This document shows positions 1-64,000 of a stretch of 64,000 nt of DNA, one piece after another. The notes below the pieces were generated by a model, which had not been told where the DNA came from, did not search any database, and saw only the letters and a program-made list of their open reading frames with translations. Both the position numbers and the translations under genes were made by a program. The stretch is from Fischerella sp. PCC 9431 (GTDB lineage Bacteria > Cyanobacteriota > Cyanobacteriia > Cyanobacteriales > Nostocaceae), in the NCBI RefSeq assembly GCF_000447295.1, contig NZ_KE650771.1, forward strand, positions 2,807,240-2,871,239, given 5' to 3'. Every line of letters starts with the position of its first letter. Position 1 is the first letter of the stretch.

Positions 1-1
1 A

Positions 2-889
2 GGGCGACGTTTTACCTTTGATTATCATCCAGCTGGTGAACTAGCACCCAGAGATATTGTGAGTCGGGCAATTTTTAGCCACTTACAAAATACCACTACT
101 GACCCCGCAACAGCCCACGTGTGGTTAGATATGCGCCCTATCCCTGCTGACAAAATTCGTCACCGTTTCCCGAATATTATTAATGTTTGTCAGCGTTGGG
201 GTATTGATGTTTTTTCAGAACCAATTCCAGTTGCTCCTGCTGCCCATTATTGGATGGGTGGTATTCTCACAGATATGATGAACCGTACCAATATTCCCAA
301 TTTGTATGCTGTGGGAGAAACTGCAAGTACGGGAGTACATGGTGCTAATCGCCTTGCGAGTAATTCTTTACTTGAATGTATTGTTTTCGGCGCTCAGATG
401 GCTCATGTGGAAATTAAGAATGAGTTAATCAGTGAAGAAGTAATCCCAACAGCAGATGAATTTACTATAGATGTGGATGATTGGCAAAAACAACAAGCAT
501 ATTTAGAAGATTTGCGCCAAAAAATTCCTCGTTTAGTGTGGCAATATGCTGGTATTTGTCGAGAACAGTCAGGATTAGAAATTGCGATCGCCACTGTAGA
601 ATCTTGGCAGCAAGATTTTGTAAATTTACAACTAAGTCAATTTTTACTTTGTTTACTCCCAAAACAAAACGTGACTCTCAAATTGCCAGATGTAGAACGA
701 CAATTAAGACTCTGGGCAGAAACTCATAATTTATTAGATGTAGCTTATTTAATTCTTAAAAGTGCTGCTTTTAGAAAAGAAAGCAGAGGAGGACACTATC
801 GCCTAGATTATCCCCAATCAAATCCTAACTGGCAAGTTCATACAGTGATACAACACCAAAATTGGTGGAAAGCACCTGTGTTGGAATAG
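2..889 (+). CDS. nadB: L-aspartate oxidase, C-terminal part (5' end outside window)
   Basis: This is the C-terminal ~295 residues of L-aspartate oxidase, the FAD enzyme that oxidises aspartate to iminoaspartate in the first step of de novo NAD synthesis. The open frame runs to the window edge, so about 250 N-terminal residues with the FAD Rossmann motif are missing here. Visible family landmarks are the GELAPRDIVSRAI segment at the very start, PAAHYWMGG near residue 80, and GVHGANRLASNSLLEC near residue 120, all typical of NadB. The remaining ~170 residues form the helical C-terminal domain of the succinate dehydrogenase/fumarate reductase flavoprotein superfamily. A GTG at 59 is in frame but is internal to the conserved domain, so it is not a start. 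A strong hairpin follows 42 bases after the stop. Confidence 0.93.
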   Translation, partial: GRRFTFDYHPAGELAPRDIVSRAIFSHLQNTTTDPATAHVWLDMRPIPADKIRHRFPNIINVCQRWGIDVFSEPIPVAPAAHYWMGGILTDMMNRTNIPNLYAVGETASTGVHGANRLASNSLLECIVFGAQMAHVEIKNELISEEVIPTADEFTIDVDDWQKQQAYLEDLRQKIPRLVWQYAGICREQSGLEIAIATVESWQQDFVNLQLSQFLLCLLPKQNVTLKLPDVERQLRLWAETHNLLDVAYLILKSAAFRKESRGGHYRLDYPQSNPNWQVHTVIQHQNWWKAPVLE

Positions 890-930
890 GTGTTAGTTGT
901 TGGTTAATTATTCGTGAACAACAAGAAAAA

Positions 931-962
931 GATCCCCGACTTTTTTAGAAAAGTCGGGGATC
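931..962. terminator. Hairpin between convergent nadB and VKOR genes
   Basis: A near-perfect inverted repeat (stem GATCCCCGACTT, with a T/A-rich loop) lies between two convergent genes, so it may act as a bidirectional terminator. Almost the same stem recurs at 13254-13275, so it may also be a dispersed palindromic repeat. Confidence 0.6.
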
Positions 963-1011
963 TGGCAATACGGTTCGGTTAAGAATTTTTCGTCATAATT
1001 TTGGGGTTTTT

Positions 1012-1037
1012 CCAGACACGATAAATCGCGTCTCTGG
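1012..1037. repeat. Dispersed palindrome (AGACGCGAT family), variant copy
   Basis: CCAGACACGAT and ATCGCGTCTCTGG form an imperfect palindrome. The same element occurs twice in tandem at 61819-61902, and an interrupted form lies at 16752-16806. Confidence 0.6.
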
Positions 1038-1115
1038 TGGATTTAAATATCAATTGGTTTGTCTTATCCAAACCGTATTGGGGGAGCTGATTTTCTCAAT
1101 TGAAGAAAAGAACAA

Positions 1116-2105
1116 TTATTGTTGTCTTAAAGCATATTTGAAATTACGTGCGCCTGTGTAATTACTAATGTTTGCTAACTCCTCTAGAGTTTGTACTCCT
1201 GCATAGGTTTTACCATTGATAATCCAAGTCGGATAGCTTTGAATTTTAGCTGCTACACACTCTTCTTTGAGACCATTGGGATTATCAGTCGGCGCACAAT
1301 CTATATGATCAATTTCGCTGTAAGCTTCTTTACCAAAAAGTAATTTTTGTTCATGGCAGTGAGGACACCACCAAGCAATGTATTCTTTAGCACCTATTTG
1401 TTTGAGATGACGTGCTAAAGCAATTTCTGCCTCACCAGAAGTAGTTGTAACTTCCCAACCCACACCAGGTTTGGGTTGTTCCACTGGTTTAAAACTGATG
1501 ATCGCTGGTTTCCCAGGATTTTCTACAATGGTGACTCCGTTATTGTTACTTGGTGGAGGAGCATAAATAGCGAGAGTACCAATTAGTGTCACCATACCAA
1601 CAACAATGGCAGTAAAAAGGATTTGCCCGATTTCCTCCCAAGCACGACCAATAATTGTTAGCACCAACAAACTGAAGGAAAAAATTGCTGACGCCACACA
1701 GTAAAGACACAGTGCTTTAATCTTAAATACCAATAGGTAAATCAAAAAGCTACTGAATACCGACATGGCGATCGCTCCGATCAGAAGCAGTAACCAAGTG
1801 AGGTTTTCTAGCTTTGTGCGAGAATCTTTCTTTTTAACTGGATCTACAGCCAACGGGGCTAAGGCAAAAATTCCCATACCCACGTAAGCCAAAAAACCGA
1901 ACAAAGCCAGAGGTAGCCCAAAAACTGTAGCATAATCGCTCTGTAATACGATATCGCAGCTTTTTGTCGGACAAGCAGCAGAACTTTGGCTAAATTTCAC
2001 TACCGTTAAGTAAGCAGTAGTCAAAGCACCAAGAGTAGCGATCGCACCAATAATTAAACGCGATCGACGATGAATCCAAGGAGTAGAAGAAAGGCGACGA
2101 TTCAT
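1116..2105 (-). CDS. Vitamin K epoxide reductase family protein with thioredoxin-like domain
   Basis: This is a membrane oxidase for disulfide-bond formation. It carries an N-terminal VKOR domain fused to a periplasmic/lumenal thioredoxin-like domain, the arrangement known from cyanobacterial VKOR homologues. Five or so hydrophobic segments lie between residues 17 and 180. The loop cysteines are C45 and C50 and the quinone-site pair is CLYC at 133-136. The thioredoxin-like domain (about 200-329) holds the CPHC motif at 247-250, two more cysteines in a DCAPTD/EECVAAK region, and the cis-Pro segment SYPTW. Electrons would flow from substrate to CPHC, to C45/C50, to CLYC and then to quinone. The ATG start is followed by a basic N-terminus, as expected for a cytoplasmic tail. 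The gene is monocistronic as far as can be seen, convergent to nadB. Confidence 0.93.
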   Translation of the reverse strand: MNRRLSSTPWIHRRSRLIIGAIATLGALTTAYLTVVKFSQSSAACPTKSCDIVLQSDYATVFGLPLALFGFLAYVGMGIFALAPLAVDPVKKKDSRTKLENLTWLLLLIGAIAMSVFSSFLIYLLVFKIKALCLYCVASAIFSFSLLVLTIIGRAWEEIGQILFTAIVVGMVTLIGTLAIYAPPPSNNNGVTIVENPGKPAIISFKPVEQPKPGVGWEVTTTSGEAEIALARHLKQIGAKEYIAWWCPHCHEQKLLFGKEAYSEIDHIDCAPTDNPNGLKEECVAAKIQSYPTWIINGKTYAGVQTLEELANISNYTGARNFKYALRQQ

Positions 2106-2136
2106 AAGCAGGTATTAGTAAATGGGATCGGGGAGC

Positions 2137-2202
2137 GGGGATTGGGGATTGGGGATTGGGGATTGGGGATTGGGCATCGGGCATCGAGGATTGGGGATTG
2201 GG
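2137..2202. repeat. Heptanucleotide tandem repeat (GGGGATT type)
   Basis: About nine units of 7 bp, mostly GGGGATT with GGGCATC and GAGGATT variants, lie in the spacer upstream of the VKOR gene. The pattern fits the short tandemly repeated repetitive sequences known from heterocystous cyanobacteria. Confidence 0.85.
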
Positions 2203-2288
2203 AAGAGACTTGTCAAATAATTCTCACCAGACTCCCTGCTCCCTACTTCCTTGCTCCCGCTCCCCGATCCCTGATCCCCGATTCCCAG

Positions 2289-3137
2289 TTAAGATTTTAA
2301 GCTTACAGAAGAAATAGATTTGCGATCGCTTCTGTTGTTCCAACTGCGGTGAGCGGCTTCTACAAATTGACTAACACGAATCGGGTCAATTGTTTGTTCG
2401 CGGCGACCGTGACGTTTTAAGGAACTAGAGACAATCACTCCATCTGCTGCTTGTAACAATGTCGCAACATTTTCCCAAGATGCGCCGCTACCAACAAATA
2501 CTGGTGTACCTGCTGCTGCTTGTGCAGCTAATTCCAAATCTTCTTGGTTTGGTGGACTGCCTGTAGCCCAACCAGATAAAATGACGGCATCTGCCAAACC
2601 TCGTTCGATAGCGTCTTGCACAGCCACGGTCAAGTTTGGAGAACTCAAAGGACGAGCGTGCTTAACTAAAACATCAGCGAAGATTTTGACATCACTACCC
2701 AATTCGCGCCGATAGCGCAGTAAATGATGGGCTTCTCCTTCTATTAAACCCTGATCGGTTGCCATCACTCCACTGAGGACGTTCACACGGATAAATTGCG
2801 CTCTTACACAGCTAGCAATAGCCATAGCACTTTTGGCATCATTCCGTAAAACGTTAATACCAACAGGCAGCGTTACCATATTCTGTATTCTCTGCACTAC
2901 TATAGTCATAGCGCTAACAACAGCAGGATCAACTTGGTTTTTAGGAAACGGCGCATCAAAAAAGTTTTCTACAATAATGCCATCAACCCCTCCACTGGCT
3001 AGGGCTGTTGCTTCTTGTTCGGCACGGTCAATTACCGCTTTTAGGCTACCTCCCCAACGGGGCGAGGTAGGTAAGGGTAGTAAATGAACTACACCAATAA
3101 TTGGTGTGCGGGTTTTAAACAGCTGATATAAGTCCAC
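2289..3137 (-). CDS. btpA: BtpA/SgcQ family protein (photosystem I biogenesis)
   Basis: BtpA is a thylakoid-associated protein needed for stable accumulation of photosystem I reaction-centre proteins in Synechocystis. It has a TIM-barrel-like fold and its exact chemistry is not established. The sequence shows the family opening DLYQLFKTRTPIIGVVHLLP, then GGVDGIIVENFFDAPF, the PVGINVLRND segment, and GVMATDQGLIEG. The chosen start is the GTG at 3137, which gives the N-terminus common to cyanobacterial BtpA. The frame extends 11 codons further to a TTG at 3170, but that extension runs into a heptamer repeat and is unlikely to be translated. Length from the GTG is 282 residues, normal for the family. 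Confidence 0.9.
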   Translation of the reverse strand: MDLYQLFKTRTPIIGVVHLLPLPTSPRWGGSLKAVIDRAEQEATALASGGVDGIIVENFFDAPFPKNQVDPAVVSAMTIVVQRIQNMVTLPVGINVLRNDAKSAMAIASCVRAQFIRVNVLSGVMATDQGLIEGEAHHLLRYRRELGSDVKIFADVLVKHARPLSSPNLTVAVQDAIERGLADAVILSGWATGSPPNQEDLELAAQAAAGTPVFVGSGASWENVATLLQAADGVIVSSSLKRHGRREQTIDPIRVSQFVEAAHRSWNNRSDRKSISSVSLKS

Positions 3138-3165
3138 GTCTTTAATCCGTAACACACAGTCCAGA

Positions 3166-3202
3166 GTCAATAGTCAATAGTCAATGGTCAATAGTCAATG
3201 GT
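3166..3202. repeat. Heptanucleotide tandem repeat (GTCAATA/GTCAATG)
   Basis: Five 7-bp units abut the 5' side of btpA. They belong to the same class of intergenic heptamer repeats as those at 2137 and 8272. Confidence 0.85.
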
Positions 3203-3230
3203 CTACCGATTTTGGATTTTGGATTTTGCG

Positions 3231-3268
3231 AAAAGTTTGAGCGGAGGTTTCCTCCGATCAAAGCTTTT
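3231..3268. repeat. Hairpin element with TTT loop
   Basis: AAAAGTTTGAGCGGAGG is followed by TTT and then CCTCCGATCAAAGCTTTT, making an almost perfect 17-bp stem. Parts of the same sequence (GCGAAAAGTTTG and AAAGCTTTTCAAGA) recur around the inverted repeat at 30760-30890, which suggests a dispersed element. Confidence 0.6.
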
Positions 3269-4065
3269 CAAGACGGATTTTAGATTTCTCCGACTTGAGG
3301 GCTTACCGACTCTGGATTGGATAATCAATTTTGGTTTTGTTCTATCCAAATTTACAGTCGGAGTGTTTACTCAAAAATTTTCATCCAAAATTTACAATCC
3401 AGAATCAAAAATTGGTAGTCAATAACCTGTAGACTGATTATTCTGAACTATTGACTTAGGACTTTAGACTGTTGACTTTTCACTAACTCTTTCAACTTTC
3501 ATTTTGTATTGGTCGGTTTTCCGCCTCCCCCTTAAGAAAGAAATTAACGTAAAACCTTCCATAAGATATGTTAAGATAAAAACTGGTTACAAGAGGAGTT
3601 TGCAACTCACAAGACGCACAAGACGCCGAGCGGCTTTCCACAAGGTGGCTGTTTCTCGTCGAGCAGGTAACGATTCTGTTACAGTTGCAGGTAAAGCCTG
3701 AACTGATTGGTAGTATTACCGCCGTCAAGGCGTAGTTTAGTGCGTATTTTCCTAGATGGTAGCGACTTCTCACCACACATCCCATAGGGGAAAGTGGCTC
3801 CTTTTAGGGTAGAGTAGATTCACAACGCACGCGCTGCGGTAATGTAAAATACCAAAAGCAATTTGCAACAAAAAGTTACGAGTGTCTATTTTACCCACCA
3901 GCTATTCGTTTTTCCTTGGGAAATACAGAATAGTAAACAAATATTAGCATGATCTCTGTTGCAATTCATCGGGATCATAGATTCCTTTGGGTGCGTTTGG
4001 ATTTTGTGATGTGGGCATGATGTAAAAGAGTTGCCTCTGGAGCAAATGTCTGGGTTAGAACGTTT

Positions 4066-4172
4066 AGAAAAAATGGGCGAGGCTTGTGAGCGTGCCGTTT
4101 ACGGCACTGAACACCTCCCCACGAGTTAACCCGTGGGCTAGTTGAGTTGTTAAAGCCTCGCCCATTTTTTCT
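4066..4172. repeat. Nested palindromic element with three predicted hairpins
   Basis: A perfect 20-bp inverted repeat (arms 4066-4085 and 4153-4172) encloses two further hairpins: GTGCCG/CGGCAC at 4092-4107 and CCCACG/CGTGGG at 4118-4137. The outer arms carry A6/T6 tracts, so a transcript from either strand would end in a stem and U-run, and it could terminate transcription. The compact 107-bp layout also looks like a miniature mobile element or a relic of an IS200/IS605-type end. Confidence 0.65.
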
Positions 4173-4252
4173 TGGTTCAATGACTTGTCTGAAAATCCTT
4201 AGTTAAGATTTAACTTTTGGAGTGAAGAAAACTAAAACTTTATATTTATAGT

Positions 4253-5569
4253 ATGGGTGAAAAACCAACCATAGCAATATCTCACTTGGGTTGTGAAAAA
4301 AATCGAATAGATACGGAACATATGTTAGGACTGCTGGTAGAAGCAGGCTATGGCGTAGATTCTAATGAAGAGTTAGCAGATTACGTTATTGTTAATACTT
4401 GTAGTTTTATCGAAGCAGCTCGGGAGGAATCTGTTAGGACTTTAGTAGACCTGGCAGAAGCCAACAAAAAAATCGTCATTACAGGTTGTATGGCGCAACA
4501 TTTCCAGGATCAATTGTTGGAAGAGTTGCCCGAAGCAGTGGCGGTAGTAGGTACAGGTGATTATCACAAAATAGTTGATGTGATTGCACGAGTAGAACAG
4601 GGCGATCGCGTCACTGAAGTGAGTGCCGAACCAACCTACATCGCCGATGAAACCACACCGCGCTATCGCACCACAACCGAAGGTGTGGCATATGTGAGGA
4701 TTGCGGAAGGATGCGATTATCGCTGTGCATTTTGTATCATTCCGCATCTGCGGGGAAATCAGCGATCGCGTACTATAGAATCAATAGTCGCGGAAGCTGA
4801 ACAATTAGCAAGTCAAGGGGTAAAGGAAATCATTTTGATTTCCCAAATCACCACAAATTACGGTATAGATATCTATGGGAAGCCCAAATTAGCCGAATTG
4901 CTCCGTGCTTTGGGGAAAGTAGATATACCCTGGATTCGGATGCACTACGCTTATCCCACAGGACTGACTCCAGATGTGATTGCGGCAATTCGTGAAACAC
5001 CCAATGTCTTACCTTATCTGGATTTGCCCTTACAACATTCCCATGCCGAAATTCTCCGCGCTATGAACCGTCCATGGCAAGGACAAGTCAATGATGCAAT
5101 TATCGAACGCATCAAGGAGGCACTACCACAGGCGGTACTGCGGACAACATTTATAGTTGGGTTTCCTGGCGAAAGTGATGAACATTTTCAGCATTTATTT
5201 AACTTCATCCAACGCCATGAATTTGACCATGTGGGTGTTTTCACCTTCTCACCAGAAGAAGGAACACCAGCCTACAGCCTCAGCGAACAGTTGCCGCAAA
5301 TAGTGAAAGATGAGCGGCGGAACGTACTGATGGAACTGCAACAGCCGATTTCTCTACGTAAAAATCAACAAGAAGTTGGCAGAGTAGTTGACGTTTTGAT
5401 TGAGCAAGAAAATCCCTTAACAGGAGAATTAATCGGTCGTTCTGCAAGATTTGCCCCCGAAGTAGATGGTCAAGTTTACGTTAGTGGGCAAGCGAGATTG
5501 GGAACTATCGTACCAGTAGCCATCAAAGAAGCTGATACGTACGACTTGTACGGAATGGTTAGTAATTAG
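4253..5569 (+). CDS. rimO: Ribosomal protein S12 methylthiotransferase
   Basis: RimO is a radical SAM enzyme that adds a methylthio group to an aspartate of ribosomal protein S12. Its three domains are visible in order. The N-terminal UPF0004 domain has cluster cysteines C14, C50 and C79. The radical SAM core has the CDYRCAFC motif (C154, C158, C161) followed by IIPHLRG. A C-terminal TRAM domain spans about 375-438. The [16 protein letters not shown] opening distinguishes RimO from the tRNA enzyme MiaB. Length (438) is normal. The ATG start is preceded by an AT-rich leader without a clear Shine-Dalgarno. The gene is followed after 65 bases by a DEAD-box helicase on the same strand, so the two translation-related genes may be co-transcribed. 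Confidence 0.95.
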
Positions 5570-5571
5570 TA

Positions 5572-5599
5572 ACTAACTACTAGCTACTAACTACTAACC
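5572..5599. repeat. Heptanucleotide tandem repeat (ACTAACT type)
   Basis: Four 7-bp units (ACTAACT, ACTAGCT, ACTAACT, ACTAACC) begin three bases after the rimO stop. Confidence 0.75.
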
Positions 5600-5634
5600 A
5601 ATAAGTCATAACTAAATACAAATTAGGAGATTTA

Positions 5635-7191
5635 ATGACCCTTTCTTTTCAAGAATTAGGTATTTCACCAGAACGCATTCAGCAGATTGAAAAACTTGGT
5701 TTTACCACACCAACCAATATTCAAGCTCAAGCGATTCCCCAACTTTTAGCCGGTCGTGATGTAGTTGGTCAATCTCAGACAGGTACAGGCAAAACAGCAG
5801 CTTTTTCTCTGCCAATTCTAGAACGGCTAGACGTCAGTAAAAAAGCAGTACAAGCACTTGTTTTGACCCCTACTCGCGAGTTAGCAATTCAAGTTCAAGC
5901 TGCCATCAGTGAGTTTCTTGGCAACGAAGGATTGCGTGTCATGGCAATTTACGGTGGTCAATCTATCGACCGCCAAATTTTACAACTCAAGCGTGGTGTT
6001 CACATGGTTGTGGGTACGCCAGGGCGAGTCATAGACTTGCTAGAACGGGGTAGCTTGAAGCTGGATCATGTCAAATGGTTTGTGTTAGATGAAGCCGACG
6101 AAATGCTGAGTATGGGCTTTATCGATGATGTGGAAAAGATTCTTTCTCAAGCACCACAACAACGGCAGACAGCTTTATTTTCTGCCACAATGCCGCCATC
6201 TATTCGGCAATTGGTGAATAAGTTCCTCAACGATCCAGTCACAGTCGCCGTTGAACAACCAAAAGCTGCTCCAAATAAAATTAATCAGGTAGCTTATCTG
6301 GTACCGCGTCATTGGTCAAAAGTCAAAGCTTTACAGCCCATCTTAGAAATGGAAGACCCAGAAACGGCTTTGATCTTTGTTCGTACCAGACGCACCGCAG
6401 CTGAACTCACCAATCAATTGCAAGCTGCTGGTCACAGCGTTGATGAATATCACGGTGATTTATCTCAACAAGCACGGGAACGTTTGTTAAACAGATTCCG
6501 CAATCGTCAGGTGCGCTGGGTAGTAGCTACTGATATTGCAGCACGGGGTTTGGATGTTGATCAGCTAACCCACGTCATCAACTTTGATTTACCCGATAGC
6601 GTAGAGACTTATGTCCACCGTATTGGTCGTACTGGTCGTGCGGGTAAAGAAGGTACTGCCATTACCTTGGTGCAGCCGTTTGAACGACGCAAGCAGCAGT
6701 TGTTTGAACGCCATGTACGCCAAAGTTGGCAACTACTCTCAATTCCCACACGGGCGCAAATTGAAACCCGCCAGCTAGAAAAATTACAAACTCAAGTGCA
6801 GGAAGCTTTGGTGGGCGAACGTATGGCTTCATTTTTATCCATCGTTAGCCAGTTGAGCGAACAATATGACTCTCATGCTATAGCCGCAGCTGCATTACAA
6901 ATTGCTTACGACCAAACCCGTCCTGCTTGGTTACTATCAGAAGCCGACTACCCTGAAGAAGATCTGCGAGCCACCCCCAAACCCAAACTACGAAATGGAA
7001 ACCGCCGTGATTCTAACCGGGAATCTAGTGGTGAACATCGCTCCCGTCGTTCTTCTTGGGTATCATCAGAAGCAGGTGGAGAAGGAGATAATAAGCGCGG
7101 TTCTGCCAAGCCCAAACTGAAGACAGGACGACGAGATACTCCAATGCCGAAAAAAATCAGTTCTCATCCAGCCAGAGAATCTGCTTCTTAG
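5635..7191 (+). CDS. DEAD-box ATP-dependent RNA helicase
   Basis: This is a cytoplasmic RNA helicase of the DEAD-box family, likely in ribosome assembly or cold-shock RNA remodelling. The helicase core shows the Q motif (GFTTPTNIQAQAIP), motif I SQTGTGKT at 47-54, PTRELA, GTPGR, motif II DEAD at 152-155, SAT, and in the second RecA-like domain IAARGLDV and HRIGRTGR. After about residue 440 the protein becomes a basic, low-complexity tail rich in Arg, Ser, Lys and Gly, as in RNA-annealing helicases. An AGGAG motif sits seven bases before the ATG. The length (518) fits cyanobacterial Crh-type helicases, but I cannot say which Crh paralogue it is. Confidence 0.93.
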   Translation: MTLSFQELGISPERIQQIEKLGFTTPTNIQAQAIPQLLAGRDVVGQSQTGTGKTAAFSLPILERLDVSKKAVQALVLTPTRELAIQVQAAISEFLGNEGLRVMAIYGGQSIDRQILQLKRGVHMVVGTPGRVIDLLERGSLKLDHVKWFVLDEADEMLSMGFIDDVEKILSQAPQQRQTALFSATMPPSIRQLVNKFLNDPVTVAVEQPKAAPNKINQVAYLVPRHWSKVKALQPILEMEDPETALIFVRTRRTAAELTNQLQAAGHSVDEYHGDLSQQARERLLNRFRNRQVRWVVATDIAARGLDVDQLTHVINFDLPDSVETYVHRIGRTGRAGKEGTAITLVQPFERRKQQLFERHVRQSWQLLSIPTRAQIETRQLEKLQTQVQEALVGERMASFLSIVSQLSEQYDSHAIAAAALQIAYDQTRPAWLLSEADYPEEDLRATPKPKLRNGNRRDSNRESSGEHRSRRSSWVSSEAGGEGDNKRGSAKPKLKTGRRDTPMPKKISSHPARESAS

Positions 7192-7255
7192 TTATTAGTC
7201 AATGGTCAAGGGTCAATTTGAAATTCTCTGTACTAATGAACTCTTGACTGTTAAC

Positions 7256-8206
7256 TTAATTGAGCCAAGGGCGACTAATTTCTTCTAATTGGGCAATTTC
7301 ATCGTCAGATAATCTCCAGCCCAAAGCGCCTGCGTTATCTCGTACATGTTGCGCTGTTTTCGCTCCAGCAATGGGAATGACATTGCCTTGGGCGATCAAC
7401 CAATTCAAGGATACTTGAGCAGGAGTGCGATTATATTTTTCTCCAAATTGGCGTAGCAAAGAGATGACTGGCTCAATTTTTTGCAAGCCTTCTTTGCTAA
7501 AGCGCGAGTCTAATTTTCTCGCACCACTGGGGGTAGCACTTCCAGTAACGCTGTACTTACCAGTTAGTAACCCTTGTGCCAAAGGACTATAAGCTAAAAT
7601 TGTGACGCCCAATTCGCGAGCAGTGTTAAAAATACCATTGCTTTCAATTTGGCGAGTTAGCAAAGAGTAGCGCACTTGATTGACAGCTAAAGGCACGCCA
7701 CGCCTAGCTAATATTTTGTGTGCTTCTCGCATTTGTGAGGCTGAGTAATTACTCACTCCTACTGCTGCAATTCTGCCCCGTTCCACTTCATCTGCGAGGG
7801 CGTTCATCAAAGTTTCTTGACTCATTAAAAAAGCAAAAGGCCAATGTACTTGATAAAGTGCTATTTTTTGGACTTGCAAGCGCTTGAGACTTTCTGTTAA
7901 AGCATCAGCAACAGACTGTCCTGTAATGCGCCAGGGGAAAGGCCCGTATTTAGTTGCAATCTGGACTTTTTGGTCTGTTTTTTGCAGAAACTGCGCGATT
8001 AACTCTTCTGAAAGCCCGAATCCGTAAACCTCTGCTGTGTCAAAAAAAGTGATACCTGCTTCTAGGGAAGCATTAAAAGCAGCTTGCAATTCCTCTGGTC
8101 CATATTCTTTGCCATAATTCCAAAACAAGCGATCGCCCCAAGCCCATGTACCGATACACAGGGGTGTAACAACTGGCCCATTTTGCCCCAATGTGATGGT
8201 TTCCAC
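7256..8206 (-). CDS. Aldo/keto reductase
   Basis: This is an NADPH-dependent oxidoreductase of the aldo/keto reductase (TIM-barrel) superfamily. The catalytic tetrad is recognisable: Asp and Tyr in FFDTAEVYG, Lys in IATKYG, and His in YQVHWP. NADP-binding features include GVSNYS, the AYSPLAQGLLTGKY segment and the C-terminal PIAGAKTAQHVRDN motif. The substrate cannot be read from the sequence. It is 316 residues long, normal for the family, with an ATG start. It is convergent with the helicase and divergent from the PucC-type transporter, separated from the latter by an AT-rich region and a heptamer repeat. Confidence 0.93.
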   Translation of the reverse strand: METITLGQNGPVVTPLCIGTWAWGDRLFWNYGKEYGPEELQAAFNASLEAGITFFDTAEVYGFGLSEELIAQFLQKTDQKVQIATKYGPFPWRITGQSVADALTESLKRLQVQKIALYQVHWPFAFLMSQETLMNALADEVERGRIAAVGVSNYSASQMREAHKILARRGVPLAVNQVRYSLLTRQIESNGIFNTARELGVTILAYSPLAQGLLTGKYSVTGSATPSGARKLDSRFSKEGLQKIEPVISLLRQFGEKYNRTPAQVSLNWLIAQGNVIPIAGAKTAQHVRDNAGALGWRLSDDEIAQLEEISRPWLN

Positions 8207-8271
8207 TTTGACAAATCCTATTTACATTTTTTTACTTTCTTTAGTCTAACTTTACATTTATTTTTTTATTC

Positions 8272-8306
8272 ACTGATAACTGATAACTGATAAGTGATAA
8301 CTGATT
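8272..8306. repeat. Heptanucleotide tandem repeat (ACTGATA type)
   Basis: Five 7-bp units related to ACTGATA lie between the divergent aldo/keto reductase and PucC-family genes. The same unit family recurs at 13902, 38421 and 46936. Confidence 0.85.
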
Positions 8307-8360
8307 ACGGTTTATCTTGGATATTATGGAATAATTTTGCTGTTTTGATTGGGAGTGGTT

Positions 8361-9800
8361 ATGGCAACTAGTGATGTGTCACCCAATTCTGAATCAAACG
8401 AGTCAGGAAAATCCACATCCATTCCCAAAGTGAAACTATGGACTATGTTTCGACTAGGCCTGTTTCAGATGGCATTGGGCATCATGTCGATTCTGACTCT
8501 GGGAGTGCTAAATCGAGTCATGATTGAGGAGTTGCGAGTACCGGCACTAATTGTAGCTGGGGCGATCGCCATGCATCAATTTGTGGCTCCGATTAGAGTG
8601 TGGTTTGGGCAAATGTCAGACACCAAGCCTTTACTCGGCTATCACCGTAGCGGTTATGTTTGGGTAGGCGCGGCTTTATTTGCGATCGTTTCATTCTTGG
8701 CTGTGCAAGTCGTTTGGCAATTAGGCTTGAGTTTGCAATCAGGAAGTTGGACAACTCAATCTTCTGGTTGGACGCTACTTCTAGCTTTGGTTTTTGCCCT
8801 CTATGGAATTGCGATCAGTGCTAGTTCTACACCATTTGCAGCATTGTTAGTTGATGTTTCTGATGAAGACAACCGCTCAAAATTGGTGGGGGTTGTGTGG
8901 TCAATGCTGATGGTGGGTATTATTATTGGAGCAATTATCAGCAGTGGTTTACTCAGACAAATTGCCTTAAACGCACCTCTAGAGGTAGTCCAAACCCAAG
9001 TCAATCGCCTGTTTTTGATTGTCCCAGGAATGGCTTTTGGACTTTGCTTATTAGCGACTATCGGTGTGGAAAAGAAATATTCCCGCTATACGATGCGTTC
9101 CACAGCGATTAACCGCGAAGATAAAATTACTTTAGGTATGGCAATGCGGGTGTTAACTGCTAGCCGCCAAACAGCAATCTTTTTCACATTTTTGCTGTTA
9201 ATGACACTCAGCTTGTTTATGCAGGATGCTGTGTTGGAACCCTACGGCGGGGAAGTCTTTAAGATGACGATCGCCGAAACGACAAAACTCAATGCTTTCT
9301 TTGGTACAGGAACCCTGATCGGCTTGAGTGTGACAGGCTTTTTGATAGCCCCCCGTTTAGGTAAGAAAAATACAACTAAGCTTGGATGCATCGCTGTAGC
9401 AGTCTCGCTGATAATAATTCTCCTAGCCGGGACAACTGCTAATCCGAAATTTCTGCAATGGAGTTTAACCTTATTTGGCTTTGCTTCTGGTGTGACTACA
9501 ACCGGAGCGTTAAGCTTAATGCTAGATCTAACTGCTGCGGAAACTGCTGGCACATTCATTGGTGCTTGGGGATTAGCGCAAGCAATGGCGAGGGCCTTAG
9601 CTACAGTTTCTGGTGGCGCAGTGCTAAACCTGGGTAAATCTTTACTGACAACACCATTATTAGCTTATGGATTGGTGTTTGCTACTCAGGCTGTGGTGAT
9701 TTTATTAGCAGTTAGCTTATTAACTCGCGTAAATGTCACAGAATTTCAGCACAATGCTAAACAAGCGATCGCATCTATCTTGGAAAGCGAATTAGATTAA
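8361..9800 (+). CDS. PucC-family (BCD) MFS transporter
   Basis: This is a polytopic inner-membrane protein of the PucC/LhaA branch of the major facilitator superfamily. In purple bacteria members assist assembly of light-harvesting complexes and are thought to handle bacteriochlorophyll; cyanobacterial members are presumed to act in chlorophyll-protein assembly. The sequence shows about 12 hydrophobic segments. Family landmarks are FRLGLFQMALGIMSILTLGV, VLNRVMIEEL, and FVAPIRVWFGQMSDTKPLLG with the G-Y-H-R-S turn. The ATG at 8361 is chosen because GGGAGTGG lies just upstream; an in-frame TTG at 8349 would overlap that site. Length is 479 residues. Confidence 0.88.
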   Translation: MATSDVSPNSESNESGKSTSIPKVKLWTMFRLGLFQMALGIMSILTLGVLNRVMIEELRVPALIVAGAIAMHQFVAPIRVWFGQMSDTKPLLGYHRSGYVWVGAALFAIVSFLAVQVVWQLGLSLQSGSWTTQSSGWTLLLALVFALYGIAISASSTPFAALLVDVSDEDNRSKLVGVVWSMLMVGIIIGAIISSGLLRQIALNAPLEVVQTQVNRLFLIVPGMAFGLCLLATIGVEKKYSRYTMRSTAINREDKITLGMAMRVLTASRQTAIFFTFLLLMTLSLFMQDAVLEPYGGEVFKMTIAETTKLNAFFGTGTLIGLSVTGFLIAPRLGKKNTTKLGCIAVAVSLIIILLAGTTANPKFLQWSLTLFGFASGVTTTGALSLMLDLTAAETAGTFIGAWGLAQAMARALATVSGGAVLNLGKSLLTTPLLAYGLVFATQAVVILLAVSLLTRVNVTEFQHNAKQAIASILESELD

Positions 9801-9930
9801 CTTAGTAGTCAATGGTCAATTGTCAATCGTCATTTGCAACTCTCTGGACTCTTGACTACGAACTTTTTACTCTTGACCAAGTCATCTTTGATATAGTACA
9901 AATTCCCAAATTTATCTGTGGGATTTATCC

Positions 9931-9951
9931 AAAATCCAAAATCCAAAATCC
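9931..9951. repeat. Heptanucleotide tandem repeat (AAAATCC)
   Basis: Three exact 7-bp units lie upstream of the inositol-monophosphatase-family gene. The same unit occurs near 3213, 56502 and 61785. Confidence 0.7.
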
Positions 9952-9981
9952 AAAATTGGATGACCACTCACCATACATAAA

Positions 9982-10788
9982 ATGACAGAACTTTGGACTA
10001 CAGTTTTAGAGTTTGCTCAAACTACTACCGCTAGGGTAGGTAAGCAGTTAATGGAAGATTTTGGGCAAGTACAGGCTTCCCACAAAGCGGATGGATCTTT
10101 AGTAACTCGTGCTGATAAATGGGCTGATCAAGAATTGCGGAATGCGATCGCCTCTACATTTCCCGGTTATGGGATTTTGACGGAAGAAGGTGACAAGGTT
10201 TTCCCTGGTACAGAATGGTGTTGGGTTGTTGATCCTTTGGATGGCACGACTAACTTTACACGGGGTATTCCTATCTGGTCAATTTCACTAGGATTATTGT
10301 ATCAAGGAACGCCTGTTTTTGGTTATGTTTACGTGCCACCACTGAAAGAGTCATTTCACGGCTTTTGGGAAGGTTCATCAGGATTAGGCGCATCTACTGG
10401 GGCTTTTCGTAATTATCAGCCGATTCAAACAAGTGATGAAGCACCTAGTCAACATCACTTTTTTAACCTTTGTTCCCGTAGTACTTCGGTAATTCAACAA
10501 GATTTTCCCTGTAAAATTAGGATGTTGGGCGTTGCTAGCTACAATTTTCTGACAGTAGCTACAGGTGCTGTACTTGGTGGTATTGAAGCAACACCAAAAG
10601 TTTGGGATATTGTTGCGGCTTGGGTTATAGTTCAAGCGGCGGGTGGAAGTTGGGTCTCACTCGAATCTGAACCTTTTCCTTTGTCTAGTGGAGTTGACTA
10701 TAGCGATCGCTCTTTCCCTACTTTAGTTGTCAGTCGTCCAGAATTGGTATCTACTTTTAAGCCATATCTTGAAAAATTAAAGATTTAA
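9982..10788 (+). CDS. Inositol monophosphatase family protein
   Basis: This is a Mg-dependent, Li-sensitive-type phosphatase of the IMPase/FBPase superfamily. The metal-binding motifs are clear: EE at 68-69, VDPLDGTTNF with D84 and D87, and a C-terminal WDIVAAW. Cyanobacterial members can dephosphorylate inositol phosphates, histidinol phosphate or related substrates, and the sequence does not decide between them. The start ATG gives 268 residues, typical for the family. The upstream heptamer repeat and the downstream stem-loop suggest a single-gene transcript. Confidence 0.9.
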   Translation: MTELWTTVLEFAQTTTARVGKQLMEDFGQVQASHKADGSLVTRADKWADQELRNAIASTFPGYGILTEEGDKVFPGTEWCWVVDPLDGTTNFTRGIPIWSISLGLLYQGTPVFGYVYVPPLKESFHGFWEGSSGLGASTGAFRNYQPIQTSDEAPSQHHFFNLCSRSTSVIQQDFPCKIRMLGVASYNFLTVATGAVLGGIEATPKVWDIVAAWVIVQAAGGSWVSLESEPFPLSSGVDYSDRSFPTLVVSRPELVSTFKPYLEKLKI

Positions 10789-10845
10789 GTCCCCACGTCT
10801 TCTTCGATGAACCGCGAAGATTCTCGTTAAACTCCCAATATAAAA

Positions 10846-10867
10846 CCACACTGTTGTAGCAGTGTGG
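10846..10867 (+). terminator. Stem-loop after the IMPase-family gene
   Basis: CCACACTG, a TTGTAG loop and CAGTGTGG form a perfect 8-bp stem 57 bases after the stop. It is extended outward by AAACTC/GAGTTT. No U-run follows, so it may be an RNA-stabilising hairpin rather than an intrinsic terminator. Confidence 0.5.
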
Positions 10868-11008
10868 TGAGTTTAGGATATAGCACTTTAAAGTTAGGAG
10901 ATTTAATTAGTAATCACCATCGAGTGGTGTTATTGTAGGCTACACAGCCAAAGTTCAGCATTCCGGAAGAAGTACAAATATTTTTTGGATAAAAATCTTA
11001 AGAAAAAT

Positions 11009-12019
11009 CTATTTAAAAACAAAATCCGCGATCGCCACCTCATTTTTATCTGTGATTGCTTCTTGAGGAGGACTGAGTAAAACAGATCGCTGCATTAATT
11101 TCTGACTTCCAAGACGACGTGCAACACGGTTGGGAATTCCGTAACCATATACAATATGTCCTTGTCCAGCTAACACTACCACTTGATAGTCTGGATTCGC
11201 TTTGATGAATTTAGCAATTCCTTCTGCCATTGTTTCATCCCATAACACCTGTGCCAAAAAAAAGCGTTCCGCACCAGAACTGTTACCATGTCCTGCACTT
11301 TGATGCAGTTGAAAAGCTTGTAATGATAATTGGCGATACTTTTGGTTACTGGTATCAATTTCTGCCAAAGGCGGAATATACTTTCTCTCGGATACCGTCA
11401 GACTTTCTAATCCTTGACTCGCGACTTTGCGTGTAATTTCTGTTGGAGTATTTAAAGCTAAGACTGGTAGTTGTTTGTCTTTAGCAAACCGGAGAATCGG
11501 AGCATAATATTCCCAAGGAAAACCCCAGCGTGTTTCGTACTCGCTTTTCGCTAATAATTCTTGTTCAGTAAGTTTACCCGCTAAATATTGATCAACAACG
11601 CCTTGATAGGGACGCTGAAACATCTCCATTGCGATCGCAATTTTCGGATGACGTTGCTGGAGTTCCTGAATAATTTGCAGTTGATTTTGATGATCAACTG
11701 AATTGTCGTGAGTTTCCCCCAGATACACCACATTTGCTTTTGCTAGTTCCGATAACATCTGTGGGCGACTGTAAATAAAATTCTCTGCTTTCCCACAACT
11801 TTTATCCCAGTCAGGAAAGATAGCATCTATATTACTGGGCGGTGCAGCCATAACTAACTTGGGAGGACAGGAACTTTTGACAGTTTCAGCACAAGCAGGT
11901 AAGGTCGAGATAATCAGATAAAAAGTAAAAGCAAAAAAAGAAACAAACACTCTTCTAGTTTGGAAGCTTTGCTGTTGATTTGTTAATATTTTCGCGTACG
12001 CCAGTAACTTAGTTTGCAT
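11009..12019 (-). CDS. ChaN-like (DUF399) heme-binding-type protein
   Basis: This is an exported protein of the ChaN/DUF399 family within the Tiki-EreA-like superfamily; Campylobacter ChaN binds heme. The N-terminus has a signal-peptide-like segment (VFVSFFAFTFYLIISTLPACA) after a basic region, with a possible lipobox cysteine. Conserved features include YLGETHDNSVDHQ with its Glu and His, AIAMEMFQRPYQ, a WGFPWEYYAPILRFA segment, and the C-terminal VVLAGQGHIVYGYG. The frame is open further upstream to 12193 but that would overlap the divergent dehydrogenase. The ATG at 12019 leaves a 43-base divergent promoter region and gives 336 residues. Confidence 0.85.
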   Translation of the reverse strand: MQTKLLAYAKILTNQQQSFQTRRVFVSFFAFTFYLIISTLPACAETVKSSCPPKLVMAAPPSNIDAIFPDWDKSCGKAENFIYSRPQMLSELAKANVVYLGETHDNSVDHQNQLQIIQELQQRHPKIAIAMEMFQRPYQGVVDQYLAGKLTEQELLAKSEYETRWGFPWEYYAPILRFAKDKQLPVLALNTPTEITRKVASQGLESLTVSERKYIPPLAEIDTSNQKYRQLSLQAFQLHQSAGHGNSSGAERFFLAQVLWDETMAEGIAKFIKANPDYQVVVLAGQGHIVYGYGIPNRVARRLGSQKLMQRSVLLSPPQEAITDKNEVAIADFVFK

Positions 12020-12062
12020 AAATATTTTCTTTATACAACGCTGAATAATTTTAGTGATTAAC

Positions 12063-13016
12063 ATGAAAGGACTCTGGCTAGAAAATAAGCAACTACAATT
12101 ACGTACTGATATCCCTATTCCCGAACCACCACCAGGGGAAGCATTAGTACGAGTTTTATCTGCTGGTATTTGTAACACTGATTTAGAACTCACCAGAGGT
12201 TATTACCCTTACACTGGCATTTTAGGTCATGAATTTGTTGGTGTTGTGGAACAAGGCCCAGAAAATTTGATCAACCGTCGTGTTGTCGGCGAAATTAACG
12301 CTGTATGTGGTAAATGTCGTTTTTGTCGTAGCGGAAATTCAACTCATTGCGAAAATCGGACTGTGCTTGGTATTGTCAATCGCAATGGCGCTTTTGCTGA
12401 CTATCTTTGTTTACCTGTAGAAAATCTTCATCTTGTACCAGAGAATGTCCCCACAGCAGTCGCGACATTTACTGAACCCGTAGCTGCGGCGTTGGAAATT
12501 CAGCAACAGATAGCATTGCATCCAGATGACCGGGTGTTAGTAGTAGGGGATGGTAAGCTAGGACAATTAGTAGCCCAAACTTTAGCTTTAACAGGCTGTG
12601 ACCTGTTGGTAGTGGGGCGACATCGTGATAAGCTGGCTAATCTAGAAGCACGAGGAATCAAAACAGGCTTTGCAGATGTAGTTACAGACAGGAGTTTTGA
12701 TATTTCTGTAGAGTGTACTGGTAATGCAGAAGGATTTGCGATCGCTCGTCGCGCTTTACGTCCTCGTGGTACCTTAGTACTCAAAAGTACTTATGCTGGT
12801 AATCTCAGTCTAGATGCTTCCTCTTTGGTAGTAGATGAAATTACTCTAATTGGTTCACGCTGCGGCCCTTTTTCACCTGCATTAAAACTATTAGCAGAAG
12901 GAAAAGTGGACGTACAACCTCTAATTCAAGCCCATTATCCACTTACGGAAGCAATAGCAGCTTTTGATCATGCCCAAACCAAAGGCGTGTTAAAAGTATT
13001 GTTGGAAATGAGTTAA
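12063..13016 (+). CDS. Zinc-dependent alcohol dehydrogenase (MDR family)
   Basis: This is a cytoplasmic medium-chain dehydrogenase with both zinc sites. Catalytic-zinc ligands lie in AGICNTDLE and GHEFVG, and the structural-zinc cluster is the Cys set in CGKCRFCRSGNSTHC. The Rossmann domain begins at VLVVGDGKLGQLVAQ. The C-terminal half (FDISVECTGNAEGFAIARRAL) resembles threonine/sorbitol dehydrogenase-like MDRs; the substrate is not determinable. The ATG at 12063 is preferred over an in-frame GTG at 12054 because it gives the standard MKGLW opening. The protein is 317 residues, slightly short. It is transcribed divergently from the ChaN-like gene, and a 21-bp repeat array begins ten bases after its stop. 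Confidence 0.9.
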   Translation: MKGLWLENKQLQLRTDIPIPEPPPGEALVRVLSAGICNTDLELTRGYYPYTGILGHEFVGVVEQGPENLINRRVVGEINAVCGKCRFCRSGNSTHCENRTVLGIVNRNGAFADYLCLPVENLHLVPENVPTAVATFTEPVAAALEIQQQIALHPDDRVLVVGDGKLGQLVAQTLALTGCDLLVVGRHRDKLANLEARGIKTGFADVVTDRSFDISVECTGNAEGFAIARRALRPRGTLVLKSTYAGNLSLDASSLVVDEITLIGSRCGPFSPALKLLAEGKVDVQPLIQAHYPLTEAIAAFDHAQTKGVLKVLLEMS

Positions 13017-13025
13017 ACAAAGGCT

Positions 13026-13214
13026 GCATTAACAATGTAAGACGATACATTCGTAATGTAACCCGATGCATTAACAATGTAGGGCGATACATTCGTAATG
13101 TAACCCGATACATTAACAATGTAGGGCGATACATTCGTAATGTAACCCGATACATTCGTAATGTAAGCCGATACATTAACAATGTAGAGCGATACATTAA
13201 CAATGTAGGGCGAT
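13026..13214. repeat. Tandem array of nine 21-bp units, each with an internal inverted repeat
   Basis: Nine consecutive 21-bp units alternate between two main types that contain ACATTCGTAATGT or ACATTAACAATGT, each followed by a variable [AG]-rich linker and CGAT. Every unit keeps the inverted repeat (A/G)CATT-NNN-AATGT. Because 21 is a multiple of three, both strands stay open over part of the array, but the predicted peptides are simple repeats and lack an independent start, so I treat it as non-coding. No spacers are present, so it is not a CRISPR. Confidence 0.93.
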
Positions 13215-13253
13215 ACATAGGTCACCACATCAATTTTGATCGGGTGCGAAATC

Positions 13254-13275
13254 CCCGACTTTTAAAAAAGTCGGG
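13254..13275. terminator. Hairpin, second copy of the element at 931
   Basis: CCCGACTT and AAGTCGGG form an 8-bp stem around a T/A loop between the dehydrogenase/array and the convergent small membrane-protein gene. It is probably a terminator or a dispersed palindrome. Confidence 0.5.
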
Positions 13276-13332
13276 AATCTGAACATCCACGACTCATCAC
13301 AAATAATTTGATAGACTACTGATCTCCATCTC

Positions 13333-13620
13333 CTAATAAAGCATTGAATTTGTCTGTGGTTGGTAATCCATACAATTGATTGCTTCTTCCGTGTTAGCGA
13401 TGGAAGGATGAACAGTGCATTTGAGACGATGATCATCGGTAAAATATTGACAGCCAGCGCAGGGAATTTGATGCATTTTTTGGGCTGTTTTAACACCATC
13501 ACGGGTTGCAGTCCACAGACTCCAAACAACCATAGTAATTAATACCCAAGCACTGACGAAACAAATCGGTACTAGAAGCTTGTGAATCGCTAGAAAAAGA
13601 AAGTTTATTATTTGCAACAC
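13333..13620 (-). CDS. Conserved small membrane protein with Cys motif (hypothetical)
   Basis: This 95-residue protein has one or two hydrophobic segments at about 5-37, then a soluble part with IPCAGCQYFT, LKCTVHPS and EEAINCMDY. I recognise the Cys-containing tail as conserved in cyanobacterial hypothetical proteins, with no known function. The cysteine arrangement C-x2-C ... C ... C could bind a metal. The start is a GTG at 13620 (or the adjacent TTG) and no strong ribosome-binding site is seen, so the N-terminus is uncertain. It is convergent with the alcohol dehydrogenase. Confidence 0.75.
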   Translation of the reverse strand: MLQIINFLFLAIHKLLVPICFVSAWVLITMVVWSLWTATRDGVKTAQKMHQIPCAGCQYFTDDHRLKCTVHPSIANTEEAINCMDYQPQTNSMLY

Positions 13621-13667
13621 AGCAATAATTGCGAAAATCTACAAAAAAACTGATTAGCTGGACTTCA

Positions 13668-13718
13668 GGAAGCATCCCAAATGTTCAAAAAACGCCTGCG
13701 ATTGAAATTACAGTCTCA
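13668..13718 (+). repeat. About 50-bp dispersed element, copy A
   Basis: This stretch, beginning GGAAGCATCCCAAATGTTCA and ending CAGTCTCA, matches the reverse complement of 50668-50720 with only a few differences. It contains no open frame. Confidence 0.75.
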
Positions 13719-13901
13719 TAGTTCAAGTCTGCTTCAGCAGACTGTTTGATTTTATAAAGTCGTCTGAAGACGATTTGCGCTATTAACAAAGGGTTTTAAT
13801 CCTCTGCTTTGGGATATTTTGAAAAATTGGGATGCTCCCGGATTTTATATTACGAGTGATCTTAACTTCTCATTACTCGCTTGTGACTTCTTACCAAAGA
13901 G

Positions 13902-13988
13902 ATATCAGTTATCAGTTATCAGTTGTCAGTTATCAGTTATCAACAACTCATAACTGTTCACTGTTCACTGATAACTGATAACTGTTCA
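13902..13988. repeat. Heptanucleotide tandem repeat (ATCAGTT type)
   Basis: Units of ATCAGTT in one orientation, then AACTGAT-like units in the other, lie against the 3' end of chlG. The two halves can pair as a long imperfect hairpin. Confidence 0.8.
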
Positions 13989-15005
13989 CTAAATTCCAGC
14001 ATGACCAATTGCTAAACCAGCCACAAGCATTCCCAAAACTAGGAAAGGTTGGGCGCTAGCTTGATATTTAACATCGTTAGTGAGGGGATCACGCAGAAAA
14101 TACATATCTTGGAAAGTAATTTGCGGGATGATGAGCAATGACAGAATTGCTGCATACAAATTCTCGTGGATGTAGACTAAATAGCCTGCGATCGCAATCT
14201 GAAAGACATCAATCATGGCGACACAAATCCAAGCTGCGGTGGTGATACCAAACATTACAGGAAGTGATTGTAATCCGAGTTTGCGATCGCCCTCTACACT
14301 TTTAAAGTCATTGATGATACCAATACCTAATCCAGCCAAACTGTAAATCATGGTGAGAACAACAATTTTCCAGTTGAGTTCACCAAATAAAGCATGACCA
14401 GCACACCAAGGGAAGGTAATATAACTTGCACCTAAAGCATAGCTACCCAACCAGCCATTTTGTTTGAGTTTTAAAGGTGGTGCAGAGTAAATGTAGCCAA
14501 CAAAAGAACCGATGATAGCGATCGCTGTAATTGTGGGAAATTCATTTCCAGCCCATTTATCCAGGGCAAATGCCAGTGCCACGCCAGCAATAAGTAATAC
14601 CCAAATCTGCGTAATTACTTGGGGTATAGAAATCGCACCAGAGGGAATAGGGCGGTAAGGTTCGTTGATAGCATCAATTTCGCGATCGTAGAAATCGTTC
14701 GTGATTTGTACGTAACCTGCCATCAATGGGCCTGATAGCAACATACAAAGTACTGCCTTTAAGACATTTTCGAGTGTCCAGGTGTATTCGCCAGAAGAAG
14801 CCGCACCACAGATCACACCCCACATCAGAGGAATCCAAGTAATTGGCTTCATCAGTTGCAGGCGGATTTTCCAAATCGAACTTTCTCCAGGCGCTGCACC
14901 TTTCATACCCAAGAGTTGCCTGGTTTTAGCACTGCGGTCAACAGTAGCATTTGTTTCCTCTGTGGGTGTAGTGGAATCAGGGGTAATGGGAGTTGATTCA
15001 GACAT
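13989..15005 (-). CDS. chlG: Chlorophyll synthase
   Basis: ChlG is the thylakoid-membrane prenyltransferase that esterifies chlorophyllide a with phytyl or geranylgeranyl diphosphate, the last step of chlorophyll a synthesis. It belongs to the UbiA superfamily and shows about nine membrane segments. The Mg-diphosphate motif is in ITNDFYDREIDAINEPYRPI, with the second Asp-rich loop at NDFKSVEGDRKLGL. The hydrophilic N-terminal ~40 residues and SSIWKIRLQLMKPITWIPLMWG are typical of cyanobacterial ChlG. It lies downstream of petP and the Get3d-type gene on the same strand, with a repeat-filled gap of 180 bases after the latter. Confidence 0.96.
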   Translation of the reverse strand: MSESTPITPDSTTPTEETNATVDRSAKTRQLLGMKGAAPGESSIWKIRLQLMKPITWIPLMWGVICGAASSGEYTWTLENVLKAVLCMLLSGPLMAGYVQITNDFYDREIDAINEPYRPIPSGAISIPQVITQIWVLLIAGVALAFALDKWAGNEFPTITAIAIIGSFVGYIYSAPPLKLKQNGWLGSYALGASYITFPWCAGHALFGELNWKIVVLTMIYSLAGLGIGIINDFKSVEGDRKLGLQSLPVMFGITTAAWICVAMIDVFQIAIAGYLVYIHENLYAAILSLLIIPQITFQDMYFLRDPLTNDVKYQASAQPFLVLGMLVAGLAIGHAGI

Positions 15006-15016
15006 AAGGTATATAG

Positions 15017-15180
15017 GGATTGGGACTGGGGATCGAGGATCGGGGATCGGGGATTGGGGACAGGGGAGACAAGGGAGCAGGAAGTGTGGGAGTGTGGGGA
15101 GAATTATTGGACAAGTCTCTTCCCAATGCCCAATGTCCTTTCCCCAATCCCCTTTCCCCTTTCCCCTTTCCCTTTTCCCC
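15017..15180. repeat. Degenerate heptamer repeats (GGGGATT and CCCCTTT types)
   Basis: The gap between the Get3d-type gene and chlG has GGGGATC/GGGGATT units on one side and CCCCAAT/CCCCTTT units on the other, so the two halves are roughly complementary and could form a long imperfect stem. Confidence 0.7.
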
Positions 15181-15185
15181 GATCT

Positions 15186-16286
15186 CTAAAACGAGATTAT
15201 CAAATAATTATTTTGGAATTTCGCGCCCGTTACAGATCTGCCACTTAAGGCAGGAGGTAGAAAAATATTCCGCCTTTGATCTCCAGCTTCAATTGTCACC
15301 TCTGGACCGTATTGGGTAAGCTTGACCTGTTTTTTGTCAAATCCCGGCAAATATAAACTTACTTTGTGTTCTTGGACGTTAATTTCAATAGGTTTGGGAG
15401 CCTGTACTGCTTGGTCTACAAAGTTGGGTAAGGTATCTATTATTGCTTGCCAGTCCTCTGTTTTGATATTTGGAACTAGGCTGACATTTAGGGGGGTAAA
15501 TTGCTCAGAAATTTGGTGATTTGTGTCATTAGAAACAAGGATAATGCCACCCACGGTTAAACCAACTTGTTGAGCGCTACCCCAAAGATAGCGCACAGAA
15601 GCAACCTCAATAGGGTCATCGGTTGTTACCAAGAAAGCAGCAACTTGCTTGGGGTCTGCCAGGGCGGCCCTACCCTTGTCTAAAAAGTTGTTAACCTGGT
15701 TAGTAGGTTGAGCGAAGTTATCCGAAGTCCAGTTGATATTGAAAAGAGAGCTAATTAGCGGTTGAATCAAGGGCGATTCGGAAATTGCTTTACCAAGATC
15801 GGAATTGACGAACAATTTCTGGAATCGCCGTACGTACCAACTGAGAGATTCTGGCATTCCGAACATTCGCAAAGTCGAGGTATCGCCATTGCCATCGTAG
15901 ATGATCGCGTCATATTTGCCGCTTTCGTAGTACTCGCGAATAGCATTGAGGACAAGGGCGCTATCCATTCCTGGTAAGACGGATAGTTCTTGACCATAAA
16001 CCTCTTTGAGGATAGGCGTTTTGAGATATTGCGCTTCTAGTTTTTTGACATCCTCCCAACTACGTTCTAGTAGTACAGAAGTTTGAAACTGAACTACATG
16101 CAAATTCGCAGCAATTTCTTGAGGGTTAGAACCAACAGGAATACCCAACAAAATCTGCAACGCTGGTTCTGCACTTCCAGCTAAAAGTACGCGTTTTCCT
16201 TGGCTTGCCAATTGTTTGGCAGCAGCGATCGCTATTTTTGTCCTAGCGCTACCGCTTTTGCCCAAAAATGTCAATATCAGGGCCAT
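15186..16286 (-). CDS. Get3/ArsA-family ATPase with C-terminal HSP20-like domain (Get3d type)
   Basis: This is a SIMIBI-class NTPase of the Get3/ArsA family. The N-terminal ~270 residues form the P-loop domain and the last ~80 (VSLYLPGFDKKQVKLTQYGPEVTIEAG) form an alpha-crystallin/HSP20-like domain, the layout reported for Get3d proteins of phototrophs. The deviant P-loop reads FLGKSGSARTKIA: the signature Lys is kept, but the canonical GKT is replaced by ART. The segment after it (AGSAEPALQILLG) also departs from the usual DPAHS switch. The ATG at 16286 gives the family opening MALILTFLGK, preferred to an upstream start at 16328. It sits between petP and chlG, which suggests a role in thylakoid protein or pigment biogenesis. 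Confidence 0.85.
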   Translation of the reverse strand: MALILTFLGKSGSARTKIAIAAAKQLASQGKRVLLAGSAEPALQILLGIPVGSNPQEIAANLHVVQFQTSVLLERSWEDVKKLEAQYLKTPILKEVYGQELSVLPGMDSALVLNAIREYYESGKYDAIIYDGNGDTSTLRMFGMPESLSWYVRRFQKLFVNSDLGKAISESPLIQPLISSLFNINWTSDNFAQPTNQVNNFLDKGRAALADPKQVAAFLVTTDDPIEVASVRYLWGSAQQVGLTVGGIILVSNDTNHQISEQFTPLNVSLVPNIKTEDWQAIIDTLPNFVDQAVQAPKPIEINVQEHKVSLYLPGFDKKQVKLTQYGPEVTIEAGDQRRNIFLPPALSGRSVTGAKFQNNYLIISF

Positions 16287-16397
16287 TACTTGATTCCTAA
16301 TTTTTACCGCCGGTTTTTTCAACTCCAACTTAGCATTCGGCTGATTTGAGTAACTTCCTTCTGAAGTTCAGCAATCAGAGGATACCTCGCCGATCAT

Positions 16398-16592
16398 TTA
16401 CTGTACTGTTCTGAGTTCATCTTCAAAAAACCAAGTGGCAAAATTATCATCAAATTTGACTACAATGCCAACACCACTACCATCGGTCATTTTGTAACCT
16501 TCAATGAGACCGATTTGTCCTAATCTTTCAGCAATAGAAGCAGGTACGCGATCGCGCAAACGAATAACCTTTACCTTTTGTCCGATTTCCAT
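16398..16592 (-). CDS. petP: Cytochrome b6f complex subunit PetP
   Basis: This 64-residue protein begins MEIGQKVKVIRLRDRVP and has an SH3-like pattern (IGLIEGYKMTDGSGVGIVVKFDDNFATWFFEDEL). That matches PetP, the small peripheral cytoplasmic-side subunit of the cyanobacterial cytochrome b6f complex that affects linear electron flow in Synechocystis. The ATG start is well placed and the length is normal. It is the first gene of a minus-strand row petP, Get3d-type ATPase, chlG, with about 110 bases to the next gene. Confidence 0.92.
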   Translation of the reverse strand: MEIGQKVKVIRLRDRVPASIAERLGQIGLIEGYKMTDGSGVGIVVKFDDNFATWFFEDELRTVQ

Positions 16593-16751
16593 GCCAACTC
16601 ACAATGCAATAAACCAAAATTCAGTGTACCGGAATCCGGTGCTGTGTGGGGAGTGGGGAGTGGGGAGACATATCAATTAAAAATTAAAAATTGGGAAGGG
16701 GGACAAGGGAGACAAGGGAGAATTTTTCCCAATGACCAATGACCATTGTAC

Positions 16752-16806
16752 AGACGCGTAGACGCTCGTAAGAGCGGCTTCAAGGTAAGAGTATCATCGC
16801 GTCTCT
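16752..16806. repeat. Interrupted copy of the AGACGCGAT palindrome
   Basis: CAGACGCG and ATCGCGTCT flank about 37 bases (beginning TAGACGCTCGTAAGAGCGGC, itself partly palindromic). Elsewhere in the window the two arms are directly joined, so this copy looks like the same palindrome split by an insert. Confidence 0.5.
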
Positions 16807-16852
16807 AGACAAATGACTAAAATTAAATCAATTAGTGTGTAGGTATAAGTCT

Positions 16853-17602
16853 ATGTCACAGGCAGCGCAACAGTTAGAAAAACAAATGCCGGATGCTACT
16901 CAGTTGTTAAGTGATGAACCGGAAATGGAAAGTTCTTTGCATTATCTTCAGTTGTTGTTATTGGTAACATCTTTAGAGTGGCTATGGCGAGATAAAAATG
17001 ATTTTTTTATTGGTGCGAATCTGACGATTTATTTTAGTCGTCAACAATTGAAAAACCGTGATTTTCGAGGGCCAGACTTTTTTTTAGTCAAAGATACTGA
17101 AAAGCGATCGCGCAATTCCTGGGTAGTTTGGGAAGAGGATGGTCGTTATCCAGATTTAATTATTGAATTGCTTTCTGATAGTACAGCTAATGTTGACAGG
17201 ACTTTGAAAAAGAATCTTTATCAAAGCCGTTTTCATACACCAGAATATTTTTGGTTTTCACCAGAAACTTTGGAATTTGTTGGCTTTGAATTAGTGGGGA
17301 ATCAGTATCAAGAAATTGACCCCAATTCACAAGGATGGCGTTGGAGCCAAGTACTTGGTTTGTATTTAGGTATACACGAAGACAAGTTACGCTACTTTAC
17401 TGCGGTTGGTGATTTAGTTCCCACGCCGGAGGAAGCTGCTTTTGTAGCCCAGCAACAAGCCCAACAAGCACAAGCTGAAGCACAACAAGCACAAGCTAAG
17501 GCAAATGATACAGAATTACTTTTAGAACAGGAAAGACAGCGATCGCAACGTTTAGCTGAACAGTTGCGTTTATTGGGAATTGAACCCGATAATTTAGCTT
17601 AG
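16853..17602 (+). CDS. Uma2 family (DUF820) PD-(D/E)XK nuclease-like protein
   Basis: Uma2-family proteins are abundant in cyanobacteria and have a restriction-endonuclease-like fold of unknown biological target. Here the catalytic-type residues lie in FRGPDFFLVKD and RYPDLIIELLSDSTANVDRT followed by KKNLYQ, the usual D...E-x-L...K arrangement. The C-terminal ~60 residues are an Ala/Gln/Glu-rich coiled coil (QQAQQAQAEAQQAQAKA), frequent in the family. The ATG at 16853 is preferred to an in-frame GTG at 16835. The protein has 249 residues. It precedes the polysaccharide export locus but need not be part of it. Confidence 0.88.
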   Translation: MSQAAQQLEKQMPDATQLLSDEPEMESSLHYLQLLLLVTSLEWLWRDKNDFFIGANLTIYFSRQQLKNRDFRGPDFFLVKDTEKRSRNSWVVWEEDGRYPDLIIELLSDSTANVDRTLKKNLYQSRFHTPEYFWFSPETLEFVGFELVGNQYQEIDPNSQGWRWSQVLGLYLGIHEDKLRYFTAVGDLVPTPEEAAFVAQQQAQQAQAEAQQAQAKANDTELLLEQERQRSQRLAEQLRLLGIEPDNLA

Positions 17603-17801
17603 TTTCACACAACTAAGCTTCAAAAACAACAGAGTAGATTTAATAACATTTGTGGTAAAATCACCTAAATATTTTGGCTGCTATTCTGGAGTAGTGATTA
17701 TTTTCAACAAAATAACCAAGGAACTTTCGGAAAAAATTAGCTTCAAAACAAGCAATTGGGTGTGTAGATAGTGAGCGAGGAAGCAAAAATTGCTGCAAAC
17801 A

Positions 17802-18647
17802 ATGCGAGGAGTTGTCCGCAAAGCAGGTAAACTGAAAAAATGGCTACCAATAAGTGAATTATGGTGGGCAAAGTTTGATTTATTAAGAGCCTTAGTCAGG
17901 CGAGATTTAGAAGCCCGCTACAAAGGTTCCATCCTGGGTAATTTGTGGCCCTTATTAAATCAACTATCACAGTTATTAATTTATACCTATGTATTTTCAA
18001 TAGTTTTAAAGGTCAAACTCAGTCTCAAAGGCGTTCCAGAAAACAATTTTACCTTTGGTTTGTGGTTATTTGCTGGTTTACTACCTTGGATTGCTTTTAG
18101 TAGCGGATTGATTCAGGCTGCAAATTCAGTAGTAGGACAATCGAATTTAGTTAAAAAAGTAGTGTTTCCTCTGGCTTTATTACCTCTAGTACCAACTTTA
18201 TCAACGTTTATTGAAAGTTCCTTTGGACTAATGGCGTTGATTTTTTTTGTAGCTTTATCTACTCACACTTTACATTCAACTTTAGCCCTTTTACCGTTAA
18301 TTTGGTTTACACAATTATTATTAACGGCGGGATTAGGTTATCTCATGGCGGGACTAACGGTTTTTTTGCGAGATATTCCCCAAACTTTGGGAGTTGTTTT
18401 AAATTTATGGTTATATTTGACCCCAATTCTTTATCCTGCGAAAGCAATACCAGAAGAATGGCGTAATTTGGTGTTTTGGTTAAATCCCATGACAGCTATT
18501 GCTGAAGTTTATCGCGATTTAATTTTAGTAGGAGAAGTCAAGCACTGGGGTGAATGGGGGGTTGCGAGTGTAATATCTGCAATTGTCTTTTGTATAGGTT
18601 TTTTAGTCTATAAGCGATTGCGTCCAGCTTTTGCAGATGTTTTGTAA
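17802..18647 (+). CDS. ABC-2 type polysaccharide exporter permease (Wzm-like)
   Basis: This is the membrane subunit of an ABC-2 exporter for a surface polysaccharide or O-antigen-like chain. The cytoplasmic N-terminus ends in the family motif LVRRDLEARYKGSILGNLWP, followed by six hydrophobic segments and a short C-terminal tail (LVYKRLRPAFADVL). PILYPAK and NPMTAIAEVYRD are typical of Wzm/TagG-type permeases. The ATG at 17802 gives 281 residues. An in-frame TTG at 17790 is possible, and neither has a clear ribosome-binding site. The ATPase partner follows after 107 bases. Confidence 0.9.
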   Translation: MRGVVRKAGKLKKWLPISELWWAKFDLLRALVRRDLEARYKGSILGNLWPLLNQLSQLLIYTYVFSIVLKVKLSLKGVPENNFTFGLWLFAGLLPWIAFSSGLIQAANSVVGQSNLVKKVVFPLALLPLVPTLSTFIESSFGLMALIFFVALSTHTLHSTLALLPLIWFTQLLLTAGLGYLMAGLTVFLRDIPQTLGVVLNLWLYLTPILYPAKAIPEEWRNLVFWLNPMTAIAEVYRDLILVGEVKHWGEWGVASVISAIVFCIGFLVYKRLRPAFADVL

Positions 18648-18754
18648 ATAGCTGTTTGCAATTAACTTAAAAGATAAACAGAAAATTTTTACTATTTAAT
18701 CACATTAAATGTGTAGAATGTAGCACAGTTAGTTTTGAAAGCGTGTGTAGTGAT

Positions 18755-20026
18755 ATGGGTGAGGAGATTGCAATTTCACTAAAAAATATCTCTAAGTGCT
18801 ACAAGCGCTATGCTCGTCCCGTAGACAAGCTCAAAGAAATTTTGTTACGTGGTCAAAATCATGCTCAAGAGTTTTGGGCTTTACGAGATATTAACCTAGA
18901 AATTTCTAAAGGTGAAACTGTAGGAATTATTGGTCAAAACGGTTCTGGTAAAAGTACGCTATTACAGATTGTCGCTGGAACATTAACGCCTACTACAGGT
19001 GAGGTGTGGGTGAATGGGCGAGTTTCGGCGTTGTTAGAACTAGGTAGCGGTTTTAATCCAGAGTTTACAGGACGACAAAATGTTTTTTTTAATGGGCAAA
19101 TTTTAGGTTTAAGTAAAGAACAAATAGAAGCAAAGTTTGATGATATCGCTGCTTTTGCTGAAATTGGGGATTTTATAGAACATCCTGTTAAAACTTATTC
19201 TAGTGGTATGGTGGTCAGGTTGGCATTTGCAGTTATTGCCAATACGGAACCAAGTATTTTAATAGTCGATGAAGCTTTATCTGTAGGCGATGCAAGATTC
19301 CAAGCTCGTTGCATGAAACGCATTCGAGAAATGAAAGACCAAGGAGTAACTTTGTTATTCGTTTCTCATGACTCTTCAAGTGTCAAGATGTTGTGTAAAA
19401 CAGCCGTGTTGATGAATCATGGCAGAGTTCTAGAAATAGGTAAACCCAAAGAAGTAGTAAATCATTATATTGCTTTATTGAGTTCACAAACTAATCAGGA
19501 AGAAATTGAGGAAATAGATTCTCTTGAAAATCATGAAGATTTTGTCACAGATACTCAAGATGATCCTTTATCTAAGCATCGACATGGTAATAAACTAGCA
19601 GTTATTAAAGACGTCAAAATTTTATCTTTAGCTCAACAAGAGATAACAAAAGTAGAGACGGGAAAAATTTTTAATGTAGAAATTATATTGGTAGCCAAAG
19701 GAAAATTATCTGATGTAATTGTAGGAATTTCCATTAGGAATTTGATGGGATTAGTAATGTATGGAACAAATACTAAACTACTAGATGTAAAATTACCAGA
19801 ATTGTCTAATGATGATCAATTAAAAGTTTCATTTCAACTTCCTTGTCATTTAAATAAAGGTGTGTACACACTGACAGTTGGCGTACATTCGGAAGAAGGT
19901 ATAAGTTATGACTGGATAGATGAAATGGTTGTATTTGAAGTAAATAATAATATTTTCTGTGATGGTATATTAGACCTCAGATCAACTGTATCATTCAGCA
20001 CTAGAACAACTTCTGCTCAAGTGTAA
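18755..20026 (+). CDS. ABC-type polysaccharide exporter ATPase (Wzt-like, with substrate-recognition C-domain)
   Basis: This ATPase energises the Wzm-like permease. The nucleotide-binding domain (about 1-245) shows Walker A GQNGSGKST at 60-68, the YSSGM signature, Walker B ILIVDEAL and the VSHDSSS switch region. The ~150-residue C-terminal extension (KIFNVEIILVAKG to VVFEVNNNIF) is a beta-sandwich Wzt-C-type domain. In characterised systems this domain recognises the terminal modification of the glycan. That fits with the methyltransferase encoded next, which could cap the chain. The start is ATG 18755; an in-frame GTG lies at 18743. Length is 423 residues. Confidence 0.92.
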   Translation: MGEEIAISLKNISKCYKRYARPVDKLKEILLRGQNHAQEFWALRDINLEISKGETVGIIGQNGSGKSTLLQIVAGTLTPTTGEVWVNGRVSALLELGSGFNPEFTGRQNVFFNGQILGLSKEQIEAKFDDIAAFAEIGDFIEHPVKTYSSGMVVRLAFAVIANTEPSILIVDEALSVGDARFQARCMKRIREMKDQGVTLLFVSHDSSSVKMLCKTAVLMNHGRVLEIGKPKEVVNHYIALLSSQTNQEEIEEIDSLENHEDFVTDTQDDPLSKHRHGNKLAVIKDVKILSLAQQEITKVETGKIFNVEIILVAKGKLSDVIVGISIRNLMGLVMYGTNTKLLDVKLPELSNDDQLKVSFQLPCHLNKGVYTLTVGVHSEEGISYDWIDEMVVFEVNNNIFCDGILDLRSTVSFSTRTTSAQV

Positions 20027-20077
20027 AAATTATGATGATTAGTAATGAACAATTTAGGTATTTTTCAAAGGTAAATT

Positions 20078-21571
20078 ATGAATGAAAAAAATGAGTCTCA
20101 AATAAATATTGATGAAATAATGCATAAAATTCGAGAAGAAGTGGTTAAGCGCAGGAATTATTCTCAATTAAAGCGCTTAACTAATCAGTCAACCCTACCA
20201 ACTATCCAAAACCAACATAACGCAACTATAGAACTTATCCAAGGTTTACTTAAAAATGCACAATTAAGATCAGAAACTCGTACAAAATGGCCTGATAATC
20301 TTAATAAGTTTCCTTTTAACCTCAGTAAAAATATACAGAAAATTATTTTAAAAGTACTGAATTTTATATTTAAAGATCAAAGAGAAGTAAACTATAACAT
20401 AATCAGAGCTTTACAAGAATCTGTAGCGCTAAATAGGCAGTTGATAGAACAAGTTGCTAGCTTGAGATTACAGATAGATCGGCGCTTAGTAGATATGGAA
20501 ACTCAGTTACAAAACATGGATAAGTGCTTTGGAACTGTGTATAGTGGTGTTCCCAATATAGATGAAAATTTGAGAAATTTTGAAAAGCAATTAAATGCTG
20601 TAACTAATCAAGAAAAGCAACTGGAAGAACACTTAAAAGCTACAGACACTCGCTTACAGTGGATGGACGATCGCTTAAATAAAGTTGACACTCACTTGCA
20701 AGGAATCAATGAGCAGTTGAGCAATGTAAATTCTCAGATGCAAACAACAGACGAGCGTTTGCAACAGATGGACAATCGCCATCATAGAAACGATAACTAC
20801 CTCAAAACTGATTTAATTCAGCAAAAACGTCTCTTGATGATGTTTTTGGAAGAAGCAAAAGGCAGATTGCCAGAACCATTTGATCACCAACAACTGCAAA
20901 CTTTCGTCAATGAAGAACAGCATTTGCTAGACAGCTTCTACACAGCTTTTGAAGACCGTTTCCGTGGTAGCCGTGAAGAAATCAAAAATCGTTTGACAAC
21001 CTATATTCCTTATATTGAAAAGGCGATCGCAGCAACAGAAAACGCTTCTATTCTCGATATCGGTTGTGGTCGGGGTGAGTGGTTAGAGTTGTTATCTGAA
21101 CGAGGGATGAAATCTTCTGGTGTTGATATCAACACTACGATGGTGCAGTGTTGTCAAGAAAGGGGTTTGAATGCTGCTAAGGAAAATGGTCTGCTGTACT
21201 TGCGGAATATTGAAACAAATTCCTTGGCAGGGTTGACAGCATTTCACGTGATCGAGCATTTGTCATTACAAGATTTTATCAGCCTCATTGATGAAGCATT
21301 ACGAGTGATTCGTCCCGGTGGAATAGTTATTTTTGAGACACCTAACCCAGAAAACTTGACCGTCGGAGCTTGTAACTTTTATATAGACCCCACCCACCGT
21401 AACCCTATTCCACCACCAACAGCACAGTTTCTGTTAGAAAATCGTGGCTTCTCCCATGTTCAAATTAATCGTCTGCACCCAATGACCGATGAACACGGTC
21501 TGGATAACCAATTTTTGAAAGATATCCTGCTAGGTTGCCAGGATTATGCAGTTATTGGATGGAAATTATAA
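20078..21571 (+). CDS. Coiled-coil class I SAM-dependent methyltransferase
   Basis: The N-terminal half begins INIDEIMHKIREEV, a signature seen in proteins of polysaccharide loci. It carries a long coiled coil around residues 125-260 with LQQMD/LQNMD-type repeats. The C-terminal half is a Rossmann methyltransferase with motif I ILDIGCGRGEW near residue 324, FHVIEHL, and ETPNPENLTVGACNFY. It resembles coiled-coil methyltransferases that cap O-antigen chains and set length in Wzm/Wzt systems, but the acceptor is not known. The next gene starts 13 bases after its stop, so they are surely co-transcribed. Confidence 0.86.
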   Translation: MNEKNESQINIDEIMHKIREEVVKRRNYSQLKRLTNQSTLPTIQNQHNATIELIQGLLKNAQLRSETRTKWPDNLNKFPFNLSKNIQKIILKVLNFIFKDQREVNYNIIRALQESVALNRQLIEQVASLRLQIDRRLVDMETQLQNMDKCFGTVYSGVPNIDENLRNFEKQLNAVTNQEKQLEEHLKATDTRLQWMDDRLNKVDTHLQGINEQLSNVNSQMQTTDERLQQMDNRHHRNDNYLKTDLIQQKRLLMMFLEEAKGRLPEPFDHQQLQTFVNEEQHLLDSFYTAFEDRFRGSREEIKNRLTTYIPYIEKAIAATENASILDIGCGRGEWLELLSERGMKSSGVDINTTMVQCCQERGLNAAKENGLLYLRNIETNSLAGLTAFHVIEHLSLQDFISLIDEALRVIRPGGIVIFETPNPENLTVGACNFYIDPTHRNPIPPPTAQFLLENRGFSHVQINRLHPMTDEHGLDNQFLKDILLGCQDYAVIGWKL

Positions 21572-21584
21572 GTTGGGTGATGCA

Positions 21585-24500
21585 ATGAAAGTATTAATTT
21601 GCAACGAAAGATTCTTGTTCCGCTTTGGTCTTGATCGTGTCCTAATGTTAATTGGGAAGGGCATGGCAGAGCGAGACAATGACGTCTACATGATGAGCTA
21701 TTGGTGGGATGAACCAATAGTGAGTCAAATTGCCAAAAAATTTATTCCCGTTCCCCCACCCACCGATGATTATGCCAACGCCAATGAGTCCACAGGTAAG
21801 TGGTTAGAGAACCAATGGCACAATCTTTTTTCGGAGTCTGAAAAACCAGACATAGTAATTATTGGAGGATGGCCATTCTTTCAAGCACTAGAATTTTTTT
21901 CTCAAGTTTGTCAGACCGTTATTTTTATTGATGCAGGTGCAGTACCATTAGACGGTTTTGTTGGTCATTCTCTACTCATTCAGCAGAAGCTGAGAAATTT
22001 CCGTCAGCGTTATTTACCCAAGGCAACAGCAATACTGCCAATTAGTGATTTTATCGCCAAATCACAAACAATAGTTGATCGCGGCAATAGTGATGGTATC
22101 CATACAGTTCTGCTTGGTGCTGACCATATGGAACTTTCTCTATGGCAGGCACATATGGTTAGTAAAAGTAGCAGCACAAGCTTTTCCACATTAACAGCAC
22201 TTAAGGAAACAGGACGTACATATATCCTAAATCTAGGACGTTGGGAGCCAAACTGCTATAAGAATTCTGAAGCCTGTTTTGAGCTAATGCGGAGGCTGGT
22301 GCAGCGGCACCCACAAGCGACTTTGCTAGTCTTGGCAAATCCATCAGATATGAATATTCCAGAGGATCTTAAAGAATACATCAAACCGATTGGATTCCCA
22401 GATGATGCCGAACTACAGGAGATTATGAAAAATGTGGCCTTGGGAATTTCTGTATCGCTTTGGGAAGGTTTTAACCTGCCGCTTGCAGAAATGCAATGGT
22501 TGGGACGTCCAGCACTGGCGTTTAATCTTGCTGCCCATCCAGAGGTAGTTGTAAACCCCTGGTTCCTGTGCGCCGATGTTGCAGAGATGGTAGAAAAAGC
22601 GGGTTACGTTTTGACAGGACAAATTCCTGATGAAGTTATATCCGCAGACAATTACAATAAGTTTCGGGCAAATTTTCGTTGGGAAAAAGTAATTCAAACC
22701 TACTGTGATTATTTTGAGAATGCAGTAGAAGCAAGCCGAGATATTACTCCCATCCTAATTGTTGATGTTACTAATAGTTGCCGTGACCCTGCCAATTCTG
22801 GTGTAATAAGGGTTACACGCCAACTTTGCCGTACACTACAAAAATACTGCGATCCGGTATTTGTTGTTTGGGATTGGACAACAGAGCAATACGTATTACC
22901 TTCCCAGGATGGTTACTCGCAGCTAGGCCAGTTTAATGGACCTCAAATCCCTACCTACGGAAAAACTGTTCTGGAGAACTATGGAACAATTTCGTTAGCA
23001 GAATTTTTAGCACTTGACCCACAAACGCAAAATCGACCTGTTTTACTTTTTTTACCAGAAACGATTTTAGACCCCCGTGCTGCAAAAGCACTTGCTTACG
23101 CCAAAAAGAAAAACTGGAAATCAGCCGCGATTCTGTATGATCTGATTCCAGTAATGTATCCACAGTGGTGCAATCACTCTGTAAGTGACATCTTTCCTCG
23201 ATATCTGGAGACTTTAGCAGATGTTGATGTCATTATTCCGATTTCCGAATATTCTGGACAGTGCGTTTTAGATTATTGGCATCAGCACAATATTAAACAC
23301 GGCAAGGTAAACACTGCTCTACTACCTGGAGAATTTGGACAAAATCTCCGCTTGAAGAAGATGCCAAATCTACAATCTGATTGTGTAAATATTTTATGCG
23401 TCTCTACCCTAGAACCACGTAAAAACCACCACACTTTGCTAGAAGCTTGTCAAGTTTTAGCACAGCAATATCCGGAATTAAATTGGCGTCTCACACTTGT
23501 TGGTAATCGCTATGAGGGCTCACCTGAGATATACGAGGCTGTTCAAGAGGCATCAGCAAAAGATGCTCGGATTCAATGGCTGGGAGTAGTAGATGACACT
23601 ACCTTACATCAACTATATGAAGAATCTACTTTTACGGTTTATAGTTCCCTAGTAGAAGGCTTTGGAATGCCTGTTCTTGAAAGTGTCTGGCATGGACGAG
23701 CTTGTATATGCCATCACCAAGGCGTAATGGCTGAATTAGCCGCAGGCGGTGGCTGTGTAGTAGTAGATATGACAGATCCTCAAGCTTTAGCCCAAGCAAT
23801 TTACAACTTGTCGTGCGATCGCACCTTCCTTGCTAAACTATCTCAAGCTGCAATTGACCGCAAACTCAAGACTTGGGAAGATTACACCCAAGAAGTTTTG
23901 ACTGCTTTAGATCTGGAAAAGACATACACCATGCTTGTGAATGCGACAAATACCCAGACTATAGATACCATTTGTTACAAGGATCTGCTTTACCCTAACT
24001 GCCTACTTGAGCGTTGGCAGATGAATGATTCAGAACGTGTAGCATTAATTGGTTTACTAGCACGACATCAACCAAAATGTAGCATTGAGATTGGTACTTA
24101 TTACGGTGGCAGCCTGTCCTTAATATCACAATATTCGGAAATGGTGTTTTCGATTGACATTGATCCAGAGGTAACTTCACGGGTTCCAGCAATGGAGAAC
24201 GTTAGCTTCCTGACCGGGCCATCGACTACTCTGCTACCGTTGTTATTTCAAGCACTCGATGAAGCTGACATCCCAATAGACTTTGTACTGATTGATGGTG
24301 ATCATTCTGCTGATGGTGTCCGCAGAGACATAGAAATTATTTTAAAGTATGTACCGAAGCGACCGATGTTCGTAATGATGTATGACTCTTTCAATCCAGA
24401 GTGTCGGCGTGGAATGATGAGTGCAAGATGGCAAGACTCGCCCTATGTGGTTTGGGTAGATGTTGATTTTGTGCCAGGACGAGTTGTTGAAGGTGACAAT

Positions 24501-24635
24501 AATAAGTTCAAAGGTGAAATGTGGGGTGGTTTGGCATTAGCTCTAATTTCTCCAACCCCCCGTCAAGGTGACTTAACCCTTGCTGCTTCAGCGAATGGTT
24601 TCTATGAATTAGCCCTTAAAAATTCTTGCTACTAA
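21585..24635 (+). CDS. Three-domain protein: two GT4-type glycosyltransferases plus methyltransferase
   Basis: This 1016-residue protein has three apparent catalytic modules. A first glycosyltransferase (GT-B) ends with the SLWEGFNLPLAEMQWLGRP donor-site motif near residue 288. A second has CVSTLEPRKNHHTLLEA and YSSLVEGFGMPVLESVWHG near residue 684. The last ~200 residues are a class I methyltransferase-like fold with IEIGTYYGGSLSLIS near 833 and a VLIDGDHSADGV motif, close to the cephalosporin-hydroxylase/rhamnosyl O-methyltransferase group. The ATG at 21585 gives the MKVLICNERF opening; the frame is open upstream but overlaps the preceding gene. It would add two sugars and modify one, consistent with a capping role in the export locus. 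Confidence 0.85.
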   Translation: MKVLICNERFLFRFGLDRVLMLIGKGMAERDNDVYMMSYWWDEPIVSQIAKKFIPVPPPTDDYANANESTGKWLENQWHNLFSESEKPDIVIIGGWPFFQALEFFSQVCQTVIFIDAGAVPLDGFVGHSLLIQQKLRNFRQRYLPKATAILPISDFIAKSQTIVDRGNSDGIHTVLLGADHMELSLWQAHMVSKSSSTSFSTLTALKETGRTYILNLGRWEPNCYKNSEACFELMRRLVQRHPQATLLVLANPSDMNIPEDLKEYIKPIGFPDDAELQEIMKNVALGISVSLWEGFNLPLAEMQWLGRPALAFNLAAHPEVVVNPWFLCADVAEMVEKAGYVLTGQIPDEVISADNYNKFRANFRWEKVIQTYCDYFENAVEASRDITPILIVDVTNSCRDPANSGVIRVTRQLCRTLQKYCDPVFVVWDWTTEQYVLPSQDGYSQLGQFNGPQIPTYGKTVLENYGTISLAEFLALDPQTQNRPVLLFLPETILDPRAAKALAYAKKKNWKSAAILYDLIPVMYPQWCNHSVSDIFPRYLETLADVDVIIPISEYSGQCVLDYWHQHNIKHGKVNTALLPGEFGQNLRLKKMPNLQSDCVNILCVSTLEPRKNHHTLLEACQVLAQQYPELNWRLTLVGNRYEGSPEIYEAVQEASAKDARIQWLGVVDDTTLHQLYEESTFTVYSSLVEGFGMPVLESVWHGRACICHHQGVMAELAAGGGCVVVDMTDPQALAQAIYNLSCDRTFLAKLSQAAIDRKLKTWEDYTQEVLTALDLEKTYTMLVNATNTQTIDTICYKDLLYPNCLLERWQMNDSERVALIGLLARHQPKCSIEIGTYYGGSLSLISQYSEMVFSIDIDPEVTSRVPAMENVSFLTGPSTTLLPLLFQALDEADIPIDFVLIDGDHSADGVRRDIEIILKYVPKRPMFVMMYDSFNPECRRGMMSARWQDSPYVVWVDVDFVPGRVVEGDNNKFKGEMWGGLALALISPTPRQGDLTLAASANGFYELALKNSCY

Positions 24636-24668
24636 ATACTGAAATATAGTCGTTTTATTGAATTCATT

Positions 24669-26339
24669 ATGCTGAAAAGAATACTTTTTTGCAGCAATTT
24701 CTACCCTCCTTTCTTCGTTGGTGGTGCAGAAATTATTGCCCACGAACAAGCATTGTACTTAAAAAAGAATGGATATGAGGTATTTGTATTTTGTGGCAAG
24801 CATGATGATAGACAGCATCATTATTCATTAATCAAAGAGACTTATAACGGGCTTCAGGTTTTTCGTGTAATACTACATGGCCAAAACTATTATATTGGTG
24901 AAAATTTTTATAACCCTACAATTGACAATCTCTTCGATACAGTACTTGAAGAAGTTCGACCAGATGTCATTCACTTTCATAACATTATCGGTTTATCTTT
25001 AGGAATTATAAATCAGGCTCGCAAACGCGGAATAAGGACTTTACTGACCCTACACGACCATTGGGGATTTTGTTATAAAAATACTCTGCTTAAGGAAGCA
25101 ACGAAAGTTTGTAAGGACTTCTCAAAATGCGGAGAATGTCTACCAGAATTGACAGACAGCCGAGGACGGCGACTACATATCCGGATGCGTCAAGATTACA
25201 TTGCTTTGCAATTCACCAAAATTGATCGCTTAGTCTCGCCGAGTTCTTATCTCGCATCTGCTTATGTCAAAGCAGGTATAGCTGCAAATAAAATTAGTGC
25301 TATTTCCAATGGTGTGAGTGTTGAGCGTTTTTCGCGAGTGTCGAAAGTTTCGACAAACGGGCCAATCCGCTTCACCTTTATTGGACATTTAGGTTTGCAT
25401 AAGGGTGTTCATGTTTTACTCAATGCTGTAGATATATTGCAAAAAGGACGCTACCTTGGAAATTTGTGTATTGTCAACATCGTTGGTGTTGGCGCAATGG
25501 CAGACGAGGTGGCAAAATTCGTTAAGGAAAACCGCCTCGATAATGTTGTCAAGTTATGGGGAAAAGTTAATCACACTCAAATCGAGAAGGTTTACCAATC
25601 TACAGATGTTTTAGTTACACCGTCAATTTGGCCGGAAAATGAGCCTGTAACTATTCTAGAAGCGATGGCTGCGGGTATCCCAGTTTTAGCTTCTGCTCTT
25701 GGTGGCAATGTAGAACTTGTGAAACAAGGTGTTACAGGTTGTTTATTTGAGTCTGGTAACGCTCAAATGTTGGCTGAAAAAATGGTGGAAATGGCTCAGA
25801 ACCGCAAACATATAGAAATGATGGGCCGTAATGCACATGAGCAGGTAGCAGAGGATACACTCAAAAACTATGTGCAGCAAATTGTGAAGGTTTATCAGGA
25901 TCAAGAAAAGATATCAACGAAATTTAGCGATCGCATCATCTTATGTAGTGGTGATAGCCTATCAATGGAGTGTGCTTTTGTCATTGACCAATTCTGCCAA
26001 CAGGAAGGTAATAAACGCTATCGGTTTGTGATGAGCGATTGGATTGAACCTGAAGATTGGCAATATGTAGACCTTGTTTGGATTGTTGATAACAACGGTA
26101 GAGAACGAGACTTGCGTGAGAGTATGAAGTGGGGGCGATCGCTATTAGTTCCTCAACGAAATCAAAAACTTGTTGAATTGTGTCGCCGTGGACAGTGTGG
26201 CTTATTTTATGCTGACGAAATTGAAGCAGAAGTCTGTCTCAACTATCTTATGGAACGACCGTCGCTTTTAGCTACCCTCGGTCAAAATGCTAAAAGTGCT
26301 GGTGAAGTAGGCCTGAGAAATTTATCTTATGTGCTTTAG
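24669..26339 (+). CDS. GT4-family glycosyltransferase with C-terminal extension
   Basis: This is a cytoplasmic GT-B fold glycosyltransferase. The N-terminal acceptor domain shows YPPFFVGGAEIIAHEQA and DVIHFHNIIGLS. The donor domain shows FTFIGHLGLHKGVH and TPSIWPENEPVTILEAMAAG, the EX7E region of GT4. A Cys-containing stretch (CKDFSKCGECLPEL) lies between them, as in other CAZy GT4 proteins of polysaccharide loci. After about residue 410 there is an extra ~145-residue segment (RIILCSGDSLSMECAF onward) that looks like a second degenerate sugar-nucleotide domain. Length is 556 residues. It starts 33 bases after the previous stop. Confidence 0.87.
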   Translation: MLKRILFCSNFYPPFFVGGAEIIAHEQALYLKKNGYEVFVFCGKHDDRQHHYSLIKETYNGLQVFRVILHGQNYYIGENFYNPTIDNLFDTVLEEVRPDVIHFHNIIGLSLGIINQARKRGIRTLLTLHDHWGFCYKNTLLKEATKVCKDFSKCGECLPELTDSRGRRLHIRMRQDYIALQFTKIDRLVSPSSYLASAYVKAGIAANKISAISNGVSVERFSRVSKVSTNGPIRFTFIGHLGLHKGVHVLLNAVDILQKGRYLGNLCIVNIVGVGAMADEVAKFVKENRLDNVVKLWGKVNHTQIEKVYQSTDVLVTPSIWPENEPVTILEAMAAGIPVLASALGGNVELVKQGVTGCLFESGNAQMLAEKMVEMAQNRKHIEMMGRNAHEQVAEDTLKNYVQQIVKVYQDQEKISTKFSDRIILCSGDSLSMECAFVIDQFCQQEGNKRYRFVMSDWIEPEDWQYVDLVWIVDNNGRERDLRESMKWGRSLLVPQRNQKLVELCRRGQCGLFYADEIEAEVCLNYLMERPSLLATLGQNAKSAGEVGLRNLSYVL

Positions 26340-26579
26340 AGAAATGAGCAGATTATATAAGTATAAAAACTTATTTTAACAAACATATATTTGCTTGACA
26401 AAAAAAGCTCTTTATGATTTTATAAGTAAAATATTTGACTCTTAATTTGTAACTTTGAAAACAAAGCAATTTTAACTCATATAAATGTTGGGTGCATTAC
26501 ATTTGTGAGAGGTTAAGGTCGAGTCAAAGTAATATACACTTCTCACAACAGTATAGTATTGTATTTTTAATCACTAGTT

Positions 26580-28460
26580 ATGCAATCACAGTACCCTGAT
26601 CCTATTTACATTTTGGGTGCAGGCCCAGCAGGACTAGCGGCGGCTTACACTCTAACTAAACAAGGAGAGTCAGTTGTAATTTTAGAAAGAGATAATCGAT
26701 GTGGGGGACTAGCAAAAAGTATTCCATATCAGGGTTTTATCCTTGATTACGGACCACACCGCTTTTTTACCAAAATTGCTCCTGTGCTAAAACTTTGGGA
26801 TGAAGTTTTAGGTGAAGATCAAGTAACAATCAATCGTCTAACGCGTATTTACTACGGAGGTAAATACTTTAGTTATCCCCTAAAAGCTTCCGAAAGTCTC
26901 CTCGCCCTTGGTCCTATCGAAAGTATTAAAATTCTAATTTCTTACTTCAAGGCAATATTATTTCCTAATCATAACCCGCAAAACTTTGCAGAGTGGGTAA
27001 CTAGTAAGTTTGGCAAGCGGCTATTTGAAATATTTTTTGAGGGATATACTGAAAAACTTTGGGGTATACCTTGCATAGAAATTAGTGCTGAATGGGCTGC
27101 TCAAAGAATCAAGGGTCTATCTTTGCTAAAGGCAATTCGTAACGCTATTTTTGGTAATAATGGCAAAGTCAAAACACTTATTGATCAGTTTCAGTTTCCT
27201 CGCTTAGGTTCAGGACAACTGTATGAAAAAATGAGTGACTACCTCCGCAGCCATAATCAACCCATTCTCCTCAATACAGAAGTTGTGCAAGTGCATCATC
27301 ACAACTTTCAAGTTACTCAACTTACTCTAAGAAATCGTATAACAGGAGAGGAAAAAATTGTTAGTTGTGGCGGAGTTATTTCTTCAATTCCAATTAATAT
27401 ATTGGTGCAGCAAATAAACTCACCACCGTCAGAAGAGGTTATTACCGCAGCTAAATCACTGAAGTTTCGGAATACAATTCTAGTTTATTTAATCATTGAA
27501 GGTAATAATTTATTCCCAGACAATTGGCTTTATATCAACGATCCAAAAGTTCAATTAGGGCGAGTTACCAATTTTGCTAATTGGTCTCCAGATATGCTCC
27601 CTAATCAACATCAAACACCTTTGTGTTGTGAATATTGGTGCAACTTTGATGAACCGATGTGGCAACAGCCAGAAGCAGAACTCTTAGCTCAAGCAGAATA
27701 TGACCTAAGAAAAATTGGTCTGTTGCATCACGAGAAAGTTTCTGGAGGATTTATTGTTCGCTTACCTCGTACCTACCCAATCTATGCAGGAAATTATAAA
27801 CAAGCTCTTGGGTCAATACAAAACTATCTCCAGCGCTTTCAAAATCTGCAAGTGATGGGAAGATATGGTGCATTTAAATATAACAATCAAGACCACAGCT
27901 TATTAATGGGAATTTTAGCTGCGGAAAATATCTTAGAGCCTAGTAAACATGACTTATGGGCTGTAAATTCTGATAGCGAATATTTGGAAGAAGCCAGTGC
28001 TGATGTCAAAACCACGGCTGCTAAAAGTGCGGAAATTTCTCGGCGACAACAGGTACTTAGAATATTGAAACAATTTGGTAGCTATATTTTTACAGGTGGT
28101 ACTGCAACTATTGTTGATGTCTTGGTTTTCTCAATTCTGATCAAGTCTGGTTTGTGGTCTGTATCAGCTTTATGTATTAGTTATTTTCTTGGTTTATCCA
28201 CCAATTTCTGGCTTAGTCGCCGTTTCGTATTTGACATTTATTGGAAGAACTGGTTTATTCAGTATGGCGTATTTGCTACAATTGCCCTCAACAGCTTACT
28301 AGCAAATTTAGGACTTTTACAACTTTTGATTAATGATGCAGGTTGGGATGCTACTGAGGCGCGTTTAGTCAGTGCTGCATGTGTTGCTTTGTTGAGCTTT
28401 ACAGGTCATAAGCTGTATTCTTTTGCATCAAATAATCAAGTTTCAAATCAAGAGCAATGA
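26580..28460 (+). CDS. FAD-dependent UDP-galactopyranose mutase-like protein fused to GtrA domain
   Basis: Residues 1 to about 460 form a flavoprotein of the UDP-galactopyranose mutase/amine-oxidase type. It has the FAD motif GAGPAG at 13-18, ERDNRCGGLAKS, LDYGPHRFF, and a C-terminal GRYGAFKYNNQDHSLLMG flavin-binding segment. Residues about 490-616 form a GtrA-like domain with four predicted membrane helices (YIFTGGTATIVDVLVFSILI to LLSFTGHKLYSF). GtrA proteins are thought to flip or handle lipid-linked sugars. The fusion tethers the sugar-modifying flavoenzyme to the membrane. Its stop overlaps the next start (ATGA), indicating translational coupling. A 240-bp AT-rich gap precedes it, a likely promoter region. 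Confidence 0.87.
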   Translation: MQSQYPDPIYILGAGPAGLAAAYTLTKQGESVVILERDNRCGGLAKSIPYQGFILDYGPHRFFTKIAPVLKLWDEVLGEDQVTINRLTRIYYGGKYFSYPLKASESLLALGPIESIKILISYFKAILFPNHNPQNFAEWVTSKFGKRLFEIFFEGYTEKLWGIPCIEISAEWAAQRIKGLSLLKAIRNAIFGNNGKVKTLIDQFQFPRLGSGQLYEKMSDYLRSHNQPILLNTEVVQVHHHNFQVTQLTLRNRITGEEKIVSCGGVISSIPINILVQQINSPPSEEVITAAKSLKFRNTILVYLIIEGNNLFPDNWLYINDPKVQLGRVTNFANWSPDMLPNQHQTPLCCEYWCNFDEPMWQQPEAELLAQAEYDLRKIGLLHHEKVSGGFIVRLPRTYPIYAGNYKQALGSIQNYLQRFQNLQVMGRYGAFKYNNQDHSLLMGILAAENILEPSKHDLWAVNSDSEYLEEASADVKTTAAKSAEISRRQQVLRILKQFGSYIFTGGTATIVDVLVFSILIKSGLWSVSALCISYFLGLSTNFWLSRRFVFDIYWKNWFIQYGVFATIALNSLLANLGLLQLLINDAGWDATEARLVSAACVALLSFTGHKLYSFASNNQVSNQEQ

Positions 28461-30649
28461 ATTTAAGAATAAAGCTAAATAAACTCGCGATTGCTGAAAT
28501 ATTGTTAATATTTATTATCTGCGTTGTAGTATACCTCGCTAATGGAGAAACTATAAGTTCTGGTGATACAGTTCCAAATACATTATTAGCATTCAATTTT
28601 CTGGAAAACCATACTTTTCATCTAGATACTTTTAGAGCAAGCTATATTGTAGATAGAAGTGGTTTTTATGCTTTTGCAGAAGGAAACAATGGCCATCTAA
28701 GTTCTACATATCCTATAGGATCTGCCATCGTCACTTTTCCTTTTTATTTTATTTTTTACCTCTATCTAAAGTTCATATATTCTTATTTATCTGTACCACT
28801 AGATATCACATCTGCAAGTTTTGAGGTATACAGAGTCTTTTTTGAGAAGTTAGCTGCAACGATAACTACCGCGATTTCAATTATTATATTTTATCTATCT
28901 TCTCGATTGAAATTTAATCGAAATATATCTTTAATTTCCACATTTATTTTAGCATTTGCTACTAATACATGGGTGACAAGTTCTCAAGGACTATGGCAAC
29001 ATGGCATATCTAATATAGTACTTATTAGTGCCATGTTTTGCTTATTAAAAGCAAATCGTACATCAAAAAGCAGTCAAAAAATATGGTTAATATTAGCAGG
29101 AGTTTTTTGTGGACTACTCCCTGGTATTCGTCCCACTAGTACATTATTTACAATCGCAGCTATTGTCTATTCAGTCTTTACTTATCGTTTCCAATCAACA
29201 TTTTTATTATTCGGCTTAGTTTCAGCATTGCCAAGTCTTGTTTGGAATATTTACTACTTTGGCAATTTAACAGGTGGTTACTCAAAAATGTTTCCTGAAT
29301 CACCATATTTATTCACATGGGATAATTTTAAAACAGTATTTTTGGGAACACTGATTAGTCCTGCTCGAGGCCTTTTTATTTTTTCACCGATAGTTTTGTT
29401 TTCTTTACCTGGAGCATATAAAGTTTTGAAATTTAGAATTGGCAAAGATGAGAAATTTATAGGTTGTCTAACAATTGCTTCTATAATTTTTATTATGAGT
29501 TATTTTTTTTATAAAATTTGGTGGGCTGGGCATTGCTATGGTCCAAGATTTATGACTGACATTATGCCTGTAGCTTGCTATCTAATTAATTATTTTAGTG
29601 AATTTAGAATAGGAAATTTAGGTGTATTTCAGAAAAACTTTAATATTAATTTTATATTTTTTATAGTTATTGCTTATTCTACTTGTACTCAATTTTTTGG
29701 TGCTTTTGGTACCAATCCAGGTATCTTATGGAATCCAAATCCTCTAAATATTGATTCCCCTCAATATCAGCATAGACTATGGGATATCAGAGATAATCCA
29801 ATACAGAGAAATTTTAATGCATTAATTCACAGAACCATTTTCATCCTAAACACTGATAACTCAGTTTACATACTAGGTTTAAACGGGATAATTCAAGAAA
29901 TTATGGATGAAAAAAATCAATCTCTCAATTCCTTAATTTCAGTTGAGCTAGGATCTGAAAAATTTATTAAAGCTTCTCTTCAAAACACAGGTATATCAAG
30001 ATGGTTTGGTTATGAATCTGCTCTTCAAAAAGGTGAAGTGCGTGTAAGAGGTAGATTTTTTGACACAAATAATCAGTTAGTCAAAGAGGTAAGGCTTTAT
30101 GTTTCTGGCACGCCTAAGCAACGTGAAACAACCAACGCAATTGGCTCTATCTCATTTCCTGAAGAACCAGGTACATATAAGCTGATATTTGATTTAATTG
30201 CTGAAGGAGTCGGTGAGTTTCCAAGAAAAAATGATCTAGAGCAATCCCATGAGTTCACAGTAATAGTGAAAGATAATCGCATATTTACCCAAGACATACA
30301 ATTTTTGGAACCATTAAAATCTGCCAAGGTTAGTGAGAAAATAGAAATTCCAGTTATTGTGAAAAATACCAGTAATTTTATCTGGAAGAATGCAGGTAGC
30401 AATCCTATTAATCTTTCCTATCACTGGCTAGATGCTAATGGCAAAGTTATTGTTTTCGACGGTGAACGTACTCCCTTACCAGGAAGTCTACCTGTGCAAG
30501 GCTTAATAAAATTAAATGCAACTATTAAATTTCCCAAACAATCAGGTAATTACACTTTAGTGTTATCAATGGTAAAAGAGGGTGTAGCTTGGTTTAATGA
30601 TAAAGGTGCTAAACCTCTAGAAATTCCTGTAGAGATTGTTTCTCGCTAG
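28457..30649 (+). CDS. Polytopic membrane protein, GT39-like, with C-terminal beta-sandwich domain
   Basis: The first ~400 residues contain about ten hydrophobic segments. Large loops carry ISSGDTVPNTLLAFNFLENHTF and GHLSSTYPIGSAIV, a pattern seen in cyanobacterial GT39/ArnT-like membrane glycosyltransferases that use lipid-linked donors. The last ~270 residues are soluble, probably periplasmic, with two immunoglobulin-like stretches, one near 540-600 and one (IEIPVIVKNTSNFIWKNAG) near 640-725. No acidic catalytic motif can be assigned with certainty. The ATG at 28457 overlaps the preceding stop by four bases. The pairing with a GtrA fusion supports a role in lipid-linked sugar transfer across the membrane. 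Confidence 0.75.
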   Translation: MNLRIKLNKLAIAEILLIFIICVVVYLANGETISSGDTVPNTLLAFNFLENHTFHLDTFRASYIVDRSGFYAFAEGNNGHLSSTYPIGSAIVTFPFYFIFYLYLKFIYSYLSVPLDITSASFEVYRVFFEKLAATITTAISIIIFYLSSRLKFNRNISLISTFILAFATNTWVTSSQGLWQHGISNIVLISAMFCLLKANRTSKSSQKIWLILAGVFCGLLPGIRPTSTLFTIAAIVYSVFTYRFQSTFLLFGLVSALPSLVWNIYYFGNLTGGYSKMFPESPYLFTWDNFKTVFLGTLISPARGLFIFSPIVLFSLPGAYKVLKFRIGKDEKFIGCLTIASIIFIMSYFFYKIWWAGHCYGPRFMTDIMPVACYLINYFSEFRIGNLGVFQKNFNINFIFFIVIAYSTCTQFFGAFGTNPGILWNPNPLNIDSPQYQHRLWDIRDNPIQRNFNALIHRTIFILNTDNSVYILGLNGIIQEIMDEKNQSLNSLISVELGSEKFIKASLQNTGISRWFGYESALQKGEVRVRGRFFDTNNQLVKEVRLYVSGTPKQRETTNAIGSISFPEEPGTYKLIFDLIAEGVGEFPRKNDLEQSHEFTVIVKDNRIFTQDIQFLEPLKSAKVSEKIEIPVIVKNTSNFIWKNAGSNPINLSYHWLDANGKVIVFDGERTPLPGSLPVQGLIKLNATIKFPKQSGNYTLVLSMVKEGVAWFNDKGAKPLEIPVEIVSR

Positions 30650-31139
30650 ATTTTTTGTAAAAAAAATTGCATTGCTGAATTTCTCCTGCCCAATTGAATA
30701 AAAGTTAAGGCTAGCACTCTTTGTAAAAGTCATTTTTTCTAACAAACCGCAGAGGAAGCAGCGAAAAGTTTGTAGACGCTTTGCGGTTTCCCGTTAGGGT
30801 ACAGAGGTTTCCTCAGTACTCTAACGAGAAGCCGCACAAAGCGCGTCTACGCGGAGCGTCCCGGAGGGAATTTCAAAGCTTTTCAAGAGAGAGGACACAG
30901 AGAGAAGAAAGAGAAGGAAAAAATAGCTTAACTGAACTGTATTGACTTATATACTCCTTTTAACTAGAGTTAATCTGAGTATTGCTGCCCCATCCATATC
31001 ACTAGTTTACGTTTTCTCCGTATTGTTAAGTCACTTTATTTTTAGGAAAGTCATTCCTGTCTTGGTCTCACAGGCTTGAGCTTTATTATAATCGGGGTCA
31101 TATTAGTAGTCTGGCAAAAATAAAATTAAAGATACAGTC
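30650..31139. other. 490-bp spacer inside the polysaccharide locus: palindromic repeat, possible promoter
   Basis: No gene is seen. The gap holds a large inverted repeat (30772-30850) and flanking fragments related to the hairpin at 3231-3268. AT-rich sequence just before gmd may hold its promoter. Confidence 0.55.
30772..30850. repeat. Large imperfect inverted repeat
   Basis: Arms of about 31-35 bases, GTAGACGC...GTTAGGGTAC and GTACTCTAAC...GCGTCTAC, surround a 13-base loop. Small indels in the left arm (TTTG versus CTTTGTG) show it has begun to diverge. It looks like a dispersed palindromic element. Confidence 0.65.
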
Positions 31140-32105
31140 GTGACCAAAAAAGCTCTCATTACCGGCTTAACCGGACAAGACGGTTCCTATCTCGCCGAAC
31201 TCCTTTTAGAAAAAGGCTACCGAGTATTCGGCTTAGTCCGTCGTTCTAGCACCAGTCATCTAGAACGCATTAGTCATCTGTCTAACCAAATCCAAATAGT
31301 GTCTGGTGACTTGTTAGATCAGTCTTCACTGATGGATGTGGTGACTGAGTGTCAACCAGATGAAATTTATAACCTTGCATCCCAAAGTTATGTTCCCTTG
31401 TCTTGGACACAACCAGCACTTACTGCTGAATATACTGCTTTGGGAGTGTCACGCCTTCTAGAAGCTATCCGGCGCTGTAAACCTGATGCTAAATTTTACC
31501 AAGCTTCTAGTAGTGAAGTTTTTGGGCAACCGGATGAATCACCCCAAACCGAACGCACTGCTTTTCGTCCACGCAATCCTTATGGTGTGGCTAAAGCTTA
31601 TGCTCATTGGATGACGGTTAATTATCGTCAAAAGTATGATCTTTTTGGTTGCTGTGGGATCACCTACACCCATGAATCTCCGCGTCGCGGTACAGAGTTT
31701 GTATTTCGCAAAATCACCCATACTGCGGCAATGATTAAACTAGGTTTAGCCCAAGAATTAAAACTTGGTAATTTAGATGCACGTCGTGACTGGTGCTATG
31801 CAAAAGATGCAGTACATGCAATGTGGTTGATGTTGCAGCAAAGTCAAGCAGATGACTACATCATCGCCAGTGGCGAAACTCATTCGGTGCGAGAACTAGT
31901 AGAATGTGCATTTAACTATCTAGATTTGAACTGGGAAGATTATGTATCCGTTGATCCTGCATTCTACCGTCCAGATGAACCAGTACAATTAGTAGGTTGT
32001 ATTTATAAGATTAAAGCGGAACTCGGTTGGAAACCGCAGTATTCCTTTGAACAGATGGTGCAATTAATGGTAGAAAATGATTTGCAAGAATTAAGTGATA
32101 AGTAA
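31140..32105 (+). CDS. gmd: GDP-mannose 4,6-dehydratase
   Basis: Gmd converts GDP-D-mannose to GDP-4-keto-6-deoxymannose, the precursor of GDP-fucose, GDP-rhamnose and related donors. The short-chain dehydrogenase fold shows TGLTGQDGSYLAELLL at 8-23, the catalytic Ser/Glu region YQASSSEVFGQ and the Y148-x3-K152 pair in NPYGVAKAYAH. ESPRRGTEFVFRKI and NLDARRDWCYAKDAV are substrate-binding segments typical of Gmd. The start is GTG. Length is 321 residues. No GDP-fucose synthase or reductase gene is visible in the window, so the next step is encoded elsewhere or the keto-sugar is used otherwise. Confidence 0.93.
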   Translation: MTKKALITGLTGQDGSYLAELLLEKGYRVFGLVRRSSTSHLERISHLSNQIQIVSGDLLDQSSLMDVVTECQPDEIYNLASQSYVPLSWTQPALTAEYTALGVSRLLEAIRRCKPDAKFYQASSSEVFGQPDESPQTERTAFRPRNPYGVAKAYAHWMTVNYRQKYDLFGCCGITYTHESPRRGTEFVFRKITHTAAMIKLGLAQELKLGNLDARRDWCYAKDAVHAMWLMLQQSQADDYIIASGETHSVRELVECAFNYLDLNWEDYVSVDPAFYRPDEPVQLVGCIYKIKAELGWKPQYSFEQMVQLMVENDLQELSDK

Positions 32106-32152
32106 TATCATGTTTGCTTGAACACTTAAATCTGACATTGGCGGAGAAAAAC

Positions 32153-33460
32153 ATGGAGTTAAAACCTGAAATTAGCAATAACACTGCTAACGATAATTTA
32201 GGTGTTAATATTTCAGGTTATGTTAACAGTGAATTTGGGCTTGGTGAAGGAGTTAGAGGAACAATAAGAGCTGTTGAGGCGGCTGGAATTCCTTTTGTGA
32301 TCAATAATTGTACTTTTAACACAATGCATAGGAAGATGGATGCTTCCTACACTGATTTTACTGATGAAAATCCTTATCCCATAAACATTATTCAGGTAAA
32401 TGTGGATATGATTAACACTTTTATCAGTTCTACTAGTCCTGAATATTTTAAAGATAAATACAACATTGGGTTTTGGGCATGGGAATTACCAGAATTCCCT
32501 AAAGAGTGGTTGTCGGCGTTTAATCTTTTTGATGAAATATGGACTTACAGTAATTATTGTGTTGATGCGATCGCACCAATATCTCCCATTCCTGTAATCA
32601 AGGTAATGCCTAGTATATCGCTTCCTCAACCTTCAATCAACAAACAATCATTAGGCTTACCAGACAATAAATTTATTTTTCTCTTTATATTTGATTTTTG
32701 TAGTGTATTTGAACGGAAAAACCCTCTTGCAACTATTGAAGCATTTCAACAAGCTTTTGGTAAAGATAATCAAAATGTACAATTAGTAATTAAGTTTTCT
32801 AATAGTAAATACTTTCCAGAAAAACTCAAACAACTAAAAGATTTAGTAGAAGATTTCAAACACATTAAACTCATTGATGATTATTTACTCAAAGAAGAAC
32901 TAAATGCTCTAATTTATCATTGTGATTGCTATGTATCTTTACATCGCTCTGAAGGTTTTGGTTTGACTATGGCAGAGGCTATGTATTATGGAAAACCAGT
33001 GATAGCAACTGGTTATTCAGCCAATCTTGATTTCATGAATATTAATAATAGCTTTCTAGTCAAATACTCTTTAGTGGCGATCGCAGAAGATTATGGCCCT
33101 TACAAAAAAGGAAATTTCTGGGCAGAACCAGATATTGATCATGCTGCATACTTAATGCAGTATGTATTTAATAATTATGAAGATGCTCAACAAATTGGCA
33201 AAAAAGCATCTGAGCATATCAAGGCTGTGTTAAGTCCAAAAGTCATTGGAGAAAAGATTAAAAATAGATTAGCTCATGTCATGCGGAAGCGTAAGCATTC
33301 TTCAAATATTGATCATCTTTATACAGAACTGCAATATCAAACCGTAGAAATTCAAAGATTACAAAACCTAGTTACAACAATGGAAACTAGTAAGTTTTGG
33401 CAGTTGCGTAATCAATGGTTGAAATTTAAAAAAATATATTCTTTGCGAAACACTAATTAA
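32153..33460 (+). CDS. GT4-family glycosyltransferase
   Basis: This 435-residue GT-B protein opens with NISGYVNSEFGLGEGVRGTI, a motif of cyanobacterial glycosyltransferases in surface-glycan loci. It continues with IGFWAWELPEFPKEWLSAF and DEIWTYSNYCVDA. The donor domain has FDFCSVFERKNPLATIEAF and VSLHRSEGFGLTMAEAMYYG (EX7E). A short coiled coil near the C-terminus (ELQYQTVEIQRLQNL) may mediate oligomerisation or contact other enzymes. GGAG upstream of the ATG at 32153 decides this start over an in-frame TTG at 32114. It lies 47 bases after gmd and 19 bases before the next gene. Confidence 0.88.
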   Translation: MELKPEISNNTANDNLGVNISGYVNSEFGLGEGVRGTIRAVEAAGIPFVINNCTFNTMHRKMDASYTDFTDENPYPINIIQVNVDMINTFISSTSPEYFKDKYNIGFWAWELPEFPKEWLSAFNLFDEIWTYSNYCVDAIAPISPIPVIKVMPSISLPQPSINKQSLGLPDNKFIFLFIFDFCSVFERKNPLATIEAFQQAFGKDNQNVQLVIKFSNSKYFPEKLKQLKDLVEDFKHIKLIDDYLLKEELNALIYHCDCYVSLHRSEGFGLTMAEAMYYGKPVIATGYSANLDFMNINNSFLVKYSLVAIAEDYGPYKKGNFWAEPDIDHAAYLMQYVFNNYEDAQQIGKKASEHIKAVLSPKVIGEKIKNRLAHVMRKRKHSSNIDHLYTELQYQTVEIQRLQNLVTTMETSKFWQLRNQWLKFKKIYSLRNTN

Positions 33461-33479
33461 TGTGTATTACCAAATAATT

Positions 33480-35258
33480 ATGAGTTATAAACTTCAAAAA
33501 ATAGAACGTATCTGGAGAAGACGGGGAATACTAGGAGTTTTACATTTTTTATATCAAAATACTGCCTTTCGCATCAAGAATAAAATAGCATATCAACAAT
33601 GGATAGAAAAAAATACTCTTAGTCAACAAGAAATTATCACTGCTCATCAGCAAATCACTCAATGGCAAATTAAACCTAAATTTTCTATCATTATGCCTGT
33701 TTATAATGTAGAGGCAAAATGGTTAACACAAGCTATTGAATCAGTTCGCAATCAAATATATAGTAATTGGGAGCTTTGTATTGCTGATGATGCTTCTCCC
33801 GAATCTCATATTCGTTCTATATTAACTCACTATAGTAAACTTGATTCACGTATTAAAGTCGTATTTCGTACAGAAAACGGACATATTTCCGCAGCCAGTA
33901 ACTCTGCTTTAGAACTAGCTACAGGAGATTATGTTGCACTTTTAGACCATGATGACGAGTTAGCAATTAACGCTTTATTTGAAAATGCTAAGTTAATTAA
34001 CCAGCATCCAGAAGCAGATTTTATTTATAGTGACGAAGACAAAATAGATATCAAAGGAGAACGTTTTTCTCCTTGTTTTAAACCTGACTGGTCGCCAGAA
34101 TATTTTTATTCTTGCATGTACACCTGTCATTTAGGTGTTTATCGTACTAGGATTATTCGTGAAATTGGTGGTTTTCGTAGTGAGTATGATGGCTCACAAG
34201 ATTACGATTTCGTATTAAGATTCATCGAAAAAACTAGAAATATTTTTCACATTCCCAAAATTCTTTATCATTGGCGCAGTATATCTGCTTCTGCTGCTTC
34301 TGGCTCACAAGCAAAACCGTGGGCATATACTGCTGGTAGAAAAGCTTTAGAATCAATGCTAGAACGTAGCCTATATCCAGGACGTGTTGAAGAAACGCCG
34401 AATCCAGGTATTTACAGAGTGCGACGCAATATAATTGAAAATCCTTTAGTTAGTATAATCATTCCCAGCGCAGGTACAACTATTAACACTGCTTCTGGTA
34501 AATTATGTCTTTTAGAAAATTGCATTCGTAGTGTTCAGCAAATAAGTACCTATCGCAACTTTGAAATTATTGTGGTAGATGGATATGACATTCCAGATGC
34601 AAGTTTAAAAAAAATACTTGCTTTAGATGTGAAATTAGTGCGTTGTGCTGAACCTTTTAATTTTTCAATGCGAATTAATCGAGGTGCGGCTGAAGCAAAA
34701 GGGCAATTTCTGTTGTTATTAAATGATGATACAGAAGTGATTACTTCTGATTGGTTAGAGTCAATGTTAGAACTTGCACAACAAACAGAAATTGGTGCAG
34801 TTGGAGCAAAACTTTTGTTTCCTAATGGCAGATTACAGCATGTAGGAGTAATGATACTTGGAGGTAATCCCTGTCATGCTTTCTATGGTTTTGATAACGA
34901 ACAATCTGGTTATTTTTGTTCAAATATTGTGAATAGAAACTACCTAGCTGTGACTGCTGCTTGTTTGATGATGCGGCAAGAAGTATATCAGCAATTGGGG
35001 GGACTAGATGAGAATTTTCCTCTCAACTATAATGATGTAGATTTATGCTTAAAAGCTCATCAAGCTGGATACCGTAATGTAGTTACACCTTATACTCAAC
35101 TGATTCACTATGAATCTGCTAGTAGGCAAAAAGGTTTAAAGCCAGGTGAATGGAATCAATTAAGTCATAAGTGGAAAGATTATTTTGAGCAATTAGGTAC
35201 AGATCCTTATTACAATCCAAATCTGTCTTTCAAAGCTCCTAATTTTGAATTATTTTAA
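33480..35258 (+). CDS. Tandem GT2-family glycosyltransferase
   Basis: Two GT-A (GT2) domains follow each other. The first starts at FSIIMPVYNVEAKWL, with the nucleotide-binding CIADDASPE and the DxD-like LLDHDDELA. The second starts at VSIIIPSAG, with EIIVVDGYDIPD and LLLNDDTEVIT, then ending with LNYNDVDLCLKAHQAGYRN. This resembles rhamnosyl/galactofuranosyl-type polymerising or bifunctional transferases. The first ~60 residues are basic and may bind the membrane. The ATG at 33480 is used; an in-frame GTG lies at 33462. It is 592 residues and the last gene of the polysaccharide block. Confidence 0.88.
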   Translation: MSYKLQKIERIWRRRGILGVLHFLYQNTAFRIKNKIAYQQWIEKNTLSQQEIITAHQQITQWQIKPKFSIIMPVYNVEAKWLTQAIESVRNQIYSNWELCIADDASPESHIRSILTHYSKLDSRIKVVFRTENGHISAASNSALELATGDYVALLDHDDELAINALFENAKLINQHPEADFIYSDEDKIDIKGERFSPCFKPDWSPEYFYSCMYTCHLGVYRTRIIREIGGFRSEYDGSQDYDFVLRFIEKTRNIFHIPKILYHWRSISASAASGSQAKPWAYTAGRKALESMLERSLYPGRVEETPNPGIYRVRRNIIENPLVSIIIPSAGTTINTASGKLCLLENCIRSVQQISTYRNFEIIVVDGYDIPDASLKKILALDVKLVRCAEPFNFSMRINRGAAEAKGQFLLLLNDDTEVITSDWLESMLELAQQTEIGAVGAKLLFPNGRLQHVGVMILGGNPCHAFYGFDNEQSGYFCSNIVNRNYLAVTAACLMMRQEVYQQLGGLDENFPLNYNDVDLCLKAHQAGYRNVVTPYTQLIHYESASRQKGLKPGEWNQLSHKWKDYFEQLGTDPYYNPNLSFKAPNFELF

Positions 35259-35302
35259 CTGAATACTGTTTAAAAAAATCTTGATACGTATTGGATTGAG
35301 TT

Positions 35303-35328
35303 TAGGGACGTATGGCTGTACGCCCCTA
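35303..35328. terminator. Stem-loop downstream of the polysaccharide locus
   Basis: TAGGGACGTA and TACGCCCCTA pair with one mismatch around a short loop, about 45 bases after the last glycosyltransferase stop. No U-run follows, so it may be a repeat rather than a terminator. Confidence 0.4.
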
Positions 35329-35539
35329 CTCATGTACTTGTATCATCAAAAAAGTAAAATAACGTGAGTTCGACGGGTTGAAAATGGCATAAAAAAGGCG
35401 CTCGTCTGTCATAAAAGCAAAAATCAACAAAGTGTCTCAGCAAAACCCCAGTTTGTAGAGACAAGCCACGCGACTACTTTTTTCAAAATTAGCGATAATG
35501 TGAAGACATGTTTAAAAAGCTGCTTTGATTAGGCTTTCT

Positions 35540-35800
35540 ATGTCTGAACCTGCAATTAAAATTACAGTCAAATTATTTGCTGCTTACCAAGAAGCTTATG
35601 GAGTACCAGAACTAGTACTGGAATTTCCGAAAAATACACCAGTTGTTGCGGTATGCGATCGCCTAATTACTGAACATCCAGAACTGAGTCAATGGCGAGA
35701 TGTCACCCGGTTTGGAGTTAACTTAGTATTTGTTGAACCGGATACCATCTTGCAAGAGGGTGATGAGGTGGTGTTAATTCCTCCCGTGAGTGGTGGTTAG
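35540..35800 (+). CDS. MoaD/ThiS family sulfur-carrier-like protein
   Basis: This 86-residue ubiquitin-fold protein ends in VLIPPVSGG. The C-terminal Gly-Gly is the residue pair adenylated and thiocarboxylated in MoaD and ThiS. IKITVKLFAAYQEAYG and LQEGDEVVLIPP are typical of MoaD, so a role in molybdopterin synthase is likely, though no other molybdenum-cofactor gene is nearby. The ATG at 35540 is preferred to an in-frame TTG at 35525. Its stop abuts the stop of the convergent membrane-protein gene, with no spacer at all. Confidence 0.85.
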   Translation: MSEPAIKITVKLFAAYQEAYGVPELVLEFPKNTPVVAVCDRLITEHPELSQWRDVTRFGVNLVFVEPDTILQEGDEVVLIPPVSGG

Positions 35801-36163
35801 CTAGACTACTACTACACCAATTTGACGCAAAATAAAGAACAGAATGGAGTTGATTATGCTCAGAGCGATCGCTCCAATAATTGCGCTCGCAATTCCCCAT
35901 CGTAGTCGAAATCCTTCTACCAGCCAAGCTGCTAAACCAAATACAATAATGCTGCCGATCAAAGGAATTAACCCTAGACTGATCACGGCGCTAGTTGTTC
36001 TAAACCAGCCAGGAAAAAGACCCCAGAAGCCATTAAAAGCACCGATAATTGCTCCCGAAATCAAAGCAATCCACGGACTGTCTATCTCCACACCCGTAGG
36101 TAGCTTTGAGATAATTAACAAACTAATTGCAATTACTACAACAGAAATGATAAAACCAGCCAT
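35801..36163 (-). CDS. Small four-helix membrane protein (phage-holin-4 superfamily type)
   Basis: This 120-residue protein has four hydrophobic segments (FIISVVVIAISLLII, WIALISGAIIGAFNGFW, ISLGLIPLIGSIIVFGLAAWL, IASAIIGAIALSIINSILFFIL). The pattern matches the bacterial Phage_holin_4_2/DUF family, which is widespread in cyanobacterial chromosomes and is not itself evidence of a prophage. Function is unknown. It ends directly against the moaD-like gene. Confidence 0.78.
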   Translation of the reverse strand: MAGFIISVVVIAISLLIISKLPTGVEIDSPWIALISGAIIGAFNGFWGLFPGWFRTTSAVISLGLIPLIGSIIVFGLAAWLVEGFRLRWGIASAIIGAIALSIINSILFFILRQIGVVVV

Positions 36164-36626
36164 TGATACACCTCAGTATAAAATTGGGATTATCAACTGT
36201 AGACTTCGTAGCGTGAGTTAGGGAAAAGGGTAAAGGTCATCTTTTAACAGGATTTTGAATTGACCCCACAAACAAATCTGCTTGCTCTGTACCATCAAAC
36301 TAATCATTGGTTATGAGCGATCGCCCATTAGCACAGAAATTATTTTTTCACCTTTATAATATTGTTTCAAGAGCAAATAAGCTAGTTAAGTAAATTAATT
36401 TATTTTTTGTATTCAGAGTATTTGTTTCTTCTACAGTATTTCTAAACGTTTCTACCCGTGCTGAAATGGTTGGGAAGTTGAAAGGTTGAGTTTATACAGC
36501 GTAGGAAAGGGGAAACTTCAGTTTCAAGCCCCTTTTCATTCCCTCTCTAAAGGAAGTTGTTTGACTGAAAAATAATTAACTAGACTGAATTCAGTGAATT
36601 CATAATTAGCATACCGGGAGAAAGAG
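36164..36626. other. 463-bp spacer, no gene seen
   Basis: AT-rich spacer between divergent genes. The only structure noticed is a stem-loop near 36506-36536 (AAAGGGG with CCCCTTT and a T-run), about 90 bases before the quinone-reductase-like gene. It could end a short upstream transcript. Confidence 0.45.
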
Positions 36627-37571
36627 ATGAAAGCAGCTGTCATTCATCGGTATGGTTCTGCTGATGTGTTGCAATATGAAGATGTCGCACCACCAACAAT
36701 CAAAACTGACGAATTACTTGTAAAAGTTCACGCCAGTTGTATTAACCCGGCTGATTGGAAAATCCGCAAGGGAATGTTGAAAATTGTCACAGGCAATAAA
36801 TTCCCAATGATTCTAGGATTTGATTTTGCAGGTGAAGTCGTGGAAATTGGTGCTAATGTTACACGCTTCACAATCGGAGATTCAATCTACGGCACTCTCA
36901 AACCACCAAATGGAGGTGCTTACGCAGAGTTTGCAGCAGTTTCAGAACATTGTATTGCTCTCAAACCCACAAACATCAGCTATACAGAAGCAGCTTCTAT
37001 ACCCGTCGCTGGACTGACTGCTTTACAAGGACTGCGAGACCAAGGCAACATTAAACCAGGACAAGCTGTTTTAATTAATGGTGCTTCTGGTGGTGTGGGA
37101 ACTTTCGCGGTACAAATTGCCAAGATATTGGGTGCAGAAGTGACTGGTGTTTGCAGTACGAAAAACCTAGAGTTTGTCAAATCTTTAGGAGCAGATCGCG
37201 TCATCGATTACACGCAACAAGATTTTACTCAAGATTCAGTGCAGTACGATATTATTTTTGATGCAGTTGGCAAGCGGTCTTTTTTTGATTGCAAAAAAGC
37301 ACTAAAGCCTAACGGAATTTATGTGACTACGCTACCCACTCCAGAAAATATTCTGCCAGGAATTGTGACAATGATTATTCCTGGGAAAAAAGCCAAATTG
37401 GTGTTGGAATCCCCCAAAGCTCAAGATTTAGTTTATCTGAAAGAAATGATAGAAGCGGGTAAACTCCGTATTGTGATTGATCGCACCTATTCCCTCCAAG
37501 AAATAGCCGCAGCTCATGCTTATAGCGAAAGTGAACATGCTGTCGGAAAAATTGCGATCGCCATAACATAG
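36627..37571 (+). CDS. NADP-dependent quinone-reductase-like MDR protein
   Basis: This is a zinc-free medium-chain dehydrogenase/reductase of the quinone oxidoreductase/reticulon-4-interacting-protein-1-like group. The N-terminal GroES-like domain shows HASCINPADWKIRKGML and GFDFAGEVVEIG. The Rossmann domain shows VLINGASGGVGTFAVQIAK, with the AxxGxxG pattern for NADP. None of the zinc ligands of alcohol dehydrogenases are present. GGGAGAAAGAG precedes the ATG closely. Length is 314 residues. It probably reduces quinones or reactive enals in the cytoplasm; the substrate is unknown. Confidence 0.9.
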   Translation: MKAAVIHRYGSADVLQYEDVAPPTIKTDELLVKVHASCINPADWKIRKGMLKIVTGNKFPMILGFDFAGEVVEIGANVTRFTIGDSIYGTLKPPNGGAYAEFAAVSEHCIALKPTNISYTEAASIPVAGLTALQGLRDQGNIKPGQAVLINGASGGVGTFAVQIAKILGAEVTGVCSTKNLEFVKSLGADRVIDYTQQDFTQDSVQYDIIFDAVGKRSFFDCKKALKPNGIYVTTLPTPENILPGIVTMIIPGKKAKLVLESPKAQDLVYLKEMIEAGKLRIVIDRTYSLQEIAAAHAYSESEHAVGKIAIAIT

Positions 37572-37628
37572 AAATTTATCATTTGGGTGCGTGATACCAC
37601 AGGCTAACGCACCTCCTTGAATAACCCT

Positions 37629-38417
37629 TTACGAAATTAATTCTAAAATCCTTTTGGGTGTGAGTTCTTGCACATTATTCAAAACTATAGCTGCTCCTGC
37701 TTGCCGCAGAGTCTCAGCATAAGCATCACGGCGCGCTGTTGTTTCCTGAACATGTGGCGGTAACACACCCACACCAATCCAAGTTTTTTCGGATTGGAGA
37801 GATCTCTGACGAGCTTTCTCTACTGTATACATGTCAGCGACTGTATCTCCGACATATACTATTAAAGATGATTTGTCAATACTCTCTTCCAACAGCCGAA
37901 CAGTAGCAAAAAGTCCCGTTGGATCTGGTTTTCCTGGTGCATCTTCCATAGCAATTAATACTGGAGATTGTAAACCCAGGCGACCTTGCAAAACGTAGTT
38001 AGCAGAACCACGAGTCGCACCACTGAAAAATCCCCAAGCAATACCAGCTAAAGTCAGTTGTTCGAGATAACTAGGACTTAACAATAAAGGTTCATCACAA
38101 ATATAGCCAGTGAAATTTTCAGGATCAGTACCTCGATAACGACCTTGAAAAAAAGCAACAATATTTTTGTAATCCAATTCCAATTGTGTGCGGGACTGTC
38201 CTTGAGCTTCAAAATATCGATAGATTAACTCTTGGGAAGCTTCCCAATCATTATTCCAAATTCCTTCAGACTTTAACTTGTCAATATCCAGTGGTGTCGG
38301 ACGATACTCACCTTGAGTAAAATTTTCCACCGTATCTGCGATCGCGCGACGATAGGAACCACTCACATCGCGCACAACACCATCAATATCAAAAATTACG
38401 ATTATGTTCATAGTCAT
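37629..38417 (-). CDS. HAD-superfamily hydrolase (phosphatase-like)
   Basis: Motif I is IVIFDIDGVVRDVSGSYR, with the nucleophile Asp and the acid/base Asp two residues on. Motif II is FFSGATRGS, and motif IV is IVYVGDTVADMYTV with the metal-binding Asp pair. The layout matches the HAD-IA 'hyp1' subfamily (TIGR01548-like) found in cyanobacteria, with a helical cap domain between motifs I and II. The substrate is unknown. The ATG at 38417 is used; the second ATG at 38411 is equally possible. A heptamer repeat lies immediately upstream. Confidence 0.85.
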   Translation of the reverse strand: MTMNIIVIFDIDGVVRDVSGSYRRAIADTVENFTQGEYRPTPLDIDKLKSEGIWNNDWEASQELIYRYFEAQGQSRTQLELDYKNIVAFFQGRYRGTDPENFTGYICDEPLLLSPSYLEQLTLAGIAWGFFSGATRGSANYVLQGRLGLQSPVLIAMEDAPGKPDPTGLFATVRLLEESIDKSSLIVYVGDTVADMYTVEKARQRSLQSEKTWIGVGVLPPHVQETTARRDAYAETLRQAGAAIVLNNVQELTPKRILELIS

Positions 38418-38420
38418 AAA

Positions 38421-38462
38421 TCAGTTATCAGTTACCAGTTATCAGTTATCAGTTATCAGTTG
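38421..38462. repeat. Heptanucleotide tandem repeat (ATCAGTT type)
   Basis: About six 7-bp units, one with a single change (ACCAGTT), lie in the region between the divergent HAD hydrolase and PSRP-3 genes. Confidence 0.8.
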
Positions 38463-38574
38463 GTCACTGTTAACTGATAGATCTTTGCTCCCCTCAATCA
38501 ATTTGTCCACCTGGCAGGGATTGCGATAGAATAAGCGATCGCTGTTGTTAGTAAGTATTGCGCGGAAATTTCGC

Positions 38575-38579
38575 GGAGG
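38575..38579 (+). promoter_or_regulatory. Ribosome-binding site that fixes the PSRP-3 start
   Basis: GGAGG is followed by five bases and then TTG. This spacing selects the TTG at 38585 over the GTG at 38579, which overlaps the motif itself. Confidence 0.75.
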
Positions 38580-38584
38580 TGCGA

Positions 38585-38884
38585 TTGTCAAAGTTCATTT
38601 TGAAAATTTTGTGGTTAGACGAAAACGTCGCCCTGGCAGTTGATCAGGTGGTAGGTAAAGGTACTAGTCCTTTGACAAAGTACTTTTTCTGGCCTAGAAA
38701 TGACGCTTGGGAAGAACTCAAAAAAGAGCTAGAGTCAAAACACTGGATTACTGAGGTAGATCGGGTAGAGTTACTCAATAAAGCTACCGAAGTTATCAAC
38801 TACTGGCAAGAGGAAGGCAGAAACCGCCCGATGTCAGAAGCACAAGGGAAATTTCCCGATGTTGCTTTCACAGGTAGCGCTTAG
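38585..38884 (+). CDS. 30S ribosomal protein PSRP-3 (Ycf65 family)
   Basis: This is the cyanobacterial version of plastid-specific ribosomal protein 3, a component of the 30S subunit, named ycf65 in algal plastids. The conserved block [20 protein letters not shown] followed by [22 protein letters not shown] is unmistakable. The chosen start is the TTG at 38585, giving the standard opening (M)SKFILK and 99 residues. The frame runs further upstream to 38558, but the GGAGG at 38575-38579 supports the TTG. Confidence 0.93.
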
Positions 38885-38970
38885 AAGAAGGCAGAAGGCA
38901 GAAGGGTTAAAATTAATACTTCATCCTTCACCTTTTATCTTTCATATTTCACACTTCAACTTTGCTGTTG

Positions 38971-40719
38971 TTAAAGCTGCCATAGCTTAATAGTTTTATC
39001 CCTGCTGCCACTTACAATTATTTGTGCAACAGGGTTGACAACAACAGTAGTTACTGAGTCCCCATGTCCAGTGAGAGTAGCAATTTCTTCTCCTGTACGG
39101 ACTCTCCAAAGCTTGAGTTTATTGTCTCTACTTCCACTAATTAGCGTTTCGCCATCAGCGCTAAAAGCTACTGCTAGAACAGACCAGGAATGGCCTAGTA
39201 GTGTGTGAGTTACCTGACCAGTATTTACATCCCACAATTTGATAGTGTTATCATCGCTACCAGTTGCCAAGATTTTACCGTCGGGACTGAAGGCGACTGT
39301 CGAAACTGCCCATGCATGACCCGAAAGGCTATAACATGGGCAGTTTTCAATTTTTTTCTGGGTTTGCGTGTGAAGCGAAGACAAATTCCAAAGACGAATT
39401 GTTCTGTCAAAACTAGCACTAGCAAGTAGTTGATGTTGAGGACTAAATGCAACAGCACTTACCTGTAACTGGTGTCCAGCTAAAGTCCCAATTTCTTCAC
39501 CTGTTGTGATATTCCAAAGTTTAACTGTTTTATCCCAGCTACCACTAGCTAAAATCCCCTCAAGGCTAAACGCAACTGATTTGACAGCGCTTGAGTGTCC
39601 TAAAAGGGTACAAATTTCCTCAAATGTGTTGAGATTCCATAATTTAATAGTTTTATCATCGCTTGCTGTTGCCAAAATATTTTCCTGGGAACTGAAAGCA
39701 ACTGATTTCACAGCTTGAGAATGTCCCGTTAAAGTAAATATGAGTTTGTGAGTGTTTAAATTCCACAGTTTAATAGTTTTATCATCATGACCACTGGCTA
39801 ATATTTGACAATCAGGACTAATAGCAACAGAATTTACACTACTCAAATCACTTGGATATCTAGTTAAAGTATGCAAGCATTCCTGTACATGATTTTGAAT
39901 TTTTATTTGTTCCCAAGCTAGTAGATTTTGAGGTACATAAATACCCAATGCTTGCATGACTTCATCAGCTGACTGAAAGCGATGATTCACATCAATCTCA
40001 ATCAGCTTGTTAATAATTTTGACTAAGCGATCGCTCACTTTCATGGTTAAATATTGTTGCCAAACCCAGGAGTTACTGGCAATATCAAATAAATCAAAAG
40101 GGGAAATATGGGTGAGTAAGTAAATACAGGTTACACCTAAACTATAAAGATCACTGGCAAAAACAGCTTGACCTTGCATTTGTTCTGGTGCAGCATATTC
40201 TGGACTAATTAAGCTTTTTGGCTCTGATATTTGCTGACTTGCAAGTAATTTTGCTGTACTAAAATCGACCAAAAATATATTTCCTTTTGTGAACTTACCA
40301 GAAGAACTCAAAATAATATTTTCCGGTTTAATATCACCGTGAATCAGGTTGCGATCGCTAATAAATTTAATCACGGGTAACAAACTTTCTAAAAGTTGCC
40401 AAATTTGAGTTTCATCAAAAGTTCCCTGTTCTTCTAGCAACGCAGCTAAATTTTTACCCTCAATCAATTCTTGTACTAAATAAAAGTATTCATTTTCGGC
40501 AAAATATGATATTAATTCAGGAATTTGTGGGTATTTGCCCAATTCCTCTAATCGCTGTGCTAGTTGTCCAAAATTTTCAGGTGTATGATTTTGTTTTGCA
40601 AATTGTTGCACAACACAAAAAAATGGGAGAGATTGACCTTCATCTACAGCGAGAAAAGTTTGACAATCTCCCCCTTGACCAATTTGTTTAATGAAGCGAT
40701 AGCGTTCGTGTAGTAACAC
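38971..40719 (-). CDS. WD40-repeat protein with degenerate Ser/Thr kinase domain
   Basis: The N-terminal ~270 residues have the fold of a Hanks-type kinase and the C-terminal ~300 residues contain seven WD40 repeats, enough for one complete beta-propeller. The kinase part is unusual. The ATP-binding lysine of the VVKQ motif is a glutamine (CVVQQF). The alpha-C glutamate appears lost (FGQLAQRLEEL). HRD has become HGD (LIHGDIKPENI) and DFG has become DFS (LVDFSTAK). It may therefore be a pseudokinase scaffold or have an atypical mechanism. The GTG at 40719 gives MLLHERYRF, a usual opening; a TTG at 40740 is also open. No membrane segment is seen. Confidence 0.85.
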   Translation of the reverse strand: MLLHERYRFIKQIGQGGDCQTFLAVDEGQSLPFFCVVQQFAKQNHTPENFGQLAQRLEELGKYPQIPELISYFAENEYFYLVQELIEGKNLAALLEEQGTFDETQIWQLLESLLPVIKFISDRNLIHGDIKPENIILSSSGKFTKGNIFLVDFSTAKLLASQQISEPKSLISPEYAAPEQMQGQAVFASDLYSLGVTCIYLLTHISPFDLFDIASNSWVWQQYLTMKVSDRLVKIINKLIEIDVNHRFQSADEVMQALGIYVPQNLLAWEQIKIQNHVQECLHTLTRYPSDLSSVNSVAISPDCQILASGHDDKTIKLWNLNTHKLIFTLTGHSQAVKSVAFSSQENILATASDDKTIKLWNLNTFEEICTLLGHSSAVKSVAFSLEGILASGSWDKTVKLWNITTGEEIGTLAGHQLQVSAVAFSPQHQLLASASFDRTIRLWNLSSLHTQTQKKIENCPCYSLSGHAWAVSTVAFSPDGKILATGSDDNTIKLWDVNTGQVTHTLLGHSWSVLAVAFSADGETLISGSRDNKLKLWRVRTGEEIATLTGHGDSVTTVVVNPVAQIIVSGSRDKTIKLWQL

Positions 40720-40758
40720 TATTTTGAAATCACAGGACAATTGTTTATTATTCAGTTC

Positions 40759-40806
40759 GTAGTCAGCACTTTAGTGCTTAAAACTGAGCGTTAAAACGCT
40801 CACTAC
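40759..40806. repeat. Double-hairpin palindromic element
   Basis: GTAGT and ACTAC flank two perfect short palindromes, AGCACTTTAGTGCT and GAGCGTTAAAACGCTC. The element sits between the SPFH gene and the downstream WD40 gene and could act as an attenuating or processing site. Confidence 0.6.
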
Positions 40807-40818
40807 AAACTAATTTTT

Positions 40819-43014
40819 CTAACCAACATTTCCATCCAACGGAAAATCAACAACCACGGGTGAATTACCATTTGGTTGAACTGGTTCTGGTTCAGTAATT
40901 GGTGATTTCGGCTGCAACGGTGATATGACTTCGCCTGGTTTAGCTGTTTGATTCCAGAGAATCATCGAAAGCAAACCATCTACCAAACCGTTGCTAGTCC
41001 CATTGTTAGCACCAACTAAGACATCGGGGATGAGACGAACGTGGCGATCGCCTATAATTTGCATCAACTGCATAGCTGTGTAACCCTGTGAACCCAAGGC
41101 TTCCACACCAGCACGGTATGCTTCTGCTTTGGCGTTACCAGTAGCACGGATGGCTTCGGCTTCAGCAAGGCTTTTGAGTCGTAGAGATTGGGCTTCTGCA
41201 TCGGCTCTTAAGCGAATGGCTTCGGCTTCACCTGTGGTTTCTTTAACTTTGGCATTTGCTTTGAGTTCGGCAATTTTCACACCTTGCTCAGACTTCACCG
41301 CTTCTTGCTGAATGTCAGCCTTAGCTTTCAATTCAGCAATCATCACGCCCTGCTCAGACTTCACCATATCTTGTTGGATATCAGCCAAAGCTGTTTCTCG
41401 TACCAGTTGCTGTCTCTGAGTTTGCGCCTGCTGCTGAACTTCAAAAGTTTTACGCTGTTCTTCGGCAATTTTCCGGTCTGTCTGCGTTTGCATCAACGTT
41501 GCTGGCGGTTGAATATCACCAATCAAGGTATCGATCGCCTGTACATCATAAGCCCGCAGCGCTACTCTAATAAAATCGGCGGCTTCTGCTTGCCGTTCGC
41601 TACGGGCGCTCAAGAAATCTAGTACGGTGTAATCTTGGGCTGAGTTGCGGAAATAGTTACCAATCGTTGGTTCCAATACATGGTCTACTAAATTCTGCAT
41701 CGAACCTACACGAGAAATTACCTTGGGAGCATCCAAAGCACCAACGTGAATAATTTGGGCAATTTCCAAGTCAAAAGCAAACCCGTCTTTGGAACGTACT
41801 GTTAAAGAGCCAAGTTTGGCATCATAATTATGGCGTTCAGTGCGACCCGACCAATTTAAAACAATATTGGTTGTTGGCACTAATTCAATTTTCATGATGC
41901 GGCTATTGACGGGGTGCTTACCTGGATACAGGGGTTCTATCCAAACACCTTTGTGTCCTTGATTAACTAAGTTCCCGTGGGTAAAAGCTGCACCACTCAC
42001 GTCTTCATGAGCCATACCGACAAACGAAATCACTACACCCACATAACCAATCGGAATTTCTGTCATCGGTACTTGCTCAACTTGGACAAACCAAGGATTC
42101 AAGTTCCAAGAACCAGAAAGCAAAATCTGTTCTTGCAAACCCCGACGTCCGCCACCATCAATAAATCTTTGTCCATTTTGGAAGTTATCGTGAGCAGCAA
42201 TCACTGGACCAGCAATTTCACCGCCAGGAATCGGAAGACCATCTAAAGTTGTAACGATACCAACTTTGTCTCCAGCCACACTATACACCCGCAACTGTTC
42301 TGGACTCATGCCATGTTTGTTGGCGTTAGCTGCTGTGATCACCTTAAATAGGGCGGTGTTGATTCGGTAAGTACCAGCTGTAAGAAAACCCATTTGTCGC
42401 CCTTTTTCCCCGCCATGAGTCAGGAATTTCCGGGCGTCTTGAAAATTATCGCATTCTACAACCTTGCCCAAAATACGTTCCGGTGGGGTATGGGTGCCAT
42501 CTTCCGCTACAATCAGAGCAATTTCACCTTGAGGAACAACAACCACTGACTCTTTTTTGACTGAGTATTGCCAAGGCCAATAGCCCCAGTGCCAACCAGG
42601 AGCTAGAGTATCAGCTTGAAAACCAGCTTCGCCGTTCATGGCGATTAAACGTCCGGCGGGAAGTCCACGTCCAGAAATCGTAAATTTTTTAATAACAATG
42701 CCAACTTCTCGTTCACCAATCACAACCAGTCCGCCAAAAAACAAGGGGACAAAAATCACAACACCACCCACAACAATAATAGGGACAACTCCCCAGGGTG
42801 ACACACCTGAAAGTTGAACAGTCGTTGGTTGTGTCTGCTGTATTTGGGTTGGAATTGAGGCGAATTCTTGCGGAATAGCTTTCTTAATCGGATTAGCGCT
42901 AGCCGTATGAATGCTACCAGCTAAAGTCAAAGTTGTGATTACAGATGCTGCGAAACGAAGTATCTTATTTTGCTTTTGTTTACTTTTATTAGAGGAATCT
43001 TGTGAGCCTTCCAT
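40819..43014 (-). CDS. SPFH/flotillin-like membrane protein
   Basis: This 731-residue protein has an N-terminal hydrophobic segment (FAASVITTLTLAGSIHTASA) and a strong membrane segment near 74-98 (GVVPIIVVGGVVIFVPLFFGGLVV). An SPFH/band-7-type domain follows, with GEREVGIVIKKF, APGWHWG and later VRSKDGFAFDLEIAQIIHV. Between about 550 and 660 lies a long charged helix with near-repeated segments (DIQQDMVKSEQGVMIAELKA and DIQQEAVKSEQGVKIAELKA, then AEAEAIRATGNAKAEA). This arrangement is that of flotillin-like scaffolds, which oligomerise on membrane microdomains. The Pro-rich C-terminus is variable. The function in this organism is unknown. Confidence 0.85.
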   Translation of the reverse strand: MEGSQDSSNKSKQKQNKILRFAASVITTLTLAGSIHTASANPIKKAIPQEFASIPTQIQQTQPTTVQLSGVSPWGVVPIIVVGGVVIFVPLFFGGLVVIGEREVGIVIKKFTISGRGLPAGRLIAMNGEAGFQADTLAPGWHWGYWPWQYSVKKESVVVVPQGEIALIVAEDGTHTPPERILGKVVECDNFQDARKFLTHGGEKGRQMGFLTAGTYRINTALFKVITAANANKHGMSPEQLRVYSVAGDKVGIVTTLDGLPIPGGEIAGPVIAAHDNFQNGQRFIDGGGRRGLQEQILLSGSWNLNPWFVQVEQVPMTEIPIGYVGVVISFVGMAHEDVSGAAFTHGNLVNQGHKGVWIEPLYPGKHPVNSRIMKIELVPTTNIVLNWSGRTERHNYDAKLGSLTVRSKDGFAFDLEIAQIIHVGALDAPKVISRVGSMQNLVDHVLEPTIGNYFRNSAQDYTVLDFLSARSERQAEAADFIRVALRAYDVQAIDTLIGDIQPPATLMQTQTDRKIAEEQRKTFEVQQQAQTQRQQLVRETALADIQQDMVKSEQGVMIAELKAKADIQQEAVKSEQGVKIAELKANAKVKETTGEAEAIRLRADAEAQSLRLKSLAEAEAIRATGNAKAEAYRAGVEALGSQGYTAMQLMQIIGDRHVRLIPDVLVGANNGTSNGLVDGLLSMILWNQTAKPGEVISPLQPKSPITEPEPVQPNGNSPVVVDFPLDGNVG

Positions 43015-43210
43015 ATATTTGCCCCTCTGGGCAACTAATTATCTAACGTATCACTTCACTTAAATTTCCCCGAATTTCTTAAACTTGTTGTAATTTTGAC
43101 AAAAGTTTACTAATAACCAAAAGTACACGCAAAATTTCTCGGTGTGCATCATTTTGCATGATGGTCGATATCTAAAAACCCGGTTTATAGAAAGAAGATT
43201 AAAGGTTTTG

Positions 43211-45910
43211 CTACACCGTACCCTTACGAATCATTTCAAAACCATATACATAAATGTCTGCAAATTTATAGCGTTGCTCCTTTTCACGCCATTCAGCAAG
43301 ACCAATTTCGCTCAGAAAATCCGCAAAATCGTCAAATTGTAATATATCCTGTGCTGATCTATGCCATATATTTTGCAATTCTTCTCTTGACAAAAGAGCT
43401 GAGACATCCTTAAGAGAGTCAAAGAATTGACTCAAATGAGGATATTCCTCTTTAATCGCATCACACCGTTCTTCTGATGCTTTCTTCAATCCCATTTCCA
43501 AAGATGTTGCTCGAAGTAAACGGTCTGTAGGAGATTTAATTGAGGATTGTCCTTTGTAACTTAACTCTTGTTCTTTTGCTCCTTTAAGCAATATGCTCAA
43601 ACTTCGAGGAAAAGTAGTACCACTTGAGTCAGTTAAGCGTTCATACACCCATCGAGATACATACTTAGCTTTATTTCCACTTCTTCGACGACTTCCCCAA
43701 AGCAATTCTAAGGCTCGATCAATAGCTTCTTCATTGGCTTGATCAATACTCTCAATAGGAGAAAATCGATCAACCAAGTTTTTAAATTTTTCTGATTGAA
43801 TTGCTTGTCGTAGTGCTAATCGCAGAAAGTCAATTCTAGTCCACTGCAAGAGAATATCACGCCCATTAAAATGGCTTTTATTATCAAAACTTAGGCGATT
43901 CCAAATATCTTCTCTTAAAAATATTTTAAATTTAATTGCTGTCAATCGACGAGCATCACAAGACTGCAAAAATTGGAATAAACCTGTTAAGGCTTTTTGT
44001 CTAACCTCTCCTTCTTCAGGGAAATCTTCATCTAAATCATCATAAAGGAACCAAAGCATTTGAGATTGGTTCCTCGCTTTTTCATTAACAATATCTATTG
44101 CATCCTTAACTATAAGTTGCAAACGAGAATCAGTAGATAATTGTAGTAATGCTTGAGTGTGTTCATACTGCCATTTTTCAGCCGAGAGATTATTTATTAT
44201 TGGTTTTAAATCACTAAATTTTTGACCTTGTTTACCTCTAGGGAAACTGAAATATTGTCTTTGAAATGCTCTTAGAAGTAAATAAGCTCTCCAAAAAGCT
44301 TCCCATGAGCCACCATTCTGTTGTAATTCGTGATTAATGACTCGAAATTCATCACGAGATGGGCGATTATCATTAAATCTACCATGAGATGACAAACAAA
44401 CTGTATTATCTAATCGGCTACGAGCCAATTGTTGAGCAACATCATAATGTTTTAGTAAAAGCCAATAAAGAGCCGTTTTGCCAGTTCCTTTCCTACCTCT
44501 AATTAGACAAGTAGTATCATCTAAAAACCTGTCAAAATCAGTAGTGCGTTGAAATAGTAAGCTGAGATTTTGCTTTTGGTCAGCAGCATTTACTTCCGGA
44601 AATTGAAAATTTTCAATAATTTCCCAGCGACTATCTGTGCTATTTAAAACCGTTTTTCGTTTTAGTTCATCGGTTTCTTCATCGATTAAATTAGCAATTC
44701 GAGTGTAATAATCTGATAATGCTGTTACAGGATAGTTATCAGCCAAAGCAATGAGGGAAAGGTAAGGAACTACTAATGGCTCTGGGGGGTCAGATTGAGA
44801 ATCAGATGAATCTGGTTCACTGCCATTAGTTTCATCTTCATTAATTTCATCGTTTTCATCGGTTTTATAATTAATCTTTTCATACAAGCCCTTCCAAATT
44901 TTTCGGACTTTAGCCATCCCACTTTCAGTAACATCTGGGACTGGAGTAAAAACAAAATTTATTGATATATTTTTTAAAACTTGAAGTGATTGTAGAAGTA
45001 AATCAATCCCTTGTCGATTTTGCTCATTAGGAAATAAAAATACAATAACTTCATCACCCACTTGTAACAATGAAAAAGCTCCCCATTGATTAATTCCTGT
45101 TCTTGAATCAACCAAAAGAATATCAGGTTTCAACTGTTCTTGAATTTCACGACTAAAAATAGACCAAAGATTTTCACCACTATCAATAACAGTAGTAGCT
45201 CGTAGATCATCAACTTTAGAAATATAATCCAAGTTTAGAGAACCAGCAGGAACAACAAATAATCTGCCTGTGGCGTTAGGTATTCTCACCTCGCCAAATA
45301 TTTGAGCAATTGAAATACTAGGATTACTACCTTCTGGTAAATACGAACGCTCATAAAAATAGTCAACAATTCCATAGCTTGGTTGTGGATTTAAGTTGAA
45401 TGCTGTACTCAAACCAGGTGCTTCTAAATCTAAATCAACAGCCACAACTTTACGACCACGCATCGCTAGAATCCAAGCAACATGAGTTAACGCAGTTGTT
45501 CGACCGACTCCTCCTTTAAAGGAATAAAATGTTACCGTTCTAGGTACATGCGGTCCACGCTGGTTAACTTGAGATTGATTTTGAGGATTTGCTGCGTGTA
45601 GAGCTAAATCTTGCCAAGTGTATACTGAAGCTCCGTTAACAACTTGTGGACGCGAAATATTTAGTGATTCTGCTTCTTGAAGTGTATATAGGGAGAGAAA
45701 ACCTGGCGATAAATGAGGAACTTGTGATTGCAGCAAACTTAGCACTTGCTCTTTGCGCTGAGGTATGGATAAACCAACAAAGCGATCGCTCACAATGCTC
45801 AAATTTACCAAGCCGGACGTAGAAATATTCATCTCAAGCCACTCATGCGGATTTTTTATATACACTTCTGTAATTTGCTGCTTGAGTGACCCTTGCCAAG
45901 TTTGCTGCAT
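43211..45910 (-). CDS. KGGVGR-motif ParA-like ATPase with second P-loop domain
   Basis: This 899-residue protein has at least three parts. Residues about 8-85 resemble a BolA-type fold (LSIVSDRFVGLSIPQRKEQV). Residues about 125-370 form a MinD/ParA-like domain with the variant P-loop FYSFKGGVGRTTA at about 130-139, DLDLEAPG, and LLVDSRTGIN. An acidic linker (about 375-400) leads to a second domain with the P-loop RGRKGTGKTALYW near 475 and FLYDDLDEDFP as Walker B, an AAA/STAND-like ATPase. KGGVGR ATPases are known from predicted NTP-dependent conflict systems. The ATG at 45910 is chosen because AAGGAGG lies six bases upstream, overlapping the stop of the HEPN-like gene. Its role is not established. 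Confidence 0.8.
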   Translation of the reverse strand: MQQTWQGSLKQQITEVYIKNPHEWLEMNISTSGLVNLSIVSDRFVGLSIPQRKEQVLSLLQSQVPHLSPGFLSLYTLQEAESLNISRPQVVNGASVYTWQDLALHAANPQNQSQVNQRGPHVPRTVTFYSFKGGVGRTTALTHVAWILAMRGRKVVAVDLDLEAPGLSTAFNLNPQPSYGIVDYFYERSYLPEGSNPSISIAQIFGEVRIPNATGRLFVVPAGSLNLDYISKVDDLRATTVIDSGENLWSIFSREIQEQLKPDILLVDSRTGINQWGAFSLLQVGDEVIVFLFPNEQNRQGIDLLLQSLQVLKNISINFVFTPVPDVTESGMAKVRKIWKGLYEKINYKTDENDEINEDETNGSEPDSSDSQSDPPEPLVVPYLSLIALADNYPVTALSDYYTRIANLIDEETDELKRKTVLNSTDSRWEIIENFQFPEVNAADQKQNLSLLFQRTTDFDRFLDDTTCLIRGRKGTGKTALYWLLLKHYDVAQQLARSRLDNTVCLSSHGRFNDNRPSRDEFRVINHELQQNGGSWEAFWRAYLLLRAFQRQYFSFPRGKQGQKFSDLKPIINNLSAEKWQYEHTQALLQLSTDSRLQLIVKDAIDIVNEKARNQSQMLWFLYDDLDEDFPEEGEVRQKALTGLFQFLQSCDARRLTAIKFKIFLREDIWNRLSFDNKSHFNGRDILLQWTRIDFLRLALRQAIQSEKFKNLVDRFSPIESIDQANEEAIDRALELLWGSRRRSGNKAKYVSRWVYERLTDSSGTTFPRSLSILLKGAKEQELSYKGQSSIKSPTDRLLRATSLEMGLKKASEERCDAIKEEYPHLSQFFDSLKDVSALLSREELQNIWHRSAQDILQFDDFADFLSEIGLAEWREKEQRYKFADIYVYGFEMIRKGTV

Positions 45911-45921
45911 TTTCATCCTCC

Positions 45922-46353
45922 TTACAGTGAAGAGGCTTGCTTGTGTAACCACTTTATGAGGCGCTGATATTTATCTAACCAACTTTTGTAGCTTGCATCA
46001 TCAGGCTCACTGCAACAATAGCGCATATCTATAAAATGTTGACTAGGATTTTCAATTTCATCCAGCCATTTTCTAACTTCTGGAAACTTATCTACTCGTG
46101 ACCTTAACCGATTATGGCGATTTAGAGCCTCAGTATAGCTATGTTTTGGGTTCGTGATTGTATGTCCGGGATCATTAGAGTCTGTCTTCCATTCCGGACT
46201 CGTTCCCTTCGGGAGAGCGGCAAGAATCATTGACTTTAGGAGGCACTCAATAGTAATACCACCAAAGTGCATGGCAGCTATTTTTCTTCCAGCTTGATGC
46301 AGTTTATCAGTATCAATATGACGATTTAGAAAAGCTGCTTGGTAATCTTCCAT
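45922..46353 (-). CDS. HEPN-like small protein, coupled to the KGGVGR ATPase
   Basis: This 143-residue, mostly helical protein resembles the HEPN group in layout: an N-terminal helix, FGGITIECLLKSMIL in the middle, and C-terminal DMRYCCSEPDDASYKSWLDKYQRLIKWL. A canonical R-x4-6-H nuclease motif is not clear. HRHNRLRSR could be a degenerate form, so it may be non-catalytic. The ATG at 46353 is preferred to the in-frame GTG at 46359. Its TAA stop overlaps the ribosome-binding site of the ATPase gene, 12 bases before that start, so translation is coupled. Pairing with an ATPase is typical of defence and toxin-antitoxin modules, but this is inference. Confidence 0.6.
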   Translation of the reverse strand: MEDYQAAFLNRHIDTDKLHQAGRKIAAMHFGGITIECLLKSMILAALPKGTSPEWKTDSNDPGHTITNPKHSYTEALNRHNRLRSRVDKFPEVRKWLDEIENPSQHFIDMRYCCSEPDDASYKSWLDKYQRLIKWLHKQASSL

Positions 46354-46480
46354 ACTCACTAAAAATGAATTTGATTCTTACTAGGTATTATCAAATAAGA
46401 ACCACAGCCATTTAGAATAAGAGTAAAAATTTTACATTAAGCTTATATTACATTAATTTTTATAAAATCTAATACTCACT

Positions 46481-46513
46481 AAAAACCCGGTTCCTTCTCG
46501 AAACCGGGTTTTT
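46481..46513 (-). terminator. Intrinsic terminator of the atp operon
   Basis: On the minus strand, AAAAACCCGGTT and AACCGGGTTTTT form a perfect 12-bp stem with a 9-base loop, ending in a U-run three bases after the epsilon-subunit stop. It is also symmetrical enough to work for the opposite strand. Confidence 0.8.
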
Positions 46514-46515
46514 AA

Positions 46516-46929
46516 CTATACCATGCCACCAGCAGCTTGAAAACGAGCGCGGGCGCGTTTAAAGGCTTGGTTTGCTTGGATTTGACCTTGGCGATCGCCT
46601 TCTTTCACTTGACCTAAACGAGTTTGTGCTTCGTTAAAAGCAGCACGAGCTTCCTCAAGATCAATGCTGTCGCCACGTTCTGCACCATTGACGAGAATGG
46701 TCACTTCATCTTCTTCGACTTCAGCAAATCCACCTAAAAGAGCAATAGGTGTCCAACCTTGATTTTTACTTGGACGTACTCGCATCACACCAGTATCCAA
46801 AGCAGTTAATAGTGGTGCGTGTCCAGAGAGGATACCTAGTTGACCAGTGGTGCTGGGCAAAATAACTTCTTCAGCAGGAGCATCCCAGATTGTTTTGTCT
46901 GGGGAAATTACACGAACGGTTAATGGCAT
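46516..46929 (-). CDS. atpC: ATP synthase F1 epsilon subunit
   Basis: Epsilon is the central-stalk subunit that couples rotation and inhibits ATP hydrolysis in the thylakoid F1 motor (called atpE in cyanobacterial nomenclature). The sequence has the usual beta-sandwich start ([59 protein letters not shown]) and the two-helix C-terminus. Length is 137 residues, normal. It is downstream of the beta-subunit gene, with 107 bases of repeat-filled spacer, and is followed by a strong terminator. Confidence 0.96.
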
Positions 46930-46935
46930 ATGCTC

Positions 46936-47034
46936 AGTTATTCAGTTATCAGTTATTAGTTATCTGTCATGAACTATCAGCGAACAGTTATCAAGATGAG
47001 AGTGACAACTGTTCACTGATAACTGTTCACTGAA
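46936..47034. repeat. Heptamer-related repeats between atpD and atpC
   Basis: CAGTTAT/TCAGTTA units in one half and GTTCACTGATAACT-like units in the other fill the gap between two genes that are almost always co-transcribed. The halves are partly complementary. Confidence 0.65.
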
Positions 47035-47036
47035 GA

Positions 47037-48895
<1,859 letters not shown>

Positions 48896-50377
48896 ATGAT
48901 GAATGAGCAACAAATAAAATTGTATACACGTATTCAAGAGTTTTCTTTAGACGAAAAGGATGCTGTTTATCCATTCAGTAAGAAGCTGGCGAAAGAAAAT
49001 GGTTGGAGCGCCGAATATACAAAAAGGGCAATTGAGGAGTATAAAAAGTTTGCTTTTTTATCAATAGTTGCGGGACATACGGTAACACCCTCAGAACAAG
49101 TAGATCAAGTTTGGCATCTCCACCTAACTTATACACATTCTTATTGGAACGAATTTTGTTCAAATATTTTACAAACACCACTGCATCACAACCCAACTCG
49201 TGGCGGTAGCGTTGAACATCGTAACTTTCAGGATTTGTATATTCAAACTTTGGTAAGTTACGAGCATTTTTTTGGACAACATCCACCAACAGACATCTGG
49301 TCAGCACCGCATATTCGTTTTAGTCGTGATCCGAATTTTGTGCGGGTGAATATTCAAGACAATTGGATTTTGTCTAAGTCATTATTCCAGTTTCCACAGA
49401 TAAATTTAGATAATTTGAGACTATTACCGATAGGAAATAGCTCACCATTTTTGCTAATACCATTTTCTTTGGGATTAATACTAGCAAACAATCAGCCTTT
49501 ATTAGCAGCTTCGATTAATAATCCACTGAATTTAAACGGGCCAGATTTTCTCTGGTTTTATTTTCTGCTAGCAAGTGTGACTTTAATTATTGCTAGAAGT
49601 TTGCGCTGGTTTTTAAGTACATCTGTTAATCATTATCTGAGTGAATCTGCCTCTCTAAATGCTTATGAACTAGCATATTTAAATGGTGGCGCATATCGAT
49701 CTATAGATGCTGCGATCGCAAAACTGGTTCAAGATAAAGTTCTGACAGTATCAGCGACAAGCCGGACTTTACATCTAGAAAACGCACCATCTGCCAATAG
49801 TCACTCTTTGGAAAAATCAATCACAGAAATAATGATTGAAGAAAGCATTAGTGGTACAAATTATGCTCCGATTGAAACTATCCGCACACGAGCAATATCA
49901 GCAACAAATCTAATTAGGCAAAACTTAGAAAACCAAGGTTTATTAGTTAGCGATCGCCAAGCGAGGAAGATTCAAATTGCAACAGCAATACCCGTTGTAG
50001 TCTTATTGCTGTTGGGAATCAGCAAAATATTCGTGGGAATTTCACGAGGAAAACCTGTAGGCTTCTTAGTAGTAATGTGCATTTTAACAGTTATTTTTGC
50101 CTGCTTACTATTAGCTAAACCACACCGGACTCGATTTGGCGATCGCACTCTCAATTACTATCGCTTATCCTATTCCAATTCATCTGATATTGCATTTGCA
50201 TTTGCTTTATTTGGTAGCGCAGTCTTAATCGGTTCTTTAGCAGATTTAAAACAAGCCTTTGCACCGCCAAGCACTAGCAGTAGTAGTGGTGATATTAGTT
50301 TTAGTGGTGGTGATGGTGGCGGTGGTGGTTGCGGAAGTGGTTGCGGTGGTGGTGGTTGTGGCGGTTGTGGCGGTTAA
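48896..50377 (+). CDS. TIGR04222-like membrane protein with Gly/Cys-rich tail
   Basis: The N-terminal ~130 residues show VTPSEQVDQVWHLHLTYTHSYW, a His-rich motif of glycine-rich-domain (GRDP/DUF1399-like) proteins. Several hydrophobic segments follow (near 185, 215, 365, 390, 435). The last ~45 residues are low-complexity with GGDGGGGGCGSGCGGGGCG, the hallmark of the TIGR04222 family, whose function is unknown. The Cys-Gly tail could bind metal or be cross-linked at the cell surface. The ATG at 48896 has AGGAAA just upstream; an in-frame GTG at 48881 is less likely. A 21-bp tandem array begins 41 bases after the stop. Confidence 0.82.
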   Translation: MMNEQQIKLYTRIQEFSLDEKDAVYPFSKKLAKENGWSAEYTKRAIEEYKKFAFLSIVAGHTVTPSEQVDQVWHLHLTYTHSYWNEFCSNILQTPLHHNPTRGGSVEHRNFQDLYIQTLVSYEHFFGQHPPTDIWSAPHIRFSRDPNFVRVNIQDNWILSKSLFQFPQINLDNLRLLPIGNSSPFLLIPFSLGLILANNQPLLAASINNPLNLNGPDFLWFYFLLASVTLIIARSLRWFLSTSVNHYLSESASLNAYELAYLNGGAYRSIDAAIAKLVQDKVLTVSATSRTLHLENAPSANSHSLEKSITEIMIEESISGTNYAPIETIRTRAISATNLIRQNLENQGLLVSDRQARKIQIATAIPVVVLLLLGISKIFVGISRGKPVGFLVVMCILTVIFACLLLAKPHRTRFGDRTLNYYRLSYSNSSDIAFAFALFGSAVLIGSLADLKQAFAPPSTSSSSGDISFSGGDGGGGGCGSGCGGGGCGGCGG

Positions 50378-50418
50378 GTTGGAAGATTTATGGAGAATTC
50401 AGTTTTAGGGGTTTGAAG

Positions 50419-50607
50419 TTAGAACTTTCGGGTTCAAAGCTAGAACTTTCAAGTTCAAAGCTAGAACTTTCAAGTTCAAAGCTAGAACTTTCGGGTTCAA
50501 AGCTAGAAATTTCAGGTTCAAAGCTAGAACTTTCAGGTTCAAAGCTAGAACTTTCGGGTTCAAAGCTAGAACTTTCAGGTTCAAAACTAGAACTTCCAAG
50601 TTCAAAA
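50419..50607. repeat. Tandem array of nine 21-bp units (CTAGAACTTTCNNGTTCAAAG)
   Basis: Nine full 21-bp units, [CT]TAGAACTTTC followed by two variable purines and GTTCAAA[AG], plus a partial tenth, run without spacers. Each unit has a GAAC...GTTC inverted repeat. Reading frames stay open on both strands because the period is divisible by three; on the plus strand it would encode a KLELSGS-type heptapeptide repeat. There is no start codon or ribosome-binding site for this, so it is treated as non-coding. Confidence 0.93.
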
Positions 50608-50667
50608 CTAGAATCCCACGATCAATAACCCAGAATGAAATTAGAACAGTTACGCCAGACTACTGCT

Positions 50668-50720
50668 TGAGACTGCGATTTTAATCACAGGCGGGTTTTT
50701 TGAACATTTGGGATGCTTCC
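50668..50720 (-). repeat. About 50-bp dispersed element, copy B (inverted)
   Basis: The reverse complement begins GGAAGCATCCCAAATGTTCA and matches 13668-13718. The copies differ by a 2-base indel and a few substitutions. Confidence 0.75.
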
Positions 50721-50865
50721 CAAGAAAGCGGATTGATCTGTGGGGTGAATCCAAAATCCAAAATCGGATGACCCAAAAAGTGAAATCAAATCTGGATAAA
50801 CGCCTCTAGGAACTGTAGCAGTAGATTGAGCTAAGACTGTTAAAAGTTAACCGATCCTTTACAGT

Positions 50866-51513
50866 ATGGATGAATTCAAAGCGCAAATCCTCCAGCTTGT
50901 TCGAGAAGCTTGTCAGCAACCCAGAGATAGTTTAGAACGCAAAAGGAAGCTAAATAAAATTATTTATCTGATTCAAAAGTCAGGTAAACTTTTACGGGTT
51001 AATGGTGTACCTGATGCTGAGGAAGCTTTACAGCAAACTTGGATATATTTCTGTCAAAATCTCTGTGAAGCCACAACTGCTAAGGAAGCCTACAATCCAG
51101 ATAAAGGTTGTGTGACATCCTGGTTAAATATTTATCTGAATTATCGTCTGAAAGATATTTACCGCAAAATCAAAGAAACTCAGCTCAAAACCATTTCTCC
51201 AATCACAGGAGAAAATGGTGAAGAAATAGATCCGATAGATTTAATTCCTGTAAGGGATGAACCATATCCAATCATCAAAGATATTCAAGAATGGCTGACA
51301 ACAGAAGCGAAGAAATTACAGCGTATTCATATTAGCGATCGCCCTGATGTTAATTGTCAAGTTTTGATTGAACGTCGTTTTATTTTAGAAGTTGCTTGGA
51401 AAGAAATCTCACGAGATTTTGGTGTGTCGATTCCTACTCTCAGTGGTTTCTATCAAAGAAAATGTCTGCCGATTTTGGAAGAGTTTTGTAAATCCCAAGG
51501 CTATTTTGATTAA
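50866..51513 (+). CDS. ECF-like sigma-70 family factor
   Basis: This 215-residue protein has a sigma region 2-like segment (AEEALQQTWIYFCQNLCEA, then VTSWLNIYLNYRLKDIYRK). It ends in a helix-turn-helix region 4-like segment (RRFILEVAWKEISRDFGVSIPTLSGFYQRK). It lacks regions 1 and 3, as in ECF-type factors. In cyanobacteria, such factors frequently precede DUF1822 and CHAT genes, and here they do so with gaps of 36 and 83 bases. It probably directs RNA polymerase to a small regulon controlled by the downstream proteins. The start is ATG 50866. Confidence 0.85.
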   Translation: MDEFKAQILQLVREACQQPRDSLERKRKLNKIIYLIQKSGKLLRVNGVPDAEEALQQTWIYFCQNLCEATTAKEAYNPDKGCVTSWLNIYLNYRLKDIYRKIKETQLKTISPITGENGEEIDPIDLIPVRDEPYPIIKDIQEWLTTEAKKLQRIHISDRPDVNCQVLIERRFILEVAWKEISRDFGVSIPTLSGFYQRKCLPILEEFCKSQGYFD

Positions 51514-51549
51514 CTGTATTCACTGTATTTGAAGTTTAAGTTTACAACT

Positions 51550-52707
51550 ATGAATTACATCACTGAACGTCCAACTATATCTATCCCGATTTCTGAAGAA
51601 TTCCGAGAAAATGCCCTCCAATTTGCCAGAGAACAACCAACACAAACAAAAGCCAGACAAGTCTATTTAAATACTTTAGCTGTTCAGGTAGTTAATACTT
51701 ATTTGCAAATGCTAGAAATTCCTACTGAGTTGGAATCTAGCTATAGTTGGAATCCTTATAGAAGGTTAATTGATAATGTTGCGGATTTGGTGTTGACTGG
51801 GGTAGGACACTTGGAATGTCGAGCTATTCGCACAGGCGATCGCGTTTGTGAAATTCCGCCAGAAGTATGGAACGATCGCATTGGTTATGTAGTTGTCGAA
51901 ATTAATCAAACTTGTAAAGAAGGTAAAATCTGGGGATTTTTACCTCATGTCGCAACTGAAGAAATTGATATTAATCAGTTATATTTATTGGATGAATTAA
52001 TTGAGCGATCGCATCTAGTTTATTTGCGAAAATGGTTAGAAAATATCTATGCAACCGAGTGGCAAACAGTTGAAGAATTTAGCCGGGAAAGAAAACATCA
52101 ATTTACTTATCGCTCTATTAAACGTGTCCGAGGATTGAAATTAGAATCACCAGATATTGTCTGGCAAATTATCGAGCAATTATACCCCAATCATAGTTGG
52201 CAAAAATGTTTACCAACGAAATTTTTGTCAAAAAAGTTCAATAATCGTCGTGAAAATATTGAGATCAATAGTAATAGTCATCTTTCATCCGAACTTCTTG
52301 ATGTTTTAGTTTATTTAATTCAAACTACCGAAGATGAAGAAACACGTTGGACTCTTGCAGAAATTTTGTGGACTCTCCAACCTAATCATCCTGCTGTGAG
52401 TGCTAGACGCATCATGGATTTGGGGATGCAGTTAGATAATAGTGCTGTAGCTTTGATGGTAGCGGTTTTATCTAAACCAGATCAAACAGTCGCTGTGTTA
52501 TTGCGGGTTTATCCGATGAATAATGCTTATTTACCATCAGGTTTACAATTAGCAGGATTATACGATAATGGACAGCCATTTTTAGAAGCTCAAGCTAGAG
52601 AAGAAGATGATTATATTCAATTAAAATTTTGTGCAGAATTTGGTGAAAGATTCCAAGTTAGGGTTGCTTTAAATGATGCTGTGATCACGGAAAATTTTGT
52701 GATTTAG
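51550..52707 (+). CDS. DUF1822 family protein
   Basis: This 385-residue protein opens with ERPTISIPISEEFRENALQFA and contains KARQVYLNTLAVQVVNTYLQML and CEIPPEVWNDRIGYVVVEIN, all typical of DUF1822 proteins found in cyanobacterial sigma-factor/CHAT loci. No membrane segment or known catalytic motif is visible. The C-terminal part (TRWTLAEILWTLQPNHPAV and VALMVAVLSKPDQTVAVLLRVYP) resembles the stress-linked beta domain seen in this family. The biochemical role is unknown; it could be an anti-sigma or adaptor protein. The ATG at 51550 is preferred to an in-frame TTG at 51529. Confidence 0.85.
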   Translation: MNYITERPTISIPISEEFRENALQFAREQPTQTKARQVYLNTLAVQVVNTYLQMLEIPTELESSYSWNPYRRLIDNVADLVLTGVGHLECRAIRTGDRVCEIPPEVWNDRIGYVVVEINQTCKEGKIWGFLPHVATEEIDINQLYLLDELIERSHLVYLRKWLENIYATEWQTVEEFSRERKHQFTYRSIKRVRGLKLESPDIVWQIIEQLYPNHSWQKCLPTKFLSKKFNNRRENIEINSNSHLSSELLDVLVYLIQTTEDEETRWTLAEILWTLQPNHPAVSARRIMDLGMQLDNSAVALMVAVLSKPDQTVAVLLRVYPMNNAYLPSGLQLAGLYDNGQPFLEAQAREEDDYIQLKFCAEFGERFQVRVALNDAVITENFVI

Positions 52708-52790
52708 CTCTGGATGATTCGTTGGCGATTGAGCAGTAATTTCTAATTATGACATTACCTTAAATATTGAGTTATCACGGGGTAAAAAAT

Positions 52791-55700
52791 GTGGTGAAGC
52801 GAGTTAAATTAGTCATTTTTGAAATTGGAGAGGGTGCTTTCGAGAGGGGATTTCCTGTGAAAGTCAGAATTGGTGAAGCTGGGAAACCTCATATCGCCGA
52901 GATTTATGGTAGATTACCACCTGCACCAGATATTCCGAAAACATACACTGTATGGCAATCGATTTATGAGAAATTAGAAGCAAATTGGTTGATTATTATC
53001 CCGAAAAACCAGATTACAAACTTCTCTAGCAAAGGTGCTTGTAATCAAGCTGCTCAACAATTTAAAGATAGTTTCAACCACTGGTTAAATCAACCATCTG
53101 TTTTAGAAGTAGAACGAAAATTATCAAAACAAATTGGTAATTCTGAAGATGTTCGCTTTATTTTACAGACTCAAGATTCATTGCTGCGAAGATTACCTTG
53201 GCATTTATGGGATTTTTTATCTACTAGCCATCCCCAAGCCGAAATAGTCATTAGTTCCGAGTATGAACCTTCGACAAAGCAACTGAAAGTACCAGTCAAA
53301 ATTTTGGCGATTTTAGGTATTAATGAAGGAATTGATCTTCAACAAGATTTAGATTCTCTTCATAATTTACCAGGTGCAAAAGTTGAACCTTTAATCGAAC
53401 CTACACGTCGCCAGTTGATTGAAAAGTTGAGAAATCAATCTTGGGATATTTTATTTTTTGCTGGACACAGTTGCAGCCAAGAAGATGACAGCGAGGGAAC
53501 AATTAAAATTAATCAACATGAAAGCATTTCCTTAAAAAATTTGCGTTATTCTCTCCGATATGCTGTAAAAAAGGGATTAAAATTAGCAATTTTTAACTCT
53601 TGTGATGGGCTAGGATTAGCCCGCAATTTAGCTAATTTGCGTATTCCCTATACTATCGTTATGCGGGAACCAGTACCTGATGTTATCGCTCAAGAGTTTT
53701 TAAAATATTTTCTCACAGCATTTAGTAGTGGTGAATCTTTATATACATCTGTAAATCAAGCGCGGGAACGCTTACATGAAGAGTGGGAAAAAGAATATCC
53801 TTGTGCTTCTTGGCTACCTGTAATTTTTCAGAATCCAGCTGCGAGAGAACTCAAATATCCTCGTATTCTCAATTGGAAAGAAAAGGCTTTTCGTGCAGCT
53901 ATTGTGACAGTTTCGCTGGGGTGTGTTGGTACAGTTTTATGGCGTGGAATTGATGAAATTAACTTTCGTAATCGTTTTAGCTATGGCAATAAAATTTTAG
54001 TCAAAACAGTAGAAACTGAATCTAAAAAACAAGGTATACAAGCATTCTCTAGAAAAAATTATAATCTAGCAATTAATAAGTTTGAAAAATCTTTGCAAAT
54101 TCAGCCCAATGATCCAGAGTCATTAATATATCTGAATAATGCCAAGATTGGCGCTCATGAAGCATTAACAATAGGAGTTGCAGTTCCAATTGGTACAAAT
54201 CCTGATGTTGCCCAAGAAATTTTGCGAGGAGTAGGACAATATCAAGATGAAATTAATCACAAAGGTGGTATTGATGGCAAATTATTAAAGGTAGAAATAG
54301 TTAATGATGATAATAATTCTGCTGTTGCTGAAAGAGTTGCTCATAAATTTGTAGAAGATAAAAAAATCTTAGCAGTAGTGGGACATAATAGCAGTGATGC
54401 TAGTGTTCCTGCTTCTAAAATTTATCAGGATGGAAAATTGGTGATGATTTCACCAACTAGTTCTTCTCTATCGCTAACTGATACCCAAAATCGCAGTGAT
54501 AACATTTATATTTACAGAACTGTAGTTGGAAATGATGTGATTGCTGAAACTTTAGTAGAGTATGCAAAAAAATTAGGTAAAACTCATATTGCTATCTGTC
54601 GTGATTCTCAAGCAAAAGATCAGTCTTATGAACGTGCAATAGTTGCAGCACTTGGCAAAAATAACTCTCAATTAATTAAAATTGACTGCGATTTTGCAGC
54701 TAAAAATTTTCAGCCAAAAGTTGCCATTGCACGTGCGAAAGAAAAAAAAGCCGATAGTATATTTCTAAATCCTCATGTTGACAGAATTGATAAAGCAATA
54801 GAAGTTGCTAAAGCGAATCAAGGGGAATTCATGCTATTTGGTAATCCCAGTATGCAGACTAAAAAAACCTTGATGGCTGGTAAAGCTGTTAACAATTTAG
54901 TGATGGCTGTTCCTTGGCACGCCGATGCTTCTGCTAACAAAAACTTTGTCGAAGCTGCTTATAAAAGATGGCATAATCCAGAGTCTATTACTTGGCGCAC
55001 AGCAAATGCTTATGATGCGACAAACACAATTGCTCAAGCATTAATGCAAAACGATAACACTAGAGATGGTATCCAAAAAGCTTTATCTAATAATTTTTCT
55101 TTAGAAGGTGCTACGGGAACTATTCAATTTTTATCCTGGGGCGATCGCATTGGTACGGCGGTATTAGTAGAAGTCAAATCTGATACGAAAAATACAAGTC
55201 ACAACAGATTTGTACTCAAAGACTCTATTTTTAATCGTCTCAGCTTGGGGGATAAAATTTTAGTTAAAGATCATCTCAGTAGCGATAAAAAAGCAGGTGT
55301 GGACGCTTTTGCTAAGGAGAAGTATGATCAGGCGATCGCATATTTTCAAAAATATCTGCAAAAAATACCCAACGACCCCGAAACACACATATACTTACAA
55401 AATGCTCTTGCTGCTCGTCATGGCAAAGTTTTAAAAATAGCTGTTAGTGTTCCGATTGGTAGTAATATCAATGTTGCCAAAGAAATATTACAAGGTGTAG
55501 CCCAAGCTCAAAATGAAGTTAATCATCAAGGTGGTATTAAAGGATATTTGTTGCAAATACAAATAGCTAATGATGACAATGATCCTGATATTTCTAAACA
55601 ACTCGCCAAGTTTTTTATTAAAAACAAGCAGATTCTCGCAGTTATAGGTCATAATGCTTCTGATGCTTCTGTCGCAGCTTGTAAAGTTTACGAAGAAGGG

Positions 55701-56495
55701 AAACTAGTTAATATTTCTCCTACTAGTTTTTCGCTGAAATTATCGGGATGTGGTTTCTATGTATTTCGCACTTCTCCTAATCTGCGTTTTTTAGCTGATT
55801 CTGTTGCTCACTATGCAATTAATTCTGCTGGGATAAACAAATTGGCAATTTGTGTAGATGAAAAAGCGATAGATAATCAATCTTTTCGCGATGAATTTAC
55901 TTCTTCTACTATCGCTGGTGGTGGAAGTATTGTGAATATTAATTGTGATTTTTCAGCACCAGATTTTAATCCGCAAACAGTTATTACTGATGCAATTAGT
56001 AATGGTGCTACAGGTTTATTTTTAGCTCCTCATATAGATAGAATTAGTAAAGCTCTAGATCTAGCCAAAGCCAATCAAGGAAAACTCAAATTATTTGCCA
56101 GCACTTCACTATATACTCTACAAACTCTACAAAAAGGACAAGCTGATGTAAATGGTTTAGTGTTAGCTGTTCCTTGGGAAATTAGAAGTAATATAGAAAG
56201 TGAATTTAGTAAAAACTCTCAGAAACTTTGGAGTAACTTAGTTACTTGGCGTTCAGCGACAAGTTACGATGCAACTGTAGCCATTATTAAAGGTTTACAG
56301 CAAAATAAAACTCGCGACGGACTGCAACAAGTCTTGCGTAATCCCAAGTTTTCAGCTAATGGTGCGACTGGGAAAATCCAGTTTTTACAATCAGGCGATC
56401 GCTATATTCAAAACAAAAATGATATTGTCTTAGTTCAAATTCAACCAAGTCCTAAATCTGCAAATAAATATGAATTTTTCCCTTTATCTCCTTAA
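52791..56495 (+). CDS. Membrane-anchored CHAT protease with duplicated TPR plus substrate-binding sensor modules
   Basis: Residues 1-360 form a CHAT (caspase-like) peptidase domain. Its catalytic His is H226 in FFAGHSC and its catalytic Cys is C271 in FNSCDGLG. One membrane segment follows at about 364-386 (AAIVTVSLGCVGTVLW). The rest, likely outside the cytoplasm, is an internal duplication. TPR-like helices (about 415-453) lead to a type I substrate-binding domain (about 457-803), and a second TPR-like part (about 834-873) leads to a second binding domain (about 881-1233). Both copies show VPIGxNxxVAxEIL, AVVGHNSSDAS/AVIGHNASDAS and GKLVxISPTS. The GTG at 52791 is chosen; it is 8 bases after GGGG. 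The protein is the last gene of the sigma/DUF1822 cassette. Confidence 0.88.
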   Translation: MVKRVKLVIFEIGEGAFERGFPVKVRIGEAGKPHIAEIYGRLPPAPDIPKTYTVWQSIYEKLEANWLIIIPKNQITNFSSKGACNQAAQQFKDSFNHWLNQPSVLEVERKLSKQIGNSEDVRFILQTQDSLLRRLPWHLWDFLSTSHPQAEIVISSEYEPSTKQLKVPVKILAILGINEGIDLQQDLDSLHNLPGAKVEPLIEPTRRQLIEKLRNQSWDILFFAGHSCSQEDDSEGTIKINQHESISLKNLRYSLRYAVKKGLKLAIFNSCDGLGLARNLANLRIPYTIVMREPVPDVIAQEFLKYFLTAFSSGESLYTSVNQARERLHEEWEKEYPCASWLPVIFQNPAARELKYPRILNWKEKAFRAAIVTVSLGCVGTVLWRGIDEINFRNRFSYGNKILVKTVETESKKQGIQAFSRKNYNLAINKFEKSLQIQPNDPESLIYLNNAKIGAHEALTIGVAVPIGTNPDVAQEILRGVGQYQDEINHKGGIDGKLLKVEIVNDDNNSAVAERVAHKFVEDKKILAVVGHNSSDASVPASKIYQDGKLVMISPTSSSLSLTDTQNRSDNIYIYRTVVGNDVIAETLVEYAKKLGKTHIAICRDSQAKDQSYERAIVAALGKNNSQLIKIDCDFAAKNFQPKVAIARAKEKKADSIFLNPHVDRIDKAIEVAKANQGEFMLFGNPSMQTKKTLMAGKAVNNLVMAVPWHADASANKNFVEAAYKRWHNPESITWRTANAYDATNTIAQALMQNDNTRDGIQKALSNNFSLEGATGTIQFLSWGDRIGTAVLVEVKSDTKNTSHNRFVLKDSIFNRLSLGDKILVKDHLSSDKKAGVDAFAKEKYDQAIAYFQKYLQKIPNDPETHIYLQNALAARHGKVLKIAVSVPIGSNINVAKEILQGVAQAQNEVNHQGGIKGYLLQIQIANDDNDPDISKQLAKFFIKNKQILAVIGHNASDASVAACKVYEEGKLVNISPTSFSLKLSGCGFYVFRTSPNLRFLADSVAHYAINSAGINKLAICVDEKAIDNQSFRDEFTSSTIAGGGSIVNINCDFSAPDFNPQTVITDAISNGATGLFLAPHIDRISKALDLAKANQGKLKLFASTSLYTLQTLQKGQADVNGLVLAVPWEIRSNIESEFSKNSQKLWSNLVTWRSATSYDATVAIIKGLQQNKTRDGLQQVLRNPKFSANGATGKIQFLQSGDRYIQNKNDIVLVQIQPSPKSANKYEFFPLSP

Positions 56496-56510
56496 GACTA
56501 AATCCAAAAT

Positions 56511-56972
56511 CTAAAATCCAAAATTGTTTGACTCACATTCTTTGCGAGTAATGTGATGACGATAACGAAACATTGCTTCTAGTTGCACATTGACTAACCA
56601 ACCACCCAAAAATTCAACAGGAGACCCACCAGGTAAAGCAAAAGAAATTTCATCAGTTAATCGAGTTTTACCATTTTCGGACTCAAATCGATGTCGGTGT
56701 ACCCAATACTCAAAGGGACCGGATATTTGCTCATCGGTAAACAAATGATATTCTTCACATTCAGTATGACGTGCTAACCAACGTAAAGGTACTGGCCCCA
56801 AAAACAGGCGAAATTCCGTGACAGCACCCACACCCAACCCTTCCTCGCGACGCATAACTTGCACAGGTTGCCAAGGTGGAGTTAGCATTTGTAAAACATC
56901 CGGTCTTTCATGAAATCGCCACACAACCTCTACAGGTGCATTAATTACTGAGGAGTACTTAAAGTTCAGCAT
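56511..56972 (-). CDS. SRPBCC-family (START-like) ligand-binding protein
   Basis: This 153-residue protein has the helix-grip START/Bet v1-type fold: FKYSSVINAPVEVVWRFHERPDVLQMLTPPW, then the alternating beta strands ending with a long helix QLEAMFRYRHHITRKECE. Cyanobacterial homologues are usually called cyclase/dehydrase or SRPBCC proteins and may bind a hydrophobic ligand. The ATG at 56972 gives MLNFKYSS. The last residues (NNFGF) are encoded by an AAAATCC-type heptamer repeat running into the gene, so the natural C-terminus may have been altered. It lies 17 bases after the CPXCG gene. Confidence 0.88.
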   Translation of the reverse strand: MLNFKYSSVINAPVEVVWRFHERPDVLQMLTPPWQPVQVMRREEGLGVGAVTEFRLFLGPVPLRWLARHTECEEYHLFTDEQISGPFEYWVHRHRFESENGKTRLTDEISFALPGGSPVEFLGGWLVNVQLEAMFRYRHHITRKECESNNFGF

Positions 56973-56989
56973 TGAGAACAACCTCAAAT

Positions 56990-57178
56990 TCACCCTTCAT
57001 ATTCAGTATCAATTTCAATATCCAGAGTCTCTTCATCAACACGGATATACAAAATATTGGGACGACAACAAACCTGACAATCTTCCACATAAGATTGCTG
57101 TCCACCTCCACTCAAATCAACAAAAGTCAGATTTGTTTCCCCACAATAAGCACAATAAAACTCTGCTGTAGTTTGCAT
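56990..57178 (-). CDS. CPXCG-motif small Cys-rich protein
   Basis: This 62-residue protein carries the pairs FYCAYCGETN and VEDCQVCCRPN, a rubredoxin-like zinc-knuckle pattern known as the CPXCG domain, and an acidic tail (VDEETLDIEIDTEYEG). It probably binds one zinc ion; its function is unknown. The ATG start at 57178 is clear. It is the first gene of a pair with the SRPBCC gene. Confidence 0.88.
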   Translation of the reverse strand: MQTTAEFYCAYCGETNLTFVDLSGGGQQSYVEDCQVCCRPNILYIRVDEETLDIEIDTEYEG

Positions 57179-57245
57179 CTATCAATTTTAGATTTAGGAT
57201 TTGAGATTTTGGCTAACTAATTGCCAATAAATAACTTTCTTATCA

Positions 57246-58904
57246 TTAACCGTTAGCAATTAGCAATTGCTCAGATGGTTTAAACTGACTTGTGGCTGCT
57301 GCTAGATGCTTTTGTAGGGTAGACTGTGGTAATGGACCATGCAAATGATCCCAAGGTAAGATTTGCTCAGTTGACCAGTTAGCATAAACATAAAAATCTA
57401 ACTCAGGTAGTTTTCCTCTGAGTTCCTTAAAAGCACGTTTGTAGCTACCCAGAGAATCCCCAAAGTTGCGAGTCAGTTCTAGCAGGTGTGATAATCTGCG
57501 ATCGCCCCTTGATATCAAAGCTTGAATGATAGACCAATTGTAACTTTCCGGGCGAAAATCTATCCCTTGCGGTTTGAGCTGTTTTTGTAATAACTGCAAG
57601 CGTTTTTCTGCTTGACGATTTACTCCAAACCATTGAAATGGTGTGTGCGACTTCGGTACAAAGGTACTGCATCCCAATGTTAACCGTAAACCGGGAACAG
57701 CTTTTTTGATGTCACGTATCATTTTGACAGTAGCATCTAAATCCTCTGGTTCCTCACCCGGAATTCCTACCATCCCGTAGAGTTTTAAACCTGTTAATCC
57801 ACCAGCTTTCGCATTGATTGCTGCTTGGATAATCTCATCGTTGTCTAGCTTTTTATTAATAATTCGCCGTAATTTTTCCGAACCACTTTCTACAGCAATA
57901 GTCAAAGATTTCGTCTCTCGTTTTGCCAAAGTTTGTGCTAATTGCACCGTCACAGTATTAGTTCGTACCGAAGCAATACTCAACCGCACATCATCATATT
58001 TTGGCTGACTAATATAATCTAATAAATTCTCAAATTCCGGATGTTGAGTCACGGAAGCACCCAATAATCCCAGCCGATTTGTCACAGCTAAACCTCTTTC
58101 AATCGCTGGAATTAATGACTCTTCAATACTCGCAGTTCTAAAAGGTAAAGTGAGATAACTTGCCAAACAGAAACGACACATTTCTGGACAACTTCTCACC
58201 ACTTCTACCATATAAATATTTTCCCAAGCTGCTTTTTGAGTGACTACAGTAGAAGCTGATAAAATATTGCCACGATAAGTTTGCTTTTGGACTACATCTG
58301 GAATTTCTGATGCGATCGCATGAATAGATTTAATCCCACTATCAACATCATGATATTCTACTGTATACAAACTTGGAATATAAATTCCTGGTACTTGTGC
58401 TAATGCTTTTAGTTGAGTTTGCCGATCAGCATTTCTCACAGTTTGATAAGCATCGATAAAATCACCAAGCAAATTTTCGCCATCACCCAAAAGAATAACA
58501 TCAAAAAAATCTGCAAAGGGTTCTGGATTAGCTGTGAGGACAGGTCCACCACCAAAAACTATGGGATGATGATCATCACGATTAGCTGCGCGGATCGGAA
58601 TTTCTAAAGATTCCAGTAAATTTAAAATATTCACATAATCCAATTCCCAAGATACAGAAAAACCTAGTAATTCTGGTTCTCTGGGAAGTGATTCATGCAT
58701 ATCAGTAAACAGACGACTTACCTGCACATCTGCACGCATAGCCAAAGTCGCCCATACTATTTGATAGCCAAGGCTAGTGATACCTACCGTGTACTCGTTA
58801 GGAAAAGCAAAAATTGTGGAAATAGCGTTACTTTCAGGAGTAGCAGGAGTAAATAAAAGGCGTTCGGCAGAAAAAGCAGATGATGTCACAGGTAATAATT
58901 TCAA
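57246..58904 (-). CDS. B12-binding-domain radical SAM protein
   Basis: This 552-residue protein has an N-terminal Rossmann-like, cobalamin-binding-type domain (about 30-180, GFSVSWELDYVNILNLLES, VFGGGPVLTANPEPFADFFDVILLGDGE). A radical SAM core follows with the CPEMCRFC motif (CxxxCxxC). After SRPBCC- and SPASM-like stretches, the C-terminus has the LSHLLELTRNFGDSLGSYKRAFKEL segment common in cyanobacterial members. The typical B12-binding DxHxxG motif is not obvious, so cobalamin binding is not certain. The substrate is unknown. SemiSWEET starts only five bases upstream, so the two are coupled. Confidence 0.87.
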   Translation of the reverse strand: MKLLPVTSSAFSAERLLFTPATPESNAISTIFAFPNEYTVGITSLGYQIVWATLAMRADVQVSRLFTDMHESLPREPELLGFSVSWELDYVNILNLLESLEIPIRAANRDDHHPIVFGGGPVLTANPEPFADFFDVILLGDGENLLGDFIDAYQTVRNADRQTQLKALAQVPGIYIPSLYTVEYHDVDSGIKSIHAIASEIPDVVQKQTYRGNILSASTVVTQKAAWENIYMVEVVRSCPEMCRFCLASYLTLPFRTASIEESLIPAIERGLAVTNRLGLLGASVTQHPEFENLLDYISQPKYDDVRLSIASVRTNTVTVQLAQTLAKRETKSLTIAVESGSEKLRRIINKKLDNDEIIQAAINAKAGGLTGLKLYGMVGIPGEEPEDLDATVKMIRDIKKAVPGLRLTLGCSTFVPKSHTPFQWFGVNRQAEKRLQLLQKQLKPQGIDFRPESYNWSIIQALISRGDRRLSHLLELTRNFGDSLGSYKRAFKELRGKLPELDFYVYANWSTEQILPWDHLHGPLPQSTLQKHLAAATSQFKPSEQLLIANG

Positions 58905-58909
58905 AAAGA

Positions 58910-59170
58910 TTATATTTTTCTATATCTAATTTTAAGCCATAAAATTATCAGGTTAAAAATTAAAGTGATCAAGTTAGCTAAAATTATTGGTAAAGATGAC
59001 AGATAAAGCCCATATATTAGCCATAAAAAAATTCCTATATTAAAGCAAATTAGCATAATATAGGAAACATCTTTGGCTGATTTACTACGCCATGTTTTCA
59101 GCAATTGCGGTAAAAAAGAAAATGTTGTTAAGGTAGCGGCTACCAATCCTAGAATTGTAATAAAATCCAT
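58910..59170 (-). CDS. SemiSWEET-type sugar transporter
   Basis: This 86-residue protein has three membrane segments and the PQ-loop motif (FLPQLLKTWRSKSAKDVS), the minimal half-unit of SWEET transporters, which works as a dimer to move sugars passively. The opening MDFITILGLVAATLTTFSF is typical. The ATG at 59170 is well placed. It is five bases from the radical SAM gene downstream on the same strand, though no functional connection between them is obvious. Confidence 0.88.
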   Translation of the reverse strand: MDFITILGLVAATLTTFSFLPQLLKTWRSKSAKDVSYIMLICFNIGIFLWLIYGLYLSSLPIILANLITLIFNLIILWLKIRYRKI

Positions 59171-59243
59171 CAGATTTAATAGTTAAAGGTACTATAGGAT
59201 TTCTATAGTTAGGTGTATAAAAATAAACTCGATGTTGCCTATA

Positions 59244-60080
59244 CTAATCTAATGTGCTGAACCAAGTTTCTAAATCTGCTTGAACCTGAAAATCTAACAA
59301 TGCTTCACCAAGATTTTCTAATTGTTCTAAAGAGAGATTTTCAATTCGTTCTAAGACTGGTTGAGGTAATTCTCCCACACGCCGAGTCAGTTGACGAAGA
59401 ATTAGCGATCGCTCTCGTTGTTCTGCTCGTTGTTCTCCTCGTTGTTCTCCTTCTGCAAGGATTTCCTGATAAATTACTGACTCGCGCATCATACCCTCCC
59501 GAAATAAGTTTCTAATCAAGTCTTTTTTATATTTTAGCCCCGCTAAAATTTGGGTATAAGCAGAAATTTCTGCCCGTTGTTGTGGTTTAAGTTGATTGAC
59601 TCGTTCCACAACTTGTTGTAATAACGCTTGGGGTTGGGTAGTTGCTGTCAGTGGTGCTAATGGTAATAAAGCCTGGTTATTGAGAAATAGTTCCGGGTTT
59701 TCTTCCCAGATACGAATTACACGATATTCATGACGGGTGGTTTCAAGATTGAAAGCGGTTTCAATGACTGTTTCTGGTGTCGGAGGAAGCAATAATACGA
59801 CAACTTGCGTGATCGGTAAACGATATAACCGATACAACCTTACCCAATAATCGAGCATCCGCAGGGGTAGGGGTGGTGTGGATTCGAGTTTGGTTTGAAA
59901 TTCTAAATGGAGAATGCGTTCTTGTAATTGTAGAAATGTGACGTAATCAGCGCGAATCGGTTCGATACTCAATTCACTTTTCAGGACGGTGACTTCAGTT
60001 TGCGGTGTTCCTAATACCCAACTAGCAAAGGTAACGGGGTGTTTTTCCGACAGGAGTTTGCACAGGTTATCAAACGACAT
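59244..60080 (-). CDS. DUF4351/Rpn-type (PD-(D/E)XK transposase-like) protein
   Basis: This 278-residue protein has an N-terminal nuclease-like region (RADYVTFLQLQERILHLEFQTKLES, with H-L-E-F-Q) as in Rpn/YhgA-type recombination-promoting nucleases. A charged low-complexity stretch (EGEQRGEQRAEQRERS) leads to a DUF4351-like C-terminal helical part (RQLTRRVGELPQPVLERIENLSLEQLENLGEALLDF). Such proteins are very numerous in filamentous cyanobacteria; their role is not clear. The EQR repeats reflect 12-bp tandem repeats in the DNA. Confidence 0.85.
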   Translation of the reverse strand: MSFDNLCKLLSEKHPVTFASWVLGTPQTEVTVLKSELSIEPIRADYVTFLQLQERILHLEFQTKLESTPPLPLRMLDYWVRLYRLYRLPITQVVVLLLPPTPETVIETAFNLETTRHEYRVIRIWEENPELFLNNQALLPLAPLTATTQPQALLQQVVERVNQLKPQQRAEISAYTQILAGLKYKKDLIRNLFREGMMRESVIYQEILAEGEQRGEQRAEQRERSLILRQLTRRVGELPQPVLERIENLSLEQLENLGEALLDFQVQADLETWFSTLD

Positions 60081-60233
60081 TAAGAATGGACAATCATCTC
60101 ACACAGCATTGTGATTATCTCCTAGATCGTGATTAATTGAAGTGAAATAGATGAGAGCGAGCAGACTTAGTATATATAAAAAACCCGGCTGATCAATCAA
60201 CCGAGTTCTCATAATACTTAATCAACCATCAAT

Positions 60234-61742
60234 TTAACTTTGTGCTTGGGGTGAACGAGGAATAGTCACATCTATGGGTGTGACTTGTTTCGCTAACTGT
60301 GTTAATGGTGGATTAATCGCTGTTTGATTACCCACAACTAAAGTTACTAACGCATCTGGTTTCAAATATTGTTTTGCAACTCTTTGGACATCAGCTGCTG
60401 TGGTTGCTTCTACTGCTTTTTGGTAGCGGAAGAGAAAGTCAGAGGGATAACCATAATATTCGTATCGCATCAAGCGCGATAAAGTTTGGGCGGGATCTTC
60501 AAAGTTGAACACAAAGGAATTGAGAGTAGATTCCTTAGCAAAAGCCAATTCTTTGGGTGTGACTGGTTGAGTTTGGATGCGTTTAATTTCTGTTTGCAAA
60601 GACTTCACAAATTGTACAGTCGCATCCGATCGCGTTTGTCCCCCAGCAATGAATACACCAGGATAATCATAACGGGGACTCCAGTAACCGTATACAGAGT
60701 AAGCTAAACCTTGGCGCGATCGCACTTCATTAAACAAACGTCCGCCAAAACCATTTAGCACTCCATTCAACACATCCAACGCTGGATAATCCGGACTTTT
60801 AAACTGTCCTCCCAAATGACCGATGAGAATACTACTCTGAGTCAGTTGTGGTTGATTGATAAAAAAGACACCGCTATCTTTAGTTGTGATTTCTGGTAAC
60901 TGGGGTTTCGTAAAATTGGGGTTGGGTTTCCAGTCACCAAACTTTGCTTGAATCAGAGATTTCATCTTTTGAGGATCAAAATCGCCCACAATTCCCACAA
61001 TCATATTATTGGGATAAAAATACTGTTGGTAAAACTTCACCAAATCTGGGCGAGAAATTTTATTCAGCGTCTCATACTCTGTTGTCCGCGCATAAGGATT
61101 TTCCTTACCGTAGACTAATTTCTTAAATTCCCGTTGGGCAATTTCATTTGGGCTATCATTACGACGGGAAATCTTACCCCGCTCTTGCGTTTTTGCCAAA
61201 GCTAGTTTATCTTCAGCAAAAGTCGGTTCTCGCAGAATCTCAGCAAATAACCCCAATACAGTATCAACATCCTCACTCAGGGCTTCAAAACTAGCAGTAC
61301 CACTGCTTTCATTAATATCAGTTTCTACTGAAGCGGCTCGTTGTTCCAACATTTGATTTAACTGATCAGGTGTATGCGAACTTGTTCCCCCAGTTCGCAT
61401 TACTGTTCCTACCATCTGAGCTAAACCGACTTTATCTGATGGTTCAAAGCGATCGCCAGTACCAATCATCGCCGCACCTGTCACCAATGGCAATTCATGG
61501 TTCTCCATCAGATAAACCACCATACCATTATCTAACTTATATCGCTCATACTTCGGCAACTTGATTTCTGGTAAAGGTCCAAACTCTAACTCAGTGTAAT
61601 GTTTTGCTGCTGTCGCCGCCCAAGAAAAATTAAAAGTTAAAAGTACCAAGACAAAAGCAGCAACCACTGCATAAACTAACCCCTTAAATTTAAAACCTCG
61701 GATTTTCATCTGCTTTTTGCCTGTTCTTTTATACTTCTTCAT
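60234..61742 (-). CDS. M16-family peptidase subunit, non-catalytic type
   Basis: This 502-residue exported protein has a signal-like N-terminus (LVYAVVAAFVLVLLTFNFSWA) and the M16 fold. The zinc-binding HxxEH of the active subunit is absent: the equivalent segment is KVGLAQMVGTVMRTGGT. The Arg and Tyr residues of the partner domain are kept (RSRQGLAYSVYGYW). It is therefore the structural partner of the catalytic subunit encoded just upstream (61914-63461). The ATG at 61742 is used, but the second ATG at 61709 (MKIRG) is also plausible. The gap to the upstream gene holds a tandem palindrome. Confidence 0.88.
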   Translation of the reverse strand: MKKYKRTGKKQMKIRGFKFKGLVYAVVAAFVLVLLTFNFSWAATAAKHYTELEFGPLPEIKLPKYERYKLDNGMVVYLMENHELPLVTGAAMIGTGDRFEPSDKVGLAQMVGTVMRTGGTSSHTPDQLNQMLEQRAASVETDINESSGTASFEALSEDVDTVLGLFAEILREPTFAEDKLALAKTQERGKISRRNDSPNEIAQREFKKLVYGKENPYARTTEYETLNKISRPDLVKFYQQYFYPNNMIVGIVGDFDPQKMKSLIQAKFGDWKPNPNFTKPQLPEITTKDSGVFFINQPQLTQSSILIGHLGGQFKSPDYPALDVLNGVLNGFGGRLFNEVRSRQGLAYSVYGYWSPRYDYPGVFIAGGQTRSDATVQFVKSLQTEIKRIQTQPVTPKELAFAKESTLNSFVFNFEDPAQTLSRLMRYEYYGYPSDFLFRYQKAVEATTAADVQRVAKQYLKPDALVTLVVGNQTAINPPLTQLAKQVTPIDVTIPRSPQAQS

Positions 61743-61818
61743 ACCTTTGTTTGTGTCCTTTGTGTCAAAACCACCTAGTCATCCAATTTTGGATTTTGGA
61801 TTTTGGATTGGCTCCCTT

Positions 61819-61902
61819 CCAGACGCGATGAATCGCGTCTCTACATGACTTCCCACATTCCCAGACGCGATGAATCGCGTCTCTACATGACTTCCCGCAC
61901 TC
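61819..61902. repeat. Two tandem copies of a 42-bp palindrome-containing repeat
   Basis: Each unit starts with CC and the palindrome AGACGCGATGAATCGCGTCT, followed by CTACATGACTTCCC. The units are exactly 42 bases apart (42 = 6 x 7). The palindrome is the same as at 1012-1037 with small changes. It lies between the two M16 peptidase genes. Confidence 0.85.
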
Positions 61903-61913
61903 CCCCGTGTTTC

Positions 61914-63461
61914 TCATCCCTGTTGTGACAACAGCTTACCAATCGTACGATTTTCTGGTGTAAAAGTTGCCTTAGCGACTCGTTGAATATCCGCAGCTGT
62001 CACAGCTTCCAATTTGTCCAACTGCTTAAATAAATTTCGCCAGGAACCAGTTTTGACGTCATATTCCAACAACTGCTGCGCCATTCCCATGTTAGAATCG
62101 AGCGATCGCAACAATTCTGCCCTAGCTTGAGTTTTGACTCGATCTAAATCTACAGTTGACACAGGTTCCGTCTTGAGTCTGTCAATTTCTTGGCGTAAAG
62201 CGATCGCCACTTCATCAACAGTATGACCAGGAGCGGTGAGCGCATAAAATAAGATCAAATTCGGATACTTATCTCCGGGAAAACCGCTAAAACCTTGGGC
62301 TGAAAGTGCTACTTGCTGTTTTTCCACCAAAGATTTATACAGCCGTGATGTCCGTCCATCACTCAACAAACTACCGATAATTTCATACACAGCATCATCT
62401 GGATGGGTAAGTGCAGGACGATGATAACCTTCTAAATACCAAGGTTGAGATTTTAGCTTAACAGTTACTTCCCGCGTTTGTTTTTGTGGCGGTTCTGCTG
62501 GGAGTTTAGCTACAGCTTTAGGTTTCGCTTTGTAACGTCCAAAGTAAATTTGCGCTAGTCTTTTGACTTCACTAGGGTTGACATCTCCGACAACAGCCAT
62601 AGTTAAATTACTCGGCACATAATACGCATCAAAAAACTTCTGCACATCTTCCCGCGTCAAATTGCGGATATCTTCGTCATAACCAATAATTGGACGCCTG
62701 TAGGGATGGACTTTGAAAGCTGTATCGATAAACTTCTCTAACATCATTCCAATTGGAGAATTATCTACCCGCAGCCGTCGTTCTTCCAAAATCACATTTT
62801 TTTCTTTATAAAACTCCCGGAATACAGGTTCTAGAAAACGTTCTGATTCCAGCGACATCCACAATTCTAACTTGTTCGCAGGAAAGCTGTAAAAATAACG
62901 AGTGGCTTCTGTGGAGGTATTCGCATTTAAATTTACACCTCCTGCTTGCTCCACAACTCGTCCCAATTCATTTTGATTGACAAGTTTTGCCGCTTGTGCT
63001 TCTACTTGCTCAAATTGGGCTGTCAACTTAGCCACTTCATCTTTTTTACCAGCAGCTTGGGCTGTTTCAATTTGCACAGCTAGTTGATCCAACTTATCAA
63101 GCAGGGGTTTTTCTGCTTTGTAGTTTTTTGTACCAATCTCAGTTGTACCTTTAAAAGCCAAATGTTCTAAAAAGTGGGCAACACCAGTTTTTTTATCTGG
63201 TTCATCAACACCACCGACATCAGCGTAAGTCAAAAAAGAAACAACAGGCGCTTGGTGACGTTCCAAGACAATGAACTTCATCCCATTGTCGAGGCGAAAC
63301 TCTGTCAACTGCTTAATGACTTGATCCAGATAAGGCTGAATCGAACTTTGGGCTGGTGGCGCTTGAGTCTTGGCTAAAGCAACTTCCGGTGAAAATCCCC
63401 ACCACAAAGTTAGTGCTAAAAGCAGAATGGCAATCAGGCGATTTACTCTGTGTTTAAACAT
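61914..63461 (-). CDS. M16-family metallopeptidase, catalytic subunit
   Basis: This 515-residue exported protein carries the zinc motif HFLEH (in GVAHFLEHLAFKGTTEIG) followed 70-odd residues later by the third ligand Glu in a LNANTSTEATRYFY context. A signal sequence (RLIAILLLALTLWWGFSPEVALA) is at the N-terminus. The ATG at 63461 is preferred: the open frame continues to 63617 but through AAAATCT-type repeat DNA, and the MFKHRVN start gives a proper signal peptide. It precedes a non-catalytic partner, so they probably form a heterodimeric M16B protease that clears peptides in the periplasm. Length is usual for the family. Confidence 0.9.
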   Translation of the reverse strand: MFKHRVNRLIAILLLALTLWWGFSPEVALAKTQAPPAQSSIQPYLDQVIKQLTEFRLDNGMKFIVLERHQAPVVSFLTYADVGGVDEPDKKTGVAHFLEHLAFKGTTEIGTKNYKAEKPLLDKLDQLAVQIETAQAAGKKDEVAKLTAQFEQVEAQAAKLVNQNELGRVVEQAGGVNLNANTSTEATRYFYSFPANKLELWMSLESERFLEPVFREFYKEKNVILEERRLRVDNSPIGMMLEKFIDTAFKVHPYRRPIIGYDEDIRNLTREDVQKFFDAYYVPSNLTMAVVGDVNPSEVKRLAQIYFGRYKAKPKAVAKLPAEPPQKQTREVTVKLKSQPWYLEGYHRPALTHPDDAVYEIIGSLLSDGRTSRLYKSLVEKQQVALSAQGFSGFPGDKYPNLILFYALTAPGHTVDEVAIALRQEIDRLKTEPVSTVDLDRVKTQARAELLRSLDSNMGMAQQLLEYDVKTGSWRNLFKQLDKLEAVTAADIQRVAKATFTPENRTIGKLLSQQG

Positions 63462-63659
63462 TCGTAATCTAAAATCTAAAATCCCAAACCTAAAATTAGT
63501 ATCATTCATAAGCAAAGTTAAAAGTAAAGTTTTGTTACCGGAAATCGAGGCTACTTGTGAGTAGAGCGTTAATCTTGTATTAAGCTTTCTGTGTTTTTTG
63601 TACTTGTCGTAAGACAATAATGCTACGAGTCCTGTTCCGGATATTTCACTATAACTGTT

Positions 63660-64000
63660 ATGCGTGTTTTTAATTCTCCTCCACCATCAGAGGCCCAAAC
63701 CCGTGGTCGCATTTTACAGGCTGCACGGCGCTTGTTTGCCTCCCAAGGATTTGATGGGACTACCACCCGTGATTTAGCACAAGCAGCAGGAGTCGCGGAA
63801 GGAACCCTATTTCGACATTTTGCAAATAAAAAGGCGATTTTGGTAGAGGTAGCAACTGCTGGCTGGGTGGAGATTCTCACGGATTTGCTGACAGAATTAA
63901 GTGAAATGGGCAGTTATAAAGCTGTGGCACAGGTAATGCGCCGCCGGATGTGGAACATGCAAAAAAGCGCCGACTTGATGCGGGTGTGTTTTATGGAAGC
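63660..64000 (+). CDS. TetR/AcrR-family regulator, N-terminal part (3' end outside window)
   Basis: The first ~113 residues of a TetR-type repressor are seen. The helix-turn-helix is clear: RGRILQAARRLFASQGFDG, then TTTRDLAQAAGVAEGTLFRH with FANKKAILVEV. The ligand-binding part continues outside the window. The ATG at 63660 starts the protein. It is divergent from the M16 peptidase genes (about 200 bases between starts), which makes them candidates for its control, but no operator could be identified. Confidence 0.88.
   Translation, partial: MRVFNSPPPSEAQTRGRILQAARRLFASQGFDGTTTRDLAQAAGVAEGTLFRHFANKKAILVEVATAGWVEILTDLLTELSEMGSYKAVAQVMRRRMWNMQKSADLMRVCFME

What the first reader, a model, noticed from the sequence alone, without database searches (positions are those of the whole stretch)
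50866..56495. Sigma factor / DUF1822 / membrane CHAT protease cassette: candidate ligand-gated proteolytic signalling system
Three plus-strand genes lie together with gaps of 36 and 83 bases. The last encodes a CHAT peptidase domain with clear His and Cys (H226, C271), one membrane segment, and two tandem extracytoplasmic TPR plus substrate-binding modules. The first is an ECF-like sigma factor. I infer that ligand binding outside could activate the CHAT protease, which would cleave DUF1822 or another regulator and free the sigma factor. The association of these three families is known in cyanobacteria; the two-fold sensor on a CHAT protease looks unusual.
Basis: partly seen in the sequence, partly recalled or inferred. 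Interest (0 to 1): 0.8.

Follow-up and report, generated by a model that had tools for sequence, protein, structure and literature searches.

The report
Nutrient-receptor-like protease beside a sigma factor
A cyanobacterial three-gene unit in which a membrane protein, with two nutrient-receptor-like modules predicted to lie outside the cell and a caspase-like protease predicted to lie inside, sits beside a gene switch (a sigma factor) and its probable partner, so a chemical signal outside may be turned into gene expression by cutting a protein; the gene trio was already described, and the doubled receptor on it is a conserved variant.

Summary
Three plus-strand genes encode a weak ECF-type sigma factor, a DUF1822 protein and a CHAT protease with one membrane segment and two TPR plus Peripla_BP_6 (Leu/Ile/Val-type) modules. 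The association is real: in 12 whole genomes, 44 of 52 CHAT genes of this type have DUF1822 upstream, against 0 of 26 weaker CHAT matches. It is also in print as a computational prediction (Kaur et al. 2021: EACC2-caspase, ECF sigma, DUF1822, variable sensors). The protease part folds like separase and the Craspase protease Csx29, with His and Cys invariant in 57 of 57. Added here: the tandem receptor recurs in 9 named genomes; its modules are separate recruitments, not an internal duplication; the receptor module also occurs free, on a caspase and on kinases; and DUF1822 is usually beside a sigma-70-like gene when this CHAT gene is absent (13 of 15 loci). Best reading: an envelope receptor-protease controlling a sigma/DUF1822 pair. 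That DUF1822 is the cleaved inhibitor is plausible by analogy with Csx29-Csx30-sigma, but unshown; a DdvA-like reading, with the receptor itself as anti-sigma factor, stays open. New variant of a known kind.

The parts
50866..51513 (+). ECF-like sigma-70 family protein, 215 aa (divergent)
   Evidence: TIGR02937 E=0.0054 over residues 47-193, below cut-off; 10 of 37 family members, this one among them, match TIGR02937 at E<=0.01, best 1.6e-7, and 4 of 37 match Pfam Sigma70_r2; some proteins in the same position beside other DUF1822 genes score above the TIGR02937 cut-off
51550..52707 (+). DUF1822 protein, 385 aa
   Evidence: PF08852 304 bits; model pLDDT 84.5, pTM 0.60, N-terminal alpha/beta part, helical middle, C-terminal beta sandwich
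52791..56495 (+). EACC2-like + CHAT protease + TM + two TPR/Peripla_BP_6 modules (1234 aa from GTG 52791; 1242 aa from TTG 52767)
52791..53141 (+). N-terminal alpha+beta part before CHAT (position of the 'EACC2' domain of Kaur et al. 2021; boundary approximate)
   Evidence: no family of its own in Pfam; secondary structure of the model; domain name taken from PMC8195603, identity not tested
53142..53837 (+). CHAT peptidase domain (boundary approximate)
   Evidence: PF12770 matches residues 197-349 = 53355-53813; Foldseek matches separase, Csx29, SAVED-CHAT
53466..53468 (+). putative catalytic His codon (H226 from GTG 52791)
   Evidence: invariant in 18 of 18 and 57 of 57
53601..53603 (+). putative catalytic Cys codon (C271 from GTG 52791)
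   Evidence: invariant in 18 of 18 and 57 of 57
53886..53942 (+). single predicted membrane segment
   Evidence: hydropathy scan
54009..54131 (+). TPR-like stretch 1 (approximate)
   Evidence: TPR_2 match, residues 422-449
54150..55184 (+). Peripla_BP_6 module 1 (residues 462-806)
55284..55418 (+). TPR-like stretch 2 (approximate)
   Evidence: TPR_1 match, residues 847-870
55419..56480 (+). Peripla_BP_6 module 2 (residues 885-1238)

Best explanation
The unit is a receptor-protease-sigma signalling cassette of the EACC2/CHAT kind. A single-pass membrane protein holds two Leu/Ile/Val-type binding modules outside the cytoplasm and a caspase-like CHAT protease inside. Binding of one or two small solutes is transmitted through the TPR stalk and the membrane helix and switches the protease on (or off). 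The protease then acts on the DUF1822 protein, which is the standing partner and probable inhibitor or holder of the ECF-like sigma factor, so that the sigma factor is freed or enabled to transcribe its regulon. Shown here: the conserved gene unit, the invariant His/Cys pair and protease fold, the conservation of both receptor modules, the exchange of the same receptor module among CHAT, caspase, kinase and free forms, and the sigma-DUF1822 pairing with or without this CHAT gene. Inferred: topology, ligand binding, gating, proteolysis, DUF1822 as substrate, sigma release.
For: Synteny: in 12 genomes 44 of 52 CHAT matches over 150 bits have DUF1822 upstream on the same strand within 3 kb, against 0 of 26 weaker CHAT matches; 43 of 67 DUF1822 genes have such a CHAT gene downstream. 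In 15 stretches holding 16 of the other 24 DUF1822 genes, 13 of 15 have a sigma-70-like protein directly upstream, and three of those 13 have another peptidase next door (double trypsin-like in L200, TPR-CHAT in L207 and L209). Protease: model pLDDT 86.5, pTM 0.87, matches separase and Csx29 (8eey_B E 9.1e-10, TMq 0.59), dyad 57 of 57. Receptor: free, CHAT, Peptidase_C14 and Pkinase carriers; the tree needs at least 8 changes of the CHAT label. Distance correlations over 38 cassettes: DUF1822-CHAT 0.70, sigma-DUF1822 0.49, sigma-CHAT 0.34, as expected if DUF1822 touches both, though shared descent alone can give such values. Precedent: Csx29, a CHAT protease, cleaves Csx30, which binds and inhibits an ECF-like sigma factor (PMC10028731, abstract and passages). 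Proteolytic control with CHAT proteins among the neighbours was proposed for ECF54 (PMC8999054, passage).
Against: No relation of DUF1822 to Csx30 or to an anti-sigma factor was found (no PDB sequence match at E<=0.1; no fold match at E<=0.001, and neither among the 50 listed). The window's own sigma protein scores below every curated cut-off. 8 of 52 CHAT genes of this type lack DUF1822 upstream. Among receptor-type CHAT genes, 2 of 20 in the first set (L055; the third gene of L061) lack DUF1822 within 4 kb and only 11 of 20 have a detected sigma. In the named set 6 of 17 lack it upstream: two have little or no room (L121, L123), L125 has 7.9 kb without it, and in L174, L176 and L186 the sigma-DUF1822 pair lies beside the gene on the other strand. 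Only 3 of 15 loci without this CHAT gene showed another peptidase next to the pair, and not all neighbours were scanned. The Tyr202 and Glu226 of LivJ are not kept in module 1 (alignment; their role is recalled), so ligand binding is not assured. The membrane segment is weak in this protein.
Confidence: 0.5

Rival explanations
1. The CHAT-membrane-receptor protein is itself the membrane anti-sigma factor (DdvA-like): it holds the sigma factor at the membrane by binding, ligand binding releases it, and proteolysis is secondary or absent. DUF1822 is a co-factor or adaptor.
For: Foldseek links the modelled N-terminal 380 residues to the transmembrane anti-sigma factor DdvA (8rot_A E 3.1e-6, TMq 0.45; 8rw5 E 1.8e-5). 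[quoted passage not shown]
Against: The match to proteases is better (Csx29 8eey_B TMq 0.59; human separase 0.54-0.56), and the His/Cys pair is invariant in 57 of 57, unexpected for a mere binding scaffold. A sigma-like gene stays beside DUF1822 in 13 of 15 loci without this CHAT gene, and sigma-CHAT is the lowest of the three distance correlations. No anti-sigma family is among the 13 Pfam matches of the protein. The layout of DdvA itself was not read: two searches of the library listed no paper on its structure.
Confidence: 0.2
2. A counter-invader or programmed-death module as Kaur et al. framed it: the CHAT protease is an effector switch that autoprocesses or cleaves cellular targets on a danger signal, with the sigma factor as one arm of the response.
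For: The same gene set is described as an EACC2 system among conflict systems of multicellular bacteria (PMC8195603, section 9 read whole). One relative fuses a LuxR/sigma-4-like HTH, TRADD-like_N and DUF1822 in front of the CHAT gene (L112); others carry nSTAND1 (L073, L099).
Against: This variant carries solute-binding modules, probably facing outward, that are conserved between genera nearly as well as the protease, more like a nutrient or signal receptor. No PADLOC model matched convincingly (best E 0.0033).
Confidence: 0.2
3. The receptor works by clustering: ligand state changes oligomerisation, and DUF1822 is processed or bound as an effector in its own right rather than as a sigma inhibitor.
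For: The C-terminal half of DUF1822 is also found behind CHAT-nSTAND1 in one protein (L099), so it can act in cis of a CHAT protein; DUF1822-CHAT is the highest distance correlation (0.70).
Against: DUF1822 is beside a sigma-70-like protein in 13 of 15 loci that lack this CHAT gene.
Confidence: 0.1

Closest known systems
EACC2-caspase / ECF sigma / DUF1822 systems (Kaur et al., eLife 2021, PMC8195603)
   Different: The main text holds no 'PBP', 'SBP', 'ANF' or 'periplasmic'; figures and supplements were not seen. Two such modules in tandem and their separate recruitment are not mentioned in what I read. The paper calls DUF1822 a TPR protein; no TPR family matched at E<=0.1 in the 8 DUF1822-bearing proteins scanned, while HEAT repeats did in some.
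EACC1 two-gene systems (Kaur et al., eLife 2020, PMC7159879)
   Same: Caspase protein with, in some instances, TM helices and a downstream extracellular periplasmic-binding-protein domain (passage).
   Different: A different constant partner (EACC1), prevalent in actinobacteria; the word 'sigma' does not occur in the main text.
Craspase: Csx29 (TPR-CHAT) - Csx30 - CASP-sigma (PMC10028731)
   Same: CHAT protease of similar fold, a sigma inhibitor as substrate, an ECF-like sigma factor.
   Different: Triggered by RNA-guided Cas7-11; no membrane receptor; DUF1822 shows no relation to Csx30 at the sensitivity used.
Cyanobacterial metacaspase with ANF-receptor domain, Nostoc punctiforme (PMC2853523)
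   Same: Caspase-superfamily protease fused to the same superfamily of binding domain (passages).
   Different: Peptidase C14 type; no sigma or DUF1822 partner mentioned in the passages read.
DdvA/DdvS of Myxococcus xanthus
   Same: Fold match of the modelled region to DdvA; control of an ECF sigma factor by a transmembrane protein.
   Different: DdvA is an anti-sigma factor by description; no anti-sigma family matched here.

Membership tests
EACC2 / ECF sigma / DUF1822 system | caspase-superfamily (CHAT) domain with intact His/Cys pair | tested here: met
EACC2 / ECF sigma / DUF1822 system | N-terminal alpha+beta EACC2 domain before the caspase | tested here: inconclusive
   An alpha+beta part is there, but no EACC2 model turned up in the library scans and the published alignment was not seen
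EACC2 / ECF sigma / DUF1822 system | adjacent ECF sigma and DUF1822 genes | tested here: met
   the sigma by family and position, not by its own score
EACC2 / ECF sigma / DUF1822 system | variable C-terminal sensor | tested here: met
   CHASE2 (L075), nSTAND1 (L073, L099), Peripla_BP_6 among relatives
ECF sigma factor | match above a curated sigma cut-off | tested here: not met
   Window protein 16.4 bits, cut-off 42.9; 10 of 37 family members reach E<=0.01. Larger proteins in the same position beside DUF1822 pass it: L195, L196, L198, L202
Peripla_BP_6 receptor | family match above gathering score, two copies | tested here: met
   208.8 bits, two stretches
Peripla_BP_6 receptor | ligand binding | not testable with these tools
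   Pocket differs from LivJ (alignment)
Craspase-type (Csx29-Csx30-sigma) | CHAT protease of Csx29 fold | tested here: met
   8eey_B E 9.1e-10, TMq 0.59
Craspase-type (Csx29-Csx30-sigma) | Csx30-like sigma inhibitor | tested here: not met
   Not among the profile matches or the 50 fold matches listed
Craspase-type (Csx29-Csx30-sigma) | Cas7-11 partner | not tested
   The genome was not searched for Cas7-11
DdvA-type membrane anti-sigma factor | recognisable anti-sigma domain | tested here: not met
   None among 13 Pfam families of the protein; an unknown anti-sigma domain is not excluded

The most novel reading that the evidence does not exclude
A two-input receptor protease: two separately recruited extracellular solute-binding modules with different pockets gate one intracellular CHAT protease, which frees a sigma factor by cleaving DUF1822. 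This would be a small-molecule counterpart of Craspase and a bacterial receptor-caspase that drives transcription instead of death. The receptor module would be a general plug-in shared among CHAT proteases, caspases and kinases in cyanobacteria.
Probability: 0.3. Interest if true: 0.78.

Novelty: new variant of a known kind. Interest (0 to 1): 0.52.

Why it matters
DUF1822 and CHAT genes of this type occur in all 12 cyanobacterial genomes that I searched for both, and side by side in 11 of the 12. Yet only two papers in the library hold the word DUF1822, one in a table of sequence differences and one as a prediction, and no passage that I read reports an experiment on them. A receptor with a recognisable solute-binding fold is the easiest version of the system to test, because candidate ligands can be screened. 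If the chain holds, it shows an outside solute controlling a sigma factor through a caspase-like protease, and gives DUF1822 a function.

Tried and rejected
Internal duplication of the receptor module: rejected. Holding modules 1 and 2 of six tandem proteins together as one clade costs 134.5 log-likelihood units, p-AU 2.5e-10 (an earlier tree, already had the window's two modules apart). Module 1 groups with single-module CHAT proteins (L118, L055, L056); module 2 of L123 falls apart from the other five, so the tandem form may have arisen twice.

DUF1822 as a Csx30 homologue or a TPR protein: no support. Its fold matches are all weak (best E 0.0023); many are beta-sandwich domains.

Defence-system assignment by PADLOC: best E-values 0.036 and 0.0033, taken as noise.

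Special closeness of the sigma to the type III-E CRISPR sigma: NF041236 matches 2 of 37 members (best E 1.4e-4), but general ECF models score better, so no special kinship is claimed.

Conserved promoter before the sigma gene: the last stretch upstream (about 80 bases) is well conserved among the window and its three closest relatives but does not align well in two more distant ones; no claim made.

Conserved cleavage site in DUF1822: the stretch 190-280 is poorly conserved and often missing; a candidate hinge, no site proposed.

Other CHAT loci of the own genome: of 13 stretches fetched (L014-L016, L018-L024) gave no relative of the query proteins and L017 only a weak CHAT match (E 3e-10); L012 and L013 hold the two other cassettes.
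Full report
What is there. Window 50866-56495 holds three plus-strand genes with gaps of 36 and 83 bases when the second starts at ATG 51550 and the third at GTG 52791. The second is a full-length DUF1822 protein (E=1.6e-90). The third carries CHAT (44.9 bits), two Peripla_BP_6 stretches (208.8 bits together) and a TPR-like stretch before each. The first is a divergent ECF-like sigma protein: no Pfam match at E<=0.1, TIGR02937 at E=0.0054 and under its cut-off. Its relatives in other cassettes align over the length where sigma regions 2 and 4 would lie (the region motifs are recalled). 10 of 37 family members, the window's among them, match TIGR02937 at E<=0.01 and 4 of 37 match Sigma70_r2. 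Some proteins in the same place beside other DUF1822 genes pass the cut-off.

The gene unit is real. The window's genome has three DUF1822 genes, and each has a CHAT gene of this type downstream. I chose 12 genomes, the window's own among them, for having few contigs; all lie in the same order. There DUF1822 is upstream, same strand, within 3 kb, of 44 of 52 CHAT matches over 150 bits to my 18-sequence profile (a few of these cover only the C-terminal part of the profile) and of 0 of 26 weaker CHAT matches (22, four rows added). 43 of 67 DUF1822 genes, neighbouring fragments merged, have such a CHAT gene downstream. In a separate set of 80 named loci found with the CHAT alignment (the best 80 of at least 561 relatives, so close kin weigh more), 69 have at least 3.2 kb upstream, and 50 of these 69 have DUF1822 within 2 kb.

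DUF1822 belongs with sigma. 24 of the 67 DUF1822 genes have no CHAT gene of this type downstream; one of the 24 is the DUF1822 half inside a CHAT-nSTAND1 protein (L099). I fetched 15 stretches that hold 16 of the 24. A sigma-70-like protein is directly upstream of DUF1822 in 13 of the 15 (L195-L203, L205-L207, L209). The strength differs: L195, L196, L198 and L202 pass the TIGR02937 cut-off; L197 matches Sigma70_r4; L199 is marginal (TIGR02937 E=3.2e-4); L200, L201, L203, L205-L207 and L209 were called by my own profile, and of these L206 had no NCBIfam match and L203 and L207 no Pfam match. L204 and L208 showed none. Another peptidase adjoins the pair in three of the 15: a double trypsin-like protein in L200, TPR-CHAT proteins in L207 and L209; not all neighbours were scanned. 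So the sigma-DUF1822 pair looks like the core, with the protease exchanged or absent. In L112 a DNA-binding HTH, a TRADD-like_N domain and DUF1822 are one protein ahead of the CHAT gene.

The protease. A model of the N-terminal 380 residues (pLDDT 86.5, pTM 0.87) matches human and fungal separases, Csx29 (8eey_B, E 9.1e-10, TMq 0.59), SAVED-CHAT and, lower down, the transmembrane anti-sigma factor DdvA (8rot_A, E 3.1e-6, TMq 0.45). His226 and Cys271 are invariant in 57 of 57. An active protease is therefore likely; activity is not shown.

The receptor. The membrane segment sits directly after CHAT. Over 36 receptor-type CHAT proteins (the window's included, L124 and one truncated protein left out) the 20 residues before it hold 4.0 K/R on average and the 20 after 2.6; the K/R count is higher before in 22, equal in 9 and lower in 5, and net charge is higher before in 34 of 36. 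This fits an inside protease and an outside receptor without proving it. Of twelve non-CHAT carriers of the module examined, nine are free proteins with an N-terminal hydrophobic stretch, one has Peptidase_C14 in front (L071) and two a Ser/Thr kinase domain (L072; L097 from the window's own genome) (six of the twelve were scanned with Pfam). On the module tree the CHAT label needs at least 8 changes, so the module has moved between carriers repeatedly; in L067 the CHAT-borne module and a neighbouring free gene are sisters (100/100).

Receptor-type cassettes. In the first set, 18 of 20 receptor-type CHAT genes, the window's included, have DUF1822 within 4 kb upstream and 11 of 20 have a sigma gene detected by my profile; L055 and the third gene of L061 have neither. 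In the named set, 11 of 17 have both; of the other six, L121 has no room and L123 2.9 kb, L125 has 7.9 kb without them, and in L174, L176 and L186 a sigma-DUF1822 pair lies beside the gene on the other strand.

The doubling. The 19 receptor-type CHAT proteins of the first set besides the window's show a single module by length and matches, one of them cut short by its stretch. In the named set nine are tandem: Westiellopsis prolifica, two Fischerella muscicola, Scytonema tolypothrichoides, two Brasilonema, a Calothrix MAG, a Leptolyngbyaceae MAG, and Calothrix sp. NIES-3974, where the N-terminal part is in a separate frame. Seven of the nine have both sigma and DUF1822 upstream; L121 and L123 are the exceptions named above. 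Identity to the window is somewhat lower for the receptor than for CHAT in the more distant ones, but of the same order (L117: 90% CHAT, 84% module 1, 90% module 2; L119: 73, 63, 65; L122: 67, 47, 59), so both modules are under constraint. The two modules are 45% identical and do not share a private ancestor (p-AU 2.5e-10). The column that pairs with LivJ Thr102 is Phe in 10 of 10 second modules and in 0 of 10 first modules, which suggests different pockets. That LivJ Ser79, Thr102, Tyr202 and Glu226 contact the ligand is recalled, not taken from a call.

How it most likely works. Receptor state controls the CHAT protease across the membrane; the protease acts on DUF1822; DUF1822 controls sigma. 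The last two steps rest on the pairing evidence and on the Craspase precedent, in which the CHAT protease Csx29 cleaves Csx30, which binds and inhibits an ECF-like sigma factor (PMC10028731, abstract and passages). DUF1822 shows no relation to Csx30, so the likeness is of wiring, not of descent. Distance correlations (DUF1822-CHAT 0.70, sigma-DUF1822 0.49, sigma-CHAT 0.34 over 38 cassettes left from 52 after near-duplicates were dropped; in the 18 receptor-type ones sigma-DUF1822 0.76, DUF1822-CHAT 0.72, sigma-CHAT 0.48, receptor against core 0.31-0.40) fit DUF1822 in the middle and a more freely exchanged receptor, but shared descent confounds them.

Known or new. The gene trio and the idea of variable sensors on an EACC2-caspase protein are in print (PMC8195603; section 9 read whole, other passages). 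EACC1 systems were noted to carry TM helices with periplasmic-binding-protein domains (PMC7159879, passages), and a metacaspase with an ANF-receptor domain was listed in 2010 (PMC2853523, passages). Figures and supplements were not seen, so a receptor of this type on EACC2 may already be drawn there. The conserved tandem form, its origin by separate recruitment, the plug-in behaviour of the receptor, and the sigma-DUF1822 pairing without the protease appear in no passage that I read; the searches were made, of one open-access library. I file it as a new variant of a known kind.

Limits. Everything is computational. Genome choices were mine and lean to one order. Sigma calls in several loci rest on my own profiles. 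No ligand, cleavage, binding or regulon has been tested.

Noticed in passing
window 50416-50613: A 21-base tandem repeat, 9.4 copies at 92% matches, lies between the TIGR04222 membrane-protein gene and the sigma gene.
   Followed up: no
window 38971-46359, minus strand: A 913-aa protein joins a KGGVGR-motif variant AAA ATPase and an Sll1717-family P-loop ATPase, next to a small protein and a 731-aa protein without NCBIfam match at E<=1e-5 and a Ser/Thr kinase: possibly a conflict or signalling module.
   Followed up: no
L112:3089-4969 (minus): One protein joins a LuxR/sigma-4-like HTH, TRADD-like_N and DUF1822 ahead of an EACC2-CHAT gene, a possible Rosetta stone for DUF1822 and DNA binding.
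   Followed up: partly
L099:537-3680 (minus): CHAT, nSTAND1, HEAT repeats and the C-terminal half of DUF1822 in one protein, showing that the DUF1822 C-terminal half is a mobile domain.
   Followed up: no
L061 and L153: Three (L061, with a 1.4-kb gap before the third) and two (L153) receptor-type CHAT genes in a row behind one DUF1822 gene, as if several receptors fed one switch.
   Followed up: no
L195, L196, L197: A 403-411 aa sigma-70 protein overlapping or abutting a DUF1822 gene, with no EACC2-CHAT gene within 3 kb, in three genomes; the other neighbours were mostly not scanned.
   Followed up: partly
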